From Flavobacterium ajazii (lineage in GTDB: Bacteria; Bacteroidota; Bacteroidia; Flavobacteriales; Flavobacteriaceae), in the NCBI RefSeq assembly GCF_010614725.1, contig NZ_JAAEHL010000004.1, forward strand, positions 310,001 through 374,000: DNA of 64,000 bases, in the 5' to 3' direction. The position numbers were made by a program, and so were the translations under genes. The stretch's first letter is position 1. Each line of letters starts with the position of its first letter. The notes under the pieces were generated by a model. It ran no database searches, was not told the origin of the DNA, and saw only the letters and a list, made by a program, of their open reading frames with translations. This document shows, in pieces, positions 1-64,000 of this stretch.

Positions 1-1
1 C

Positions 2-655
2 AGCAAAGTAGATTCGTTAGAATTAATTAGTACTTTCAACAATGCTATTGACGCTGTATCTTTTATTAACCAAAACAACGTAGATTTAATTTTTTTGGAT
101 ATTCAGATGCCTCATTTTTCCGGTATTGAATTTTTAAATACAATTGAAAAAAAGCCTTTAATTATTTTCACAACCGCTTATTCTGATTACGCTGTTGAAG
201 GTTTCAATCTTGGTGCAGTAGATTATTTAGTAAAACCCATTCCGTTTCACCGCTTTTTAAAATCGGTTGTACGGGCTCAGCAAATTTTTAACCCAACAGC
301 TATTCAGTCTAATCCCGAAATCCCTGTCACTACTGAATCAGAACAGGATTTTATGTTTGTAAGGGCTGAATATGAAAATGTAAAAATAAATTTTTCGGAT
401 ATTTTATTCATCGAAGGATTAAAAGATTACGTCAAGATTTATACAACAGACAATAAATTTACACTGACATTAATTAGTCTTATCAAACTGGAAAACCTGC
501 TCTCCAGTAAAGGTTTTTCAAGAATTCACAGATCTTACATCATTAATATCAAACATGTAAAATCGATACAAAAAAACAAAGTATTAATCAGCGACAAGCG
601 AATTCCGATAAGTGAAAGCTACAAAAGTTCATTTTTCGAAAGAATCAATTTATAA
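2..655 (+). CDS. LytTR-family response regulator (5' end cut by window)
   Basis: The reading frame is open from base 2, so the gene starts upstream of the window; 217 residues are visible. The receiver domain is present from about its third strand: LIFLDIQMP carries the phospho-acceptor Asp (codon 98-100), followed by the conserved Thr (FTTAYSDYA) and Lys (YLVKP). A linker leads to a C-terminal LytTR DNA-binding domain (about the last 100 residues, with FIEGLKDYVKIYT and RIHRSYIIN). This is the AlgR/AgrA/LytR class, normally about 230-250 residues, so roughly 20-30 residues are missing. The partner kinase is probably encoded upstream; its signal cannot be read here. It converges on the gamma-carbonic-anhydrase gene. 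Confidence 0.9.
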   Translation, partial: SKVDSLELISTFNNAIDAVSFINQNNVDLIFLDIQMPHFSGIEFLNTIEKKPLIIFTTAYSDYAVEGFNLGAVDYLVKPIPFHRFLKSVVRAQQIFNPTAIQSNPEIPVTTESEQDFMFVRAEYENVKINFSDILFIEGLKDYVKIYTTDNKFTLTLISLIKLENLLSSKGFSRIHRSYIINIKHVKSIQKNKVLISDKRIPISESYKSSFFERINL

Positions 656-680
656 TTCAGTAAACTCCAAAATAAAAAAT

Positions 681-717
681 CCAAATTCCAATAATTTTGA
701 ATCTCATTAGAATTTGG
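681..717. repeat. Inverted repeat between convergent genes
   Basis: CCAAATTC (681-688) pairs with GAATTTGG (710-717) across a 21-base loop in the 84-base gap between two convergent genes. Flanking copies of TCCAA and TTGGAA extend the symmetry. It may end transcription from both sides. The same word family recurs at 59003-59109, which suggests a dispersed intergenic repeat. Confidence 0.5.
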
Positions 718-739
718 AACTTGAAAATGTATTTATAAT

Positions 740-1258
740 TTATTCTTCGTTTTTAAACCAGCCCGAATACATCACATAATTATTTGAGATGCGCTCAATT
801 TCACCCGCAAAATCTGACTGATCAATATCTTTCACCTTTTTAGCGGGAATACCTGCATAAATACTGCCTGAAGCTACAACTGTATTTTGAGTCAAAACTG
901 CTCCGGCAGCTATAATCGAATTGCTTTCGACAACACAATTATCCATTACTATAGCACCCATGCCAATTAGAACATTGTCATGAATAGTGCAACCATGTAC
1001 AATAGCATTATGACCTATAGATACGTTATTGCCAATAATTGTGGGATGTTTTTTATATGTGCAATGAATAATAGCTCCATCCTGAATATTTACTTTATTC
1101 CCAATTTTAATAAAATTGACATCTCCCCGAATCACAGCATTAAACCAAACACTACATAAATCACCAAAAACTACATCCCCTACAATAGTTGCATTTTCAG
1201 CAACATAACAATCTTCAGGGATTACCGGAGATTTACCATTTACAGCTTTTATTAACAT
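740..1258 (-). CDS. Gamma-carbonic-anhydrase-like hexapeptide-repeat protein
   Basis: A 172-residue left-handed beta-helix protein of the YrdA/PaaY/CaiE group. Imperfect hexapeptide repeats run through most of the chain. Three His at the positions used for zinc binding in gamma carbonic anhydrases are visible: IIHC, IGHN and VHGC. Known family members bind zinc as trimers, and only some hydrate CO2, so the activity here is open. A C-terminal helix (SDFAGEIERISNNYVMY) is typical. The start lies 12 bases downstream of the PorP/SprF-like gene on the same strand, so the two are probably cotranscribed. Alternatives are an acyltransferase-fold protein of unknown substrate. Confidence 0.88.
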   Translation of the reverse strand: MLIKAVNGKSPVIPEDCYVAENATIVGDVVFGDLCSVWFNAVIRGDVNFIKIGNKVNIQDGAIIHCTYKKHPTIIGNNVSIGHNAIVHGCTIHDNVLIGMGAIVMDNCVVESNSIIAAGAVLTQNTVVASGSIYAGIPAKKVKDIDQSDFAGEIERISNNYVMYSGWFKNEE

Positions 1259-1270
1259 GATATTCTACTT

Positions 1271-2260
1271 TTAATTAACAGCAGGACAATTACAATCGTA
1301 GCGTTCTCTCTTACAAAATAAATTAATTCCTAAAGTTATTTGGTGATAGCCTCCTGTATCAAATTTTACATCTCCGGTTACGTTTGAATAGGTATAAGCA
1401 AACATGAAGTTGTTATAATTAAGACCAATAATAGGAGTTATATATTGTAGTTTTTGATCACCAACACCATTTCCTGTTGTATATCTTGCTCCATCAAAAC
1501 TTCTTCTGTAAGATAAGGCAGCCCATATACTTCCAAAATCCATGTTTTTATAGGCTTTTAAATTCAGGTCAATGGACTTTTCTTTGGTTTTTTCAAATAA
1601 CTGAAATAAAATAGAAGGTTCCCAGGTAATATTTTCCCTTTTTCCAAAAACATAACCGGCACTTAACAAAAACTTTCTAAGATTATCACTTTCATAATCG
1701 GTATATAAGCCTCTTCTGGTTTCTATAAGTCCCTGAATCGTTGCATGTGCATAAAAATCCAAAAAATTATATGACGCTCCCACATCAACATTAAAATAAG
1801 AATCGTTTTGAATAGAACCAAAAACGATAGGATCAAAAGTCCCGCCAAAGGAAGTTTCATCCAGTTGACTTTGAATTAAACCTCCACTAATACCAAAAGA
1901 AAGCTGATTTAAATCCAGTTCGCTTCTTGAGAACATAATATGATGAGCATAAGTAAGTTTCACTCCTTTTTGTGAATGATATCCGTTTTTATCATTAAAA
2001 ATAATAACTCCTCCACCCGATCTCTCTCCTATTTTACCATTAAAACTTAATGTCTGCAAAGACGGTGCTTCATCCTGGCCAAACCATTGTTTTCTGGCAG
2101 TCAGTCTTATTTTTGCACAATTTGCAGCACCTGCCATAGAAGGATGTATCAAGTAATAATTATCTGATAAATAATCTGAATATACCGGAATTCCTTCTTG
2201 TCCGTAAGAAAAAAATGTTGCAGTTAAAAAAAAGAATAAAAATCTAATTCTTAATATCAT
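1271..2260 (-). CDS. PorP/SprF-family outer-membrane protein
   Basis: A 329-residue protein with an N-terminal signal peptide ending near SYGQ. The mature start (PVYSDYLSDNYYLIHPSMAG) and the following AR(K)QWFGQDEAP segment are hallmarks of the PorP/SprF family. The remainder alternates short hydrophobic and aromatic strands, as expected of a beta-barrel. Family members support secretion or anchoring of particular type IX cargo proteins, and are often coded next to their cargo. No large adhesin is adjacent here; the only neighbour on the strand is the carbonic-anhydrase-like gene. The C-terminus has a Cys-rich end (CKRERYDCNCPAVN), which is slightly unusual. Family assignment is firm and partner unknown. 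Confidence 0.85.
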   Translation of the reverse strand: MILRIRFLFFFLTATFFSYGQEGIPVYSDYLSDNYYLIHPSMAGAANCAKIRLTARKQWFGQDEAPSLQTLSFNGKIGERSGGGVIIFNDKNGYHSQKGVKLTYAHHIMFSRSELDLNQLSFGISGGLIQSQLDETSFGGTFDPIVFGSIQNDSYFNVDVGASYNFLDFYAHATIQGLIETRRGLYTDYESDNLRKFLLSAGYVFGKRENITWEPSILFQLFEKTKEKSIDLNLKAYKNMDFGSIWAALSYRRSFDGARYTTGNGVGDQKLQYITPIIGLNYNNFMFAYTYSNVTGDVKFDTGGYHQITLGINLFCKRERYDCNCPAVN

Positions 2261-2382
2261 AATAACAAATGAGTTTATAAAACACTTTACACTTTAAATA
2301 ATAATCCTTAGAGTTTATTTAAAAAGAGTCTTAATTAATGCAATAAAAATCAAATATAGCTATTCGTAGAAAATAACTTTAG

Positions 2383-2390
2383 TAAATTTG
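2383..2390 (+). promoter_or_regulatory. Putative -7 element for nfu
   Basis: TAAATTTG matches the Bacteroidota -7 consensus TAnnTTTG and lies 16 bases before the nfu start codon, a short leader typical of this phylum. I see no clear TTG -33 element at the right distance. Confidence 0.5.
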
Positions 2391-2406
2391 CAAAAAATAT
2401 ACAGAC

Positions 2407-3306
2407 ATGGCAAAAATCACTATAAAAGAAACTCAAAATCCGACTATTATAAAGTTTGAATTTGACGATTTTATCACTCAAAATCAAAACTTTGAGTTCA
2501 AAAATATCGATGAAGCGCAATCATCTCCGCTTGCTCAGCAATTATTTTACCTTCCATTCGTAAAAACAGTCTATATTTCCGGCAACTTTATTGCGGTTGA
2601 AAGATTTAGCATTGTAGAATGGGATGATGTTAAGGAAGCTGTAGCAGAACAAATTGAAGCTTTTGTAAATAAAGGAGGAGTTATTATCAACATTGACGAA
2701 AACAAACCAAAAAAACAGCCTATCACTGTTTACGGTGAGTCTACCCCAAATCCGGCTGCTTTAAAATTTGTAGTAAGCAGAATGCTGACCAAAAATGCCG
2801 TTGAATATAAAAATATCGACCAGACTGCCTCTTCCCCTCTGGCGAAAGAGTTATTTAAATTTCCTTACGTTAAAGAGGTTTTTATTGATGAAAACTACAT
2901 TTCGGTAACGAAATATGAAATCAATGACTGGCAGGAAATTACGCTTGAACTGAGAACTTTCATCAAGCAGTTTATCGAAAACGGAGGAACAGTTTTAGAC
3001 GAAAGCCTTCTTGAAATCGCAGTTAAAAACGATGCAACCAAAGATGAAGCTTTTGATAAATTAGATGTAACATCGCAACAAATCATCAACATCCTTGAAG
3101 AATATGTAAAACCTGCTGTTGCTGCTGATGGCGGAAATATTGCTTTTGATTCTTATAATGAAGATAATAAAGTTGTAAAAGTAATTTTACAAGGAGCTTG
3201 CAGCGGTTGTCCATCATCGACATTTACTTTAAAAAGCGGTATCGAAAACATGCTGAAAAGCATGCTGAATGACGAGCAAATTACTGTCGAAGCATTAAAC
3301 GCATAA
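2407..3306 (+). CDS. nfu: Nfu-type iron-sulfur cluster carrier with two N-terminal domains
   Basis: A 299-residue NifU-family scaffold or carrier for Fe-S clusters. The chain holds two tandem Nfu N-terminal domains: the first at about residues 5-90 (TQNPTIIKFEF, SSPLAQQLFYLPFVK), the second at about 105-190 (TPNPAALKFVV, SSPLAKELFKFPYVK). A C-terminal NifU domain (about 218-299) has the cluster-binding CxxC in GACSGCPSS. Ordinary Nfu proteins have one N domain and about 190 residues, so this one is duplicated. It acts in the cytoplasm to pass 4Fe-4S clusters to apo-proteins such as the ferredoxin-like ActB and QueG coded in this window. It is monocistronic, with a -7 element before it and a strong terminator after. 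Confidence 0.92.
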   Translation: MAKITIKETQNPTIIKFEFDDFITQNQNFEFKNIDEAQSSPLAQQLFYLPFVKTVYISGNFIAVERFSIVEWDDVKEAVAEQIEAFVNKGGVIINIDENKPKKQPITVYGESTPNPAALKFVVSRMLTKNAVEYKNIDQTASSPLAKELFKFPYVKEVFIDENYISVTKYEINDWQEITLELRTFIKQFIENGGTVLDESLLEIAVKNDATKDEAFDKLDVTSQQIINILEEYVKPAVAADGGNIAFDSYNEDNKVVKVILQGACSGCPSSTFTLKSGIENMLKSMLNDEQITVEALNA

Positions 3307-3327
3307 AAGACAAAAAATTAATTATAT

Positions 3328-3355
3328 AAAAGCGCCTTGTTTGGCGCTTTTTTTG
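3328..3355 (+). terminator. Rho-independent terminator of nfu
   Basis: Stem AAAGCGCC (3329-3336) pairs with GGCGCTTT (3343-3350) around a 6-base loop and runs into a T tract. It starts about 22 bases after the nfu stop. Confidence 0.85.
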
Positions 3356-3452
3356 TTTCTACTCATACTTACTTTCAATATTTTACCAAAATACAACACA
3401 ATACTTATACAAAATCCTTAATATTGTATTCTAACCTAATAAGCTTTGTAAC

Positions 3453-3782
3453 ATGGGATTATCATCATTTTTAAAAAAATTATTTAGCAAAACTCAGGAA
3501 CCGGCTATTGAAACCGAAAATGGAATTATCGAAAAAGCAGAAAATTTTGTAGAAGAAACGTTAAACAAAGTTAAAGAAGCCTCTGAACCAATATTGGAAG
3601 ATGCTGTTGAGTTTACAAACCATGCCAAAGATGTTATAAGTGAATATGCAGAAAAAGCAACTGATTCTATAAATGACATCATTGATTCTGTAAAAGAAAG
3701 TATAGAAACTGATGATTCACCACCAAAAATTTACGACACTGTAGTAGATATTAGTGAAAAGCCAATAACAGAAACTGACTGA
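3453..3782 (+). CDS. Small amphipathic-helix protein, function unknown
   Basis: A 109-residue protein I do not recognise. It opens with a basic, hydrophobic stretch (MGLSSFLKKLFSK) that could lie on the membrane. About 75 residues of acidic-amphipathic helix follow, with repeated short motifs (EKAENFVEETLNKVKEA, AEKATDSINDIIDSVKES) like those of YtxH or LEA-type stress proteins. There are no Cys, no signal peptide and no transmembrane segment. It stands between nfu and mscS, all rightward, with its own intergenic region on each side. The composition and the MscS neighbour would fit an envelope or desiccation-stress role, but that is a guess. Confidence 0.7.
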   Translation: MGLSSFLKKLFSKTQEPAIETENGIIEKAENFVEETLNKVKEASEPILEDAVEFTNHAKDVISEYAEKATDSINDIIDSVKESIETDDSPPKIYDTVVDISEKPITETD

Positions 3783-3835
3783 TAAAACTTATATCTTATA
3801 ATGTTTAAAAACTATTTTTTATTATAGCAAATTTT

Positions 3836-3843
3836 TATATTTG
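3836..3843 (+). promoter_or_regulatory. Putative -7 element for mscS
   Basis: TATATTTG fits the TAnnTTTG consensus exactly and lies 47 bases before the mscS ATG. Transcription from it would include the hairpin at 3857-3873. No good -33 match is seen. Confidence 0.5.
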
Positions 3844-3856
3844 CAAAACTAATACG

Positions 3857-3879
3857 CCTTCTCAATGAGAAGGTTTTTT
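3857..3879 (+). terminator. Terminator-like hairpin in the mscS leader
   Basis: CCTTCTC (3857-3863) pairs with GAGAAGG (3867-3873) over a 3-base loop, followed by six T. It lies downstream of the best mscS -7 element and 11 bases before its ATG. It either ends the upstream 109-residue gene or attenuates mscS. An ATG in the loop and 3' arm opens a nine-codon frame (3865-3894) whose TGA overlaps the mscS ATG. Confidence 0.6.
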
Positions 3880-3890
3880 ATTTTAAAATC

Positions 3891-4703
3891 ATGAACGTTA
3901 ATTCAGACCAACTCGGTAATTATGCTACCCGATTTATTGACTTATTATTTGATTATTCCCCAAAATTAATCTCTGCTTTTTTAATTTTATTTATCGGTCT
4001 GTATGCTATTAGATTAACAAACCGAATCATTAGAAAAGTAATGATAAAGAGAAATTTAGATCCTACTTTATCTAAATTCCTTGCTGATATATTACTTTGG
4101 GCTTTACGAATTCTATTATTTGTAACAGTTATTTCAAATCTCGGGGTGCCAACCTCGTCATTTGTTGCTATTTTAGGAGCAATGGGCTTAGCGGTAGGTT
4201 TATCATTGCAGGGCTCACTTTCAAACTTTGCCGGCGGAATGCTGATTATTCTTTTTAAGCCTTTTAAAGTAGGAGATACAATCGAAGCACAAGGCGTTAT
4301 CGCAACAGTTGCAGAAATTCAAATTTTCGTTACAAAATTAATCACAGGAAATAACCAAACTGTTTTTATTCCAAATGGAGCATTATCTAATGGAAATATT
4401 ATCAATTATTCAATGCAGGGTGAACGAAAAGCCGATCTGACTTTTGCTGTTTCTTACGATTCAGATATCAAAAAAACAAAGGATATATTACTAGATGCTT
4501 TAATTAAGAACCCAAAAGTTCTTAAAACTCCTGCACCCGAAGTATTTGTAAAAAACTTAACAGCAAGTTCTGTAGAATTTGCGGTGCGACCATGGGCAAA
4601 AAACGAAAATTATGGAGCTGTTTTTTCTGAAACTTTAGAGAATTGTAAAACAGCATTAGATGAAGCTGGCATTGCAATTCAGCCATATACACTTCAAAAA
4701 TAG
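3891..4703 (+). CDS. mscS: Small-conductance mechanosensitive channel, MscS family
   Basis: A 270-residue inner-membrane channel that opens under membrane tension to release solutes on osmotic downshock. Three hydrophobic segments lie in the first 125 residues. The Gly/Ala-rich pore helix (GAMGLAVGLSLQGSLSNFAGG) is unmistakable, followed by the beta domain (FKVGDTIEAQGVIATVAEI and VFIPNGALSNGNIINYS) and the alpha-beta C-terminal domain. The length is close to E. coli MscS (286). It converges on tsaB with only 7 bases between stops. Its leader holds a terminator-like hairpin with an embedded short frame, so conditional expression is possible. Confidence 0.95.
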   Translation: MNVNSDQLGNYATRFIDLLFDYSPKLISAFLILFIGLYAIRLTNRIIRKVMIKRNLDPTLSKFLADILLWALRILLFVTVISNLGVPTSSFVAILGAMGLAVGLSLQGSLSNFAGGMLIILFKPFKVGDTIEAQGVIATVAEIQIFVTKLITGNNQTVFIPNGALSNGNIINYSMQGERKADLTFAVSYDSDIKKTKDILLDALIKNPKVLKTPAPEVFVKNLTASSVEFAVRPWAKNENYGAVFSETLENCKTALDEAGIAIQPYTLQK

Positions 4704-4710
4704 AATGAAT

Positions 4711-5382
4711 TTATTGCTTTTTTGGAGCAGTAATCATAAAATCTTTTAAATAATAAGGTTCAAAATAAGCGACATCTACAGTGTCGCTTATTTGATATTT
4801 ATCGTAACTGATTTTACTCATCGCTGCAGCCGAAGGATATTTTACTTCTTCTAAAAACACAAAATTTTCTTTTGTCAAAACTGGTCTGCATTTTTCTGCA
4901 CAGTCGCCTACAAAATAAATTGTATCTGTTAAATCGCTAAAAGAATTTTCAGTAATAACTTCAGCTTGAATGGCTCTTTCCGTTTCAAGTTTAGAATTAA
5001 AAACAGCGCTGTAGACTTCCATCCTTCTGGCATCCAGCATCGGGATTATTTTTCCTTCAGAAATTTTAGCCTGAGATGCCAAAGTTTGTAAAGTATCTAC
5101 TGCTATCAACGGAATATTTAACGCAAAACACAATCCTTTTGCTGCCGAAACCCCAATTCTCAAACCAGTGTAAGAACCTGGCCCCTGACTAACGGCCACT
5201 GCTGCCAAATCATGAACAGAAATTCCGGATTCCGCAATTATTTCTTCAATAAAAACATGTAATTTTTCAGCATGTGAATAACCTTCTTCTGCAATTTCTT
5301 TGCATATAATTGTTTCACCATCTTTAGCAATTGCTACTGAACAATTTTTGGTGGCGGTTTCTATATTGAGAATAAAAGACAA
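4711..5382 (-). CDS. tsaB: tRNA threonylcarbamoyladenosine biosynthesis protein TsaB
   Basis: A 223-residue ASKHA-fold protein. With TsaD and TsaE it transfers threonylcarbamoyl from the TsaC product to A37 of tRNAs that read ANN codons. The N-terminal strand pair (ILNIETATKNCSVAIAKDG) and the signature AVSQGPGSYTGLRIGVSAAKGL are diagnostic. Length is usual for the family (about 230). It is the last gene of the leftward run that encodes the efflux system, 33 bases behind the second adaptor, so it may be cotranscribed. This linkage looks positional rather than functional. Confidence 0.95.
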   Translation of the reverse strand: MSFILNIETATKNCSVAIAKDGETIICKEIAEEGYSHAEKLHVFIEEIIAESGISVHDLAAVAVSQGPGSYTGLRIGVSAAKGLCFALNIPLIAVDTLQTLASQAKISEGKIIPMLDARRMEVYSAVFNSKLETERAIQAEVITENSFSDLTDTIYFVGDCAEKCRPVLTKENFVFLEEVKYPSAAAMSKISYDKYQISDTVDVAYFEPYYLKDFMITAPKKQ

Positions 5383-5415
5383 AATTTTTTATTTTAAAAG
5401 TTAATTTATATCGAG

Positions 5416-6705
5416 TTATTTCTTCGGAGCTCCAGCCTTTTTAATCTTTACTTTATCACCCGAATTTAACTCTTTTGAAACGGTTGTGTAAGGTCCTGTA
5501 ATTACAATATCTCCCGGTTTTAGTCCAGACATCACTTCAATATTTGTATCGTCCTGAATTCCGGTTTTGATAATTCTGATTTTTGCTTTATCACCAACTT
5601 TCACAAATACGCATTCGAATTTTTTATCGCTTTTGGGTACAGCTTTTTTCTCATTCGGATCTTCTACCTTAAAATCTTTCACTGCAGTCGTATCCGATTT
5701 TACTACAACAGAGCTAATAGGCACTGCCAAAACATTTGTTTTCGTTGTTGTAATAATATCAACCGTTGCTGTCATCCCTGGTCTAAATGGCGAATATGAA
5801 GCAGGTTTTCCTTCCTGTAAATCCTTATATGATTCTTTTAAAATACGAACCTTTACTTTAAAATTAGTTACCTGATCAGATGTTAAAGTAGTGCTTGCCG
5901 AATTGGAAATACTGGTTACAATACCCTTGAATTTCTTTTTTAGATAGGCATCTACTTCAACATTAGCTTCGTCACCAATTTTTATTTTTACAATATCATT
6001 TTCATTAACATCAACTTCAACCTCCATATTATTAAGGTTAGCCACTCTTAGAAGCTCTGTTCCTGCCATTTGCTGCGTTCCTAAAACACGTTCCCCCAAC
6101 TCAACGTTTAATATCGAAATAGTTCCATCTGCAGGAGAATAAATCGTAGTACGTCCTAAATTATCTTTTGCTTCATTTACTGAAGCAGAAGCACTCTGAA
6201 CATTATAATACGAACTTTGTCTTGTAGCCTTTGCTACTTCAAAAGAAGCAATTGCTTTATCCCAGTCTGATTTTGAAATAACTCCCTTATCATACAAAGT
6301 TTTATTTCGCTCGTAATTTGCTTTTGCCTCTTTAAAACTGGCTTCTGATTGTGTCAAACCTGCTTTGGTTCCGGATAAATTTGAAACTGATCGATTATAA
6401 CTTGATGTATACAAATCAGGATTGATTTTCACCAATAAATCTCCTTTTTTAACGACCTGACCTTCTTTTACATTTAATAAAATAATTTCACCTGAAACTT
6501 CAGGTGCTATTTTAACTTCTATTTCCGGCTGAATTTTACCTGTTGCCGAAACTGTTTCGACAATGGTAGAAGCCACTACTTCTGATGTTTCTACTTCTTT
6601 GCCTTCATCCTTATTTCCTATAATTCCAGCTTTTGAAAGACCAATTAAAGCAACTATAATTACTAATGCTCCTCCTAGTAAGAAATAAATTGTTTTTTTT
6701 GACAT
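5416..6705 (-). CDS. Efflux periplasmic adaptor (HlyD/MacA-like), second copy
   Basis: A 429-residue membrane-fusion protein. One N-terminal transmembrane anchor (about residues 5-24) is followed by the first half of the lipoyl/barrel-sandwich domain (VSATGKIQPEIEVKIAPEVSGEI), a long alpha-helical hairpin (about 110-185), the second lipoyl half (TTIYSPADGTISILNVELGERV), a beta-barrel and a membrane-proximal domain (FECVFVKVGDKAKIRIIKTG). Such adaptors bridge an inner-membrane pump and a TolC channel. It begins 6 bases after the tolC-like gene. A second, distinct adaptor lies on the other side of tolC (8171-9292). This one is longer and carries an extra Lys-rich insert near residue 345. Confidence 0.9.
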   Translation of the reverse strand: MSKKTIYFLLGGALVIIVALIGLSKAGIIGNKDEGKEVETSEVVASTIVETVSATGKIQPEIEVKIAPEVSGEIILLNVKEGQVVKKGDLLVKINPDLYTSSYNRSVSNLSGTKAGLTQSEASFKEAKANYERNKTLYDKGVISKSDWDKAIASFEVAKATRQSSYYNVQSASASVNEAKDNLGRTTIYSPADGTISILNVELGERVLGTQQMAGTELLRVANLNNMEVEVDVNENDIVKIKIGDEANVEVDAYLKKKFKGIVTSISNSASTTLTSDQVTNFKVKVRILKESYKDLQEGKPASYSPFRPGMTATVDIITTTKTNVLAVPISSVVVKSDTTAVKDFKVEDPNEKKAVPKSDKKFECVFVKVGDKAKIRIIKTGIQDDTNIEVMSGLKPGDIVITGPYTTVSKELNSGDKVKIKKAGAPKK

Positions 6706-6711
6706 AATAAA

Positions 6712-8091
6712 TTATTTTGTTTGAATTGGAACAATTGGAATTCCAAAGTAAAATTCAAGTATTTTTATTTTGAACATGTAATCATATTTTGCCCTGATAA
6801 CATCTGACTGTGCATTAGTTAACAAAGTCTGAGCCTGAGTAAAATCAAATGCATTCATCAAGCCTACATCGTACTTTTCTTTGGCAAAATTATAAGCCTG
6901 TTGTCTGGCCTCTAAAGTTACAGTCGATGATTCATAAGTATTTAGCGCTCCTTTTGCGTCTGTAAAAGCAGTATAAACGTTACGCTGCAAATCTAAACTT
7001 TTTTGCTCTAAATCTATTTTGGATTTTTCTAAACTAACTTTGCTTCTTTCTACATTATTTTTAACTGAAAACCCGTTAAAAATTGGCACGTTCAATTGTA
7101 AACCAAAATTATGTCCTTTATTATTACTAAACTGGTCAAAAATTGGATCTGGTCCAACAACCGTTGGAACACCATTAATATCCTTAAGCTGATCACTATA
7201 ACTGGCTCTTGTATTGAAAGAGTAAAAACCGGTTAGCGTTGGCTGAAAAGCTCCTTTTGCTATTGTTACATTTTTCTCTGCAATTTCCAGATTAGTCTGT
7301 GCCAGTTTCAATTCTGTCCTTGTTTCTTTTGCTTTGTTGTAAATATCGACTGGATTTTGTGCCATGATATTATTTTCATCCTTTGCATTTGTATCATCAA
7401 TTACATCAAAATCAGTAAACTCTTTTAATTGTAAAAGCTGCGCTAAACTTAATTTAGAAATCAACAAATTATTTTCAGCAACAACAATAGCCTGCTGATC
7501 AGTTGCAACTGTAGCCTTAAGGTCAAACAAATCACCTCTTGGAATTGTACCTGCACTTACCATCTCTTCAGAACGTTTTAATCTTTTCTCGTCTATTAAA
7601 AGTTGTTCTTTTCTTACTTTCAAATTTTCTTTATAAGCAAGAATCTCTAAAAATGCATTAGCAACATTCAGAGAAATATCTTCCTGCATTTTTAATAGTT
7701 GATACTTTGATGCAATGATTGATAGTTTTGCTTTTCTATAAGTATTTTGATTTTGCAGACCTTTATAAATATCAACTCCTGCATTTAAGCCAACTGAAGA
7801 GTATTGAGTAGTTTGATTACGTAAAAGTCCCGTTGTTACATCCTGATTCAAACCAATATTCCAGGAATGTGAAGCACTGCCATTTACCGATGGAAGGTAA
7901 CTGCCGAATGCACTTTTTTTATCAATATCAGCATTTTTAACATCCAGCTCTGACAGTTTTATTGTTATGTTATGATCTAATGCATATTTTACACATTGTT
8001 CAAGTGTCCATTGCTTTGTTTGTGCCTGAGCTGATATGCCAAATCCAAAAAGTATGGCAAAAACAAGACTATTATATTTATTTATTTTCAT
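6712..8091 (-). CDS. TolC-family outer-membrane efflux channel
   Basis: A 459-residue protein; I choose the ATG at 8091 because it begins a clean signal peptide (MKINKYNSLVFAILFGFGISAQAQ), whereas an upstream in-frame ATG at 8136 would add 15 unlikely residues. Two repeats of the outer-membrane efflux domain are visible, each starting with long coiled-coil helices (TLEQCVKYALDHN; KAKETRTELKLAQTNLEIAEK). TolC proteins form trimeric channels through the outer membrane and periplasm. It lies between two adaptor genes in the efflux operon, so it is probably the exit duct for the two permeases upstream. Confidence 0.92.
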   Translation of the reverse strand: MKINKYNSLVFAILFGFGISAQAQTKQWTLEQCVKYALDHNITIKLSELDVKNADIDKKSAFGSYLPSVNGSASHSWNIGLNQDVTTGLLRNQTTQYSSVGLNAGVDIYKGLQNQNTYRKAKLSIIASKYQLLKMQEDISLNVANAFLEILAYKENLKVRKEQLLIDEKRLKRSEEMVSAGTIPRGDLFDLKATVATDQQAIVVAENNLLISKLSLAQLLQLKEFTDFDVIDDTNAKDENNIMAQNPVDIYNKAKETRTELKLAQTNLEIAEKNVTIAKGAFQPTLTGFYSFNTRASYSDQLKDINGVPTVVGPDPIFDQFSNNKGHNFGLQLNVPIFNGFSVKNNVERSKVSLEKSKIDLEQKSLDLQRNVYTAFTDAKGALNTYESSTVTLEARQQAYNFAKEKYDVGLMNAFDFTQAQTLLTNAQSDVIRAKYDYMFKIKILEFYFGIPIVPIQTK

Positions 8092-8170
8092 ATATTCTGA
8101 ATGAAAGCATAGCCAAAAACTACGCAAATTTAACATTTTATAAACCCAAAAAACTCTTTATGCTATCAAA

Positions 8171-9292
8171 TTATTTTTTCTCACCTTCTCCTTCATTAAT
8201 CAATCCCTGATTCCAGATTTTTATTTTATCAGAAGACTTAACACCGCTTTTAACCTGAACATAAATTCCGTCACTAACCCCCAAAACCACGTCCCTTCTT
8301 TGAAACTTTTGAGGAGTTATTTCGATTTCAACATAAGGTTTTTGAGTTTTTTTATCAAACTGAACCAATGACTCTTTGATTGCCAAAACTTTGTCTGCTT
8401 TCTCTAAAATTATAGAAGCATTTGCACTTAAACCTGCTCTTATAAATGTAGCATCTCTATTTTCTAAAGAAGCTTTAATCTCAAACTGAATAGCACCATT
8501 TTCAGTTACTCCTTTTGGGGCAATATAGGTTAAAACAGCCGTAAATTTTTTGTTTTCAATTGCTCCAACTGTAATCTCAATAGGCATTTTTTCTTTTATT
8601 TTGCCTACTTCTGATTCATCGATTTTCCCTACAAAAATCATTCTTCCAACATCTGCAACGCTTGCTATTGTTGTTCCTTCATTAAAATTATTACTTTCAA
8701 TTACCTGATTTCCAACTTTTACAGGCACGTCTAAAACCATTCCGTTTACAGTAGAACGAATAAGCGTATTTGCATAGTTTCCTAATGATGATGTTGTTCC
8801 TGTTTTTACGATATCAAGACTTTGTTTTGCAGACAGATAATTTTGTTTTGCCTGTTTGTAAGCTAATTGAGCTGCATCAAAATCATTAGCAGAAATTACA
8901 TCTTTTTCAAATAATGTTTTTTGCCTCTGATAGATTTTTTCCTGGTTATCTAAAGCAATTTTAGCAGTCTGTACCTGATTTTGGGTACTGCTTACATTAG
9001 ACACATTCGCAACGACTTTGATTTTCGCAATCATATCACCAGCTTTTATTTTTTCACCGGCTTTAATATATACCTGCTCAATAATACCTGAGATATTTGG
9101 CTTGATTAGAACCTCTTCATCCGGCTGGATATTACCTGTCGCAATCGTATTCTTTACAATCGTTTTAATTTCAGCTTTTTCTGTTTTAAAAACAACTGGC
9201 GACTCCTGATTTTTAGCATACAGATAGTAAAGTGCGCCAAAGAAAACTATAGCAATAAAGATTAAAATGGTTACGGTTACTCCTTTTTTCAT
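8171..9292 (-). CDS. Efflux periplasmic adaptor (HlyD/MacA-like), first copy
   Basis: A 373-residue membrane-fusion protein with an N-terminal anchor (about residues 6-24), a lipoyl half (IATGNIQPDEEVLIKPNISGIIEQV), a helical hairpin (about 100-160), the second lipoyl half (IRSTVNGMVLDVPVKVGNQV), a beta-barrel and a C-terminal domain. It starts 39 bases after the permease gene and precedes tolC, the usual MacA position. Compared with the second adaptor it lacks the C-terminal Lys-rich insert. The substrate of the pump cannot be read from sequence: macrolides, peptides, lipids and signalling molecules are all known for relatives. Confidence 0.9.
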   Translation of the reverse strand: MKKGVTVTILIFIAIVFFGALYYLYAKNQESPVVFKTEKAEIKTIVKNTIATGNIQPDEEVLIKPNISGIIEQVYIKAGEKIKAGDMIAKIKVVANVSNVSSTQNQVQTAKIALDNQEKIYQRQKTLFEKDVISANDFDAAQLAYKQAKQNYLSAKQSLDIVKTGTTSSLGNYANTLIRSTVNGMVLDVPVKVGNQVIESNNFNEGTTIASVADVGRMIFVGKIDESEVGKIKEKMPIEITVGAIENKKFTAVLTYIAPKGVTENGAIQFEIKASLENRDATFIRAGLSANASIILEKADKVLAIKESLVQFDKKTQKPYVEIEITPQKFQRRDVVLGVSDGIYVQVKSGVKSSDKIKIWNQGLINEGEGEKK

Positions 9293-9331
9293 TTTGTTTG
9301 TTATTAATTCGATTATATTTTGATTGATAAT

Positions 9332-10597
9332 TTATTCTGTTCTCAAAGCATCTACAGGTTTTACATTGATTGCTGTTTGTGCCGGTATAAATCCTGCCAA
9401 TAATCCTGAACCAATGAGAATTAATAAAGCAACAAATACGACCCTTAAATCTACACTTGGATTTGCAAACATGGTATTACTATTTGGAGGCATTGAATCT
9501 AAAAACATGTTTAAAAGCGCAATAAGACCTGTCGCTACAGCAATTCCTAACATTCCTGAAATGATTGTTAAAAATATAGATTCTGATAAAATCTGTCCTC
9601 TGATAGCTCCGGGAGTAGCTCCTAAAGCTCTGCGAATTCCTATTTCTTTAGTACGCTCTTTAACCACAATGAGCATGATATTTGATATCCCAATTACACC
9701 GGAAATCAGAACCAAAGTTCCTACAAAATACGCAATGATTTTTAAAATATTAAACAGACTTTGCACTTTATTATACTGTTCGTATAAATCAAAGTTCCCT
9801 ACTGCACGATCGTCTTTTGGATTTACCGAGTGAAGCGCTTTTATTTTTTCTAAAATCTTTGGTTTTAAATCTGTAATAGATGTTCCGTCTTTTGCTGTAA
9901 GTGCCATCCATCCTACTTTATCTCCGTAATTAAAAGCCTGCTGAAAAGTGGTAAAAGGAATAAAAATATTTTTTTGCTCCTGTTCCGCATTACCCCCTTG
10001 CTGTTTTGATTTATAAACCCCAACAACCATAAAATTAATTCCGTTGATTTTCACATAAGTCCCAACAGCCTCTTCTTCTTTTCCATAAAGTTCTGCAATA
10101 ACGCCTTTACCTATTACAGCTACTTTTCTTCTTTCGAGAATATCCTGCTGATTTACAAAACGACCTTTTATGATATCCATTGGCTGTTGCTTAATCAGTT
10201 CAGGATAATCTCCATAAATCGTAAATGCTGAAGTTTTTGTACCACGGACAACATTATTTGTTCCGTTAAAATCTCCTAACTGATTCCTTGGTGAAACATA
10301 TAATAAATCCGGAAAAGCCTCTCTTAAAGAAGCAACATCACTATTTCTAAAATCATAGCGACGCACTTTTGGAAGACCTTTATAGGCTTTTGATGTTGTT
10401 TGACTCCACATAAACATGGTATTTGTCGCTATTCCGTCAAACCCTTTTTTCACACCATTTTCAAGTCCGTTTCCTGCTGCAAGTAATATTACCAAAATAA
10501 ATATTCCCCAAAATACCCCAAATGCAGTTAGAACTGTTCTGAAAACATTAGCTGTTAAAGCCTGCAAAATCTCATCCCAATTATCTTTACTAAACAT
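9332..10597 (-). CDS. MacB-type ABC transporter permease, second copy
   Basis: A 421-residue permease. The first transmembrane segment (VFRTVLTAFGVFWGIFILVILLAAGNG) is followed by a periplasmic MacB_PCD domain of about 240 residues. Three C-terminal transmembrane segments of the FtsX type contain the ERTKEIGIRRALGATPGAI loop that contacts the ATPase. MacB-type proteins do not drag substrate through the membrane; they drive periplasmic substrate into TolC by mechanotransmission. It follows the other permease by 2 bases, and the two may form a heterodimer. It ends with the usual short tail (PVDALRTE). Confidence 0.92.
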   Translation of the reverse strand: MFSKDNWDEILQALTANVFRTVLTAFGVFWGIFILVILLAAGNGLENGVKKGFDGIATNTMFMWSQTTSKAYKGLPKVRRYDFRNSDVASLREAFPDLLYVSPRNQLGDFNGTNNVVRGTKTSAFTIYGDYPELIKQQPMDIIKGRFVNQQDILERRKVAVIGKGVIAELYGKEEEAVGTYVKINGINFMVVGVYKSKQQGGNAEQEQKNIFIPFTTFQQAFNYGDKVGWMALTAKDGTSITDLKPKILEKIKALHSVNPKDDRAVGNFDLYEQYNKVQSLFNILKIIAYFVGTLVLISGVIGISNIMLIVVKERTKEIGIRRALGATPGAIRGQILSESIFLTIISGMLGIAVATGLIALLNMFLDSMPPNSNTMFANPSVDLRVVFVALLILIGSGLLAGFIPAQTAINVKPVDALRTE

Positions 10598-10599
10598 AA

Positions 10600-11844
10600 T
10601 TATTCGTCTCTAAGTGCTACAATAGGTTTTATTTTGGCAGCTCTGTATGCCGGAAAAAAACCAGCCATTGCACCTGCAAATACAAGTAAAACAAGTGTTG
10701 TTAAGGCCACACTTAAATCTACTTCGGGATTTCTGAAATATTCGCTTTGAACCATTGGTCCAACAAATTCTAACAATAAAAGGCTTGCCAATAAACCCAC
10801 AAAACCTGCAATCGTGGTTATAAAAATAGATTCATGAAGAATCATAGAAATAATAGAAAACGGTGATGCTCCCAATGCTTTTCTAATTCCAATTTCTTTC
10901 GTTCTTTCTTTTACAACGATGAGCATAATATTACTTACCCCAACAACTCCTGCGATAATAGTACAAATACCAACCCACCAAAAAAATAGTCTGATAAAAA
11001 GATTCAAATCATAAAATTGTTTTGCTTCTTCCACAGAATTATAAACTCCTATGGCACTTTCATCATTAGGAGCAATGATATTTTTGCTTTTCAACAGCTT
11101 CTTTATATCGTCTGTAAATTTTTTAGATTGTGCTAAAGCTTCTTCATAATTATCTTTTTTATTCAGGACAAACTGCATTCCTGTTATTTTATCACCAGCT
11201 CCATAAGCACGCTGATTGGTTGACATTGGCATATAAACTCTGGATTCTTCACGTTCTCCTGAAGGATCTGTAAAAACTCCAATTACCTTAAAATTTATAG
11301 CATTAACTAAAATCTCTTTCCCTATCGGATCTTCCTCTTTAAATAAATCCTGTTTAACTTTCATACCAATAGCAGCAACCTTTTCATTATTTTTTACATC
11401 ATTACTATTGATAAAACGGCCATTGACAATAGTGGCATTTTCAAGATACAAATAATCAGGACTTACTCCTCTAAACTGATAATTGCCGGATTCTTTTCCA
11501 TAACTTATTATTCCTCCCCAAGTATTTCGAACAGATGTCTTTTTATCAATCTCGTTATCAAATTTTTTTGTAGAAATTTCATAATCACTGTTTCTTAACT
11601 GAATTTCTCTTCCCGGATTTAAACCTTTATATTCCTTTGTTGTTTTTTCAGACCAGACTTCAATAATTCCTTTGGCATCATTCTCGAATTGCTTTTCAAT
11701 TCCGTTTTGAAGTCCTTTACCAGCTCCCAGTAAAATCACTAAAATAAAAATCCCGGAAGCAACAGAAAGTCCAGTAAGAAATGTTCTTAACTTATTTTTC
11801 GAAATTGCTTCAAATATTTCCTGCCAACGCTCAATATTAAACAT
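10600..11844 (-). CDS. MacB-type ABC transporter permease, first copy
   Basis: A 414-residue permease with the same plan as its neighbour: one N-terminal membrane segment (LRTFLTGLSVASGIFILVILLGAGKG), a periplasmic core domain, then three membrane segments with the ERTKEIGIRKALGASPFSI coupling loop. Sequence is clearly related to, but well diverged from, the downstream permease, so the pair is an old duplication. Its start overlaps the end of the ATPase gene by 8 bases, which points to translational coupling. It probably pairs with the second permease around one ATPase dimer. Confidence 0.92.
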   Translation of the reverse strand: MFNIERWQEIFEAISKNKLRTFLTGLSVASGIFILVILLGAGKGLQNGIEKQFENDAKGIIEVWSEKTTKEYKGLNPGREIQLRNSDYEISTKKFDNEIDKKTSVRNTWGGIISYGKESGNYQFRGVSPDYLYLENATIVNGRFINSNDVKNNEKVAAIGMKVKQDLFKEEDPIGKEILVNAINFKVIGVFTDPSGEREESRVYMPMSTNQRAYGAGDKITGMQFVLNKKDNYEEALAQSKKFTDDIKKLLKSKNIIAPNDESAIGVYNSVEEAKQFYDLNLFIRLFFWWVGICTIIAGVVGVSNIMLIVVKERTKEIGIRKALGASPFSIISMILHESIFITTIAGFVGLLASLLLLEFVGPMVQSEYFRNPEVDLSVALTTLVLLVFAGAMAGFFPAYRAAKIKPIVALRDE

Positions 11845-12538
11845 ACGCTGAAGCTCTAACTTGTTCTATTTTTTTATCATCAATGATCAATCCGTCTTTC
11901 AGGACTACATTTCTTTTGCACATTGCAGCAATATCAGGTTCGTGGGTAACAATCAAAATAGTTTTCCCTTCATCATTAATTCCCTGAATAAGTTCCATAA
12001 CTTCATACGAAGTTTTTGTATCTAAAGCTCCTGTTGGCTCGTCTGCCAGTAAAACTTTTGGATTAGATGCTAAAGCCCTTGCAATGGCAACACGCTGTTT
12101 TTGCCCTCCTGAAAGCTCATTTGGCAAGTGATGCGAATGCGATCCAAGGCCTACTTTCTCAAGATATTTCATAGCAATATCGTAACGTTCTTTTCTTTTA
12201 ACACCTTGATAATACAAAGGCATTGCAACATTATCCAACGCCGTTTTATAATTTATTAAATTGAAAGACTGAAAAACAAATCCCAAAAATTTATTTCGAT
12301 ATCTTGAAGCAATTGTTTCGTTAAGTTTTTTAATCGGAGTTTTATCCAGGATATAACTACCTGAATCTGCTTCGTCCAGAATTCCTAAAATATTAAGAAG
12401 TGTTGATTTTCCGGAACCAGAAGATCCCATTATGGCAACCAGCTCACCTTCTTCTATATTAAAATTTATTCCTTTTAATACATGTAATTCTGAACTTCCC
12501 ATTTTATAAGACTTATGCAAATCTCTGATTTCAATCAT
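11837..12538 (-). CDS. ABC transporter ATP-binding protein (MacB/LolD type)
   Basis: A 233-residue ATPase with Walker A GSSGSGKST (38-46), Q-loop Gln90, signature LSGGQ (142-146), Walker B VLLADE (162-167), D-loop ALD and H-loop His in VTHEP. In E. coli MacB this domain is fused to the permease; here it is free, as in LolD or many Bacteroidota systems. It is the first gene of the leftward efflux operon (ATPase, two permeases, adaptor, TolC, adaptor) and overlaps the next gene by 8 bases. It powers the permeases from the cytoplasmic face. Confidence 0.95.
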   Translation of the reverse strand: MIEIRDLHKSYKMGSSELHVLKGINFNIEEGELVAIMGSSGSGKSTLLNILGILDEADSGSYILDKTPIKKLNETIASRYRNKFLGFVFQSFNLINYKTALDNVAMPLYYQGVKRKERYDIAMKYLEKVGLGSHSHHLPNELSGGQKQRVAIARALASNPKVLLADEPTGALDTKTSYEVMELIQGINDEGKTILIVTHEPDIAAMCKRNVVLKDGLIIDDKKIEQVRASAYV

Positions 12539-12648
12539 AATACCGCTGAATTTTAAGACAATAATAACATTTTAATTACGCATTTTATGGTAATAAAAAG
12601 TTAATAAATTTTATCTGACTTTTAGAATAAGACTACATTCTTAACTAA

Positions 12649-12678
12649 TTGTTACACTTTTATCAAAGAATATATTTG
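12649..12678 (+). promoter_or_regulatory. Putative promoter of the DUF4403 gene
   Basis: TTG (12649-12651), 19 bases, then TATATTTG (12671-12678): a full match to the Bacteroidota -33/-7 pattern. The predicted transcript start would be about 30 bases before the ATG at 12714. Confidence 0.6.
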
Positions 12679-12713
12679 TTTTCTTACTTTTGCCTCACCA
12701 AAAAACCTACAAG

Positions 12714-14120
12714 ATGAAACTTTTTTCCTTTTCAGTTCTTTTTATAACTTTAACATTATTGATCGGCTGTTCTACTTCTCAAAAACTGGCCACATTAAAA
12801 CCTGAACCAGACGATGCAAGTCCGTTAATTTATGATAGCAATCTGTCTTTTATTAATTTACCCATCACAGTAAAATTAAAAGATATTGAAAATCAAACCA
12901 ACACTCTTTTAAACGGATTGATTTACGAAGATAATAATATTGAGGATGACGACATCGAAATAAAAATCTGGAAACAGGCTCCAATCAAAATTCAAAACGA
13001 TCCGGCAAATGCAGATAAAAAGATAAAAACCATCTTACCTTTAAAAGCAAACATCAGATACAGAATTGGCACAAAAAAGTTAGGAGTCGAACTTTTCGAC
13101 ACACGTGAATTCAATTTGAATGGTGTAATTACATTATCCAGTGAAGTTACTTTAACCAACTGGAAACTCAACACAAAAACAGAATTCAAATCTCTTGACT
13201 GGAACGAAAGTCCAACAATGACCGTTTTTGGTAAAAACATGCCCATCACTTATTTAGTAAATCCTGCGATTTCTATTTTCAAATCAAAAATTGAAAAAAG
13301 CATCGATGAAGCAATTGAAAAATCAATGGATTTTAAACCAAATATCTTAACGGCTTTAGAAAAAATCTGCACGCCTTTGAAAATGAATGAAACTTATGAA
13401 AGCTGGCTGCGAATTGTTCCTGTAGAAGTATATTCGACTAATGCAAAACTCAAAAACGATTTGTTTTTACTGAATATGGGAATGAAATGTAATATGGAAA
13501 CTTTGATCGGTAAACAACCTGAATCTAAGTTTAATGCTTCTAAAATTATTTTGAAACCAATAGCTAAAATTCCAAATCAAATTACGACTAACATTGCTGC
13601 AATATCAAGTTATGTTGATGCTTCAAAAATTATGACTAAAAATTTTGCAGGTCAGGAGTTTGGATCCGGAAGCAAGAAAGTTACCGTAAAAAATGTTGAG
13701 ATTTGGCATAAAGACGGAAAAATGGTGATTGCCCTTGATGTTTTAGGATCTGTAAACGGAACCATTTATTTAAACGGATTTCCTCAATATAACCCACAGA
13801 CCAAAGAAATTTATTTCGACAAACTGGATTATGTTTTAGATACAAAAAGCAAATTAATGCGAACCGCAAACTGGCTGGCTCAAGGCTATATCCTGAAAAA
13901 ATTAGAAGAAAACTGCCGATATTCCATACAACCTAATTTAGAAGAAGGCAAAAAAAATATAGCCGCTTATCTTAAAAACTACTCCCCTATGCCAGGAGTA
14001 TTTATTAATGGAAAAATGGAAGACATACAGTTTGATAAAATACAATTAACCAATCAGGCTATTATTGCATTTATCAAAATAAACGGAACTGTAAATGTTT
14101 CTGTTGATGGATTAAAATAA
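12714..14120 (+). CDS. DUF4403-family lipoprotein
   Basis: A 468-residue protein. The ATG at 12714 begins a lipoprotein signal (MKLFSFSVLFITLTLLIGC) with Cys in the lipobox position; an earlier in-frame TTG lies inside the promoter region and is rejected. The body matches my recollection of DUF4403 proteins: an N-terminal part opening with SPLIYDSNLSFINLPITVKL, mixed beta-rich domains, and a repeat of the same fold in the C-terminal half (SRLxAYLKNYSPMPGVFINGKMEDI-like region). DUF4403 resembles lipid-binding tubular folds, but no function is established that I can name. It is monocistronic and divergent from the efflux operon, sharing a terminator with the convergent oxidase-assembly genes. 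Confidence 0.82.
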   Translation: MKLFSFSVLFITLTLLIGCSTSQKLATLKPEPDDASPLIYDSNLSFINLPITVKLKDIENQTNTLLNGLIYEDNNIEDDDIEIKIWKQAPIKIQNDPANADKKIKTILPLKANIRYRIGTKKLGVELFDTREFNLNGVITLSSEVTLTNWKLNTKTEFKSLDWNESPTMTVFGKNMPITYLVNPAISIFKSKIEKSIDEAIEKSMDFKPNILTALEKICTPLKMNETYESWLRIVPVEVYSTNAKLKNDLFLLNMGMKCNMETLIGKQPESKFNASKIILKPIAKIPNQITTNIAAISSYVDASKIMTKNFAGQEFGSGSKKVTVKNVEIWHKDGKMVIALDVLGSVNGTIYLNGFPQYNPQTKEIYFDKLDYVLDTKSKLMRTANWLAQGYILKKLEENCRYSIQPNLEEGKKNIAAYLKNYSPMPGVFINGKMEDIQFDKIQLTNQAIIAFIKINGTVNVSVDGLK

Positions 14121-14154
14121 AAAAAAAGACCGAAATTTATTCGGTCTTTTTGCT
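14120..14154. terminator. Bidirectional terminator
   Basis: A 12-bp stem, AAAAAGACCGAA (14123-14134) with TTCGGTCTTTTT (14140-14151), separates convergent genes and ends in T runs on both strands. The stop codon of the leftward CxxC gene (14137-14139) sits in the loop. Confidence 0.85.
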
Positions 14155-14436
14155 TTTTGACTGGTACATCTTATATATTAAAACTCCAATTATAGCCACA
14201 AGCAAATACGGAATTACCATTAAATAAACAATTCCATCATTGACAGCTTCTGCTTTTTTTATGTTTGATTCTCCTGAAAGAGCAGCACGACACATCGCAC
14301 ACTGAGCGTTTGTATTGAGAGAAAAGAATATAGAGAAAAGAATATAGAAATATCTCGTTGAGAACAAACACTCTCCTAGGCTTCTATTTTCTAATCTATT
14401 CTCTTTATTCTTTATTCTATTTTCTATTTTACACAT
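14137..14436 (-). CDS. Small CxxC membrane protein of the oxidase assembly cluster
   Basis: A 99-residue protein. After a hydrophobic signal-like segment comes an Ala-Gln site, then CAMCRAAL with a CxxC motif, a short polar stretch and one transmembrane helix (VYLMVIPYLLVAIIGVLIYKMY). The mature part would thus be a membrane-anchored periplasmic CxxC protein, a plausible copper or thiol site. I recall similar short proteins beside SCO1 in other flavobacteria but know no assigned function. The ATG at 14436 overlaps the DUF420 stop by 8 bases. The first 22 codons are odd: a purine-rich, repeat-like tract precedes the signal core, and a TTG at codon 24 would give a normal signal peptide. Confidence 0.72.
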   Translation of the reverse strand: MCKIENRIKNKENRLENRSLGECLFSTRYFYILFSIFFSLNTNAQCAMCRAALSGESNIKKAEAVNDGIVYLMVIPYLLVAIIGVLIYKMYQSKSKKTE

Positions 14437-14968
14437 AATAAGGAGAAATCATTAAATAAACCACAACACCTGTTACGGCAACATATAACCAAAGCGGAAA
14501 TGTAATTTTAGCAATCTTTCTATGCTTGTCAAATCGTTTTGCTAAAGCCCTAACATAAGTAATTAAAACCAAAGGAATAATAGCAATTGACAATAGTATG
14601 TGAGTAATCAAAATAAAGAAATAGATTAACTTAACAACTCCTTCTCCTCCAAATTTTGTTGAATCAGCTGTCATATGATACGCCACATACATTACTAAAA
14701 ATGCCACTGACAATGCAATCGCAGTCGTCATTAAACGTTCATGCGCTTTCTGATTTCCTTTTTTAATTGCAATAACTGCCAAAACTAAAACTACAGCTGT
14801 AATACCATTTATCGTTGCATATATTGGAGGCAGAAACGAAAGCGGTTCTACATTATATCCAAAATCTTTAAGCTTTACACCAAACAAAATAGCGACTACA
14901 ACCGGAATTACAATTGAAACAGCAATAATAAATTTATTGTATTTTTTTTCTAATGAATGATCTTCCAT
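14429..14968 (-). CDS. DUF420-family membrane protein
   Basis: A 179-residue protein with five hydrophobic segments. Conserved His occur in membrane segments (YVAYHM, ITHILLS) and in HERLM, as in the DUF420 family (B. subtilis CtaM/YozB neighbourhood). CtaM is needed for activity of a caa3/aa3-type oxidase in Firmicutes, so a role in heme-copper oxidase maturation is reasonable. It starts 4 bases after the SCO1 gene and overlaps the CxxC gene, placing it in an oxidase-assembly operon. Family assignment is good; the biochemical role is inferred. Confidence 0.85.
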   Translation of the reverse strand: MEDHSLEKKYNKFIIAVSIVIPVVVAILFGVKLKDFGYNVEPLSFLPPIYATINGITAVVLVLAVIAIKKGNQKAHERLMTTAIALSVAFLVMYVAYHMTADSTKFGGEGVVKLIYFFILITHILLSIAIIPLVLITYVRALAKRFDKHRKIAKITFPLWLYVAVTGVVVYLMISPYYV

Positions 14969-14972
14969 TTTT

Positions 14973-15662
14973 TTATTCTTCTAATAATATTTTAATATCC
15001 TGCTGAATATCCCTTACTCCTTTTTTTTCCAGTCCGTCATAATATAAAATCGGATTTCCGAATTCATCTTTTCTACAACGAATGTTTCCTTCTTTATCAA
15101 TTAACGCAAATAATCCTGAATGCTCAAAACCACCGTTTACTTTTGCATTTTCTCCGGCATAAAGATTAAACCCTTTATTTGATAAATCCATAATAGTTGC
15201 TTTATCACCAGTTAAAAAATTCCAGTTTGATGATTTAACGCCTAATAATTTTCTATGATCTTTTAAAACTTGCGGTGTATCATGGACAGGATCAATTGTA
15301 ATTGAAGCAATTCCGAAATTTGGATTTCCAAAAAATGTCTTTTCAATTTCCAGCATACTCATGTTCATCTTTGGACAAATTGAAGGACAGGTAGTAAAGA
15401 AAAATTCCAAAACATAAACTTTACCTTTGTATGTTTCATTTGAAATCTTAACATTATCCTGATTGGTTAACTCAAATTTAGGAGCTTTTCCAATCGTTAG
15501 TAACTTTTCATCTGCATTAGAAGTTTTTGCACCTACGTTGTCTAAACGATTCCCTTTTACAACATCTCCATTTTTGATTCTGTCAACAATTTTAGGCACA
15601 GCATAAATTCCGAAGATTAAAATAATAAACGAAATTCCGATATATGATTTGTTTTTAAACAT
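14973..15662 (-). CDS. SCO1/SenC-family copper chaperone
   Basis: A 229-residue membrane-anchored thioredoxin-fold protein. One N-terminal transmembrane segment is followed by the SCO domain (about 55-225). The copper-binding CxxxC is in FFFTTCPSICPKMN, and the distal conserved His is in GGFEHSGLFALI. SCO proteins deliver copper to the CuA site of cytochrome oxidase subunit II or reduce its Cys pair; the likely client is CoxB coded at 39518-40708. It follows the SCO-like protein by 10 bases and precedes the DUF420 gene by 4. Confidence 0.93.
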   Translation of the reverse strand: MFKNKSYIGISFIILIFGIYAVPKIVDRIKNGDVVKGNRLDNVGAKTSNADEKLLTIGKAPKFELTNQDNVKISNETYKGKVYVLEFFFTTCPSICPKMNMSMLEIEKTFFGNPNFGIASITIDPVHDTPQVLKDHRKLLGVKSSNWNFLTGDKATIMDLSNKGFNLYAGENAKVNGGFEHSGLFALIDKEGNIRCRKDEFGNPILYYDGLEKKGVRDIQQDIKILLEE

Positions 15663-15672
15663 TTCAGTTTAT

Positions 15673-16314
15673 TTAAAGTTGTTTAGTGGCATTATGATTC
15701 TTTTTAAGAGCTGCGCGGTATTCATACAAAATAATTTTAAAATCATCCAGCATCTCATTACTCAATTCAGACGGATGAAACGTATTATAACCTTCTTTGT
15801 ACTCTTTACCGTCTTTTCTTCCTCTTAAATTTCTTTCTTTATCAACGATAAAAACATTTGAAGTCCCTAAGTTTTTATCTAACTTCCCTTTTAAATGCAA
15901 TTGATCATAAAAATTCTGAATTTCTTCATTCGAAGCAAAAACAAAATTCCAATTTTTCACATCTGTAAAAGGAGATAAAGCATCTACAATTTTCTGAGCT
16001 TCTTTTTCGGTTCCAAACGGGCATAAAACTACAAACTGAAGATCTTCGAAACCATTATAACGTTTGTAAATTTTTTCGTTTAAATTAAAATAATTCCCCC
16101 TGTTATTTAAAATATCAGAACCTGCAAAACCAAGAACGGTTATCTTTTTATCCAGTAAAACTTTTTTACCGCTTAAAGATTCCCAATTTCCAAAGTCACT
16201 AATTTTTGGTGTAATTACGGGCAATGTTGTAAAACTATTTACGCCGGAAGCAAAAAACAAATAGGCTACAATTGGCAAAACAAAAAGTACAAAAAGAACT
16301 ATATTTTTTTTCAT
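15673..16314 (-). CDS. SCO-like protein without the CxxxC copper site
   Basis: A 213-residue protein with an N-terminal membrane anchor (about residues 5-22) and a thioredoxin-like body. The C-terminal stretch VFIVDKERNLRGRKDGKEY closely parallels the LIDKEGNIRCRKDEFG stretch of the SCO1 protein coded next to it, and the order of strands looks the same. There is a single Cys (VVLCPFG) and no CxxxC, so it cannot bind copper as SCO does. It may be a degenerate SCO paralogue that acts as a partner or scaffold. It is first in the leftward operon with SCO1, DUF420 and the CxxC gene, behind its own -7 element. Confidence 0.7.
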   Translation of the reverse strand: MKKNIVLFVLFVLPIVAYLFFASGVNSFTTLPVITPKISDFGNWESLSGKKVLLDKKITVLGFAGSDILNNRGNYFNLNEKIYKRYNGFEDLQFVVLCPFGTEKEAQKIVDALSPFTDVKNWNFVFASNEEIQNFYDQLHLKGKLDKNLGTSNVFIVDKERNLRGRKDGKEYKEGYNTFHPSELSNEMLDDFKIILYEYRAALKKNHNATKQL

Positions 16315-16337
16315 TGTAAGTGCGGAAATTATTGAGG

Positions 16338-16372
16338 TACAAAAATAAAAAAAGCTCCGTTAAACGGAGCTT
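16338..16372 (-). terminator. Terminator of the cyoE-cox4 operon
   Basis: Stem AAGCTCCG (16352-16359) with CGGAGCTT (16365-16372). On the minus strand it runs into a T-rich tract (complement of 16340-16351). The tract itself contains a -7 element for the next gene. Confidence 0.8.
16340..16347 (-). promoter_or_regulatory. Putative -7 element overlapping a terminator tail
   Basis: On the minus strand TATTTTTG fits TAnnTTTG and lies 25 bases before the SCO-like start at 16314, while forming part of the U tract of the preceding terminator. No -33 element is evident because that position falls in the terminator stem. Confidence 0.45.
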
Positions 16373-16392
16373 CTTTTCGAATTAATATCATG

Positions 16393-16743
16393 TTAAAAAT
16401 TCCATTTAATAGTAGAATCTTTAAAAACCCCATAAATATAATGTCCTTCAGTTAAGAGAATAAACAATAAATATAAAACCAGGAAAATAACAGGGGAAAC
16501 AACAGACCATCTAAGGCTGCTTTTTTCACCTTCCATGTGCATAAATGCCCATACTATATAATATGCTTTGTATAATGTAAGGATATAAAATATCCAGTTC
16601 AACAAATTCAAACCTACAAAATGATTACCTTCTAAAACTGCCGGTTTGTAGATACCAAGGATAACCTCTACTGTAGTTACTGCTGATAGTAATGCAAAAA
16701 CAAACCAGATTCTTTTTGTATTTGATACGTGCTCGTGTGACAT
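16393..16743 (-). CDS. Cytochrome c oxidase subunit IV-type protein
   Basis: A 116-residue protein with three transmembrane segments (FVFALLSAVTTVEVILGIY; LNWIFYILTLYKAYYIVWAFMH; VSPVIFLVLYLLFILLTEGHYI), the pattern of prokaryotic COX4/CyoD/CtaF subunits. It begins 18 bases after the larger COX3 gene and is the last gene before a terminator. It should be an accessory subunit of the heme-copper oxidase whose subunits I and II are coded at 37.7-40.7 kb. Confidence 0.88.
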   Translation of the reverse strand: MSHEHVSNTKRIWFVFALLSAVTTVEVILGIYKPAVLEGNHFVGLNLLNWIFYILTLYKAYYIVWAFMHMEGEKSSLRWSVVSPVIFLVLYLLFILLTEGHYIYGVFKDSTIKWNF

Positions 16744-16761
16744 AATAATTAAAATCTAAAA

Positions 16762-17757
16762 TTAAACTAAGTAGAAAACTGTAAATACGAATACCCAAAC
16801 TAAATCGACAAAGTGCCAGTATAAACCAACTTTCTCTACCATTTCGTAGCTTCTTCTTTTCTCGTAAGTTCCTAACAACACATTAAAAAAGATAATGATG
16901 TTAATGATAACTCCAGAAAACACGTGGAATCCGTGGAATCCAGTGATGAAGAAGAAGAAATCAGCAAATAATTTACTTCCGTATTCATTTCTAGTTAGGT
17001 TTGCTCCTTCAACTACATATTTTGCAGTCGCTAAACGAGTTTCAGATTCTGCTCTGGTCAAAACTTTTTTACTCTTTTTTCCATTTTCAATAAGAATCTG
17101 TTCTGTCCTGATTAATAATTCAGGATGTGCTTTAAAACCAGCCTGAACTTCAGCAACTGTGTATGAAGCTTGCGTTTCAGCATCTTCCATAAACCAGGTT
17201 GAATGGCTTCTTGTCAAAGCTTCTCTTTGTTCTGGTAATTTAACAGCAAACTTTTCAAGTGCTACTCTTTCACCTTTTGCATCAACAAACTGCAATAAAC
17301 TTCCACCTGCTGTTTCAACTGCTCCATATTCTCCTTTAATAAAGTTTTTCCACTCCCAAGCCTGAGAACCAACGAAAATTAAACCTCCAATAATTGTTAA
17401 GAACATATAGATTGCAACTTTTGTTTTTTTCAATTGATGACCGGCATCAACAGCCAAAACCATAGTTACAGATGAGAAAATCAAAATAAAAGTCATTAAG
17501 GCTACATAATACATAGGAGCCGAAACACCATGTAAAAATGGAAAGTGAGTAAACACTTCGTCAGCCAAAGGCCAGGTTTCAATAAATTTAAATCTTGAAA
17601 AACCATAAGCAGCAAGAAATCCAGAGAATGTTAAGGCATCTGATACGATAAAAAACCACATCATCATTTTACCATAACTTGCTCCTAATGGCTGGATGTC
17701 ATCTCCGCCTCCCCATGTTTTTTCGTTGTTATTTGCAGTAGTAACTGTCGCTTCCAT
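16762..17757 (-). CDS. Cytochrome c oxidase subunit III with a large polar insertion
   Basis: A 331-residue subunit III. Hydrophobic segments lie at about 30-55, 80-103, 113-133, then after a gap at 264-290 and 305-331. WFFIVSDALTFSGFLAAYG and FFFITGFHGFHVFSGV are typical COX3 motifs. Between segments three and four lies a polar insertion of about 115 residues (148-262) rich in Lys, Glu and Thr; ordinary bacterial COX3 has about 200-270 residues in all. It follows the smaller COX3 gene by 42 bases. Subunit III stabilises subunit I and its proton uptake. Confidence 0.92.
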   Translation of the reverse strand: MEATVTTANNNEKTWGGGDDIQPLGASYGKMMMWFFIVSDALTFSGFLAAYGFSRFKFIETWPLADEVFTHFPFLHGVSAPMYYVALMTFILIFSSVTMVLAVDAGHQLKKTKVAIYMFLTIIGGLIFVGSQAWEWKNFIKGEYGAVETAGGSLLQFVDAKGERVALEKFAVKLPEQREALTRSHSTWFMEDAETQASYTVAEVQAGFKAHPELLIRTEQILIENGKKSKKVLTRAESETRLATAKYVVEGANLTRNEYGSKLFADFFFFITGFHGFHVFSGVIINIIIFFNVLLGTYEKRRSYEMVEKVGLYWHFVDLVWVFVFTVFYLV

Positions 17758-17799
17758 AAAAGATATTCGTTAAAAAGTTCCCAAATTTACGTTTTTTTC

Positions 17800-18387
17800 T
17801 TATTTAAAGAAATATAAAAACAAAAATAATAATACCCACAAAAGGTCTAAAAAGTGCCAATACATTGCACCTAGTTCTATTCCAAGAGTTTGAGTTGAAT
17901 TGTATTTTTGTTTAAAATGATTATAAATTATAATTAAAAGTGAAATTAACCCTCCTACCAGGTGCAATAAGTGCATAACCGCGATTACATAAAGGAAAGT
18001 TGTAGTAATTGAACTACCCTGCCCTGTCATATAATAACCGCTTTCAATAATTTGTCCGAATCCAACAAATTGTAAAATCACAAACAGAACCCCAAGAACT
18101 AATGTCCCTAAAAGAAAAGCAGTAGTAGCATTTCTGTTTCCATTTGAAATCGCTCTTTTAGCCAAATAAAAAGTAACACTACAACCAATGATTACTGCTG
18201 TACTAAAAAAGAATGCACTTGGTATTTGAAAGTTCTGCAACCAGTCTGCTCTTGATTTACTCACTACAAATGCACTCGTAAGTCCGGCAAACATCATAGT
18301 CATACTTACCATTGCGAATAACAAAATCAATTTTGCCGATTTTGATTTTCTCACTTGTTCTTCACTTATTTTCATTGTCATTTCCAT
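17800..18387 (-). CDS. Second COX3-type oxidase subunit
   Basis: A 195-residue protein with five transmembrane segments and the COX3 C-terminal signature YWHFLDLLWVLLFLFLYF. AMVSMTMMFAGLTSAFVV and YVIAVMHLLHLVGGLISL add further family features. It is a compact COX3 relative that lies 2 bases after the heme O synthase gene. Tandem short and long COX3 genes are a feature I associate with flavobacterial oxidase clusters. Whether both occupy one enzyme or the short one aids assembly is not clear from sequence. Confidence 0.88.
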   Translation of the reverse strand: MEMTMKISEEQVRKSKSAKLILLFAMVSMTMMFAGLTSAFVVSKSRADWLQNFQIPSAFFFSTAVIIGCSVTFYLAKRAISNGNRNATTAFLLGTLVLGVLFVILQFVGFGQIIESGYYMTGQGSSITTTFLYVIAVMHLLHLVGGLISLLIIIYNHFKQKYNSTQTLGIELGAMYWHFLDLLWVLLFLFLYFFK

Positions 18388-18389
18388 AA

Positions 18390-19292
18390 CTATCTTAAAA
18401 ATTTGTCTACTATAAACACTATTTGCAATAACGAAATATACGAAACACTTACCAGCATTAAGGTTCTAGCTGATTTTGCAGTTCTTAACTGATATAAACG
18501 AACAGCATAAAACAACATCCAGAGTCCTAATAAAAAAACCAAAACTGCGGCGATTGGTGTAAGAAACAATTGTCCCGTATATCCTAATACCGGCAATAGA
18601 GAAGCGATAATCAGCCAAACTGTATATAAAATGACCTGCAAAGCTGTTCCTTTATCTTTTTTTCCGGTAGGAAGCATAAAAATTCCGGCCTTTTCATAAT
18701 CTTCATATAAAAACCATCCGATTGCCCAAAAATGAGGAAACTGCCAAAAAAACTGAATCAAAAACAAAGTACCAGCTTCTATCCCGAACTCTCCTGTTGC
18801 CGCAACCCATCCTAACATAAACGGAATCGCCCCTGGAAAAGCTCCCACAAAAACAGATAATGAGGTTACCGTTTTTAGAGGTGTATAAATACTCGTATAT
18901 AAAAATATTGAGATTGCCGCAAACATCGCAGACTTTGCATTAATAGTATACAGTAAAGTAATTCCTGTAATCGTAAGTAAACTTGCCACCAATAAAGCTA
19001 CTTTGGGAGACATGCGCCCTGAAGGAACAGGACGGTTTTTAGTACGATCCATTAAAGAATCAATGTCTTTTTCTATTACCTGATTAAAAGCATTTGAAGC
19101 TCCAACCATACAATAACCTCCAATCATCAAAACAGCCAAAATGCTCCATTGAAAAGGGTTTTCATTATTTACACCTAACAAATACCCTGCAATAGAAGAA
19201 AACAAAACACTGATAGCCAAACCAGCCTTGGTAATCTCTTTGAAATCCAGAAATATTGATTTAAGTGAAATTGTATTTTTAGTAGCGTTCAA
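18390..19292 (-). CDS. cyoE: Protoheme IX farnesyltransferase (heme O synthase)
   Basis: A 300-residue UbiA-type prenyltransferase that farnesylates heme B to heme O. About eight to nine transmembrane helices; the Asp-rich motif occurs in NQVIEKDIDSLMDRTKNRP. I choose TTG at 19292 (protein begins MNATKNTISLKSIFLDFKEIT). A longer frame back to a TTG at 19337 would start inside the -7 element at 19327-19334. It heads the leftward operon with two COX3-type genes and subunit IV, supplying heme for the oxidase. A heme A synthase is not in the window. Confidence 0.92.
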   Translation of the reverse strand: MNATKNTISLKSIFLDFKEITKAGLAISVLFSSIAGYLLGVNNENPFQWSILAVLMIGGYCMVGASNAFNQVIEKDIDSLMDRTKNRPVPSGRMSPKVALLVASLLTITGITLLYTINAKSAMFAAISIFLYTSIYTPLKTVTSLSVFVGAFPGAIPFMLGWVAATGEFGIEAGTLFLIQFFWQFPHFWAIGWFLYEDYEKAGIFMLPTGKKDKGTALQVILYTVWLIIASLLPVLGYTGQLFLTPIAAVLVFLLGLWMLFYAVRLYQLRTAKSARTLMLVSVSYISLLQIVFIVDKFLR

Positions 19293-19326
19293 TACGGTAA
19301 TTGTTTGTCTATTTTTTTGAGTGGTG

Positions 19327-19334
19327 CAAATGTA
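19327..19334 (-). promoter_or_regulatory. Putative -7 element of the cyoE-cox3-cox4 operon
   Basis: Minus-strand TACATTTG matches TAnnTTTG and lies 34 bases before the proposed TTG start. No clear -33 element. Confidence 0.5.
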
Positions 19335-19447
19335 CAAATTAGATTATAGAATTCTGACCTATAAAATTAGATTTTTTCAATAAAACCTTTGCAAAATAAG
19401 GACTTGTCAATCTTTAACACAATTATCTTGAAAAATCTTATTAAATA

Positions 19448-21589
19448 TTAGTAATCAAAATACCAATTAAAGACATCAGAACGTAGTCCTATTGTAAACC
19501 AGGTTGTACTTTGCTTAAAAACAGTTGCCGTATTCTGCATAGGGTCAAAATTCCTATAGATAAAGCTTCCGTAAAGTTTCAGATTTGTCATGGGATTTAT
19601 TAAGTATCCACCCTGAATATCTGCAATAAAAATATTTGTTTTGTTTCCCTGTCCCACTTTTACACCAGTATCATAAGGACGATTTTCTTCATAACTTTTA
19701 TAGATATTCCCTCCGTAATTAAAAGAATCTTCTGCTGTATCAAAATCAAAACCTCTTTTTCCGACAGTAATTTTCGCATCAGCAAAAAGACGCCCTTTGT
19801 GATAACGACCAATAGCAACTAACTCCTCAAAATTACCTCCCCACTGATGGCCTAAACTTTGATTATTATGTGCGTAATTTGTAATAGCAGCACTATGTGA
19901 ATAAACATAAGGACGTACATGATTGTATTCCAGTTGCAACAACAAATCTTTAATCTTAAATGCATTAAAATATTTAGCCCCTAACTGATATCCAATTTTA
20001 TTTTTCCAGCTATTATCCCCCGCCTTTACATCTCCAAATGAAAACTCATCTATCAATAATTGCCCATATAAATTAACATTATCATTCCATTTATATTTAG
20101 ATGTAATTCCTAAAAGAGCATTTCCACTTTTAGAAGACGAAGCAAACTCAACAGAACGGTAAAATATAATAGGATTAACGAAATTTACATCAAAACCTCT
20201 GTTATTTGTATCTGTCCAGACCACTGATTCAAAAAAACCTAAATTCAGTTTGTTAGAAACATTCCAGCTCAAATAATGATTTGCCATATATTTTGATGCA
20301 TATGTTTTGTCAACTGTAACCTCAGGACGAACATCTTTAAGCCACATGTAAGTGTTTGTATATTTTATTTTCCAAAAAGTAGTATTTATTTTAAAATATG
20401 GATATGGACTGGCTCCATCACTTTCCAGTAATGAACGGTATCCATCACCAATAAAATTTCTTCCATAGCCTAATTGAAAATCAAAAATCTTACTTGGTGT
20501 ATAGGTTATGTTAGCTTCCGCCAAAGGAAAATCGTATGAGTCAGTTTTAAATTGTTTTGCAATTCCCATACCCGGTATAATAGCCGGATTTCCTCCTGAA
20601 GGTTTTAAAGAATTCGCATAATCATTAAAATAGCCTGCAAATCTTCCCTGGCTTTCAAAAATAGTGGTTGTAAAATTAATTTGTTTTCCTAAACCTCCTC
20701 TAAAATTTATAGCCCGCGTATTTACATAAGTATACGATGCATCAAGATCTGAAGCTTTACCCATTTGTAAATCAACTATTGGATTTAAAGATAACCAATA
20801 GTCTTCTCCCTGAATCTGAACCATATTTTCATTCCACCATTTTCTTCCCAGCCAGGTTGAAGTCTTTTTTTGAAGTGATTCATTTACCGCTTTTAAATTA
20901 TAATATTTTGAAACTTCTGCATAAGTATATGGTTTTGAAGCGGTATGATTGTTGCTTCCCACCTGATTCATAGCACCATCAAACTGTGCATAATAGCTAT
21001 GAGAAAAAGGAATATTTAAATGACTCTCGAATTCAGGATTATTGTATTTTTTATATACGATACTATCCAGTTCTGTCATTGGTTTTTCTGTAGGCTTTAT
21101 AATTTCTGCCGCAGCCAGAGTTTCAGCAGCAATCTGCTCAGAACTCTTTAACGGTATATCAATTGAAATGGTATATTTAGAATATGTTGCAACACCGTTA
21201 TAGGTTGAAGGTTTTATATTAGGAAATTTTTCAAAAACACGTTTTGCTTCTTTTACCAAATCATCATTTGTTGCATTTACATATATTACCTTAAAAATAC
21301 CGTTTGCATCTACTTCAAACAGAACCTTAACTTCTCCTTTGTAATTTGTCTGTTTTAAATTTTCAGGTACTCCAAAATTTTGAAACACAAAATCCTGAAC
21401 TTCTTTATAAAAACAGTTTTCCAAGCTTTTAGACTCCAAATTTTCGCAATTAGGAAAAACCGGAAAGCGCTCGGCAGTAAAACCGGGCTTAACTGAAGAT
21501 TTGTTTGTTTCCTGAGAAAAAACAGAAAGAGACAATAACGTAAAACAGAAAGTTATAAAACTTTTATTCAAATTTTTTTTGATTTTCAT
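19448..21589 (-). CDS. remB: Gliding motility protein RemB
   Basis: A 713-residue outer-membrane protein with a signal peptide ending near SVFSQ. Residues about 40-147 resemble a TonB C-terminal-like domain (YKGEVKVLFEVDANGIFKVI). The remaining 550 residues are strand-rich with many aromatic residues and end in Tyr-Phe-Asp-Tyr, as in a beta-barrel. I identify it as RemB from this architecture and from its place next to deoC, vanZ, gcvH and sprA, the order I recall in F. johnsoniae, where RemB is a mobile surface-associated gliding protein. Its ATG overlaps the deoC stop by one base, so the two are coupled. Confidence 0.78.
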   Translation of the reverse strand: MKIKKNLNKSFITFCFTLLSLSVFSQETNKSSVKPGFTAERFPVFPNCENLESKSLENCFYKEVQDFVFQNFGVPENLKQTNYKGEVKVLFEVDANGIFKVIYVNATNDDLVKEAKRVFEKFPNIKPSTYNGVATYSKYTISIDIPLKSSEQIAAETLAAAEIIKPTEKPMTELDSIVYKKYNNPEFESHLNIPFSHSYYAQFDGAMNQVGSNNHTASKPYTYAEVSKYYNLKAVNESLQKKTSTWLGRKWWNENMVQIQGEDYWLSLNPIVDLQMGKASDLDASYTYVNTRAINFRGGLGKQINFTTTIFESQGRFAGYFNDYANSLKPSGGNPAIIPGMGIAKQFKTDSYDFPLAEANITYTPSKIFDFQLGYGRNFIGDGYRSLLESDGASPYPYFKINTTFWKIKYTNTYMWLKDVRPEVTVDKTYASKYMANHYLSWNVSNKLNLGFFESVVWTDTNNRGFDVNFVNPIIFYRSVEFASSSKSGNALLGITSKYKWNDNVNLYGQLLIDEFSFGDVKAGDNSWKNKIGYQLGAKYFNAFKIKDLLLQLEYNHVRPYVYSHSAAITNYAHNNQSLGHQWGGNFEELVAIGRYHKGRLFADAKITVGKRGFDFDTAEDSFNYGGNIYKSYEENRPYDTGVKVGQGNKTNIFIADIQGGYLINPMTNLKLYGSFIYRNFDPMQNTATVFKQSTTWFTIGLRSDVFNWYFDY

Positions 21590-22332
21590 TAGTATTGATT
21601 TGTGGTATTTTCTCCATTTGCAATTGCTTTTGCAGATGAAGTTCCGATTCGTTTAACCCCTAAACGAATCATTTCTATTGCCTCTTCGTACGATTTAACA
21701 CCTCCGGAAGCTTTAACCGGCAATGGAGAAGCATTTTCCAGCATCATAATTATTGAAGGAATAGTAGCCCCATTCGGCAAACCATTCTGAGCTTTATAAA
21801 ATCCGGTTGATGATTTCACAAAAACCGATGTATAATCCTCTTCTTTAAAATTTGAAACAACAATATTTTTTATTAACGCCGAAAGCTGAATAATTTCTTT
21901 TTCGTTTAAGGCTGCAGCTTCAATAATCCATTTTACTGTTTTATTGTTTGCCAGCCCTATTTGTGTTGCTATTAAAATCTCCTGTTTTATTAATTCTGTC
22001 TCTCCGTTTTTGAAGGCTTCATAATTACAAACAAAATCCAGATCATCTACTCCGTTGGCTATTGCTTCATTTGCTTCCTTGATTTTTATTTTCAAATCTG
22101 ATTTACCTTCCGGAAAATCTATAACAGTACCAACCAAAAGATTCGAATTTTCCTTTAAAATCATTTCTTTAGCCAAAGTAACATATTCCGGACGAATCAT
22201 AATCAGCTTAAAACCTTCATTAATAGCTTCGGTGATTACTTTTTTAACCACAACTTCGTTTTCTGTTTCAGAAAGACCAGCCTGAGAAGCAGTTTTTAAG
22301 TAAGTGGAATCTAAATATTGTTTAATATTCAT
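21589..22332 (-). CDS. deoC: Deoxyribose-phosphate aldolase
   Basis: A 247-residue TIM-barrel class I aldolase that splits 2-deoxyribose 5-phosphate into glyceraldehyde 3-phosphate and acetaldehyde. The Schiff-base Lys is in VFVKSSTGF, the second catalytic Lys in PVKASGGVKS, and the Asp in VDFVCNYEAF-like context. Length matches the family (about 220-260). A -7 element at 22359-22366 precedes it. It shares an operon with remB, whose start overlaps its stop; this pairing of nucleoside catabolism with gliding appears to be positional. Confidence 0.95.
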   Translation of the reverse strand: MNIKQYLDSTYLKTASQAGLSETENEVVVKKVITEAINEGFKLIMIRPEYVTLAKEMILKENSNLLVGTVIDFPEGKSDLKIKIKEANEAIANGVDDLDFVCNYEAFKNGETELIKQEILIATQIGLANNKTVKWIIEAAALNEKEIIQLSALIKNIVVSNFKEEDYTSVFVKSSTGFYKAQNGLPNGATIPSIIMMLENASPLPVKASGGVKSYEEAIEMIRLGVKRIGTSSAKAIANGENTTNQY

Positions 22333-22358
22333 GACCTTAAGATTACCTGGAATAACGG

Positions 22359-22366
22359 CAAAAATA
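22359..22366 (-). promoter_or_regulatory. Putative -7 element of deoC-remB
   Basis: Minus-strand TATTTTTG fits TAnnTTTG, 26 bases before the deoC ATG and just downstream of the vanZ terminator. No -33 match seen. Confidence 0.45.
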
Positions 22367-22383
22367 CATTTTAAATTCAGAAA

Positions 22384-22406
22384 ATAAAAAAACCCACCGA
22401 AGCGGG
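22384..22406 (-). terminator. Terminator after vanZ
   Basis: On the minus strand CCCGC-TTCG-GTGGG (complement of 22393-22406) forms a short stem capped by a UUCG tetraloop and is followed by seven T. Confidence 0.75.
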
Positions 22407-22416
22407 AATTTATATT

Positions 22417-22800
22417 TTATATTCTGTCGATTTGCTTTTTAAAAGCTATCGCCGTAAATACAGCTGCTGTAGCTCCTATTGCATTGCCTAAAATATCTGC
22501 AACATCTGATGCTCTTGTTTTGGTAAAAATACCCTGAAGTATTTCTATCGTAATTCCAAAAAAAACTGAAAATATAAACGAAATAAGATAGGCTTTATAA
22601 TCATCCGTTGTCTTTCCTTTGAGCTCTTTTTTGAAAAACAAAATCCATGAAATTGTAAACCCAAAATGAAAACAGAAATGTACTATCTTATCAATACTGG
22701 GAAAACTGACTGCTGGAATATTACTTGAGTCTGTGAGACAAAGATAGGTTATTATCCCTGTGCAAATTATAGCCCACAATAAAAGCAGTTGTTTAGGCAC
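22417..22800 (-). CDS. VanZ-family membrane protein
   Basis: A 127-residue protein with four hydrophobic segments. The VanZ hallmark is present: a DKxxHF-type motif ([21 protein letters not shown]) and a later GITIEILQ segment followed by [17 protein letters not shown]. VanZ gives low teicoplanin resistance in enterococci, but most members of this widespread family have no known role. It overlaps gcvH by 8 bases and ends at a UUCG terminator, so it is translated with gcvH. Confidence 0.9.
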
Positions 22801-23173
22801 CTATCAATTGTTTGTATGCTTCGTCTGATAACAATGAATCAATTTCAGAAGCGTTAGCAATTTTAACCTTAATCATCCATCCGGCTCCATAAGGATCAGA
22901 ATTCACAGCTTCAGGAGTACTTTCCAGTTCTTCATTAAAAGCAATAATTTCTCCAGATAAAGGCAGGAATAAATCAGAAACTGTTTTTACAGCCTCAACC
23001 GTACCGAAAACTTCGTCTTTTTCAAGTGTCTGATCTAAAGTTTCTACTTCAACATACACGATATCTCCCAACTCTTTTTGAGCAAAATGAGTAATTCCTA
23101 CTGTTGCAACATCTCCATCGATGCTAACCCATTCGTGATCTTTTGTGTACTTTAAATTTGCTGGTATGCTCAT
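22793..23173 (-). CDS. gcvH: Glycine cleavage system H protein
   Basis: A 126-residue lipoyl carrier. The lipoylation site is Lys63 in [13 protein letters not shown] protein shuttles the aminomethyl group between the P, T and L proteins of the glycine cleavage complex, and is also a lipoate donor in some bacteria. Length and sequence are typical throughout. A -7 element (23214-23221) lies 41 bases upstream, so it may be expressed apart from sprA, which ends 85 bases before it. It overlaps vanZ by 8 bases. No other gcv gene is in the window. Confidence 0.96.
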
Positions 23174-23213
23174 AATACTATTTGTAAAATTTGATAATTT
23201 AATTTTGATGCAA

Positions 23214-23221
23214 CAAATGTA
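23214..23221 (-). promoter_or_regulatory. Putative -7 element of gcvH-vanZ
   Basis: Minus-strand TACATTTG fits TAnnTTTG within the 85-base gap between sprA and gcvH. No -33 element at normal spacing. Confidence 0.45.
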
Positions 23222-23258
23222 ACAATCTTATAACAAAATTTAGTTTATAATCACAAAA

Positions 23259-26200
23259 TTAATTTCCAAAATTATATCGGAGTGTAAATCCTGAACGAAT
23301 ATTTGTTAACGGAAATGACGTTGAAATTACTGCTTTCGAAAACGAATGATCGTAATAGAATATTGCTGTAAGATTCTTGCTGAAAGCATAATCGGCAGTA
23401 AGTTTTAACGCCCAGATGTTTTGTCCAGCTGCCAGCTGATTATTATCATAATCCAGATAACGAACCAAAGTCTGATTATTTCTATATGAAAAATCAGCTT
23501 TGATATTAATGTCGCTCTTTATAATCCCGGTCGGATTATCAGCCAAAGTCGATGAAAAAATCACATCCTTAAAACGATATCCTAAACCAACAACATATTC
23601 AACACCTTTTACTTCCGTCAATAAATTATTGTCAAAACTCATAGATAAAGCCCTGTCTTTTTTAACTTCGGTAAGTACTCTCAGCGAACCTTTCAATTCA
23701 AAATCCACGCGAAGCAAAGGACTAAACTGTTCTACCAGATTGACATTGGACATAATAGTTTTATTAAAGAAATTGCCATTTACATCAGTACCATCCGGAT
23801 TTTCGTTATAATCGAAATTAGATCTGAACTGATTAATTGTATAAGAAGCCCTATAATTATGCTGCAAAGAAAAACGTTTAAACCTGTCTTTAAAATATTT
23901 ATAACGCATCAGTCCATTGTATTTAACACTCCAGTTTGGAAGAGGAAAATTTCTAAAAATACCTGTCGAAACATCAGAAGCATTGCTTCCTGAATAAGCT
24001 GCCAGAAATGCTGGTAATAAAACAGCCTGATTACTTTTTCCAAAACCTATCGGATATCCTTTATTGGATTCATATATTTTATAATTTGGATCTGTTTCAG
24101 GAACTGTATTATTGGTATCTCCATATCTCGGTATTGTATTACCTGCTCCATAATATTCTTCAGCCAGACGATTTGCAATCGTTAAACGATTTTCTCTAAA
24201 ATCGTCAAATGCAGCAGACTGATTCACATCACTTGTAGAAAAAGCCGTTTTGATTAATACTGTTGAAATGGAGAACATTCCATATACATATGGAGATAGT
24301 GGAAGATATTCTCCTGTAGCCTGATCAACACTATATTGCTCAGATGAATTTTCAGAATGAGATCTGTCCATGGTCAAATCCACTTTGAAATCAGGGAACA
24401 AATCAAGATTAGCCGTAACCTTTAATAATTTAGTATTTACCTGTGTAAAGTTTTGATTGAAATTCTGATAACTTGTCAGCCACCCATTTTTAGCCGATTC
24501 ATAGCGCACATCATCCTGACTTCCGAAAATAAACCCTAAAGTCGGTTTTGAAGTTCCTAAAAATCCGATACCCGGTGTATATCCCGGTAAAACAGTTCCG
24601 CTATTTTCGGTATAATTTATCTGAACATTTTTTACACTTGTCAAAACTCCAATCAAACCATCATAAAAAGGACTTCTGGCTGCAGCCGGCTTATTGGTAT
24701 TTACTATTTTTTCCCCTGGCTTTGGCGGTGCAGTTGGTTTTGGTTTTGCTGTCTTTGCTCCTGGAGTTAATCCCAAATACTTGTACAGCATTGTCATGTT
24801 TAAAGTAGTACTTAACGTATTAGAATTTGCATTCTGAATTGTATTTCCTAAATTATATGTTGTAGTTGTTCCATCCGGATTTTCCTCAACATACTGTGAT
24901 AATGCTGTTGAAGAACGTTGCCAGTTATAATCTGCCGTGTATGAATAATTTGCTTTTACAAAACTAAAAATTGGCAATTTATAAATTGGAATATCATAAT
25001 TCAAAACCAATTGCTGTGTATGTTGATTAGGTGTTCCTATATCAAAATAATCATCCCAGATATTAAAATCTTCTTTTGGGGTACTATCGTCGTTCAGATA
25101 ATTTTTAACAATATTATTTGAAGATGCAGTATAGTTTAACTTTAAAGATTTAGTAAGGTTAAATCCAAATCCGTATTGGTAATTGTATGCAAAATTTCTT
25201 CTGTACAAAGCATCCAGACCAATTCCCTGAACATCTTCAACCTGTCTGAATTGCTGACGATTGCTTTGTCTTATAATATTAGTGTTGAATGAAATATTAG
25301 ACGGCAGATAATTAAAATTGAAATCACTTAACAATTTCCAGTACTCACTTTTTTTCATGAATTTAGTCTGCTTGAAAGGCACTACTTCTTTTGGCTGAAA
25401 CGTATAAGCATAGTTTACGGACGAATTTGACAATTCGTCTTCATAATCTTCAATTTCATAATCATGACGTTCCACCTGATTGTACGATTGAGAAAATGTA
25501 AAATTTTCTACATCGTAAACATGAGCTTTTTGCTCAGGTGCCCTGTCTTTTCTTACACCAATAAAATTGATACTTTTACGCTTTGTATAATCTATAGCCC
25601 TGTTTTTGATATTGTCTTTTTGCGCCTGATCTGTAGTTTCATTCAACAATTGTTCCAGCTTAATATCCTGATTAAAAGGGTCATATTCCGGCGTAATTAT
25701 CTCTTCTCCAACCGCATAATTAAACGGCAAATTAATACCCCATTTAGGAGGCAACAGTTTTCCCAAATTTAAATTTGTAACAATATTATACTGTTGAATA
25801 TCTTCACGGTCTCTTTCGTTTGCTCCTTCTTCAATAGACCCAAAACCAATGGTACTTTTTCTACCTGTTGCTGAAACAGTAGCAAAATCAGCCATATTGG
25901 TGTCAATGTTTAATATGGCAGCCATACCGCCCTTATTATCCATATCAGACAGACGAAGTTCGTTAAACCAAACTTCTCCTTTTATTCTTCTATCAACAGT
26001 ATTACCATTTTTGATACCTACCATTAAATTTCGAACCATACCAAAGTTTGGATTCCCCTTAATACCTAAAACTAATTTACTATCTCCATCACCTCCTGAA
26101 ACATCAGGATCATTATCTGGGTAATAAATTCCGTTAATATCCCTCTTAGGAGAGTTAACACTAACATTCATACCCTTAATTTTCATTTTAGTCAATAACG

Positions 26201-29200
26201 AAAGTGCTAAATCCATTTCATTTGCTTCTGGCCAAACCAGATCAGGACTTATATTACACCCTCCTCCTGTCACAGTAACTTTTAATGGAATTTCGATCTG
26301 ATAGAAGTTTTCAGTAAAATCATTTCCAAAACGAAGAAATGCCACCATCTCATTATCTGAAACAGCTGCTTCTCCTTCCAGAGATTCAGCATGAAGAAAC
26401 ATTTTCAGTTTTTTATACTGACGCATATCAATACTCACATTTTTGAAAGCCGCTCTTGCATCCTGTTGTTCTAATCCGTTTCCTGAAACACGCAGTGCCA
26501 AAGATTGTTCGTTTTGATTAATTACAGTATTATTGTTATACAACTGCTCTCTTTGAACATTTGGAGGCATAACATAATTCACTGGACATTTTGTACTGTT
26601 TTCCTGGATATTAACAGCCTGAACATCGAACTCAGTACCATCATTAGTTGGATCTGTATCTGCTGCATCAAGCGTATTATCATATCTTCTCCACTCACCC
26701 CTCACCAAATCCAATGATCCAAAACGCATTGTAACCTGATCATTAAATCCAGTCATAAACATTCTCATAAATCGAATAGACCTGAAATCAGAAATATTTC
26801 CAATTTTATTTTGAGGCTGGGCAACAGGTATTTTAAACTGAATCCATCGGGCTGTAGTAGACCCTCCATTAGGCAATTCAACATTATTTACTACTTTGAT
26901 ATCAGTAATATAATTTTGTCCAATAGCCATGTCCGGTTTCATATCAATGCTATATTCATAATAAGCATTGATAGTGTTCATGGTATTATCCCGATTGATA
27001 TCTTCAACATCCGGCAAAGTTGTTGATCCTCTGTTGGCATCATTTATATCAACAGCTGAGTTTCCTTCGACACCATTATATTTTTTATAACGATCAAGAA
27101 CACCTCCGTCTGTATTCAGAAAATAAGTATAATCATCTGCCGCAGGATCAGACTCTCCTGCATAATTGGTATAAATCGCTGCTTCTTTCGCATTTGACAA
27201 ACCGTCTAAACCGACATCCTGGTTGGCTCTGTTTCCTGCATTATTGTCAAAAGCATAAATTAAGGATTGCGAAGCCGGAACATCACCCCAAATTGGCTGA
27301 GGCGTTACCATCACCTGATCAGATCCTAATCCGTTTTCATATTGTTTTCTTCCGTCTTTTAAAATATCTTCAGAAACTTCCCCTAAATTGAAATATATTT
27401 TTCCAACATTTGAAAGTTCAGCAGAAGCATTTCCAACATAAGGATCCAGTACCCAAAACTGAATATACTCTACATTGCTTTGCTCAAAATTAGTCGAATT
27501 CAGAGAACGCATAATTCCTCCAAAATTAGCATTTGCCGGATTTGTACCAAAATCAGGATTATTGTTATAAGGCCCTCTTTCAGAAGGAAAATAAGTCAAA
27601 TCGAGGGTATTGATTACTTGCAACTGTCCTTGGGCTATATCTGTATTTGGATATAATTCTTTACTATAAATTCTTCTGGTGGTATTTAAAGACAAATCGT
27701 CATTTGATATTCCGGATGGTTTTTGGGTATAAAAAATCGGATCTATAGAATACCATGCGAGTTTAGCTCTTTTATAACCATATTTTAAATCGTCAAAATG
27801 CGCATTAAATGTAGGATCGCCTTCTGCATTAATAAATGGTGTTGAAGCCAGACTCCAGGCATAAGCAGAGCGCATATCTATTGTTGTTTGAGAACCTTCG
27901 AAATCATCTACATATATTGTTGCTTCTCCTTCAAAATCACTTGCTTTTGGCGCATCCGGTTTTAAAAAGGCAACTTCTCCTCTTATCGAAAGATTAGAAG
28001 GCACATCTGTATCAATGTTTGGCAACTTATTAACCAGTCTTGTAAAAAACGGAATTTCAGTTGAATAGTTTCCATTAAATCCAAAAATCGTATTATTTAC
28101 TGACTCCTGACCGTAACTTGATTTTTGGGTAAACGGTCTTTCGGTCATTTTTAAATAAGTACCACCAATTAAAAATTTATCAGATATTTTATGTTCTATA
28201 TTGAATCCCATAAATCTTCTGGTCTGCTGACCAAAAACTGAATTGTTTTCCAGAGAAACTTCTATAGGAGTATTAGATGCCTGCAAAGAAGGATCTAAAA
28301 TCTGAACCCTTCCTAACTGATAATCCACACTATAATCAATACCTTCAACCAAAACCCTTCCTCCGGCAGTAACAACAACAGAACCTTGAGGAACATTAAA
28401 AGCGCCAATAGGAATTCCGTCATTACCTGATGATTTATATTTCCCTCTTAATAAAAATTTATTTTTATCACTATCCTGCAAAGCTCCAGACTGAGTTGAT
28501 TTATACATACTCCTGAACACATATTTCTTTTGATTCGGATTGTATGTAGACGGATCATTATAAGACTCACCCAGACTTGTTTTTAATTTTTCAAAGATAC
28601 GTTCTCCAAAAGGCTCTTTCCTTGTAAAAATAATTCTTCCGTTTTGGGCGTCAACTGTAATGCCTTGCACATAATCAAAGAAACCGTCTCCTCCTGCTTG
28701 CGGGTCGTTATTATAATTTAAACGATCTACATCAAAGACGTTTAATAAAGGAGTATCAGCAACTTTCATATCTGAAGTTGGGTTTGAAGGAAAAGACGAA
28801 CCTTCAACCGGAGTAATATAATTTATTGGAGAAGGATCTGTATAAAGAATGTTAAACCTAAAATCATCTTGTTTTATCTGATAAGCTCCAGGAATTTGAT
28901 AAATATTTTTCATCATCAAATTCCAAACCGGATTATTAACATTCGTTAAACTGCTTTTCAGCATTTTCAAAATCAAACTTTGTGTCACAACTGCCTGGCC
29001 TGTACTTCCGGTGCCTCCTGTAACTACGGTTGCATCAACTCCGTCACTACCAAACTCCCCTACCTGATATACCTGTCCCCCAACGGTATATTCATACGCC
29101 ACAGCCAAAATTTCATCATTAGCCAGACGCTGCTGTAAGGAGATATATCCCAACTGAGGATTAAAAGTATATTCAGTAGTAGTTAATTTCCTGGCATTTT

Positions 29201-30476
29201 CAAGTATTGAATAATCGGTCCCTTCACTCACATTTCCGTTTACAAATCCTGATTTTGCAGTAACAATCTCTCTAATCTTAGAATTTAAAGCACCTCCCTT
29301 ATCAATCAAATCAATATCATATTGGTTGTTGCTGTTATCAGTAGGCGAGTCGGCTGGCTTATTAAAAAAACCAGTTGAAGGATTAACAACTACAACTTCT
29401 GAATCTGACATTCCTGTAAGCTGACTTTCCCCTAAATCCTGAAGCGCAACAACATTACGTAAGTTATTACTTGTCGTACTAACACGATTTTGCTTATTTG
29501 TTACCCAAATTTCTAATCTTGTAATTTGTACGCGGCTATCAATCAAAGGATAATTCTTTAACGAAGCATCATACCTGTCTCTAAAATATTGCGATAAAAA
29601 GAAGTGTCTGTCACTATCATAATCCAAGGCATATAAATCAAAATTTTGAACAGTTCCGCCACCTTCAGCTACTACGCTTTTGGTTTGTGATTTTTGTTCT
29701 GAGAAAACTCCCGTAAAAGTGGTTTTTCCAAACTGAAGCTGGGTTTTAACACCAAATAAACTTTGTGCTCCACGAATTAAAGTACTGTTTAAAGGCATAC
29801 TCACGTTACCTACTTCTACTTTCTGAACAATATCATCTTCTGTAGGAGTGTACGCAAGTTTGAAAAGATTTTGAAAAGCAAATGTAGACTGAGTATCATA
29901 ATTGGCATTCACTTCTAATCTGGTACCTACCTTACCCATTAAACTCATACTTATTCTCTGATCAAAGTCAAAAGTCAGACTTGATCTGTTTCTTGGAGAA
30001 AAGGAGGGATTATCCTGCTTGCTATAACGTAAACCTAAATCCATCTCAACAGAACCTGTAGGTTTTACATCAATTGTATTGCTTCCGAAAATAGACTCAA
30101 AAAAACTTGAATTTACATAATATCTTGGTAACAGATTTTTTTTAGCTTCTTCACTTCCCGCTTTTTTACCATCAACAGCGTTCATTTTTTGTCTAAAATA
30201 GTCTCTTCTGGATTCTTTTAGAAGCAAGTCCTCGTATTCCTTAGGTGTTAAAACCAAAGGATAATCAATAGAAAAACCATCTACTGATTTTGTATAGATA
30301 TATCGGTCTTTAACTGGATCGTATTTATATCCTGAAAGTACACTCGGGGGATTCTGCAATTCTAATTTCCCGACAGAAAACCCTGTTTTGGTCGTATCCT
30401 GAGTTGTTGGATCTACTTGGGCGTGCAAAGCATTACCACAAAATAAAACCAGTAAAAAAAGTAAAATTTTACGCAT
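23259..30476 (-). CDS. sprA: Type IX secretion translocon SprA (Sov)
   Basis: A 2405-residue outer-membrane protein, the size of the known SprA that forms a very large single-chain beta-barrel of 36 strands. The signal peptide ends near NALHAQ. The chain contains the long strand-rich and plug-like repeats of this family (two FNIEHKISDKFLIGGTYLKMTERP-type segments, DFEGSQTTIDMRS, VWFNELRLSDM). It ends in an aromatic strand FTLRYNFGN. SprA passes folded cargo with C-terminal type IX signals across the outer membrane and is needed for gliding and chitinase secretion. ruvA lies 25 bases upstream and probably shares its promoter. Confidence 0.96.
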   Translation of the reverse strand: MRKILLFLLVLFCGNALHAQVDPTTQDTTKTGFSVGKLELQNPPSVLSGYKYDPVKDRYIYTKSVDGFSIDYPLVLTPKEYEDLLLKESRRDYFRQKMNAVDGKKAGSEEAKKNLLPRYYVNSSFFESIFGSNTIDVKPTGSVEMDLGLRYSKQDNPSFSPRNRSSLTFDFDQRISMSLMGKVGTRLEVNANYDTQSTFAFQNLFKLAYTPTEDDIVQKVEVGNVSMPLNSTLIRGAQSLFGVKTQLQFGKTTFTGVFSEQKSQTKSVVAEGGGTVQNFDLYALDYDSDRHFFLSQYFRDRYDASLKNYPLIDSRVQITRLEIWVTNKQNRVSTTSNNLRNVVALQDLGESQLTGMSDSEVVVVNPSTGFFNKPADSPTDNSNNQYDIDLIDKGGALNSKIREIVTAKSGFVNGNVSEGTDYSILENARKLTTTEYTFNPQLGYISLQQRLANDEILAVAYEYTVGGQVYQVGEFGSDGVDATVVTGGTGSTGQAVVTQSLILKMLKSSLTNVNNPVWNLMMKNIYQIPGAYQIKQDDFRFNILYTDPSPINYITPVEGSSFPSNPTSDMKVADTPLLNVFDVDRLNYNNDPQAGGDGFFDYVQGITVDAQNGRIIFTRKEPFGERIFEKLKTSLGESYNDPSTYNPNQKKYVFRSMYKSTQSGALQDSDKNKFLLRGKYKSSGNDGIPIGAFNVPQGSVVVTAGGRVLVEGIDYSVDYQLGRVQILDPSLQASNTPIEVSLENNSVFGQQTRRFMGFNIEHKISDKFLIGGTYLKMTERPFTQKSSYGQESVNNTIFGFNGNYSTEIPFFTRLVNKLPNIDTDVPSNLSIRGEVAFLKPDAPKASDFEGEATIYVDDFEGSQTTIDMRSAYAWSLASTPFINAEGDPTFNAHFDDLKYGYKRAKLAWYSIDPIFYTQKPSGISNDDLSLNTTRRIYSKELYPNTDIAQGQLQVINTLDLTYFPSERGPYNNNPDFGTNPANANFGGIMRSLNSTNFEQSNVEYIQFWVLDPYVGNASAELSNVGKIYFNLGEVSEDILKDGRKQYENGLGSDQVMVTPQPIWGDVPASQSLIYAFDNNAGNRANQDVGLDGLSNAKEAAIYTNYAGESDPAADDYTYFLNTDGGVLDRYKKYNGVEGNSAVDINDANRGSTTLPDVEDINRDNTMNTINAYYEYSIDMKPDMAIGQNYITDIKVVNNVELPNGGSTTARWIQFKIPVAQPQNKIGNISDFRSIRFMRMFMTGFNDQVTMRFGSLDLVRGEWRRYDNTLDAADTDPTNDGTEFDVQAVNIQENSTKCPVNYVMPPNVQREQLYNNNTVINQNEQSLALRVSGNGLEQQDARAAFKNVSIDMRQYKKLKMFLHAESLEGEAAVSDNEMVAFLRFGNDFTENFYQIEIPLKVTVTGGGCNISPDLVWPEANEMDLALSLLTKMKIKGMNVSVNSPKRDINGIYYPDNDPDVSGGDGDSKLVLGIKGNPNFGMVRNLMVGIKNGNTVDRRIKGEVWFNELRLSDMDNKGGMAAILNIDTNMADFATVSATGRKSTIGFGSIEEGANERDREDIQQYNIVTNLNLGKLLPPKWGINLPFNYAVGEEIITPEYDPFNQDIKLEQLLNETTDQAQKDNIKNRAIDYTKRKSINFIGVRKDRAPEQKAHVYDVENFTFSQSYNQVERHDYEIEDYEDELSNSSVNYAYTFQPKEVVPFKQTKFMKKSEYWKLLSDFNFNYLPSNISFNTNIIRQSNRQQFRQVEDVQGIGLDALYRRNFAYNYQYGFGFNLTKSLKLNYTASSNNIVKNYLNDDSTPKEDFNIWDDYFDIGTPNQHTQQLVLNYDIPIYKLPIFSFVKANYSYTADYNWQRSSTALSQYVEENPDGTTTTYNLGNTIQNANSNTLSTTLNMTMLYKYLGLTPGAKTAKPKPTAPPKPGEKIVNTNKPAAARSPFYDGLIGVLTSVKNVQINYTENSGTVLPGYTPGIGFLGTSKPTLGFIFGSQDDVRYESAKNGWLTSYQNFNQNFTQVNTKLLKVTANLDLFPDFKVDLTMDRSHSENSSEQYSVDQATGEYLPLSPYVYGMFSISTVLIKTAFSTSDVNQSAAFDDFRENRLTIANRLAEEYYGAGNTIPRYGDTNNTVPETDPNYKIYESNKGYPIGFGKSNQAVLLPAFLAAYSGSNASDVSTGIFRNFPLPNWSVKYNGLMRYKYFKDRFKRFSLQHNYRASYTINQFRSNFDYNENPDGTDVNGNFFNKTIMSNVNLVEQFSPLLRVDFELKGSLRVLTEVKKDRALSMSFDNNLLTEVKGVEYVVGLGYRFKDVIFSSTLADNPTGIIKSDINIKADFSYRNNQTLVRYLDYDNNQLAAGQNIWALKLTADYAFSKNLTAIFYYDHSFSKAVISTSFPLTNIRSGFTLRYNFGN

Positions 30477-30501
30477 ACAATTCAGGTATATTTAATAGTA
30501 A

Positions 30502-31083
30502 TTACAAAGCTTTTAAAGCCTTTTTGATAATAGTTTCTACAGTAGCCTCAGGATCCTCTTTTACAATTCTCTCCACTACTTTTTCCGAAGCTTTTCTAAC
30601 AAAACCTAAAACCTCTAAAGCTGATAACGCTTCATCTCGATTTGTATTGTTTTGAACAATAGAAACTTCATCTAAATCGTATAATTTTAAGACTTTTTCT
30701 TTCAAATCCAATATTACTCTTTGGGCTGTTTTATTTCCAATCCCCTTAATAGACTGAATAACACCTACATCTCCCGAAGCAATGGCGTTTATAATTTGCT
30801 TTGGTTCGATAGAGGAAAGCATTGTTCTGGCAATATTAGCTCCAATACCCGAAACTGATATCAGCATCCTGAATATTTCCCTTTCGGATTTTTCGACAAA
30901 GCCATATAAAGTATGGGCATCTTCCTTAATCAAAAGATGTGTATACAATTTTATAAAATCAGTATCAGGAATTAATGAAAAAGTATGTAAAGAGATATTG
31001 ACCTGATATCCAACTCCTGCACAATCAATAATTACCTCTGTTGGATTTTTCTCAACTAATTTTCCTTGCAAATGTGCTATCAT
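30502..31083 (-). CDS. ruvA: Holliday junction DNA helicase subunit RuvA
   Basis: A 193-residue DNA-binding subunit that holds the Holliday junction for the RuvB motor. The N-terminal OB fold (MIAHLQGKLVEKNPTEVIID), two helix-hairpin-helix motifs (LISVSGIGANIARTML and IQSIKGIGNKTAQRVIL) and the C-terminal RuvB-contact domain (EALSALEVLGFVRKASEKVV) are all present. RuvB is coded 5.5 kb upstream on the same strand, not adjacent. A two-element promoter lies just before it, and the sprA start is 25 bases after its stop. Confidence 0.96.
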   Translation of the reverse strand: MIAHLQGKLVEKNPTEVIIDCAGVGYQVNISLHTFSLIPDTDFIKLYTHLLIKEDAHTLYGFVEKSEREIFRMLISVSGIGANIARTMLSSIEPKQIINAIASGDVGVIQSIKGIGNKTAQRVILDLKEKVLKLYDLDEVSIVQNNTNRDEALSALEVLGFVRKASEKVVERIVKEDPEATVETIIKKALKAL

Positions 31084-31100
31084 AATGTTTTTTGTGGTGC

Positions 31101-31132
31101 CAAATATAACAAAATTAAGACAATATTAACAA
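31101..31132 (-). promoter_or_regulatory. Putative promoter of ruvA-sprA
   Basis: On the minus strand TTG (31130-31132), 21 bases, TATATTTG (31101-31108). This falls in the 63-base gap after maeB and would give a leader of about 12 bases before the ruvA ATG. Confidence 0.55.
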
Positions 31133-31146
31133 CCGTATAAACCCTG

Positions 31147-33438
31147 TTATTTTCTCAGTTTATTTTTTCTCAATTCTTTTTCCTGAGCATCAATAACCGC
31201 AATTGCGGCCATATTGACCATCTCCTCAACACTTGCACCCAATTGAAATATATGAACTGGCTTACCCATTCCCATCATAATTGGTCCGATAGAATTAACT
31301 TTATACAATTCTTTTAATAGTTTATATGTAATATTTGCTGCCTCTAAGTTAGGAAATACGAGTGTATTTACTTTTTTTCCTGCTAATTTAGAAAAAGGAA
31401 ATTTCTCCTGAAGCATCTCTGGATTCAAAGCAAAATCGGCCTGAATTTCACCATCAACAATCATATCCGGATGGTTTTTATGCAAATATGCGACAGCTTC
31501 TCTTACTTTAGAAGCATTTTGATGTATTGATGAGCCAAAATTTGAATACGAAACCATTGCAATAACTGGCTCAATACCAAACATTTTAGCCGTTTTAGCA
31601 GTCATAATCGCAATATTGACTAAATCTTCAGCAGATGGATTAATGTTTATTGCTGTATCAGCCAAAAACATTGGTCCCCTTGCTGTAAGCATCATATTGG
31701 TAGTTGCAACAAGGGATGCCCCCTGTGCTTTTTCAATTAACTGCATCATCGGTTTTACAACACTAGGATAACTTCTCGAATACCCCGTAACTAACCCGTC
31801 TGCTTCTCCTTCATTAACCATCATTGCCGCAAAATAATTTCTTTCACGCATAAATCGCTGAGCATCCAGCAATGAGACTCCTCTCCTTTCTCTTGTCTCC
31901 CAATATGAATTTGCAAATTTGTTACGTCTGGCTTCTTCTCCATTTGTTTTAGGGTCAATGATTTCAACATCAGCATCAAAACCTAACTCTTTCTTGAGTT
32001 CTAAAATGATTTCTTTATTCCCTAATAGAATTGGAAAACCAATACCCTCTTCATGTACAATTTGAGCCGCTTTTAAAACATTTAAATGTTCTGCTTCAGC
32101 AAAAACAATTCTTTTTGGATCTATTTTGGCTCGGTTTGTTATCAAACGCACCATTTTATTATCATTCCCTAAACGTTCCAACAATTTTTCTTCATAAGCA
32201 GACCAGTCGGTAATCGGGTTTTTAGCAACTCCTGATTCCATAGCTGCTTTTGCAACAGCAGGTGCTACAACAGCAATCAGCCTTGGATCAAATGGTTTAG
32301 GAATAATATATTCACGGCCAAAACCTAATTTTGTTGCACCGTAAGCTACGTTAACCTGTTCCGGAACAGATTGTTTTGCTAATGAAGCCAGTGCTTTTAC
32401 AGCCGCCATTTTCATCGCTTCATTAATTTTTGTTGCCCTAACATCTAAAGCTCCTCTAAAAATATAAGGAAAACCTAAAACATTATTTACCTGATTAGGA
32501 AAATCTGAACGACCTGTAGCCATAATAACATCCTTACGGGTTTCTACCGCTAAATTATAATCTATTTCAGGATTTGGATTTGCCATCGCAAACACAATAG
32601 GGTTTTCAGCCATTGACAACAGCATTTGAGGAGATAAAATATTTCCTGATGATAATCCTATAAAAACATCGGCATCTTTTACAGCTTCTGCCAGATCAAT
32701 TTTAGCCCCATCGATGGCATACTTCAATTGCAATTCTGAAAGTGAAGGATTATCTTTTGTCAAAAGTCCTTTACTATTGAACATTAAAACATTTTCTACT
32801 TTAACACCCAATAAAACATATAAATCCGTACAAGCTATCGCAGCTGATCCGGCTCCGGAAACTACAACTTTTACATCTTCTGCTTTTTTGCCTGCTAATT
32901 CTAATGCATTAATTAAAGCTGCCGAAGAAATAATAGCTGTACCATGCTGATCATCGTGCATTACCGGGATATCCAACTCTTCTATCAGTCGTCTTTCTAT
33001 TTCAAAAGATTCTGGGGCTTTAATATCTTCAAGATTAATTCCTCCAAAAGTTGGAGCGATATTTTTTACGGTCTGAATAAATTCTTCAACATCCTTTGTT
33101 CCTATTTCAATATCAAAAACATCAATATCCGAGAAAATTTTAAACAGTAATCCTTTCCCTTCCATTACCGGTTTTCCTGCTTCCGGTCCTATATCTCCTA
33201 AGCCTAAAACAGCTGTTCCATTTGAAATTACGGCTACTAAATTTCCTTTTGCGGTATATTTATAAACGTCTTCAATGTTTGCAGCGATTTCTAAACATGG
33301 TTCTGCAACTCCAGGCGAATAAGCCAAAGACAAGTCTCTTTGAGTTGCATATTTTTTAGTTGGAACTACCTGTATTTTTCCTGGAGTCGGTTCTGCATGA
33401 TACAATAACGCTTCTCTTCTTTTAGTGTCTTTATTCAT
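31147..33438 (-). CDS. maeB: NADP-dependent malic enzyme with phosphotransacetylase-like domain
   Basis: A 763-residue fusion of the MaeB type. Residues 1 to about 430 form the malic enzyme: [14 protein letters not shown], the metal-binding MHDDQHGTA region, and the dinucleotide motif [16 protein letters not shown]. Residues about 440-763 resemble phosphate acetyltransferase ([28 protein letters not shown]). In E. coli this C-terminal domain is not catalytic but mediates regulation by acetyl-CoA. The enzyme decarboxylates malate to pyruvate and yields NADPH. It is monocistronic with a -7 element at 33464-33471. Confidence 0.95.
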
Positions 33439-33463
33439 TCCTTTTCACTTTAATTGTGTCTTA

Positions 33464-33471
33464 CAAAGATA
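33464..33471 (-). promoter_or_regulatory. Putative -7 element of maeB
   Basis: Minus-strand TATCTTTG matches TAnnTTTG, 25 bases before the maeB ATG. Confidence 0.5.
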
Positions 33472-33534
33472 TAAGACTTGGAATAAAACTGTTTGTTTTT
33501 GAACATACTTTTACAGAAAATGTTTAAATTTTGG

Positions 33535-33569
33535 ATAAAAAAATAGCCCGATATACTTTCGGACTATTT
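33535..33569 (-). terminator. Terminator after the CBS-domain gene
   Basis: On the minus strand an 11-bp stem (complement of 33541-33551 and 33559-33569, one G-U pair) is followed by a T run. Confidence 0.75.
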
Positions 33570-33592
33570 CTAAAATTTTATTATTTAAATTG

Positions 33593-34018
33593 TCATTGTG
33601 AAATATATGAATTCAAATGATTTATAGTATCCTTTTGTAATTCAATAATAGCTTTTACGACATCACTAATCGAAATTATCCCTACAACAATTCCGTCTTC
33701 TAAAACGGGCAGGTGTCTTATTCTTTTTGTACTCATGAGTTCCATGCAATCTTCTAAATTATCCGAAAGTTTTACTGTAAAAACAGTACTTTCCATGATT
33801 TCATTAACTAAAGTTTCTTTTGATGACTTATCCTTTAAAACAATTTTTCGTGCGTAATCCCTTTCAGACAATATTCCTTTCAATTCAGAACCATCAATAA
33901 TCAGAATAGCCCCTATGTTTTTTTCGCCCATCACTTTCAATGCTTCATAAACAGTTGTCGATGAATGCACAGAATAAACATTCTTTCCTTTTGCGTTTAG
34001 TATTTGATTTACAGTCAT
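33593..34018 (-). CDS. Paired CBS-domain protein
   Basis: A 141-residue protein made of two CBS domains and nothing else: STTVYEALKVMGEKNIGAILIIDGSELKGILSERD and VKLSDNLEDCMELMSTKRIRHLPVLEDGIVVGIISISDVVKAI. The GILSERDYARK and GIISISDVVK motifs are typical of adenosine-nucleotide-binding Bateman modules. Such stand-alone proteins sense AMP, ATP or S-adenosylmethionine and modulate a partner that cannot be named here. It is monocistronic, between maeB and the ruvB operon, with a terminator after it and a 258-base upstream gap. Confidence 0.92.
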   Translation of the reverse strand: MTVNQILNAKGKNVYSVHSSTTVYEALKVMGEKNIGAILIIDGSELKGILSERDYARKIVLKDKSSKETLVNEIMESTVFTVKLSDNLEDCMELMSTKRIRHLPVLEDGIVVGIISISDVVKAIIELQKDTINHLNSYISQ

Positions 34019-34276
34019 ATCTGAAAATTTTTAGGATTATAAAGTTAAAAAAAATTGAACACAAAAGATAAGACTCAATATTTTTTAACACCTAATAAAT
34101 TCATTTTTAAATCTTTACAAAATATTTAACTATTTCGAAATATTCTCTGAAACAAAAGAATAATTCAAAAGCTTTTTTTTGTGAAAAACACAACGTTTTA
34201 ATATTGGCTTTAAACAGAAAGATCTTCCCATATTAAAGAAAGACCTTACCTTAAAAGTTCTATTATCTCTAAAGGA
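34019..34276. other. 258-base AT-rich gap
   Basis: It lies between the start of the CBS gene and the end of queG. I see T- and A-runs but no convincing promoter pair, terminator or reading frame. It probably holds the CBS-gene promoter and the end of the ruvB-P450-queG transcript. Confidence 0.4.
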
Positions 34277-35203
34277 CTATTCCAAAAACTTAATATTTCT
34301 TCTCAAACCATCAAACTTTGTTCTCTTGACAGGAGAATTTTTAAAAACCAACCGAAAGGTTTCTTCTGTTATTTCAATCCAGTCTTTTTTGGAAAAAGAA
34401 AGCAACTCAGGATTTGCATTAAATAAGGGCTCTGAATGTGGTTTCGAAAAACGATTCCAGGGACAAACATCCTGACAGGTATCGCAGCCAAACATCCATT
34501 CGTCAAATTTTCCTTTCATTTCGTATGGAATATTTTCCTTAAGTTCGATTGTATAATAAGAGATACATTTACTGCCGTCTACGACATAGGGAGCTACTAT
34601 CGCCTGAGTTGGGCAAGCATCGATACAGGCTGTACACGAGCCACAATGATCAGTTACTGCATGATCATATTCTAAATCTAAATCCAGAATGAGTTCAGCA
34701 ATAAAATAAAACGAACCTACTTTTTGAGTTAATAAATTACTGCTTTTACCAATCCATCCCAAACCACTTTTTGCAGCCCATGCTCTATCCAAAACAGGAG
34801 CAGAATCGACAAAAGCACGTCCGGAAACATCCCCTATGTTTTCCTGAATTGAATGAAGAAATTCTTTTAGTTTTTCTTTAATAACAAAATGATAATCCTG
34901 ACCGTATGCATATTTTGAAATTTTAAAACTTTCATTATTTTGAACTTCAGTTGGATAATAATTTAATAAAAGTGAAACTACACTTTTGGCATCATCAACC
35001 AGTAATGTTGGATCTAGACGTTTGTCAAAATGGTTTTCCATATAAGCCATTTGCCCATTATGATTATTTTTTAACCATTTTTCCAAACGAGGAGCTTCTT
35101 CTTCAAGAAATCCTGCCTTAGATATACCGCAGGAAAGAAAACCAAGTCGTTTTGCTTCAGATTTAATAAATTTTGAATATGTCTCTTTAAAATTAATGGT
35201 CAT
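34277..35203 (-). CDS. queG: Epoxyqueuosine reductase QueG
   Basis: A 308-residue cobalamin and Fe-S enzyme for the last step of queuosine synthesis in tRNA, reducing epoxyqueuosine to queuosine. Two 4Fe-4S clusters are marked by [16 protein letters not shown] and [13 protein letters not shown]. The catalytic-domain motifs [23 protein letters not shown] and [12 protein letters not shown] are present. It lacks the C-terminal HEAT-like extension of some longer QueG proteins. Its ATG overlaps the P450 stop by 4 bases (35200-35203), so it is coupled to the ruvB-P450 operon. Confidence 0.95.
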
Positions 35204-36546
35204 CTTTTAGAGAATATAACTTCAGCTCCAACAGGCTTTAAAGTAATTAACGGATTAAACTCGATCTCACTTTTGGTTGATTTAATCACGTATCTTTTTA
35301 CAATATAAGAAAGTGTCAGGCACATTTCATAAATGGCAAATCCGGCTCCAATGCACATTCTTGGTCCTGCTCCAAAAGGATAAAAATATTGCAGCGATTT
35401 CTTTTTTTGTTCACCAAGAAAACGTTCGGGAATAAATTCATGCGGATTCTCCCAATATTTAGGATTACGATGCAATTCATAAAAAGAAATTCCAATCAGG
35501 GTTCCTTTTTTAATATTAAAATCTACCAAACTATCATCTTCTACATTCTCTCTGTCCGTAATCCATGCAGGCGGATACAATCGCATAGACTCATTTAAAA
35601 CTGCATTTATATAAGTCATTTTTTGGAGTTGTTCCACTACATTATCAGTTTCCAATTCAATTTTTACTATTTCCTCAAAAATTTTTTCCTGTACATCAGG
35701 ATTATTCCCTAAAAGATGTAAAGTAAAAGTCAAAGCATTAGCCGTAGTTTCATGCCCAGCAATAAAAAGGATTTTTATTTCATCTATTAATTGCTGAACA
35801 GACATTCCTTCACCACTATCCTCATAACGTGTTTCAAGAAGCATATTAAGCAAATCATTAACTTCGTTTTTTGAAACAACTCTTTCTTCTATAATTCCCT
35901 GAATAATTTTATCATTTTCCTTAGCTAATTCGAGATGCCTTTTAACCTGACCGCTAATTGAAAACCACCAAGCTTTATGGGGAAGCCTAATTTCTTTTAT
36001 TAAGAAATTCTGAACTTCTTCTATAATGAATTTTATACGATTTAATTTTTTATCAGAAGTAGAAAGCTGAAACAATGATTTGGCCACAACATTGAAAGCC
36101 AGCTCACTCATTACTGGAAAAAGATTAATTGATTTTTCTTCAACTAAATCATTAAGCTCAGAAATAATTATCTTTTCCATGTTTTCAACCAGTTGATTCA
36201 TTTTTTGTCTATGAAAAGCCGGTTGTATGAGTCTTCTTTGTTTTAACCAAAATTCACCATCAACTGTTAAAAGTCCTTTTCCTAAATATTTCGAAAGATA
36301 TACAGACTGAAACTTTGATTTATGATAATTCTTTTGATTTTTCTGCAAAATATACTCTGCAACATCATTATCTCTGGATAAAATGATATATTTTGATTTT
36401 CCAATTCTAATAGAAAATGAATCTCCTAAAACATCAAAGTATCTATTATGAAACGGAATAGGATTTTTACGTATCCCTTCAGCATCCAAAAAGAACCTTA
36501 TAATTGAAAGCTTGTTTGGATAATTATATTTTTTATTCTCAGACAT
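35200..36546 (-). CDS. Cytochrome P450
   Basis: A 448-residue soluble P450 without a membrane anchor. The I-helix oxygen-binding motif is AGHETT, the K-helix ExxR is in [11 protein letters not shown], and the heme loop [10 protein letters not shown] places the thiolate ligand at Cys398. Length is typical of bacterial P450s. The sequence looks closer to fatty-acid or CYP4-like enzymes (Fx[15 protein letters not shown]) than to antibiotic-tailoring types, but the substrate is unknown. No ferredoxin or reductase partner is adjacent. It lies between ruvB (10 bases upstream) and queG (4-base overlap), an unexpected place in what looks like one transcript. Confidence 0.93.
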
Positions 36547-36556
36547 TGAATATAAA

Positions 36557-37579
36557 TTAAAACAATCCTCCTTGAATATTAGTGTTTATTTTCCCCAAAT
36601 GCTTATAAGCTTTATCAGTAACTTCACGCCCGCGAGGAGTACGCATAATAAAACCTTCCTGAATTAAAAATGGCTCATAAACCTCTTCAATTGTTTCACT
36701 GCTTTCAGAAACTGCAGTTGCCAAAGTTGAAAGACCAACAGGCCCGCCTTTAAATTTGTTTATAATGGTCAACAATATCTTGTTATCCATTTCATCGAGT
36801 CCATGTGCGTCAACGTTTAATGCTTTTAGGGCATACCTTGAAATTTCTAAATCTATTCTACCGTTTCCTTTAATCTGAGCAAAATCTCGTACACGACGCA
36901 ATAGAGCATTTGCAATACGGGGCGTACCACGGCTTCTTCCTGCAATTTCAATTGCTGCTTCAAGATCAATAGGCATTTTTAATATAGAGGCACTTCTTTC
37001 AACAATAGTTGTTAAAAGTTCGGTCGTATAATATTGTAAACGGGAAGATATTCCAAAACGGGCACGCATAGGAGCGGTTAACAATCCTGAACGTGTAGTC
37101 GCACCAATTAAGGTGAAAGGATTCAAATTTATTTGAACTGTTCTTGCATTTGGACCAGATTCAATCATAATATCAATTTTGAAATCTTCCATAGCCGAGT
37201 ACAAATATTCCTCAACAACCGGGCTTAATCGATGGATTTCATCAATGAACAAAACATCTCTTTCATCAAGATTAGTTAACAAACCGGCTAAATCGCCTGG
37301 TTTATCTAACACAGGCCCGGAAGTGATTTTGATTCCAACTTCAAGTTCATTCGCTAAAATATTAGCCAAAGTGGTTTTTCCAAGCCCCGGAGGTCCATGA
37401 AAAAGTGCGTGATCCAGCGCTTCACCACGTTGGTTCGCCGCAGCAACAAAAACTTTTAAGTTTTCTAAAACCTGGTCTTGTCCCGCAAAATCATCAAATG
37501 ACAGTGGACGTAATCTTTTTTCAAGATCTAACTCTTCTGGGTTGTATCCTTTTGTTGTAGGATCTAGGTTTTCATTCAT
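36557..37579 (-). CDS. ruvB: Holliday junction DNA helicase motor RuvB
   Basis: A 340-residue AAA+ ATPase driving branch migration with RuvA. Walker A is [10 protein letters not shown], Walker [10 protein letters not shown], sensor 1 [19 protein letters not shown], and the C-terminal winged-helix domain has [17 protein letters not shown]. Length is normal. It leads a leftward operon with the P450 and queG genes; a -7 element (37584-37591) lies 4 bases before the start codon, which would give an almost leaderless transcript if used. Confidence 0.96.
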
Positions 37580-37583
37580 TTTA

Positions 37584-37591
37584 CAAAGATA
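37584..37591 (-). promoter_or_regulatory. Putative -7 element at ruvB
   Basis: Minus-strand TATCTTTG fits TAnnTTTG but sits only 4 bases from the ATG at 37579. It may drive a leaderless mRNA or be a chance match. Confidence 0.3.
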
Positions 37592-37644
37592 TACAAAGTA
37601 ATCAGTTTGTAAAACAGTAGTTCATAGATAAAACTTTTACAAAA

Positions 37645-37671
37645 CAAAAAGACCATCATTTCTGATGGTCT
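37645..37671 (-). terminator. Terminator of the act-cox operon
   Basis: On the minus strand a 9-bp stem (complement of 37650-37658 and 37663-37671) with a GAAA tetraloop is followed by T5, just after the coxA stop. Confidence 0.85.
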
Positions 37672-37684
37672 CTTAAAAATATTT

Positions 37685-39487
37685 TTAGTGGTGTAAAACT
37701 TCTTCACCTTCTTTCATCGGCACATTTTGAGGAACAAAATCTACATCATGATTTGGGTTACTATAGTCATACGGCCAACGATATACATGAGGAATTTCAC
37801 CTGGCCAGTTACCATGAATATGCTCAACTGGAGTAGTCCATTCTAAAGTTGTAGATTTCCATGGATTCTGAACTGCTTTCTTACCGTAGAAAATACTACT
37901 AAAGAAGTTATATAAAAATACTAACTGAAAAGCACCTCCTACAAGAGCAAATGTTGTAATTAAAACATTTACATTTTGTAAATCATCAAATAATGGGAAA
38001 TTAGTATTAGTATAATAACGTCTTGGCAAACCTGCTAATCCAATAAAGTGCATTGGAAAGAAAACTCCATAAGCACAAACTGCAGTTACCCAAAAATGGA
38101 TATAACCTAAGTTTTTGTTTAACATTCTTCCGTACATTTTAGGGAACCAGTGGTAAATACCAGCAAACATTCCGTAAAGTGCAGAGATACCCATTACTAA
38201 GTGAAAGTGTGCAATTACAAAGTAAGTATCGTGAACGTTAATATCTAAAGTACTATCTCCTAAAATGATTCCTGTTAAACCTCCGGTGATGAAAGTAGAA
38301 ACCATTCCGATAGAGAATAACATTGCAGGGTTGAACTGTAAGTTACCTTTCCATAAAGTTGTAATCCAGTTGAACGCTTTTACAGCAGATGGAATTGCAA
38401 TCAATAAAGTTGTAAAAGTAAACACAGATCCTAAGAAAGGATTCATACCTGAAAGGAACATATGGTGTCCCCAAACAATTGTGGATAAAAATGCAATTGC
38501 AAGAACAGACATAATCATTGCTCTGTATCCGAAAATAGGCTTACGAGAATTCGTTGACATAATTTCAGACACTAACCCCATTGCAGGTAAAATTACGATG
38601 TAAACCTCAGGGTGGCCCAAAAACCAGAATAAATGTTCAAACAATACCGGAGAACCTCCTTGGTAATGTAAAACCTCTCCTGCAATATAAATATCAGATA
38701 AGAAAAATGAAGTTCCAAAACTTCTGTCGAAAATCAACAACAAAGCTGCTGATAATAAAACTGGAAATGAAATAACACCAATAATTGCTGTTACGAAGAA
38801 TGTCCAAATAGTAAGAGGAAGTCTTGTCATAGACATTCCTTTAGTTCTTAAATTAATTACAGTTACAATGTAATTTAAAGATCCCATTAATGAAGATGCA
38901 ATAAAGATAGCCATTGAAACTAACCATAAAGTCATACCTGTTCCAGATCCTGGAATTGCTTGTGGCAAAGCACTTAATGGAGGATAAATTGTCCAACCTG
39001 CAGAAGCTGGTCCAGCTTCAACAAATAAAGAACATAACATTACTACAGCAGATAAGAAAAACAACCAGTATGAAATCATGTTCATAAATCCAGATGCCAT
39101 ATCTCTTGCACCAATCTGAAGCGGAATAAGCAAGTTACTAAAAGTTCCACTCAAACCAGCTGTCAATACAAAGAATACCATTATGGTACCGTGAATTGTA
39201 ACTAAGGCCAGATAAATATCATTAGCCATTACACCATCAGGTGCAAATTTATCTCCTAATAAAACATTGAATATTTTAAAAGATTCTTCAGGCCAAGCTA
39301 ATTGCATTCTAAAAAGCAAAGACATTGCAATACCAATAATCCCCATAATAATACCTGTTATCAAGTATTGCTTAGCGATCATTTTGTGATCAATACTAAA
39401 AATATATTTAGTAATGAACGTGTCTTTATGATGATGTTCGTGCTCGTGATCGTGTCCGTGATCGTGACCGTGCGCTTCTGCTGACAT
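37685..39487 (-). CDS. coxA: Cytochrome c oxidase subunit I
   Basis: A 600-residue heme-copper oxidase subunit with about twelve transmembrane helices. Heme and CuB ligand His are in HGTIMVFF, WFLGHPEVYIVILPAMG (with the His-Pro-Glu-Val-Tyr cross-link motif), VWGHHMF and TYFVIAHFHLVM. The HPEVY motif and E(V/L)LHYQGG region fit a type A proton-pumping oxidase. The N-terminus has nine His within residues 6-20, before the first helix. It is the last gene of the leftward act-cox operon, followed by a strong terminator. Confidence 0.96.
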   Translation of the reverse strand: MSAEAHGHDHGHDHEHEHHHKDTFITKYIFSIDHKMIAKQYLITGIIMGIIGIAMSLLFRMQLAWPEESFKIFNVLLGDKFAPDGVMANDIYLALVTIHGTIMVFFVLTAGLSGTFSNLLIPLQIGARDMASGFMNMISYWLFFLSAVVMLCSLFVEAGPASAGWTIYPPLSALPQAIPGSGTGMTLWLVSMAIFIASSLMGSLNYIVTVINLRTKGMSMTRLPLTIWTFFVTAIIGVISFPVLLSAALLLIFDRSFGTSFFLSDIYIAGEVLHYQGGSPVLFEHLFWFLGHPEVYIVILPAMGLVSEIMSTNSRKPIFGYRAMIMSVLAIAFLSTIVWGHHMFLSGMNPFLGSVFTFTTLLIAIPSAVKAFNWITTLWKGNLQFNPAMLFSIGMVSTFITGGLTGIILGDSTLDINVHDTYFVIAHFHLVMGISALYGMFAGIYHWFPKMYGRMLNKNLGYIHFWVTAVCAYGVFFPMHFIGLAGLPRRYYTNTNFPLFDDLQNVNVLITTFALVGGAFQLVFLYNFFSSIFYGKKAVQNPWKSTTLEWTTPVEHIHGNWPGEIPHVYRWPYDYSNPNHDVDFVPQNVPMKEGEEVLHH

Positions 39488-39517
39488 ATATGTATACTTT
39501 AAATTTTCTTAATAATA

Positions 39518-40708
39518 TTATTTAACCGCAACTTTTGCTACAGCTGCTTTAACAGTATCAATAACCGCTTTTACAGTATCTTTTACTTTAGCAGTTGTAT
39601 CTGTCGTTGAGGCAGCTCCTTCAGCTGGTTTTTCAGCAGCCGCAGCAGCTTTAATATCCTGTGCCAAAGTAGTTTTTTCGCTTAACCACTTTTTATAGTC
39701 TTCAGGAGAATCAACAACAACTTTCATTTGCATATTGTAGTGAGAAGCTCCACAAATTTTATTACATAATAATAAGTAATCAAATGTATAAGGATCTAAA
39801 GCTGTACCTCCTTTTGCAATAAGTTCTACACTTTTTGCAGCTCTTAATTTGTTGATATTTGCAACTTTCTCAACCATAAAAGGCAATTCTCTGTATTCAG
39901 CAGTTGTATAAGTTGGAACAAAAGCAAATTCAGTAACCATTCCAGGAACGCAGTTCATTTGAGCTCTGAAATGAGGAAAATAAGCAGAGTGTAAAACGTC
40001 CTGAGAACGCATTTTGAAATGTACTTTTTTCCCTTTAGGAATATGTAATTCTGTTACTACAATATCATCCTGAGCATTAGGATCTGACATATCAACTCCT
40101 AAAGTGTTAACACCTTCGATTAAACGAACATTAGCCTTTCCTAAAACATTATCGTTTCCTGCATACCTTGCAGTCCATTTAAACTGTTGAGCATATAATT
40201 CAATTTCAACTACATCCTCATCTTTATCAACAAACATGATGTTGTTCCATGCGTACAATCCATAAAGAATTAAGATTGCTAAAACAACCGATGGAATAAT
40301 ACTCCAAATTGCTTCAAGTTTATTACTATCAGCGAAAAACAATGCTTTTTTATCTTTATTCCCTTTATATTTAAAAGAAAACCAATATAGTAAGCCCTGA
40401 GTAATTACCTGAACAGTAAAAATTAACACCCAGGTAATGTTCATTAAATTATCCACTAAAAGACCATGCTCCGAAGCTGGTGTATGAAGTGCCAAATTAC
40501 CCCATTTTAGTAAACCATAAATGGTGAAGATATAAATGAAAGCCAAAAAACCAAACATAATATATCCCTGAACGTTGTTATCATTATCAGATGCAACCTG
40601 AGAATCGTCCGAAGATGCTCCTACTTGCGTAAGATCAAATATCTTGGTCAATTGCCATAATGCAACTGCTAATAAAACTAAAACTATAATTACCAACAAA
40701 CTTGTCAT
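39518..40708 (-). CDS. coxB: Cytochrome c oxidase subunit II
   Basis: A 396-residue subunit II. Three hydrophobic segments are seen (residues 3-20, about 50-70, then 90-115 and 135-155 as the usual hairpin), so there is an extra N-terminal helix. The periplasmic cupredoxin domain carries the CuA ligands: HSAYFPHFRAQMNCVPG and CNKICGASHYNMQM. The C-terminus ends in about 45 residues of Ala, Lys, Thr and Val (AKVKDTVKAVIDTVKAAVAK) beyond the CuA domain, with no heme motif. Electrons should enter from ActE or ActA heme groups. It lies 30 bases before coxA. Confidence 0.95.
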   Translation of the reverse strand: MTSLLVIIVLVLLAVALWQLTKIFDLTQVGASSDDSQVASDNDNNVQGYIMFGFLAFIYIFTIYGLLKWGNLALHTPASEHGLLVDNLMNITWVLIFTVQVITQGLLYWFSFKYKGNKDKKALFFADSNKLEAIWSIIPSVVLAILILYGLYAWNNIMFVDKDEDVVEIELYAQQFKWTARYAGNDNVLGKANVRLIEGVNTLGVDMSDPNAQDDIVVTELHIPKGKKVHFKMRSQDVLHSAYFPHFRAQMNCVPGMVTEFAFVPTYTTAEYRELPFMVEKVANINKLRAAKSVELIAKGGTALDPYTFDYLLLCNKICGASHYNMQMKVVVDSPEDYKKWLSEKTTLAQDIKAAAAAEKPAEGAASTTDTTAKVKDTVKAVIDTVKAAVAKVAVK

Positions 40709-40727
40709 CTGTTTATTTCTTTAAATA

Positions 40728-42254
40728 TTAATAATGAAAATGTTTACTTTCTTCTATGAAAGGATTTCTTTTTGCTAACAAAGGTGACTTACTCAAAGCA
40801 GTAAACACTACAAAAATAAATAAACCTAAGAAGAAAAGAATAGATGCAATTTCAGGAACTCCAATAAACCATCTGTCACCAACCGTACCCGGCATAATCA
40901 TATTAAAGAAGTCAACATAGTGCCCTAATAAGATAACAATTCCAGCCATTACGATTACCCAGTTAAGACGTTTGAAGTCTGTATTGATTAATATCAATAA
41001 TGGAAAAACAAAGTTCATAACTACTGCACCAAAGAAAGGCAGATTGTATAATTGGATTCTTGTTACGAAATAAGTTACCTCTTCAGGAATATTTGCGTAC
41101 CAAATCAACATAAACTGAGAGAACCACAAATAAGTCCAGAATACACTAATACCAAACATGAATTTAGCTAAATCATGGATGTGACTTGTATTCACATATT
41201 CTAAATATCCTTTAGATTTTAAGTAAATCGTTACTAATGCAATTGCTGTGATACCACTTACAAAGAATGAAGCGAATACATACCACGCAAATAAAGTACT
41301 GAACCAGTGCGGATCGAAAGACATAATCCAATCCCAAGCCATGATAGACTCAGATACGATAAAGAATACTAAGAATCCAGCAGACGCTTTGAAATTCTTT
41401 TTATAATAAAGATCATCATTTACTTCATCTTGTGCTAAACAATTTTTTCTTGAGAAATGACGGTAAACATTCCATCCTATCAAAAATACTGCTGCTCTAA
41501 CAATCCAGAAAGGGAAATTTAAATAACCTGATTTTCCTGCGATGATAGCATCATAATTTGGACTTTTAGGATCAGTTACTCCTTCACCCAACCAAACAAA
41601 TATATGATTAAAGTGCAAACCACATAAAACTAAAATTATAAAGAATATAACAGAACCCGCTGGTAAATATGCCGTAATACCCTGCATAACTCTAAACAAT
41701 ACCGGTGACCATCCTGCCTGAGCTACTTGTTGAATAGCATAAAACGCTAACACTCCCATTGAAAGCAACAAAAAGAAAACACAAGCAACATACAAAGCAG
41801 ACCAAGGTTTGTTTTGCAATTGATGTAAAACATGTTCTGCATGAGCTTTAGGATCATGTTCATGAGAAACTTCTTCATGTTTTTCTGCTTTTACTTCATG
41901 ATTAGCAACAGCTGCTTCATGTGCTACTTCAGTTTTTACTTCTTCATGAACTGTATCTTCATTTGCAACAACTGAATCTTTATTAACTGCAACAACTGCA
42001 TGTGCTTCTTCAACTTCTTCATGATGAACAACCCCTTCGGCTTTTTCTTCGTGAATAGCTTCAGTTTTTTCTTCATGATGGGCTGCAGCAGCTTCATGAT
42101 GATCTCCACCATGCTCTGATGCTTCTTTTTTAAGAAGAGTTTCAACCTCTTCAATATTTTTAGGAGCGTTTAAAAAACCATATCCAATCCCTAATATACC
42201 AACGGCCATTAGAATGATAGAAAAAGTTTTTAATTTACTTGAAAATGTGTACAT
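40728..42254 (-). CDS. actF: Alternative complex III subunit ActF
   Basis: A 508-residue membrane subunit of the quinol:cytochrome c oxidoreductase known as alternative complex III. I choose the ATG at 42254 (MYTFSSKLKTFSIILMAVG) since it starts the first helix; a longer frame begins at 42281. About ten transmembrane helices follow. Between helices one and two lies a polar segment (residues 48-144) with 18 His and many Glu and Ala. ActF resembles ActC and NrfD proteins and is thought to contribute to quinone binding or proton translocation. It is preceded by actE and followed 19 bases later by coxB. Confidence 0.92.
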   Translation of the reverse strand: MYTFSSKLKTFSIILMAVGILGIGYGFLNAPKNIEEVETLLKKEASEHGGDHHEAAAAHHEEKTEAIHEEKAEGVVHHEEVEEAHAVVAVNKDSVVANEDTVHEEVKTEVAHEAAVANHEVKAEKHEEVSHEHDPKAHAEHVLHQLQNKPWSALYVACVFFLLLSMGVLAFYAIQQVAQAGWSPVLFRVMQGITAYLPAGSVIFFIILVLCGLHFNHIFVWLGEGVTDPKSPNYDAIIAGKSGYLNFPFWIVRAAVFLIGWNVYRHFSRKNCLAQDEVNDDLYYKKNFKASAGFLVFFIVSESIMAWDWIMSFDPHWFSTLFAWYVFASFFVSGITAIALVTIYLKSKGYLEYVNTSHIHDLAKFMFGISVFWTYLWFSQFMLIWYANIPEEVTYFVTRIQLYNLPFFGAVVMNFVFPLLILINTDFKRLNWVIVMAGIVILLGHYVDFFNMIMPGTVGDRWFIGVPEIASILFFLGLFIFVVFTALSKSPLLAKRNPFIEESKHFHY

Positions 42255-42281
42255 ATCTATTACGATCAGTTTGTTCAACAA

Positions 42282-42827
42282 TTATAATTGGCTTCTTAGT
42301 TTTAGAACATAGTCAGCAACTAACCAACGTTCGTGGGCACTTAATTGATTTGCATGTGAACCCATTGCATTTAAACCATAAGTTTCTACGTGAAAGATAC
42401 TTCCTTCAGTAATTTCTCTGTCTTTATAGCTAGGTACTCCAAGAAATTTTTCTCTTTCAACCAATTTACCTTTACCATTTCCTGTTGCACCATGACAACT
42501 AATACAATAAATTTCAAAAAGCTCTTTTCCTTTTCCTGAATTTCTGTCTTCTTCAGTCAAAGGAGATTTCAAATTAGCTTTTGCTAATTCATAACCTGCA
42601 GTTGAATTTTCATACTCATAAGGTTCAAAACCTCTATTAATAGTTCCTTCAACAGGAAGCTGACCTTCTTTTCCTCCTTTAAATACTTTTGCTTCTGCAT
42701 AAGGCTCATAACCTACAGATTCATACATATTTGGAAAATACTGATAGTTTGGTGCCGAATTATTGTGGCAAGATGAAACTAAAATAGTTATACCAACTAA
42801 AAGTGTTATTTTATATATCCTTTTCAT
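42282..42827 (-). CDS. actE: Alternative complex III subunit ActE, mono-heme cytochrome c
   Basis: A 181-residue lipoprotein-like cytochrome. The N-terminal signal ends in a lipobox-like VSSC. One heme c site, CISCHG, lies near residue 112, with a likely Met ligand downstream (NAMGSHANQ). In the complex ActE relays electrons from ActA toward the oxidase. It sits 8 bases after actD. The pattern of conserved tyrosines and prolines before the heme (NMYESVGYEPYAEA) is seen in ActE proteins of Bacteroidota. Confidence 0.93.
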   Translation of the reverse strand: MKRIYKITLLVGITILVSSCHNNSAPNYQYFPNMYESVGYEPYAEAKVFKGGKEGQLPVEGTINRGFEPYEYENSTAGYELAKANLKSPLTEEDRNSGKGKELFEIYCISCHGATGNGKGKLVEREKFLGVPSYKDREITEGSIFHVETYGLNAMGSHANQLSAHERWLVADYVLKLRSQL

Positions 42828-42835
42828 AGCTACAA

Positions 42836-43360
42836 TTAATTCTTTTCTATTACTTTAACTTCAACAGCTCCTGTACCTTCGAAGAAAGAAACCAATTCAG
42901 CTTCATTATCGTTTACAGCAACTTCCATTAAAAAATGGTCATCAGTTGTTCTTACATCCGGATTTTCAGCTTCTTTAAATGGCCATAATCTACTTCTCAT
43001 ATAAAAAGTAATTACCATTAAGTGAGCAGCAAAAAATACTGTCATCTCAAACATAATTGGCACAAAAGATGGCATATTCTGAATGAAACTGAAACTTGGC
43101 TTACCTCCAATATCTTGAGGCCAGTCATGAATCATGATGTAGCTCATCATAGTTGTTGCAACAGAAATACCAACACATCCATATAAAAAAGCACATATTG
43201 CTAATCTTGTTGGTGCTAATCCCATGGCTTTATCCAATCCGTGAACCGGGAACGGAGTAAAAACCTCTTCAATATGATGATGAGCAGCTCTAGTTTTCTT
43301 TACTGCACTCATCAAAACGTCATCGTCATTATAAATGGCGTATATAACTTTATTACTCAT
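42836..43360 (-). CDS. actD: Alternative complex III subunit ActD
   Basis: A 174-residue membrane protein with two transmembrane helices (LAICAFLYGCVGISVATTMMSY and SFVPIMFEMTVFFAAHLMVITFYM), the DUF3341 pattern. The N-terminal cytoplasmic part opens VIYAIYNDDDVLMSAVKKTR, and the helix hairpin is joined by a loop ending in GGKPSFSF. It is a structural subunit with no cofactor. Its start overlaps the actC stop by 8 bases, as expected of tightly linked act genes. Confidence 0.93.
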   Translation of the reverse strand: MSNKVIYAIYNDDDVLMSAVKKTRAAHHHIEEVFTPFPVHGLDKAMGLAPTRLAICAFLYGCVGISVATTMMSYIMIHDWPQDIGGKPSFSFIQNMPSFVPIMFEMTVFFAAHLMVITFYMRSRLWPFKEAENPDVRTTDDHFLMEVAVNDNEAELVSFFEGTGAVEVKVIEKN

Positions 43361-44756
43361 GATGTGAATCTTTACTGTTTGCTCTTTCTCTAATATAATT
43401 ATCTCCTGTTCCTTTCAAAATTGTTTTAACCTCTGCCTGAGCAATTACAGGGAATGTTCTAGAGTATAACAAAAACAATACAAAGAAGAAACCAATTGTT
43501 CCAATGAAAATTCCGATATCAACAAATGTTGGTGAGAACATTGTCCAAGAAGATGGAAGGTAATCTCTATGTAAAGAAGTAACAATAATTACGAATCTTT
43601 CGAACCACATTCCGATGTTTACTACAATCGAAATGATGAATGAGAACATGATACTAGTTCTTAATTTTTTAAACCACATGAACTGAGGAGAGAACACGTT
43701 ACAAGTCATCATCGACCAATATGCCCACCAGTAAGGTCCAGTAGCTCTGTTTAAGAATGCATATTGCTCATACTCTACTCCTGAATACCAAGCCACAAAT
43801 AACTCAGTGATATAGGCAACACCAACAATAGAACCAGTGATCATGATGATGATGTTCATTAATTCGATATGTTGTAATGTAATGTAAGCTTCAAGGTTAG
43901 ATACTTTTCTCATAACGATCAACAATGTATTTACCATTGCGAATCCAGAGAAAACGGCTCCAGCAACGAAGTATGGAGGGAAAATTGTTGTATGCCATCC
44001 TGGAATTACAGAAGTAGCAAAGTCCATAGATACAATTGTGTGTACAGAAAGCACAAGTGGAGTAGCTAAACCAGCAAGAACTAAAGATACTTCTTCAAAA
44101 CGCTGCCAGTCTTTTGCTCTACCGCTCCATCCAAAACTTAAGATAGAATAAACTCTTTTATTAAATGGAGTTATAGCTCTATCACGAAGCATTGCAAAGT
44201 CAGGTAATAAACCAGTCCACCAGAAAACTAATGATACTGAAAGATAAGTTGAAATCGCAAATACGTCCCAAAGTAATGGTGAGTTAAAGTTTACCCAAAG
44301 AGAACCAAACTGGTTCGGGATAGGTAATACCCAGTATGCCAACCATGGACGTCCCATGTGAATAATTGGAAATAGACCTGCTTGAACTACTGAGAAGATA
44401 GTCATTGCTTCCGCAGAACGGTTAATAGCCATTCTCCAACGCTGACGGAAAAGTAATAATACCGCAGAAATTAATGTTCCGGCGTGACCAATACCTACCC
44501 ACCAAACGAAGTTAGTGATATCCCAAGCCCAACCTACTGTTTTATTTAATCCCCATGTTCCGATACCGGTAGATACGGTGTAAATTATACAACCTAACCC
44601 CCAAAGGAAGGCTACTAATGCGATTGTAAATACAATCCACCATTGTTTATTTGCAGGTCCTTCAACAGGCGCTGCCACATCTACAGTTACATCGTGATAT
44701 GATTTATCACCTATAACTAAAGGTTTTCTAATGGGTGCTTCGTAATGAGACGACAT
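43353..44756 (-). CDS. actC: Alternative complex III subunit ActC (NrfD-like)
   Basis: A 467-residue integral membrane protein with about ten helices, of the polysulfide reductase NrfD family. ActC is the proposed quinol-oxidising subunit, facing the Fe-S subunit ActB. Recognisable features are WWVGIGHAGTLISAVLLLFRQRWR, IHMGRPWLAYWVLP and VDIGIFIGTIGFFFVLFLLYSR. It starts 33 bases after actB and overlaps actD. Confidence 0.94.
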   Translation of the reverse strand: MSSHYEAPIRKPLVIGDKSYHDVTVDVAAPVEGPANKQWWIVFTIALVAFLWGLGCIIYTVSTGIGTWGLNKTVGWAWDITNFVWWVGIGHAGTLISAVLLLFRQRWRMAINRSAEAMTIFSVVQAGLFPIIHMGRPWLAYWVLPIPNQFGSLWVNFNSPLLWDVFAISTYLSVSLVFWWTGLLPDFAMLRDRAITPFNKRVYSILSFGWSGRAKDWQRFEEVSLVLAGLATPLVLSVHTIVSMDFATSVIPGWHTTIFPPYFVAGAVFSGFAMVNTLLIVMRKVSNLEAYITLQHIELMNIIIMITGSIVGVAYITELFVAWYSGVEYEQYAFLNRATGPYWWAYWSMMTCNVFSPQFMWFKKLRTSIMFSFIISIVVNIGMWFERFVIIVTSLHRDYLPSSWTMFSPTFVDIGIFIGTIGFFFVLFLLYSRTFPVIAQAEVKTILKGTGDNYIRERANSKDSHHE

Positions 44757-44789
44757 AATCCTTTATATTGTTTCTTAATTAATAATTTA

Positions 44790-47700
44790 CTAAGTATTTC
44801 TAACTTTTACATGATAGAAAACGTTTGGTTTAGTACCAACATGCTCTAATAAGTGATAAGCTCTTTCGCTTTCTGCTAATTTAGCAACTTCGCTTTCTTT
44901 ATCATTAACATCCCCAAAAACCATAGCTCCAGAAGAACAAGCAGCAGAACAAGCACAAGCATTGTTGAACTCATCTTTTGCTACTACTCTACCTTCACGT
45001 TTTGCTTGAAGAATTACAGCTTGAGTACTTTGGATACAGAAAGAACATTTTTCCATAACTCCACGAGAACGTACGTTTACGTCAGGGTTTAATACCATAC
45101 GACCTAAATCGTCATTCATATGATAATCGAATTCACTGTTTTTGTTGTACAAGAACCAGTTAAAACGACGTACTTTATAAGGACAATTGTTTGCACAATA
45201 ACGAGTACCAACACATCTGTTATAAGCCATGTGATTTTGACCTTGACGACCATGAGATGTAGCAGCAACTGGACAAACTGTTTCACAAGGTGCGTGGTTA
45301 CAGTGTTGACACATTACTGGTTGGAAAGCTACTTGTGGATTATCTCCTGGTTTTTCCATTTCATTAAATGTAGATAATGAACTTGATAAACCTGCAATTC
45401 CTTCTTTTCTTTCGTTATCTCCTTCAAAAGTACTTTCAGAAGAATAATATCTATCGATACGCAACCAGTGCATATCACGACTTCTTCTTACCTCTGCTTT
45501 ACCAACAACAGGAACGTTGTTTTCAGCGTGACAAGCGATAACGCAAGCTCCACATCCTGTACAAGCATTTAAGTCAATTGAAAGGTTGAAGTGGTGACCA
45601 GTTGTACGATCAAATGATTCCCATAAATCTACAGTTGTAGCTTCAACTTCTTGGTGATCTAAAGATACCATTGGTTTTTCATTCCAATGTTCAGCATCTT
45701 TAGTATTGAATATTTCTAAAGAAGTTTCTTTGATAATATCACCTCTACCCATTAACGTTTTCTGACCTTGAACACAAGCAAATTCGTGCTCTCCTCCAGC
45801 TTTCGCAATAGAAACAGATTGAACTCCTTTGAAACCTTTATATAAAGCGTAAGCATTTAAACCTACCTGCATTTCTTCTTTCAAAGACTCTTTACGACCG
45901 TAACCAACTGCTAAACCAACAGTTCCTACAGCTTGACCCGGCTGAACAATAACTGGAACATTTTCCAATTTAGTACCATCAGCGATAGTCAATGTAGCAT
46001 AACTACCGTTTAAACCTCCGTTGGCAACAATTTCGTTAGACAAACCAAGTTTCTTAGCATCAGCATTTGAAACTGTAACATAGTTATCCCAAGAAACTCT
46101 TGTAATCGGGTCTGGAAACTCTTGTAACCAAGGGTTGTTTGCATGTTGTCCGTCACCTAACCCCGTTTTAGTGTATAATACTAATTCGAAGTCATCAGCA
46201 GACTTAGATTTTGCAACTGCACTAGCAGCAGACGCAGCATCTATAGCACCTCCAGCTAAAGCCGTAGCTCCAACAACAGCAACACCATCATGTAATACTT
46301 TATTCCAAGAAGAACCGGCAGTATAAGCAGCAGAATTAGCTTTTAAGTAATCATAAAAAGTACCTGCTGTACCATTTAATGATAATAAAACATCTTGAAA
46401 TTGTTTTGTATTAAATATAGGGCGAATAGTCGGCTGAGTTAAACTATATGTTCCACTTGTAATTTCAACATCTCCCCAAGACTCTAAATAATGAGGAGCA
46501 GGAGCAGCAATTTTAACAATAGAAGCTGTTTCATCTTCTTTTAAAGAAAAAGCAATAGATTTTTCAATTTTTTTCAATCCAGATACAAAAGAAGCAGAAT
46601 CTGCTAAAGTGTAAACCGGATTAACTCCACTCATAATTAAAGTATGAACATTTCCAGCATTCAAATCTTTAATTAACTGTGAAATAGCCGCATTAGAACC
46701 TTTTCTAATTTGTCTAGCTCCAGCAGTACTAAAAGCTTCACTAGCCAATAGTTGATTGATAGCTAAAACTAATAATTGAGCATTTTTATCTTCAATTCCA
46801 GATACTAAAACTCCTTTTGAGCCAGCAGCTTTAAGTTGCTGAGCAGCTTTTACTACTTCAGCTTTAACTTTTTCATCTAAAACTACAGAAACAGAAGCAC
46901 CTGCAATAATATTATAAATCTGAACCAAAGCTTGCTTTTGAGCAGCCGTAGTCAAAGGAACACGCTTATCAGCAGCAGCTCCAGATAATGTCATATTTGA
47001 TTCAAACTGAAAGTGACGAGACATTTTTCCATTTTGAGGAATACGTCCTTTTGCATATCCAGAATCATATCCGCCACCTTGCCAGTCTCCTAAGAAATCA
47101 GCACCGACAGATACAATCAATGAAGCTTTTGAAAAATCATAATCAACTAAAGCTCTTTGGCCATAAACTGATTCAAAAGCATCCAAAGCTTCCGATGAAG
47201 AAACTGCATCATACACCACATGCTTAGCATTAGGATTTTTAGCAATAAATTCAGCAATTAATTTTTCTGTAGTTGGACTAGCCAAAGTATTAGTTAACAA
47301 TACTACTTGTTTTCCTTTAGCTTTCGCATCAGCTAAACCTGATTTAATTTCTAAATCAACTGCTGACCAAGTAGAATTTTTACCATCTACTTTCGGCTCT
47401 TTTAAACGACCGCTGTCATACAATCCTAAGATAGACGCATGAATTCTAGCGTTCGCAGCAAATTTAGCTCCTGCAATTGTATTGTTTTCAATTTTAATTG
47501 GACGACCCTCACGAGTCTTAACCAAAAGGTTTGCAAAATCAAAACCATCAAAAACGGTAGTTGCATAATAATCTGCAACACCAGGAATGATTTGCTCTGG
47601 TTGTAATACATAAGGGATAGACTTGTGAACCGGACCTTCGCAAGCAGCCAAAGTAACAGCTGCAGTACTAAACCCTACGTACTTTAAAAAGTCACGACGT

Positions 47701-47849
47701 GAAGTCCCAGATGTAGATAAAGCCTCAGCGTTACCCAAAAACTCATCAGTAGGAATTTCTTCAACAAATTCGTTATTTCTAAGCGCCTCAACAATAGAGC
47801 TGTTTTCTAGCTCCTCAACACTTTTCCAGTATTTTTTGTTTGATGACAT
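44790..47849 (-). CDS. actB: Alternative complex III Fe-S subunit ActB
   Basis: A 1019-residue periplasmic Fe-S subunit that fuses a molybdopterin-oxidoreductase-like domain (lacking cofactor in known ActB) with a C-terminal ferredoxin-like domain. A twin-arginine motif (TSRRDFLKYVGFSTAAVTLAAC) starts near residue 52. The Fe-S domain near residues 780-985 has four Cys groups: CTGCGACVIAC, CQHCNHAPCETVCP, CANNCP and CSFC...CACSAAC. These should bind three 4Fe-4S and one 3Fe-4S cluster. It lies 32 bases after actA. Confidence 0.94.
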   Translation of the reverse strand: MSSNKKYWKSVEELENSSIVEALRNNEFVEEIPTDEFLGNAEALSTSGTSRRDFLKYVGFSTAAVTLAACEGPVHKSIPYVLQPEQIIPGVADYYATTVFDGFDFANLLVKTREGRPIKIENNTIAGAKFAANARIHASILGLYDSGRLKEPKVDGKNSTWSAVDLEIKSGLADAKAKGKQVVLLTNTLASPTTEKLIAEFIAKNPNAKHVVYDAVSSSEALDAFESVYGQRALVDYDFSKASLIVSVGADFLGDWQGGGYDSGYAKGRIPQNGKMSRHFQFESNMTLSGAAADKRVPLTTAAQKQALVQIYNIIAGASVSVVLDEKVKAEVVKAAQQLKAAGSKGVLVSGIEDKNAQLLVLAINQLLASEAFSTAGARQIRKGSNAAISQLIKDLNAGNVHTLIMSGVNPVYTLADSASFVSGLKKIEKSIAFSLKEDETASIVKIAAPAPHYLESWGDVEITSGTYSLTQPTIRPIFNTKQFQDVLLSLNGTAGTFYDYLKANSAAYTAGSSWNKVLHDGVAVVGATALAGGAIDAASAASAVAKSKSADDFELVLYTKTGLGDGQHANNPWLQEFPDPITRVSWDNYVTVSNADAKKLGLSNEIVANGGLNGSYATLTIADGTKLENVPVIVQPGQAVGTVGLAVGYGRKESLKEEMQVGLNAYALYKGFKGVQSVSIAKAGGEHEFACVQGQKTLMGRGDIIKETSLEIFNTKDAEHWNEKPMVSLDHQEVEATTVDLWESFDRTTGHHFNLSIDLNACTGCGACVIACHAENNVPVVGKAEVRRSRDMHWLRIDRYYSSESTFEGDNERKEGIAGLSSSLSTFNEMEKPGDNPQVAFQPVMCQHCNHAPCETVCPVAATSHGRQGQNHMAYNRCVGTRYCANNCPYKVRRFNWFLYNKNSEFDYHMNDDLGRMVLNPDVNVRSRGVMEKCSFCIQSTQAVILQAKREGRVVAKDEFNNACACSAACSSGAMVFGDVNDKESEVAKLAESERAYHLLEHVGTKPNVFYHVKVRNT

Positions 47850-47881
47850 TGTATATATATATTAAAATCTTAATAAATCGA

Positions 47882-49210
47882 TTAATAGTGGCATTTACCG
47901 CATTCTAAACCTCCCATTTGCGCTGCAGTTAATTTCTCTACACCGTATTTTTTAGAAAGTTCAGCATGAATCTTATCATAGTAAGCATTACCTTCCATCT
48001 TAACATCTGTTTTTCTATGGCAATCAACACACCATCCCATTGTTAATTTAGAGTATTGCTTCATGATTTCGAATTCTTGTACTGGACCGTGACAAGTCTG
48101 ACATTCAATTCCGGCAACAGAAACGTGTTGTGAGTGATTGAAGTAAACAAAGTCAGGAAGATTATGAATACGAACCCATTTTACAGGCATTGTTTTTCCA
48201 GTATAAGCCTGTTTAGTCTTATCCCATCCAACAGCATCATATAATTTTTGGATTTGAGCATCGTAAAATGCTTTGCTGTACTCAGGAGTAGCAGTAGTTT
48301 CAGCAACTTCAGAAATATTTTTATGACAATTCATACAAACATTTAATGAAGGAATACCAGCTGTTTTACTTACACGAGCAGCAGAGTGGCAATACTTACA
48401 ATTAATTTCGTTATCACCAGCGTGAATTTTGTGAGAGTAGTGAATTGGCTGAATTGGCTCATAATTCTGATCTACACCTACCTGCATCAAGTAACCGTAT
48501 ACAAAATAACCACTAGCCAAAAGCAAAAAGATTGCAGTAACTAAAACCAAAAATTGGTTTTTAGCGAAAGCTTTCCAGATTGGAGTTCTAGCCTCTTTTG
48601 GAGCTACTTCAATACCGTTTTTATTAGCAACTTTAGTTAACACCTTGTTCACCATGAACAACATCACAACCAAAATAGCCATTACAAGAGCAAGAGCCCC
48701 TAAAATAATATTGTTTGAAATTCCGCCACCTTCAACTTTCTCTCCAGGAGGAACAGTCCCCAGAGCTGGAACAGGATCTTTTTTTACTTCAGAAGTATAA
48801 GCTATAATATTATCAATATCTCCTTCAGACAATTGAGGAAAAGAAGTCATAACAGCTTTGTTATTTTCCTCAAAAAGTTTAACAGCAACAGCATCACCTG
48901 ACTTAATCATGTCAGAACTGTTATGCACCCACTTGTAAATCCAAGCCATATCATGCTTAGCAGCCACCCCTCTTAACGCAGGACCAGTTGATTTAGCATC
49001 TAATTTGTGACATGCAGCGCAATTTGCATTAAAAAGTTCTTTCCCTTTTACTGGATCACCGCCTCCTGCAGCTGGAGCAGCAGCCGCTGCTTCAGGCGCC
49101 GCCGGAGCAGCAGCATCTTGAGCAAATGAAGTTAGGGAGAAAATTAACGTCAGCGATAAGCTAAGCAGCAATTTTCTTGAGATCGAATTATGGTTACCCA
49201 CCTTTTTCAT
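47882..49210 (-). CDS. actA: Alternative complex III multiheme cytochrome ActA with fused mono-heme domain
   Basis: A 442-residue cytochrome with six CxxCH heme sites. The first (CAACHK, near residue 62) sits in an N-terminal class I cytochrome c domain behind a signal peptide and an Ala/Pro-rich linker. A membrane helix (about 168-188), a second helix (about 220-240) and a five-heme domain follow: CKYCHS, CMNCHK, CQTCHG, CVDCHR and CGKCHY. Ordinary ActA is pentaheme, so this is a fused form. It is the first gene of the operon, behind a two-element promoter and an 80-base leader. Confidence 0.93.
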   Translation of the reverse strand: MKKVGNHNSISRKLLLSLSLTLIFSLTSFAQDAAAPAAPEAAAAAPAAGGGDPVKGKELFNANCAACHKLDAKSTGPALRGVAAKHDMAWIYKWVHNSSDMIKSGDAVAVKLFEENNKAVMTSFPQLSEGDIDNIIAYTSEVKKDPVPALGTVPPGEKVEGGGISNNIILGALALVMAILVVMLFMVNKVLTKVANKNGIEVAPKEARTPIWKAFAKNQFLVLVTAIFLLLASGYFVYGYLMQVGVDQNYEPIQPIHYSHKIHAGDNEINCKYCHSAARVSKTAGIPSLNVCMNCHKNISEVAETTATPEYSKAFYDAQIQKLYDAVGWDKTKQAYTGKTMPVKWVRIHNLPDFVYFNHSQHVSVAGIECQTCHGPVQEFEIMKQYSKLTMGWCVDCHRKTDVKMEGNAYYDKIHAELSKKYGVEKLTAAQMGGLECGKCHY

Positions 49211-49297
49211 ATAGTATAAATAATTGTCTACTAATTTTTGGTATGATTTTTTCTAAACGAAATTCAGTAAAACACATACCGTTTTTTAAAACCTGCA

Positions 49298-49327
49298 CAA
49301 AAATACAATTTAAGTAGTATTCTCAAA
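49298..49327 (-). promoter_or_regulatory. Putative promoter of the act-cox operon
   Basis: On the minus strand TTTG (49324-49327), 18 bases, TATTTTTG (49298-49305): a full match to the Bacteroidota pattern. The transcript would carry a leader of about 80 bases before actA. Confidence 0.65.
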
Positions 49328-49403
49328 ACCTTAAAATAGTCTTAAATATCAATTTATATCAATTCTAAATAATAAAAACATTTCATATATAAACCTTAAA
49401 TAC

Positions 49404-49411
49404 TACTTTTG
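49404..49411 (+). promoter_or_regulatory. Putative -7 element of the SPOR gene
   Basis: TACTTTTG fits TAnnTTTG and lies 18 bases before the ATG at 49430. Together with the actA promoter it makes a compact divergent control region. Confidence 0.5.
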
Positions 49412-49429
49412 TATAAAAACCATCACATT

Positions 49430-49819
49430 ATGAGAATTTTAGCCCCTTCAAAAAAAATCCTATTAACATTAGCAGCATTTACCCTATCTTATAATATTAA
49501 TGCCCAAGACCAAAATATTACACTGAATCAAGACCCGAAATTTGAGCAATTATTGAATGATAAACGTAAAATTAACACGTCTATTAGTACCAACGATACG
49601 TACAAAATTCAAATTTTCAGCGGCAAAAGCGATGAGGCAAAAAAGACATTATCAAATTTTAAACGTGAATTTAACACAATAGATGGCACCATTATTTTCA
49701 ATACTCCGAACTATAAAGTTCTCGTTGGGAATTTTAAAACCAGAATTGAAGCTGAAAGAAATTTAGAAGAGATTAAAAAACGATATAAGAGCGTTTTCCT
49801 TATTAAACCCAGCAAATAA
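49430..49819 (+). CDS. Secreted SPOR-domain protein
   Basis: A 129-residue protein; the ATG at 49430 starts a signal peptide (MRILAPSKKILLTLAAFTLS, cleaved near NINAQ), and an earlier TTG falls in the -7 element. Residues about 55-129 form a SPOR domain (YKIQIFSGKSDEAKKTL, YKVLVGNFKTRIEAERNLEEIK). SPOR domains bind denuded septal peptidoglycan. This one has no membrane anchor and is likely periplasmic. It is monocistronic and followed by a strong hairpin. Confidence 0.88.
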   Translation: MRILAPSKKILLTLAAFTLSYNINAQDQNITLNQDPKFEQLLNDKRKINTSISTNDTYKIQIFSGKSDEAKKTLSNFKREFNTIDGTIIFNTPNYKVLVGNFKTRIEAERNLEEIKKRYKSVFLIKPSK

Positions 49820-49863
49820 TATTATTTACAATAAAAAGGCTTTTAAATCACCTATTGAAAGCA

Positions 49864-49906
49864 AAAAACAGGCTATTTTCACATTACGAAACAGCCTGTT
49901 TTTTAC
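49864..49906 (+). terminator. Terminator of the SPOR gene
   Basis: An 11-bp stem, 49864-49874 with 49893-49903 (core ACAGGCT/AGCCTGT), with a smaller inner TTTC/GAAA pair, ends in a T run. A-rich on the far side, so it may also work leftward. Confidence 0.8.
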
Positions 49907-50075
49907 AACATCTAATATCCTCTTAAATAAATCAGTTTAGATTTTCAATTTCAGGCTTGAGTTTTGTAAATTGAAATTTTTCAAATGTCATTACAAAAAG
50001 CCATAAAAACCAAAGTAATAATTTTCACATCTTTCTTCAATAACAAATTTTCATACTAAATCTACAAAGAGACGT

Positions 50076-50109
50076 ATCAAAAAAAAGTCCCAATTTTCAT
50101 TAGGACTTT
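50076..50109 (-). terminator. Terminator of the rimP-nusA-infB operon
   Basis: On the minus strand an 11-bp stem with one G-U pair (complement of 50109-50084) and a GAAA tetraloop is followed by eight T. Confidence 0.85.
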
Positions 50110-50131
50110 AAATAATATAATATATTCAAGT

Positions 50132-53002
50132 TTATTTCAACTTCTTTTTAATTGCAACTTCGTGATACGCTTCAATAACATCATTTATTTCAATATCATT
50201 AAAACCTTTAATCTGAATACCACAATCGTATCCTTTCGTAACCTCTTTAACATCATCTTTAAAGCGCTTTAAAGCCACTAATTCACCTGTGTAAACAACA
50301 ACCCCTTCTCTAATAACTCTTATTTTAGAAGCTCTTAGAATTTTACCATCAGTAACCATACATCCTGCAATTGAACCTACTTTAGAAATCTTGAAGATTT
50401 CACGAATTTCAGCATTTCCAAGCACCTCTTCTTTCATTTCAGGAGCAAGCATTCCTTCCATTGCATCTTTCAAGTCATCGATTGCTGCGTAGATAATAGA
50501 ATAGTAACGGATATCGATTTCTTCCTTATCTGCAAGCTGTCTGGCATTCCCTGCAGGACGAACATTAAACCCGATAATAATCGCATCAGAAGCAGAGGCT
50601 AAGTTAACATCGGTTTCGGTAATCGCACCAACACCTTTATGAATAATATTAATTTGAACTTCTTCCGTAGAAAGTTTAGAGAACGAGTCAGATAATGCTT
50701 CAACAGAACCATCCACGTCACCTTTAAGAATTACATTCAATTCTTTAAACTGACCAAGAGCAATACGTCGTCCGATTTCGTCAAGAGTAATATGTCTTTG
50801 AGTACGTACAGATTGTTCACGCATTAATTGAGAACGTTTGGATGCAATTTGTTTTGCCTCTTTTTCATCTTCAAAAACATTGAATTTATCACCAGCTGTC
50901 GCAGCACCATCAAGCCCTAAAACAGATACCGGAGTCGACGGACCAGCTTCTTTAATATTATGCCCTCTTTCATCATGCATCGCCTTAACTTTACCATGAT
51001 GCTTTCCAGCTAACATATAATCTCCAATTCTCAAAGTTCCATGCTGAACCAAAATTGTAGAAACATATCCTTTTCCTTTATCCAGGAATGCTTCAACTAC
51101 AGTTCCCTGAGCGGCTTTATTTGGATTTGCTTTTAAATCTAATATTTCAGCTTCTAATAAAACTTTCTCCAGCAATTCTTTTACACCTGTTCCTACTTTT
51201 GCAGAAATATCATGTGACTGAATTTTTCCACCCCAATCCTCAACAAGCAAATTCATACCAGCCAAACGCTCTTTAATTTTTTCAACATTAGCATTTGGTT
51301 TATCAATTTTATTAATTGCAAATATAATTGGAACCCCTGCAGCCTGTGCATGAGAAATTGCTTCTTTTGTCTGTGGCATGATATCATCATCCGCCGCTAC
51401 TACAATAATAGCTATATCCGTAACCTGAGCTCCACGCGCACGCATGGCCGTAAACGCTTCGTGACCCGGAGTATCTAAGAATGCTATTTTTTGACCATTA
51501 TCTAAAGTTACTCCATATGCTCCAATGTGCTGTGTAATACCTCCAGACTCACCGGCAATAACATTTTCTTTACGAATATAATCCAGTAAAGATGTTTTAC
51601 CGTGATCGACGTGCCCCATTACAGTAACAATCGGTGCTCTGGTCACTAAATCTTCTTCTTTATCTTCTACTACCTCAATAGCTTCTTCGATATCAACAGT
51701 AATAAACTCCACTTCATAACCGAATTCATCAGCCACAATTGTTAACGTTTCAGCATCTAGACGTTGGTTCATGGTAACCATGATTCCGAGAGACATACAA
51801 GTTCCGATTACTTTAGTAATCGGCACATCCATCATGATTGCAATTTCACCTACTGTAACGAATTCCGTAACTTTAATTGTTTTACTTCCTTCATCAAGAG
51901 CTCTTTGCTCATCATCAGATTTCTGACGGTGTGTTTCTCTTTTATCTCTTCTATATTTTGCCGCTTTAGATTTACCTCCTTTGCCCTGAAGTTTTTCAAG
52001 AGTTTCTCTAATTTGGTTTTTTACTTCTTCTTCTGTTGGCTCAACTTTAGCGACAATAGCCGGACGGTTTCCTTTTACAAAACCCGGCCTTGAGCTTCTG
52101 TTAGCATTAAAACCTCCACCATTATTATTTGGTGTGATTTTATTTGGATTTGGCGTACCAGGAGCATTACCTGTTGCTGGTTTTGGCGCACCTGGTGTAC
52201 CTGGCTTAGGAGCTATTCTTTTACGCTTATTCTTATTAGCGTTATTTCCTGTTCCCGGAACCCCTGGCTTATTTTGATTAACTTTCGGATCTTCCTTCTT
52301 TTTCTTTGGCTTATTGAACTGAGATAAATCAATTGTTTGCCCTGTAAGAGTAGTTCCTGAAAGCTTTTGATATTGCGTAGTGATAGTTTCTTCTGAAGTT
52401 GTTGGATCTGTAGACACAATAGGCTCTTGTGCAACTTTCGAAGATTCAACTTTAACTTCTTTTTTCTCAGTAATAACAGGCTCTTCTTTTTTAGTCTCAG
52501 AAACTGGCGGATTCACAACTGGTTCCGGCTTTACTGTTTCGTTTTGAACAGGTTTCTCTGGCTGCACAGGTGCAACAACAGCTTTTGGCTCTTCAGCCTT
52601 AACTGTTTCCTCAGAAGGAGTAATAGCAGGCTTTTTTGGATTTAAGTCAATTTTTCCAACTTGTACAGGCCCGGTAACAACAGCTCTTGCCTTTATAATT
52701 TCTTGCTGTTTTTGACGCTCTTCTTCTTGTCTGCGTTTGTCTTCAATTTCTTTCTCACGCTCTATACGCAATGCTTCTTTTTCTTTTCTTTTTTCTTCCC
52801 CTACCTCTTTAGAAGCTTCCTTATTCCCCTTATCGCCCGCAAATTGGCTTTGAAGAATATTAAATTCACTATCAGAAATTTTAGCATTTGGATTTGCATC
52901 AATAGCAATTCCCTTATCTTTTAGATAATCAACAGCTCTTTCTAACGAAATATTTAATTCCCTTAAAACCTTGTTTATTCTTATTACTCTCTCTTCAGAC
53001 AT
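50132..53002 (-). CDS. infB: Translation initiation factor IF-2
   Basis: A 956-residue GTPase that places initiator tRNA on the 30S subunit. Residues about 1-50 form the first N-terminal module. A long low-complexity region rich in Lys, Glu, Pro, Asn and Gly follows (about 60-330), as in other Bacteroidota IF-2. The G domain has GHVDHGKTS (about 460-468), DTPGHE (about 509-514) and NKID (about 563-566). Domains II to IV close the protein. It ends the rimP-nusA-infB operon, 59 bases after nusA, before a strong terminator. Confidence 0.97.
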
Positions 53003-53061
53003 ATAACCTTTTTATTATTACCTTTTTCGTTGTGTTGTTAGAGCAGATGTTCAGCTATAGA

Positions 53062-54315
53062 CTAACTATCAAACTCTTCTTTTAGTATTTTCATAACATC
53101 CAGAATAGTTTCCTCTTCTAAATCTGTTCTTCTTACTAAATCTTCTACATCGTGTTTCAAGATACTTTTTGCAGTATCCAAACCGATTTTTGCAAACTCT
53201 TCAATTACCCACTCTTCGATCTCATCTGAGAACTCTGTTAATTCAACATCGTCTTCATCTGCAACAGTACCGGCAACATCTCCTTCACGAATAACATCTA
53301 ACTCATAACCTGTCAACTGACCAGCTAGCTTGATATTGTGACCACCTCTACCAATTGCTTTAGAAACCTCTTCTAATTTCAAGAATACTTCAGCACGTTT
53401 GTTATCTTCATCAATTTTGATAGAAGAAACTTTAGCAGGGCTTAAAGCTCTTGTAATAAATAATTGAATATTGTTTGTATAATTGATTACATCAATATTT
53501 TCATTTCCTAATTCACGAACAATTCCATGAATACGAGAACCTTTCATTCCTACGCAAGCTCCAACCGGATCGATTCTATCATCATAAGAATCTACCGCTA
53601 CTTTCGCTTTTTCACCCGGAATACGAACTACATTTTTAACCGTGATCAATCCGTCAAAAACCTCTGGAATTTCTTGTTCAAATAATTTCTCTAAAAACTT
53701 CTCAGAAGTTCTGGACATGATAATTTGAGGTTTATTTCCTTTTAATTCAACGCTTTCAATAATTCCACGTACATTATCCCCTTTACGGAAAAAGTCAGAT
53801 GGAATTTGTTTTTCTTTCGGAAGTACAATTTCGTTCCCTTCGTCATCAACTAAGATAACAACTCTCGGACGTACGTGATGTACTTCTGCAGTATAAATAT
53901 CACCGATAATATCTTTAAATTGCTTGTAAAGATTGGTATTATCATGTTCGTGAATTTTAGATATTAAGTTCTGACGCAAAGCCAAAATAGCTCTTCTTCC
54001 TAAATCAATCAATTTAACTTCTTCAGAAACCTCTTCACCAATTTCAAAATCCGCTTCGATCATTCTGGCTTCAGTCAAAGTAATTTCTTCATTTTCAAAA
54101 TCAAGATCTTCGTCAGCAACGATAACTCTTCTTCTCCAAATCTCCATATCTCCTTTATCAGGATTTATAATGATATCAAAATTATCATCAGAACCGTATT
54201 TTTTCTTCAATGCATTTCTAAACACGTCCTCTAAAATTGCCATAAGCGTTACACGATCAATAAGTTTATTATCTTTAAACTCTGAGAATGAATCGATTAA
54301 TGCTAAATTTTCCAT
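53062..54315 (-). CDS. nusA: Transcription factor NusA
   Basis: A 417-residue RNA-binding elongation factor. It has the N-terminal polymerase-binding domain, an S1 domain (about 135-205), and two KH domains (GACVGMKGSRIHGIVREL and KAIGRGGHNIKLAGQL). The acidic C-terminal repeats of E. coli NusA are absent apart from a short tail (ETILDVMKILKEEF), which is usual outside Proteobacteria. It modulates pausing and termination, including at hairpins such as the one in its own operon leader. It lies 13 bases after rimP. Confidence 0.97.
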   Translation of the reverse strand: MENLALIDSFSEFKDNKLIDRVTLMAILEDVFRNALKKKYGSDDNFDIIINPDKGDMEIWRRRVIVADEDLDFENEEITLTEARMIEADFEIGEEVSEEVKLIDLGRRAILALRQNLISKIHEHDNTNLYKQFKDIIGDIYTAEVHHVRPRVVILVDDEGNEIVLPKEKQIPSDFFRKGDNVRGIIESVELKGNKPQIIMSRTSEKFLEKLFEQEIPEVFDGLITVKNVVRIPGEKAKVAVDSYDDRIDPVGACVGMKGSRIHGIVRELGNENIDVINYTNNIQLFITRALSPAKVSSIKIDEDNKRAEVFLKLEEVSKAIGRGGHNIKLAGQLTGYELDVIREGDVAGTVADEDDVELTEFSDEIEEWVIEEFAKIGLDTAKSILKHDVEDLVRRTDLEEETILDVMKILKEEFDS

Positions 54316-54328
54316 GCGAATTCTTTAA

Positions 54329-54793
54329 TTAAAATGTTACTGTAACAATTGCCTCTATAATTTCTGTATAAGGTATTTGTTGCTCTTTTTGAACTGTTTC
54401 TTTTCCTTTTCCTACTTTTTTTGGTTCTCTTGCTTTCCAAGACAAAATTATAAAAACATCATTAGCTTCTACCAATTCTGCCTCTATTTTTTCATTATTT
54501 GTGGTAACAATCAACGTTCTACCAATGTTTTTTTTGTATTGCCTTACCATTTTCAGAGGTGTCCCTACTCCAACTGATGCTACTTCAAGCGAAAAATCCT
54601 GTTCTTCACGATCCAGATTATTCTCGATTGCACGACTGACATCTATACAATCCTGCAACATCACTCCATTATCTCCGTCTAAACCAACACTAATTTTAAA
54701 AGAATCCGAAACAGCCAAATCAACCAAAAAGATTGATGGTTTTTCCAGAAGAGCTTCTGCAATTAATCCGTTTACTTTTTCTTTAAATGTCAT
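54329..54793 (-). CDS. rimP: Ribosome maturation factor RimP
   Basis: A 154-residue factor for 30S subunit maturation. I favour the ATG at 54793 ([19 protein letters not shown]). An in-frame ATG at 54829 would add 12 residues coded by a perfect hairpin. Family motifs are [35 protein letters not shown] and [13 protein letters not shown]. It is first in the rimP-nusA-infB operon, the arrangement found across bacteria. Its leader has a two-element promoter and a terminator-like hairpin. Confidence 0.93.
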
Positions 54794-54801
54794 AATTTTA
54801 T

Positions 54802-54827
54802 AAAAAGAGGGGACACTTAGTCCCCTC
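54802..54827 (-). terminator. Terminator-like hairpin in the rimP leader
   Basis: Perfect 8-bp stem GAGGGGAC (54807-54814) with GTCCCCTC (54820-54827), 5-base loop, then five T on the minus strand. It lies between the promoter and the rimP start, so it may attenuate the operon. Confidence 0.65.
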
Positions 54828-54855
54828 ATTATTTAGATTTTAATAAATAACGATG

Positions 54856-54884
54856 CAAATATAGTGTTTTTTTTATAAATCAAA
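54856..54884 (-). promoter_or_regulatory. Putative promoter of rimP-nusA-infB
   Basis: On the minus strand TTTG (54881-54884), 17 bases, TATATTTG (54856-54863), the best promoter match on this strand in the region. The start would be near 54850, about 57 bases before the rimP ATG. Confidence 0.65.
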
Positions 54885-54968
54885 TAAATTGATTACTCTA
54901 AAAATATTTCTTACCTTTATATAAGCACTAACTATACAGATTATTCAAATAATTTAACCCAAAAAATT

Positions 54969-55793
54969 ATGAAACGAATTTTAGTCCCTACTGACTTTTC
55001 CGAACACGCAGAAGATGCCTTAAAAGTTGCTGCACAAATAGCACGCAAGCACGATTCTGAAATAATCCTGCTTCACATGCTGGAATTACCCAGCCAGATG
55101 AATGACGCCATCACAGGAGGAGCAAGCATTCCTGAAACTATCTTATTCGTAAAAAAAGCCAACGAAATGCTGAACAAAACTACCGAAAAACCCTACCTTA
55201 AAGATCTTTCTGTAATTGAAATCTTAAAAATAGATAAAACTATTCATGGAATTTCACAAGTCAGCAAAGAAAACGACATTGATTTAATCATAATGGGATC
55301 ACACGGTTCCTCAGGCGTTCAGGAATTATTAATTGGTTCGAATACTGAAAAAGTTGTTCGAAATTCTGACATTCCAGTTTTAGTCATTAAAAATGATATC
55401 ACAGATTTTAATGCTACAACAATTGTTTTCGCTTCAGATTTCACAGAAGAATCCAAAAAACCTTTTGAAAAACTATTAAAATTCACCACACTATTTGACT
55501 CAAAAATACACCTCGTTACAATTTGCACCCCAAACAGTTTCAAACCCACCCATGTTATTGAAAAAGCCATGAAGGAATTTGTAAGCGAATTTAACCTGAC
55601 AAATTATTCGACACACATTTACAACGACACTAATATTGAAAAGGGAATTATCAATTTCTCAAACAGCATTAACGCCGACATTATAGGAATGTGCACACAC
55701 GGCAGAACAGCTTTTGCTCATTTTTTCAACGGCAGCATTAGTGAGGGCTTGGTAAATCATGCCACAAAACCCGTTATAACCTTTAAAATTTAA
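54969..55793 (+). CDS. Tandem universal stress protein
   Basis: A 274-residue protein made of two Usp domains. The first (1 to about 145) opens MKRILVPTDFSEHAEDALKVA and has the ATP-binding motif MGSHGSSGVQELLIGSNTEKV. The second (about 148-274) opens TTIVFASDFTEESKKPFEKL and ends GMCTHGRTAFAHFFNGSISEG, where the nucleotide loop is less canonical. Its stress signal is unknown. A weak promoter (TTG 54889-54891, 20 bases, TACCTTTA) precedes it and a 16-bp terminator follows. Confidence 0.93.
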   Translation: MKRILVPTDFSEHAEDALKVAAQIARKHDSEIILLHMLELPSQMNDAITGGASIPETILFVKKANEMLNKTTEKPYLKDLSVIEILKIDKTIHGISQVSKENDIDLIIMGSHGSSGVQELLIGSNTEKVVRNSDIPVLVIKNDITDFNATTIVFASDFTEESKKPFEKLLKFTTLFDSKIHLVTICTPNSFKPTHVIEKAMKEFVSEFNLTNYSTHIYNDTNIEKGIINFSNSINADIIGMCTHGRTAFAHFFNGSISEGLVNHATKPVITFKI

Positions 55794-55802
55794 AACCACA
55801 AA

Positions 55803-55840
55803 AAAAGAAATCCATCTTTAAAGCAAGATGGATTTCTTTT
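55803..55840. terminator. Bidirectional terminator
   Basis: A perfect 16-bp stem, 55803-55818 with 55825-55840, and a 6-base loop separates the convergent Usp and LacI genes. T runs occur on both strands. Confidence 0.9.
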
Positions 55841-56868
55841 TATTTAAATTTTCTGGTTGACTCCCTTTCCTTCAATTTTGTTTTAATAACAATTGTTTCA
55901 TAATCTGAAGTTTCACCTTCTTCCTCTTCTAACCTAGAGATTAATCGTTTAGCAGCAACTTCACCTATCTCAATTCCATGTTGGCTTACGGTTGTTAAAC
56001 TTGGAGATAAACGTCTTGAAGCTAAAATTCCATCCGCAAATCCTATTATTGAAATATCCTCAGGAACTTTGTAGCCTTTTTTCAAACTCACTCTCAAAGC
56101 CGCAACCGAATCATTTTCGTCCAAAGCAAAAATTCCGTCAATTTCATGATCAAAAATTGAATCAATTTTACTCTTCATATCATCCTCAGAGTCTGTACGA
56201 AGAATAATTTTCTCGTTTACTGTAATATTATTATCTGCCAAAGCTTTCAAATATCCATCCGCCCTTAATTTACCAACACTTAAATTATCTACAGAAGAAA
56301 TTAAAGCAATATTTTTACATCCTAAATCAATCAAATGCTGTGTCGAATTTAAAGCAGAATCAAAATCATCAACTACAACTTTATCACAATCTACTTCATC
56401 AGCAATCCTATCAAACATCACAATTGGCGTCCCGTCATTAATTATTTCGGAAAAATGATTGTAATCCTGAAGTGTTTGTGCCTCTTTCGAAACAGATAAA
56501 ATAAATCCATCAATTGTCCCATTACTTAACATTTCTAACGTATGAACCTCTTTTTCAATGGACTCATTAGAAATACAGGTAATTACATTATACCCTTTTT
56601 TATCGGCCACTTTTTCAATACCACTAAAAACTTTCGCAAAAAAAGAATTTAATATATTAGGTATAATCACACCAATCGTTTTGGTTTTTCTATTCTTTAA
56701 GTTCAAACCAATAACATTCGGCTTATAATTTTTGAGTTTGGCATACTCTTTAATTTTCACCTTGGTTTGTTCACTAATCTCAGGGCTATCATTCAATGCC
56801 TTAGACACAGTAGAAACAGAAACACCAAGTTCCTTCGCAATTTGTTTTAGAGTTGCTTTAGCTTTCAT
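55840..56868 (-). CDS. LacI-family transcriptional regulator
   Basis: A 342-residue repressor-type regulator. The N-terminal helix-turn-helix and hinge (TLKQIAKELGVSVSTVSKALNDSPEIS) is followed by a periplasmic-binding-like ligand domain (KTIGVIIPNILNSFFAKVFSGIE, VVMFDRI, DGIFALDENDSVAA). These usually bind a sugar and control catabolic genes, but no sugar genes are nearby, so ligand and targets are unknown. It is monocistronic, with a promoter 27 bases upstream. Confidence 0.93.
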   Translation of the reverse strand: MKAKATLKQIAKELGVSVSTVSKALNDSPEISEQTKVKIKEYAKLKNYKPNVIGLNLKNRKTKTIGVIIPNILNSFFAKVFSGIEKVADKKGYNVITCISNESIEKEVHTLEMLSNGTIDGFILSVSKEAQTLQDYNHFSEIINDGTPIVMFDRIADEVDCDKVVVDDFDSALNSTQHLIDLGCKNIALISSVDNLSVGKLRADGYLKALADNNITVNEKIILRTDSEDDMKSKIDSIFDHEIDGIFALDENDSVAALRVSLKKGYKVPEDISIIGFADGILASRRLSPSLTTVSQHGIEIGEVAAKRLISRLEEEEGETSDYETIVIKTKLKERESTRKFK

Positions 56869-56894
56869 CCAATTGATTTTTTATGTAATTAATA

Positions 56895-56927
56895 CAAATA
56901 TAGTAGAATTAGCTAAAATAAAACAAA
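56895..56927 (-). promoter_or_regulatory. Putative promoter of the LacI gene
   Basis: On the minus strand TTTG (56924-56927), 21 bases, TATATTTG (56895-56902), 26 bases before the ATG. Confidence 0.5.
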
Positions 56928-57145
56928 AAAGACCTGCCAGTATTCAAAATCACCATGCCTTTTCAAAATAAAACCGCAATAGAGATATATCTTCCTTAAA
57001 TCGTGCAGAAAAAAATAGTTTTTATTTTTTTCACATAAAAAGAATCAGCCTTTTACACCTTAAATAACATAAACTATATTTTTACAGATTTAATTCCAAA
57101 ACTGACAGTCCTGATTTTCAGGATTTAAAATATTCTTTTCAGGTA

Positions 57146-57176
57146 TTTGGTTTTAAAATAATTAATTGTACTTTTG
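57146..57176 (+). promoter_or_regulatory. Promoter of rplM-rpsI
   Basis: TTTG (57146-57149), 19 bases, TACTTTTG (57169-57176): a full match. The transcript should start close to 57181, about 40 bases before the rplM ATG. Confidence 0.7.
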
Positions 57177-57196
57177 CATCCCCTTTATTGGGGATG
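57177..57196 (+). promoter_or_regulatory. Hairpin at the 5' end of the rplM mRNA
   Basis: CATCCCC (57177-57183) pairs with GGGGATG (57190-57196) across TTTATT. It directly abuts the -7 element, so only the inner part may be in the RNA. It may be an autoregulatory site for L13 or protect the 5' end. Confidence 0.5.
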
Positions 57197-57219
57197 GAAT
57201 GTTTAATTAAAATAATATT

Positions 57220-57675
57220 ATGGACGCATTAAGCTACAAGACAGTTTCAGCTAGCAAAGCCACTGTAACTAAAGAGTGGATTGTTGTTGACGCTGAAGGT
57301 CATAACTTAGGACGTCTTGCTTCTAAAGTTGCAATGATCTTAAGAGGTAAGTACAAGCCAAGTTACACACCGCACGTTGACTGTGGAGATAACGTAATTG
57401 TTATCAACTCAGAAAAAATTAACCTTACAGGTACAAAATTGAATGACAAAATTTACATGCGTCATACAGGTTACCCAGGAGGACAAAGAACTTTAACTGC
57501 TAAAGTATTGCAAGCTAAAAACCCTGCATTATTAGTAGAAAAAGCTGTAAAAGGTATGTTGCCTAAAAACAAATTAGGAGCTGAACTTTTTAGAAATCTA
57601 AATGTTGTTGTAGGAGCTGAGCACAAACACGGAGCTCAAAAACCTAGAACTGTTAACCTAAATGATCTTAAGTAA
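57220..57675 (+). CDS. rplM: 50S ribosomal protein L13
   Basis: A 151-residue ribosomal protein uL13 of the large subunit. Signature elements are WIVVDAEGHNLGRLASKVAMILRGK, KIYMRHTGYPGG and AVKGMLPKNKLG, all typical, as is its length. Its TAA overlaps the rpsI ATG by one base (TAATG), so L13 and S9 are coupled as in most bacteria. The promoter and a leader hairpin are upstream. Confidence 0.98.
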   Translation: MDALSYKTVSASKATVTKEWIVVDAEGHNLGRLASKVAMILRGKYKPSYTPHVDCGDNVIVINSEKINLTGTKLNDKIYMRHTGYPGGQRTLTAKVLQAKNPALLVEKAVKGMLPKNKLGAELFRNLNVVVGAEHKHGAQKPRTVNLNDLK

Positions 57676-58061
57676 TGGGAGTTATTCACAAAATCGGTAG
57701 AAGAAAAACCGCTGTTGCACGTGTATACGTTTCTGAAGGAACTGGAAACATCACTGTAAACAAAAAAGAATTCGCAACTTACTTTCCAACTGCAACTTTA
57801 CAATACAAAGTTTTACAACCGCTTTCTATGACAGAAAACGCTGGTAACTTTGACGTAAAAGTAAACGTTTACGGAGGTGGTACAACTGGTCAGGCAGAAG
57901 CTGTAAGAATGGCATTAGCACGCGTAATGTGTGAAGTTAACGCTGAAAACAGAGGAATCCTTAAACCAGAAGGTTTATTAACAAGAGACCCAAGAATGGT
58001 TGAACGTAAGAAATTCGGTCAGAAGAAAGCTCGTAAGAGATTCCAGTTCTCTAAACGTTAA
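57675..58061 (+). CDS. rpsI: 30S ribosomal protein S9
   Basis: A 128-residue ribosomal protein uS9. The KIGRRKTAVARVYVSEGTG opening and the C-terminal tail RKKFGQKKARKRFQFSKR, which reaches the P-site tRNA, are diagnostic. It overlaps rplM by one base. A loose inverted repeat (GTCTTGT...ACAAGAC, about 58070-58092) follows, without a T run, so some transcription may reach rpsB. Confidence 0.98.
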   Translation: MGVIHKIGRRKTAVARVYVSEGTGNITVNKKEFATYFPTATLQYKVLQPLSMTENAGNFDVKVNVYGGGTTGQAEAVRMALARVMCEVNAENRGILKPEGLLTRDPRMVERKKFGQKKARKRFQFSKR

Positions 58062-58161
58062 TATTACCTGTCTTGTTCAGATGGGACAAGACATTATCAA
58101 TTATTTATTGAAATTAAAAAACACAGTTATTGTTGCTCTCCTATCGAGGTAGGATATAGTT

Positions 58162-58210
58162 TAGCATCTAAATGTATAAAGCCAGAGAAATCGCCATTTA
58201 TACATTGCTA
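58162..58210 (+). promoter_or_regulatory. Structured leader before rpsB
   Basis: A perfect 10-bp stem, AATGTATAAA (58171-58180) with TTTATACATT (58197-58206), encloses a 16-base loop. An outer TAGC/GCTA pair (58162-58165, 58207-58210) closes it with a 5-base bulge on one side. It ends 27 bases before the rpsB ATG and resembles a ribosomal-protein binding site. Confidence 0.5.
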
Positions 58211-58237
58211 ATCAACAGAACGTAAACTAGTACAAAA

Positions 58238-58999
58238 ATGGCAAACAAAATAGAAGTAAAAGAATTACTAGAAGCAGGTGTTCACTTCGGACACATGACT
58301 AGAAAATGGGATCCAAACATGGCCCCTTACATTTATATGGAGCGTAATGGTATTCACATTATCAATCTATATAAAACTGCAGCTAAAATTGAAGAAGCTA
58401 ACGAAGCTTTGAAAAAAATCGCTGCATCAGGTAGAAAAATCTTATTCGTAGCTACCAAAAAACAAGCAAAAGACATCGTTGCTGATAAAGCAAAAGCTGC
58501 AAACATGCCTTACATCACTGAAAGATGGCCAGGTGGAATGCTAACTAACTTCGTAACTATCAGAAAGGCAGTTAAAAAAATGTCTTCTATCGATAAAATG
58601 AAGAAAGATGGTACTTTCAACACACTTTCTAAAAAAGAGCGTTTACAAGTTGATCGTCTTAGAGCTAAATTAGAGAAAAACTTAGGTTCAATTGCTGATA
58701 TGTCTAGATTACCTGCAGCATTGTTCGTAGTAGATATCAAAGCTGAACACATCGCAATAAAAGAAGCTCAAAAATTAAACATTCCAGTTTTCGCAATGGT
58801 TGATACGAATTCTGACCCAAGAGAGGTTGATTACGTGATTCCTGCAAATGATGATGCTTCTAAATCAATTGACAAAATTTTATCTTTAGTGACTACTGCA
58901 GTAATCGAAGGTCTTTCTGACAGAGGTGCTGAAAAAGAAGTTGAAGCTGCTGAAGAAGCTCCTGCTGTTGAAGCTGAAGCTCCTGCAACTGAAGAATAA
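58238..58999 (+). CDS. rpsB: 30S ribosomal protein S2
   Basis: A 253-residue ribosomal protein uS2. Signature stretches are LLEAGVHFGHMTRKWDPNMAPYIY, RWPGGMLTNFVTIRKA and PVFAMVDTNSDP. A C-terminal tail of about 25 residues is made of Ala and Glu. It is followed by tsf after 140 bases, the usual rpsB-tsf pairing. A 176-base leader with a stable hairpin precedes it. Confidence 0.98.
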   Translation: MANKIEVKELLEAGVHFGHMTRKWDPNMAPYIYMERNGIHIINLYKTAAKIEEANEALKKIAASGRKILFVATKKQAKDIVADKAKAANMPYITERWPGGMLTNFVTIRKAVKKMSSIDKMKKDGTFNTLSKKERLQVDRLRAKLEKNLGSIADMSRLPAALFVVDIKAEHIAIKEAQKLNIPVFAMVDTNSDPREVDYVIPANDDASKSIDKILSLVTTAVIEGLSDRGAEKEVEAAEEAPAVEAEAPATEE

Positions 59000-59002
59000 A
59001 TC

Positions 59003-59109
59003 AAAATTTAAATTCCAAATTTTAAATTCCAAAATCCAACCAGAATTAAAAACGTTATGTTGATAATTTATTAAAATTGGAGTTTGGGATTTAAAAGCTG
59101 GAATTTTTT
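59003..59109 (+). repeat. Imperfect inverted repeat between rpsB and tsf
   Basis: Left arm has two AAATTCC words and ATCCAA (59003-59040); right arm has TTGG, TTTGGGATTT and GGAATTTTTT (59075-59109). The arms can pair over most of their length. The gap between two genes normally coupled thus holds what looks like a dispersed element; related words occur at 681-717. Confidence 0.5.
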
Positions 59110-59139
59110 ACTTTTAAACACATTAAAACTTAAAATATT

Positions 59140-60102
59140 ATGGCAACAATTACTGCTGCAGACGTAAATAAATTAAGACAATCTACAGGTGCCGGAATGA
59201 TGGACTGTAAAAAAGCTTTAGTTGAAGCGGAAGGAGATTTCGACAAAGCTATACAAATCCTTAGAGAAAAAGGACAAAAAGTTGCTGCTAACCGTTCTGA
59301 CCGTGAGTCTTCTGAAGGAGCTGCTGTTTCTTTTATCAATGCTGACAACACTAAAGGAGCTATCATCACTTTAAACTGTGAGACTGACTTCGTAGGTAAA
59401 AACGAAGCTTTTATTGCTTTAGCTAAAGATTTAGTAGAAAGAGCTATCAACTTCTCTTCTAAAGAAGAATTATTAGCTTCTGATTTCAACGGAATCACTG
59501 TTGCTGAGAAATTAATCGAGCAAACTGGAGTTATCGGTGAGAAAATCGAAATCGGTGGTTTCGAGATTTTAGAAGGTGCTTTCGTTGGATCTTATGTTCA
59601 CGTTAACAAAATTGCTGCTTTAACTGCAATTTCTGCTCCAGTTGCAAACGCTGAAGCTTTAACAAAAGACATCTCTATGCAAGTTGCTTCTATGGGAGCT
59701 GATACTTTATCTTACAAAGATTTTGATCCTGCTTTCGTTGAGTCTGAACTTGCTGCTCGTATTGCTGTAATCGAAAAAGACAATGAAGAAGCAAAACGTT
59801 TAGGAAAAACTTTGAAAAATGTTCCTAAATACATCTCTTTCTCTCAATTAACTCCAGAAGTTATCAAACAAGCAGAAGAAGATGCTAAAGCTGAATTAAA
59901 AGCTGAAGGAAAACCAGAGCAAATCTGGGACAAAATTCTTCCAGGAAAAGTTCAACGTTTTATCTCTGACAACACTACTTTAGATCAAGAAAAAGCTTTA
60001 CTTGATCAAAACTTCATCAAAGATGACAGTAAAAAAGTTGGTGATTACGTAAAAGGATTCAATGTTGAAATCACAGGTTTCAAAAGAGTTACTTTAGGTT
60101 AA
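59140..60102 (+). CDS. tsf: Elongation factor Ts
   Basis: A 320-residue guanine-nucleotide exchange factor for EF-Tu. The N-terminal UBA-like domain (VNKLRQSTGAGMMDCKKALVEAEGD) is followed by the core domain with TDFVGKN, and there is a second subdomain (VIKQAEEDAKAELKAEGKP). The length, longer than E. coli Ts (283), is normal for Bacteroidota. It ends at a strong terminator. Confidence 0.98.
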   Translation: MATITAADVNKLRQSTGAGMMDCKKALVEAEGDFDKAIQILREKGQKVAANRSDRESSEGAAVSFINADNTKGAIITLNCETDFVGKNEAFIALAKDLVERAINFSSKEELLASDFNGITVAEKLIEQTGVIGEKIEIGGFEILEGAFVGSYVHVNKIAALTAISAPVANAEALTKDISMQVASMGADTLSYKDFDPAFVESELAARIAVIEKDNEEAKRLGKTLKNVPKYISFSQLTPEVIKQAEEDAKAELKAEGKPEQIWDKILPGKVQRFISDNTTLDQEKALLDQNFIKDDSKKVGDYVKGFNVEITGFKRVTLG

Positions 60103-60120
60103 TATATTATTTTCAATATT

Positions 60121-60160
60121 AAAAAGCTCCGAATAACTGAATATTCGGAGCTTTTTTGTT
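60121..60160 (+). terminator. Terminator of tsf
   Basis: A perfect 15-bp stem, 60121-60135 with 60142-60156, and a 6-base loop, ending in T. Confidence 0.9.
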
Positions 60161-60212
60161 TTCATTATTTACAAGCTCTTTCTTCTTAACTAATAACTCA
60201 ATGTACAATTCA

Positions 60213-60247
60213 ATAAAAAAAGCCCAAATATTGAATATTTAGGCTTT
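60213..60247 (-). terminator. Terminator of the M3 peptidase gene
   Basis: On the minus strand AAAAGCCTAAATA pairs with TATTTGGGCTTTT (one G-U; 60218-60230 and 60235-60247) and is followed by seven T. Confidence 0.8.
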
Positions 60248-60267
60248 TCTGATTATATATATCTAAT

Positions 60268-62385
60268 TTACTTCTTAGCTGGAATAGGAAAATTTCTTGC
60301 TCTCATTAAAGCATCAGACTTAGGAGCTCTTCCTCTAAAGTTTTCATATGCTTTTTCTTGATCAATAGTATTTCCAACACTAAATACGCTGTCATAAAGT
60401 CTTTTTGCCACCACTTTATCGTAAGGTCCTTTTCCTTCTAAGAAAGCTTCCCAAGCATCAGCATTGATAACATCTGCCCACAAATAGCTGTAGTATCCTG
60501 CTGCATACCCATCACTTGAAAAAATATGACCAAATTGTGGAATTCTATGTCTCATAACAATTTCAGAAGGCATATGAAGCGCATCTAAAGTTTCTTTTTC
60601 GAATTTATGAGGATCAATTTTATCAGTTGTTAAGTGTAATTTCATATCTATTAAAGAACTCGAAATTGTTTCTACAGTTGCAAAACCTTCCCCAAAATTA
60701 GCCGCTTTTTCAATTCTGTCAACCAAAGACTGAGGTAATGGCTGATTTGTTTTATAGTGTAATGCAAATTTATTCAACACTTCAGGAGTTGCAAGCCAGT
60801 GTTCTAACAATTGCGAAGGAAATTCAACATAATCCCTTGCAACGGATGTTCCTGCTAAACTTGGGTACGTAACATTCGAACATAATCCGTGAAGTGCATG
60901 TCCAAATTCATGAAATAAAGTCGAAGCATCATCCCAGGAAATTAAAATTGGCTCATTATCTGCTCCTTTTATAAAGTTACAGTTGTTAGACACAATAGTA
61001 AGTACTTCCCCTTCTAATTTTTGCTGATCGCGATAAGCATTCATCCATGCTCCGGAACGTTTCCCTGCACGAGCGTAAGGATCAAAATACCATAATCCAA
61101 CTGTTTTTCCCGTTACTTTATTACTTACCTCCCAAACTCGTACATCTGGATGATAAACGGGAACGTTTGTAATTTGTCTAAAGCTTAAATTAAATAATTC
61201 TCCAGCAACCCAAAACATTCCTTCTCGCAAGTTTTCTAGCTGAAGATACGGCTTAACTTCGTTTTGATCTAAATCGTATTTTGCTTTTCGAACTTTTTCA
61301 GCATAAAAACGGTAATCCCATGGCTGGATTTTAAAATTTCCTCCTTCAGCATCAACAATTTTTTGCATTTCAGCAACATCTTTATGAACTTGCTCAACAG
61401 CTGGCTCCCAAACTGATTCCATTAAAGCCAAAGTCTTTTTTGGATCTTTTGCCATTTTGTTAGATAAACTCCAATCAGCAAATGTTGGATAACCTAATAA
61501 TTTTGCTTTTTGAGTACGCAATTGTAAAATCGAAACAAGAGTTGCATTATTATCATTTTCGTTTCCATTATCTCCACGCTTTACAAAAATGTCAAATGCC
61601 TTTTCTCTTAAATCTCTACGTGTTGAAAAAGTTAAAAATGGCTCGATTGAAGAACGTGTATTAGCAATACAGCCCATAACATCCAGCTTTCTTTCTTTTG
61701 CTTCAGCAATAGCGGCATTTTTAACTTCGGTAGGTAAACCATCAAAATCGCTTTCTGTTTTTAAAGCCACATATTGATTGTGTTCTTCCGCTAATAGATT
61801 TTGGCTAAAACGCGTAAAAAGAGATGCCATTTCTTTGTTAATTTCTGCAACTTTAGCTTTGTCAGCTTCGTTTAACTGAGCGCCCTGGCGAACAAAATTG
61901 GTGTAATACAACCAGATTAGGCGTTGTTGCTCGCCCGTAAGTTTGCTTTTATCTTTTGAATTGTAAACTGTTTCAATTCTGGCAAATAACTTTTTATTTT
62001 GATTGATTTTATCTGAAAACTCAGAAAATTTAGGAGACATTTCTCTGTCAATCGCACTAAATTCAGGGCTGCTTAAGTTTGATCTGTAAATTCCATAAAC
62101 AGTCATAATTCTTTCGATTGTTCCTCCGGAACGTTCTAAAGCAACAATAGTATTTTCGAAAGTAGCAGGTTTTGAATTATTAGCAATTACATCAATTTCA
62201 TTCAGTTTTTCCTGAATTGCAAAGAGAATTGCAGGTTTAAAATCTGAGACCTTATATTCATTAAAAGCAGGAACACCTCCATAAGGGCCTGCCCATTTTT
62301 TAAGCAAAGGATTATTTTCCTTATTTTGTGCATTTATCGCAAAAAAAGTTGTTCCCATGAGAAAAATTGAGATTAATTTTTTCAT
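60268..62385 (-). CDS. dcp: M3-family zinc peptidase (Dcp-like)
   Basis: A 705-residue secreted oligopeptidase. I use the ATG at 62385, which begins a signal peptide (MKKLISIFLMGTTFFAINAQ); a longer frame to 62424 would overlap the -7 element at 62412-62419. The zinc motif HEFGH is at residues 492-496, followed by the downstream Glu region (ARDYVEFPSQLLEHW). The long N-terminal helical domain is typical of M3. Dcp removes C-terminal dipeptides; the signal peptide suggests a periplasmic enzyme. Confidence 0.93.
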   Translation of the reverse strand: MKKLISIFLMGTTFFAINAQNKENNPLLKKWAGPYGGVPAFNEYKVSDFKPAILFAIQEKLNEIDVIANNSKPATFENTIVALERSGGTIERIMTVYGIYRSNLSSPEFSAIDREMSPKFSEFSDKINQNKKLFARIETVYNSKDKSKLTGEQQRLIWLYYTNFVRQGAQLNEADKAKVAEINKEMASLFTRFSQNLLAEEHNQYVALKTESDFDGLPTEVKNAAIAEAKERKLDVMGCIANTRSSIEPFLTFSTRRDLREKAFDIFVKRGDNGNENDNNATLVSILQLRTQKAKLLGYPTFADWSLSNKMAKDPKKTLALMESVWEPAVEQVHKDVAEMQKIVDAEGGNFKIQPWDYRFYAEKVRKAKYDLDQNEVKPYLQLENLREGMFWVAGELFNLSFRQITNVPVYHPDVRVWEVSNKVTGKTVGLWYFDPYARAGKRSGAWMNAYRDQQKLEGEVLTIVSNNCNFIKGADNEPILISWDDASTLFHEFGHALHGLCSNVTYPSLAGTSVARDYVEFPSQLLEHWLATPEVLNKFALHYKTNQPLPQSLVDRIEKAANFGEGFATVETISSSLIDMKLHLTTDKIDPHKFEKETLDALHMPSEIVMRHRIPQFGHIFSSDGYAAGYYSYLWADVINADAWEAFLEGKGPYDKVVAKRLYDSVFSVGNTIDQEKAYENFRGRAPKSDALMRARNFPIPAKK

Positions 62386-62411
62386 ATTATTATTTTGAAT
62401 TAGTAATTCTT

Positions 62412-62419
62412 CAAAAGTA
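62412..62419 (-). promoter_or_regulatory. Putative -7 element of the M3 peptidase gene
   Basis: Minus-strand TACTTTTG fits TAnnTTTG, 26 bases before the chosen ATG at 62385. Confidence 0.5.
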
Positions 62420-62570
62420 TCCAAAATTCATCAACTTGAAATAACTTTTAACATTCAAAATCAATCATGAAAAGTATCAGCTTATCTAAAACTGTTTTTA
62501 AATTCCTAAAACACCATTAACTAAAACTTAGAAAATCTAAATCCATTAACAAATTAACAGGATTCTATCC

Positions 62571-62578
62571 TATATTTG
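62571..62578 (+). promoter_or_regulatory. Putative -7 element of the TraB/GumN gene
   Basis: TATATTTG fits TAnnTTTG exactly and lies 27 bases before the TTG start at 62606. Confidence 0.5.
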
Positions 62579-62605
62579 TTCAGCAAAACTAATAAAACCA
62601 ACCCA

Positions 62606-64000
62606 TTGAAAAAACTACTTTTAATTTCATTATTGATAACTTCATTTGTTCAGGCTCAAAACAAAAGTTTATTTTGGGAAATATCAGGCAACGGCCTCAC
62701 CAAAAACTCTTATTTATACGGCACAATGCATGTTAATGATAAAATTTCTTTCCATTTATCCGATTCTTTTTTCAAAAATCTTTTAAACTCTGATATTGTA
62801 GCTAATGAGAGTAATCCGGAAACATGGACTGACCTTAATGATCTAATGCGAGGTGATAATTACAATCTGTACAACAAATTTTATACAGAATTTTATCTTT
62901 TTCCAACAACAAAAGAAAATGTAAAAACTATTTTTAATAATGATAGTTCCCGTTTTTTTAGAAGTATGCTCTCCGGTGTTGAAGGACAACAGGCCGATTT
63001 TCAGGAAAACACAGTTCTTGACATGTTTATCTTTCAAACCGGAAAAAAATATAAGAAAAAAATTGTTGGTTTAGAAAATGCTAAAGAATCAATACTTTCT
63101 ATACTTCAGATAGAAGATGAGGATGCAAAACCTAAGGAAGAGAATAAAGTTCCTTTAATGAAAATATTAAAGAGCAGAAACCCGACAGAAGCCCTTAAAG
63201 AATACTATAGAGAGAAAGATATCATTATGCTGGATTCTATCTATAAACTAATGTTCTCAAAAAAAGCTCACGACGCTCTTATTGTTAACCGAAATAAAAT
63301 CATGGCCAACAGCATAGATTCTATTGCTAAAACCGGAAGTTTATTTTCTGCTGTGGGAGCTGCTCATCTTGCCGGAAATGATGGAATGATTGAGATTTTA
63401 AAACGTAAAGGATATACAGTGAAACCTATAACAGATGCTTTTACAGAGAATGGAAAAAATCAAAAGAAGACAATTGAAGCTTACTTCCCAAATCCTAATT
63501 TTGTTGCTTCTTTTACAAAAGATAAAATGGTACAAATGCCATTATACAATACTGTTATAGAAGAAAATGAAATTTTAGGATCACCGGATTTTACAAACGG
63601 AGGCGCTATTACCATCAAAAGGATTCCTCTAAATTATTTCCTTAAAAAGAGCGATATATTATACAATTCCAAGTCGTTAGACAGTTTGTTTTTTGAAAAA
63701 ATTGCCGGAGATATTATTGAAAAAAAATATTTTGAGCAGCCTAACTATTCCGGATATGATATAAAAAACATCACTAAAACCGGCAACAGCCAACATTCAA
63801 GATTTTACATAACTCCTTTAGAAATTATTTCAGTCTCTATGACCGGACCCGCAAATTATGTGCGTCAATATGAAAACGGAGTTTTTGATAATATAAAAAT
63901 AAAGCCTTTTAAAAATGACTGGGAGAAAATAAAACCGGTGAAAGGAGGATTTGAAATAGAAATCCCTTCTTTTAATTTGGTCTTTGGAAACAGTCTTGAA
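62606..64000 (+). CDS. TraB/GumN-family protein (3' end cut by window)
   Basis: The frame is open from a TTG at 62606 to the window end: 465 residues so far. TTG is chosen because it begins a signal peptide (MKKLLLISLLITSFVQAQ); the next in-frame ATG lies inside the domain. Residues about 25-265 form a TraB/GumN domain with LYGTMHV near the start and the end motif SAVGAAHLAGNDGMIEILKRKGY, where the His and Glu-type residues suggest a metallopeptidase-like fold (Tiki-related). The rest, from about residue 300, is a second region of mixed strands I do not recognise. Bacteroidota members can exceed 1000 residues, so much may be missing. Confidence 0.85.
   Translation, partial: MKKLLLISLLITSFVQAQNKSLFWEISGNGLTKNSYLYGTMHVNDKISFHLSDSFFKNLLNSDIVANESNPETWTDLNDLMRGDNYNLYNKFYTEFYLFPTTKENVKTIFNNDSSRFFRSMLSGVEGQQADFQENTVLDMFIFQTGKKYKKKIVGLENAKESILSILQIEDEDAKPKEENKVPLMKILKSRNPTEALKEYYREKDIIMLDSIYKLMFSKKAHDALIVNRNKIMANSIDSIAKTGSLFSAVGAAHLAGNDGMIEILKRKGYTVKPITDAFTENGKNQKKTIEAYFPNPNFVASFTKDKMVQMPLYNTVIEENEILGSPDFTNGGAITIKRIPLNYFLKKSDILYNSKSLDSLFFEKIAGDIIEKKYFEQPNYSGYDIKNITKTGNSQHSRFYITPLEIISVSMTGPANYVRQYENGVFDNIKIKPFKNDWEKIKPVKGGFEIEIPSFNLVFGNSLE

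Follow-up and report, generated by a model that had tools for sequence, protein, structure and literature searches.

The mscS locus and its leader

The window, that is, the whole 64,000-nt stretch of Flavobacterium ajazii DNA that was analysed, contains a gene for an mscS-type mechanosensitive (pressure-relief) channel which is preceded by a promoter box, a hairpin and a run of T residues. The features of this locus, in window coordinates, are the following:

3328–3351, plus strand: terminator 3′ of the Nfu/NifU-type gene (2407–3306), which served as the control terminator
3453–3782, plus strand: small upstream ORF, with its stop 53 nt 5′ of the −7 box and a Perilipin_2 Pfam match below the family cut-off
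3813–3815, plus strand: T-rich −35 to −33 region of the putative promoter; of 87 leaders, 68, 67 and 71 have T at these three positions, which played no part in selecting the sequences
3836–3843, plus strand: sigma-A −7 box TATATTTG, recognized from the sequence and found with the hairpin in 87 of 91 mscS loci of the genus
3848 (A3848), plus strand: probable transcript start, placed from the position of the box as in F. psychrophilum (PMC9723704)
3856–3874, plus strand: putative terminator hairpin GCCTTCTC-AAT-GAGAAGGT, from sequence, folding and leader alignment
3874–3879, plus strand: T-run (T6), with six invariant T in 85 of 85 aligned leaders
3865–3894, plus strand: nine-codon frame MRRFFILKS, found in 3 of 87 leaders, not conserved and probably untranslated
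3891–4703, plus strand: mscS-type mechanosensitive channel gene (Pfam PF00924, PF21082, PF05552, PF21088)

The initial annotation of this DNA had reported an exact −7 element, a 7-bp hairpin with T6 and a short frame overlapping the mscS start, and all three are indeed present. The box occupies positions 3836–3843; the stem (3856–3863 with 3867–3874, loop AAT at 3864–3866) has eight pairs if the closing G-U is counted and seven otherwise; and the frame runs from ATG (3865–3867) to TGA (3892–3894), overlapping the mscS ATG (3891–3893), which begins 11 nt beyond the T-run. The stem contains G+C and is immediately followed by the T-run, which is the form of an intrinsic terminator. Folding of the leader (3848–3893) gave −10.4 kcal/mol (z −3.8), and none of 200 shuffled sequences was equally stable. 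A separate 13-pair hairpin (G-T allowed) is found at 4763–4793, between mscS and the convergent ORF 4711–5382; it falls within the 3′ end of that frame, and a similar sequence is seen in several relatives.

In F. psychrophilum, according to the accessible portion of the study by PMC9723704, the sigma-A box spans −12 to −5, and 5′ leaders have a median length of 24 nt. The same placement of the box would put the mscS transcript start near A3848, giving a 43-nt leader in which the stem spans +9 to +27 and the T-run ends at +32. The T-rich −35 to −33 region adds support to this predicted promoter. Leaders were selected by the pattern TAnnTTT[GA], and the final position is G in 86 of the 87.

Conservation of the leader in Flavobacterium

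A relative of the MscS protein was found in 275 of the 299 genomes of the genus, and we analysed 91 distinct loci that rank highest among these relatives (L005 and L011–L100); L002, L003, L004, L006 and L007 were dropped as repeat copies of genomes already counted. The order promoter box, hairpin, mscS was present in 87 of the 91 loci, with a perfect stem in 85 and an imperfect one in two (L076 and L084). The hairpin is absent from the remaining four (L082, L089, L090 and L091), where mscS begins 13–19 nt after another ORF. Box and stem are 11–14 nt apart in 82 of the 85 leaders measured, the loop varies from 3 to 7 nt, and one of the 87 leaders has a box after the stem. The candidate terminator thus sits between the promoter box and the start codon of one gene, in a conserved position.

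In the alignment, from which L029 and L093 were omitted because their leaders are identical to others, 98.5% of the stem cells are paired (85 distinct leaders), as compared with 45–71% when one side is slid by 1–3 columns. When partners are shuffled, 98.0% of the cells remain paired, so the pairing within the main class reflects mostly invariance of the sequence; changes on both sides are seen in two of the seven pairs, and the slid controls reach one to three. An RNA model of the leader, R1, matched 200 of the 299 genomes of the genus at E ≤ 0.1, many of these matches being weak; 20 places drawn from the weaker matches and from genomes without a listed mscS turned out to be mscS leaders in 10 cases and something else in the other 10.

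Analysis was extended to 50 further loci, 20 at 66–71% identity (L409–L428) and 30 mostly from lower-ranked genomes (L429–L458); some of the distant loci (44–50% identity) may represent paralogues. With a grouping made partly by eye, 20 of the 50 have the box and a perfect hairpin, three a bulged hairpin (L409, L421 and L434) and one an imperfect hairpin (L419). The hairpin precedes the box in L426 and abuts it in L432, and L440, L445, L447 and L456 have other arrangements; in L426, L445 and L456 the hairpin lies 5′ of the promoter box, as is usual for a terminator between two genes. No hairpin was found in the other 20 of these 50 loci. In 12 of them mscS starts no more than 16 nt from the stop of an upstream ORF, and two more (L438 and L446), for which the scan gave no result, resemble these by eye. 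In the other six (L427, L436, L437, L444, L448 and L458) a TAnnTTTG box is present between the upstream ORF and mscS and no hairpin was found, which argues against the hairpin being required wherever mscS owns its promoter.

Altogether, 151 loci were classified by the stem sequence, ten of which (L259–L267 and L277) were chosen through R1 matches and are a biased sample: 102 are of the CCTTC type, 9 of the TCCCG type and 9 of the TCACG type, and 31 have another stem or none. The TCCCG-type and TCACG-type stems are found at the same place within one clade (100/99; 21 rows, 3 without such a stem) of a tree of MscS N-termini. This tree (127 rows, 79 columns) is weak, with many unresolved forks and long branches, and its use is limited to showing that the two other stem types share one supported clade. 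The place and the terminator-like form of the hairpin are thus kept in much of the genus while its letters are wholly different between the classes. In other genera of the family, a relative of MscS was present in 164 of 199 genomes; the box-hairpin leader was not seen in the 28 loci analysed there, four of which have, as judged by eye, a terminator-like hairpin without a preceding box.

Specificity of the stem and of the layout

A search for the exact stem pattern found it in 10 of 61 genomes of the genus, once in each and always directly 5′ of mscS, which gives no support to a widespread repeat element. The scan of titled genomes returned at least 136 oriented stem sites in at least 120 stretches. 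Among the sites listed, at least 42 have a box 7–18 nt upstream, at least 41 of these preceding mscS, and at least 94 of the 136 have neither box nor mscS and look like ordinary terminators.

Terminator-like hairpins number 228 in 864 kb of the source genome. A TAnnTTTG box lies 5–20 nt upstream of 5 of them and an ATG-initiated ORF 4–60 nt downstream of 36; two (at mscS and greA) have both, with 0.8 expected if box and ORF were independent. A looser scan found 3 such cases in the source genome, where 2.0 were expected, and 2 in 1.2 Mb of a second species, where 2.8 were expected. With observed numbers so near the expected ones, counts alone cannot tell the layout from chance, which is what conservation across species can do; a general genome-wide class is not supported by these counts, as the layout is not enriched.

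Two other identities were considered. An inverted repeat read as DNA by a dimeric protein is unlikely, given that the loop varies from 3 to 7 nt and that the arms have been replaced in one clade. As for known RNA families, no Rfam family reached its gathering score anywhere in the window, and the Phe_leader match in positions 3700–4000 is at chance level (E 0.53).

Relation to the upstream gene

According to the simpler reading offered in the initial annotation, the hairpin only ends the upstream gene. In this view it would be a terminator or insulator of that gene, whose 3′ end happens to contain the mscS promoter; mscS transcripts would then pass the hairpin because it is too close to their 5′ end. 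Several observations are in line with this reading. In 84 of the 87 loci, the co-directional ORF (60 codons or more) closest to the box ends 8–61 nt 5′ of it (the exceptions are L076, L084 and L097), and no further terminator was found between the upstream ORF and the box in 86 of the 87. With a co-directional ORF that has no terminator of its own nearly always close upstream, insulation alone could suffice to retain the hairpin. The small ORF at 3453–3782, located between the Nfu gene and mscS, varies in length and sequence and is absent in some relatives; in five loci (L062, L063, L069, L080 and L100) it is missing, the Nfu gene is adjacent and the mscS hairpin is the best terminator after it.

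Other observations do not fit this as the only role. The box lies between the stop of the upstream ORF and the hairpin, whereas a terminator placed 5′ of the promoter would serve the upstream gene without cost to mscS; this order does exist (L426, L445 and L456), but box-then-hairpin with near-fixed spacing prevails among the loci analysed. Further, the hairpin outlasts the small ORF in the five Nfu-adjacent loci and is still kept in L261, where a different gene is adjacent upstream, and L097 retains its leader hairpin, with a changed base pair, even though it has a separate terminator 5′ of the box.

The ordinary gene-end terminator of the neighbouring Nfu gene, which likewise consists of a hairpin plus a T-run, provides a direct comparison. 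It could be compared in 50 of the 57 loci with the Nfu gene in reach; the other seven were omitted, two with no terminator found and five in which the terminator is the mscS hairpin itself. In these 50 genomes, the pairwise identity is 0.82 for the mscS stem and 0.47 for the Nfu terminator, with 6 and 29 distinct arm pairs, respectively. The mscS hairpin is also the weaker of the two (−10.4 versus −14.3 kcal/mol; the Nfu terminator is stronger in 48 of the 50). Thus, unlike the far more variable terminator next door, the mscS hairpin is weaker and more constrained and follows a promoter box at an almost constant distance. We consider it unlikely, while still the most serious of the alternatives, that ending the upstream gene is all that the hairpin does. 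As a second role, the hairpin may well end transcripts coming from the upstream gene, an ORF being near in 84 of the 87 loci; loci such as L097 argue against this as the only role.

A probable promoter-proximal terminator and its alternatives

Over much of the genus, the most likely function of the conserved hairpin plus T-run before mscS is that of a leader terminator. As judged from sequence comparison, it probably acts as a promoter-proximal intrinsic terminator on the transcripts of mscS itself, and mscS would then be made by read-through. In this scheme, RNA polymerase would start near A3848, at the conserved box; the nascent RNA would fold into the hairpin at about +9 to +27, with the U-run extending to +32; a part of the polymerases would release an RNA of about 30 nt; and mscS expression would depend entirely on the others, which continue past the hairpin. 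Neither a leader peptide nor an alternative antiterminator would be involved, and the hairpin could additionally block read-through from the upstream gene. Upstream of the hairpin, where about 8 nt are available from the predicted start, we found neither a ligand-binding fold nor an alternative antiterminator. A competing structure would not fit into this space, so that any control would have to be exerted through the polymerase or its elongation factors, through ions or temperature, or by a trans-acting factor.

The hairpin might instead act on the finished mRNA, either as a protective 5′-terminal stem-loop or as a protein-binding site. Its location very close to the 5′ terminus (about +9, if the start is at A3848) and the near-invariant sequence of the stem within the main class would suit such a function. 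However, the six invariant T right after the stem would not be needed for stability alone, and the wholly different stems of the two other classes, together with the variable loop length, argue against a single sequence-specific binder, which makes this explanation quite improbable.

It is highly unlikely that the terminated RNA of about 30 nt functions as a small regulatory RNA: there is a precedent in E. coli, where an additional action in trans is reported for the GraL leader RNA (PMC6829880, accessible part), but the hairpin sequence is wholly different between clades and the approximately 8 nt that precede the hairpin leave little for conserved base pairing.

Attenuation by a leader peptide, or coupling to mscS through the nine-codon frame, as proposed in the initial annotation, can practically be dismissed: the frame is present and overlaps the mscS start, but it is confined to 3 of the 87 leaders (L011–L013, i.e. 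the window and two close relatives), and a stem that begins about 8 nt past the predicted start leaves no room for a ribosome-controlled antiterminator. Frames of any length stopping at the mscS start are found in 6 of the 87 leaders (L011, L012, L013, L065, L067 and L080), an overlap that arises easily, as mscS often begins with ATGA. An ATG anywhere before the assigned mscS start is seen in at most 23 of the 87, in varying place and frame, and some of these may be the true start. What remains of the proposed attenuator is the putative terminator in the leader, supported by the conservation of its position across much of the genus; the peptide-based mechanism was rejected because its frame is not conserved among related leaders.

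If mscS is indeed made by read-through, the leader terminator might let its expression track the efficiency of termination by the polymerase, which would shift with intracellular ion content or with GreA and NusA, two factors encoded behind leaders of the same layout, without a riboswitch, a leader peptide or a dedicated regulator. This extension is speculative, and we regard it as doubtful. If true, mscS would be an osmotic safety valve tuned by elongation factors and by physical chemistry, and its leader a sensor that lacks any sensing domain. Control at the level of the transcript may also weigh more in Bacteroidia, as their ribosomes are reported, in the accessible part of PMC9976891, not to recognize Shine-Dalgarno sequences. 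A minimal terminator whose place is kept while its sequence is replaced would help to separate sequence recognition from mere termination, and the mscS leader, standing before a mechanosensitive channel gene, offers a clean test case.

Comparison with known and putative leader terminators

The combination of a TAnnTTTG box, a hairpin with a T-run and a gene start soon after is also found in the source genome at greA and at rimP-nusA-infB:

54791–54863, minus strand: leader of rimP-nusA-infB, with the TATATTTG box and the hairpin GAGGGGACTAAGTGTCCCCTC plus T-run just 5′ of the rimP ATG
L294:12431–12510 (G000:C28, near 392450), minus strand: leader of greA, with the box, hairpin and T-run just 5′ of the gene; the upstream gene is divergent

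The identities of greA, rimP, nusA and the Usp gene upstream of rimP were checked by Pfam, and the last gene of the operon, named from its sequence, is presumably infB. Both leaders differ from that of mscS in the box-to-stem distance (8–9 nt and 28 nt at greA and rimP-nusA-infB) and in having divergent upstream genes (the Usp gene in the case of rimP), so that their hairpins cannot serve to end an upstream gene. The greA box and hairpin were found in 26 of 30 loci of the genus, with the T-run broken in two (L338 and L343); the remaining four escaped the start pattern used. In the rimP leader, an in-frame ATG is located at the base of the 5′ arm and would extend RimP. Taken with mscS, greA and rimP-nusA suggest a small set of genes governed by read-through of start-proximal terminators.

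We found no description of the mscS leader among the papers listed in searches of a mostly open-access literature. PMC9723704 has a list of 64 structured leaders, which may include mscS, and names rimP among the genes with a conserved structured leader. Nothing on mechanosensitive channels was found in the accessible part of PMC7366714. That of PMC2965389 mentions mscS once, as a gene that follows a candidate attenuator derived from a repeat in Enterobacteria, which is a different thing from the Flavobacterium leader.

The attenuators of the trp/his type share with the mscS leader a terminator and, here and in two close relatives, a short frame; they differ from it in that the mscS-leader frame is unconserved and the space before the stem is too short for an antiterminator. 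The closest known system is GraL, a start-proximal intrinsic terminator in the E. coli greA leader which, according to the accessible part of PMC6829880, halts about two-thirds of the transcripts and whose hairpin sequence matters for its regulation. The Flavobacterium greA leader looks like the counterpart of GraL. In the mscS leader, too, the putative intrinsic terminator comes shortly into the 5′ leader, and the gene would be made by read-through, as with GraL. The two differ in the gene that follows and in dimensions: GraL has 19 nt before its hairpin and in E. coli the greA AUG comes at +150, whereas the mscS stem would begin at about +9 and the mscS start codon lies just beyond the T-run.
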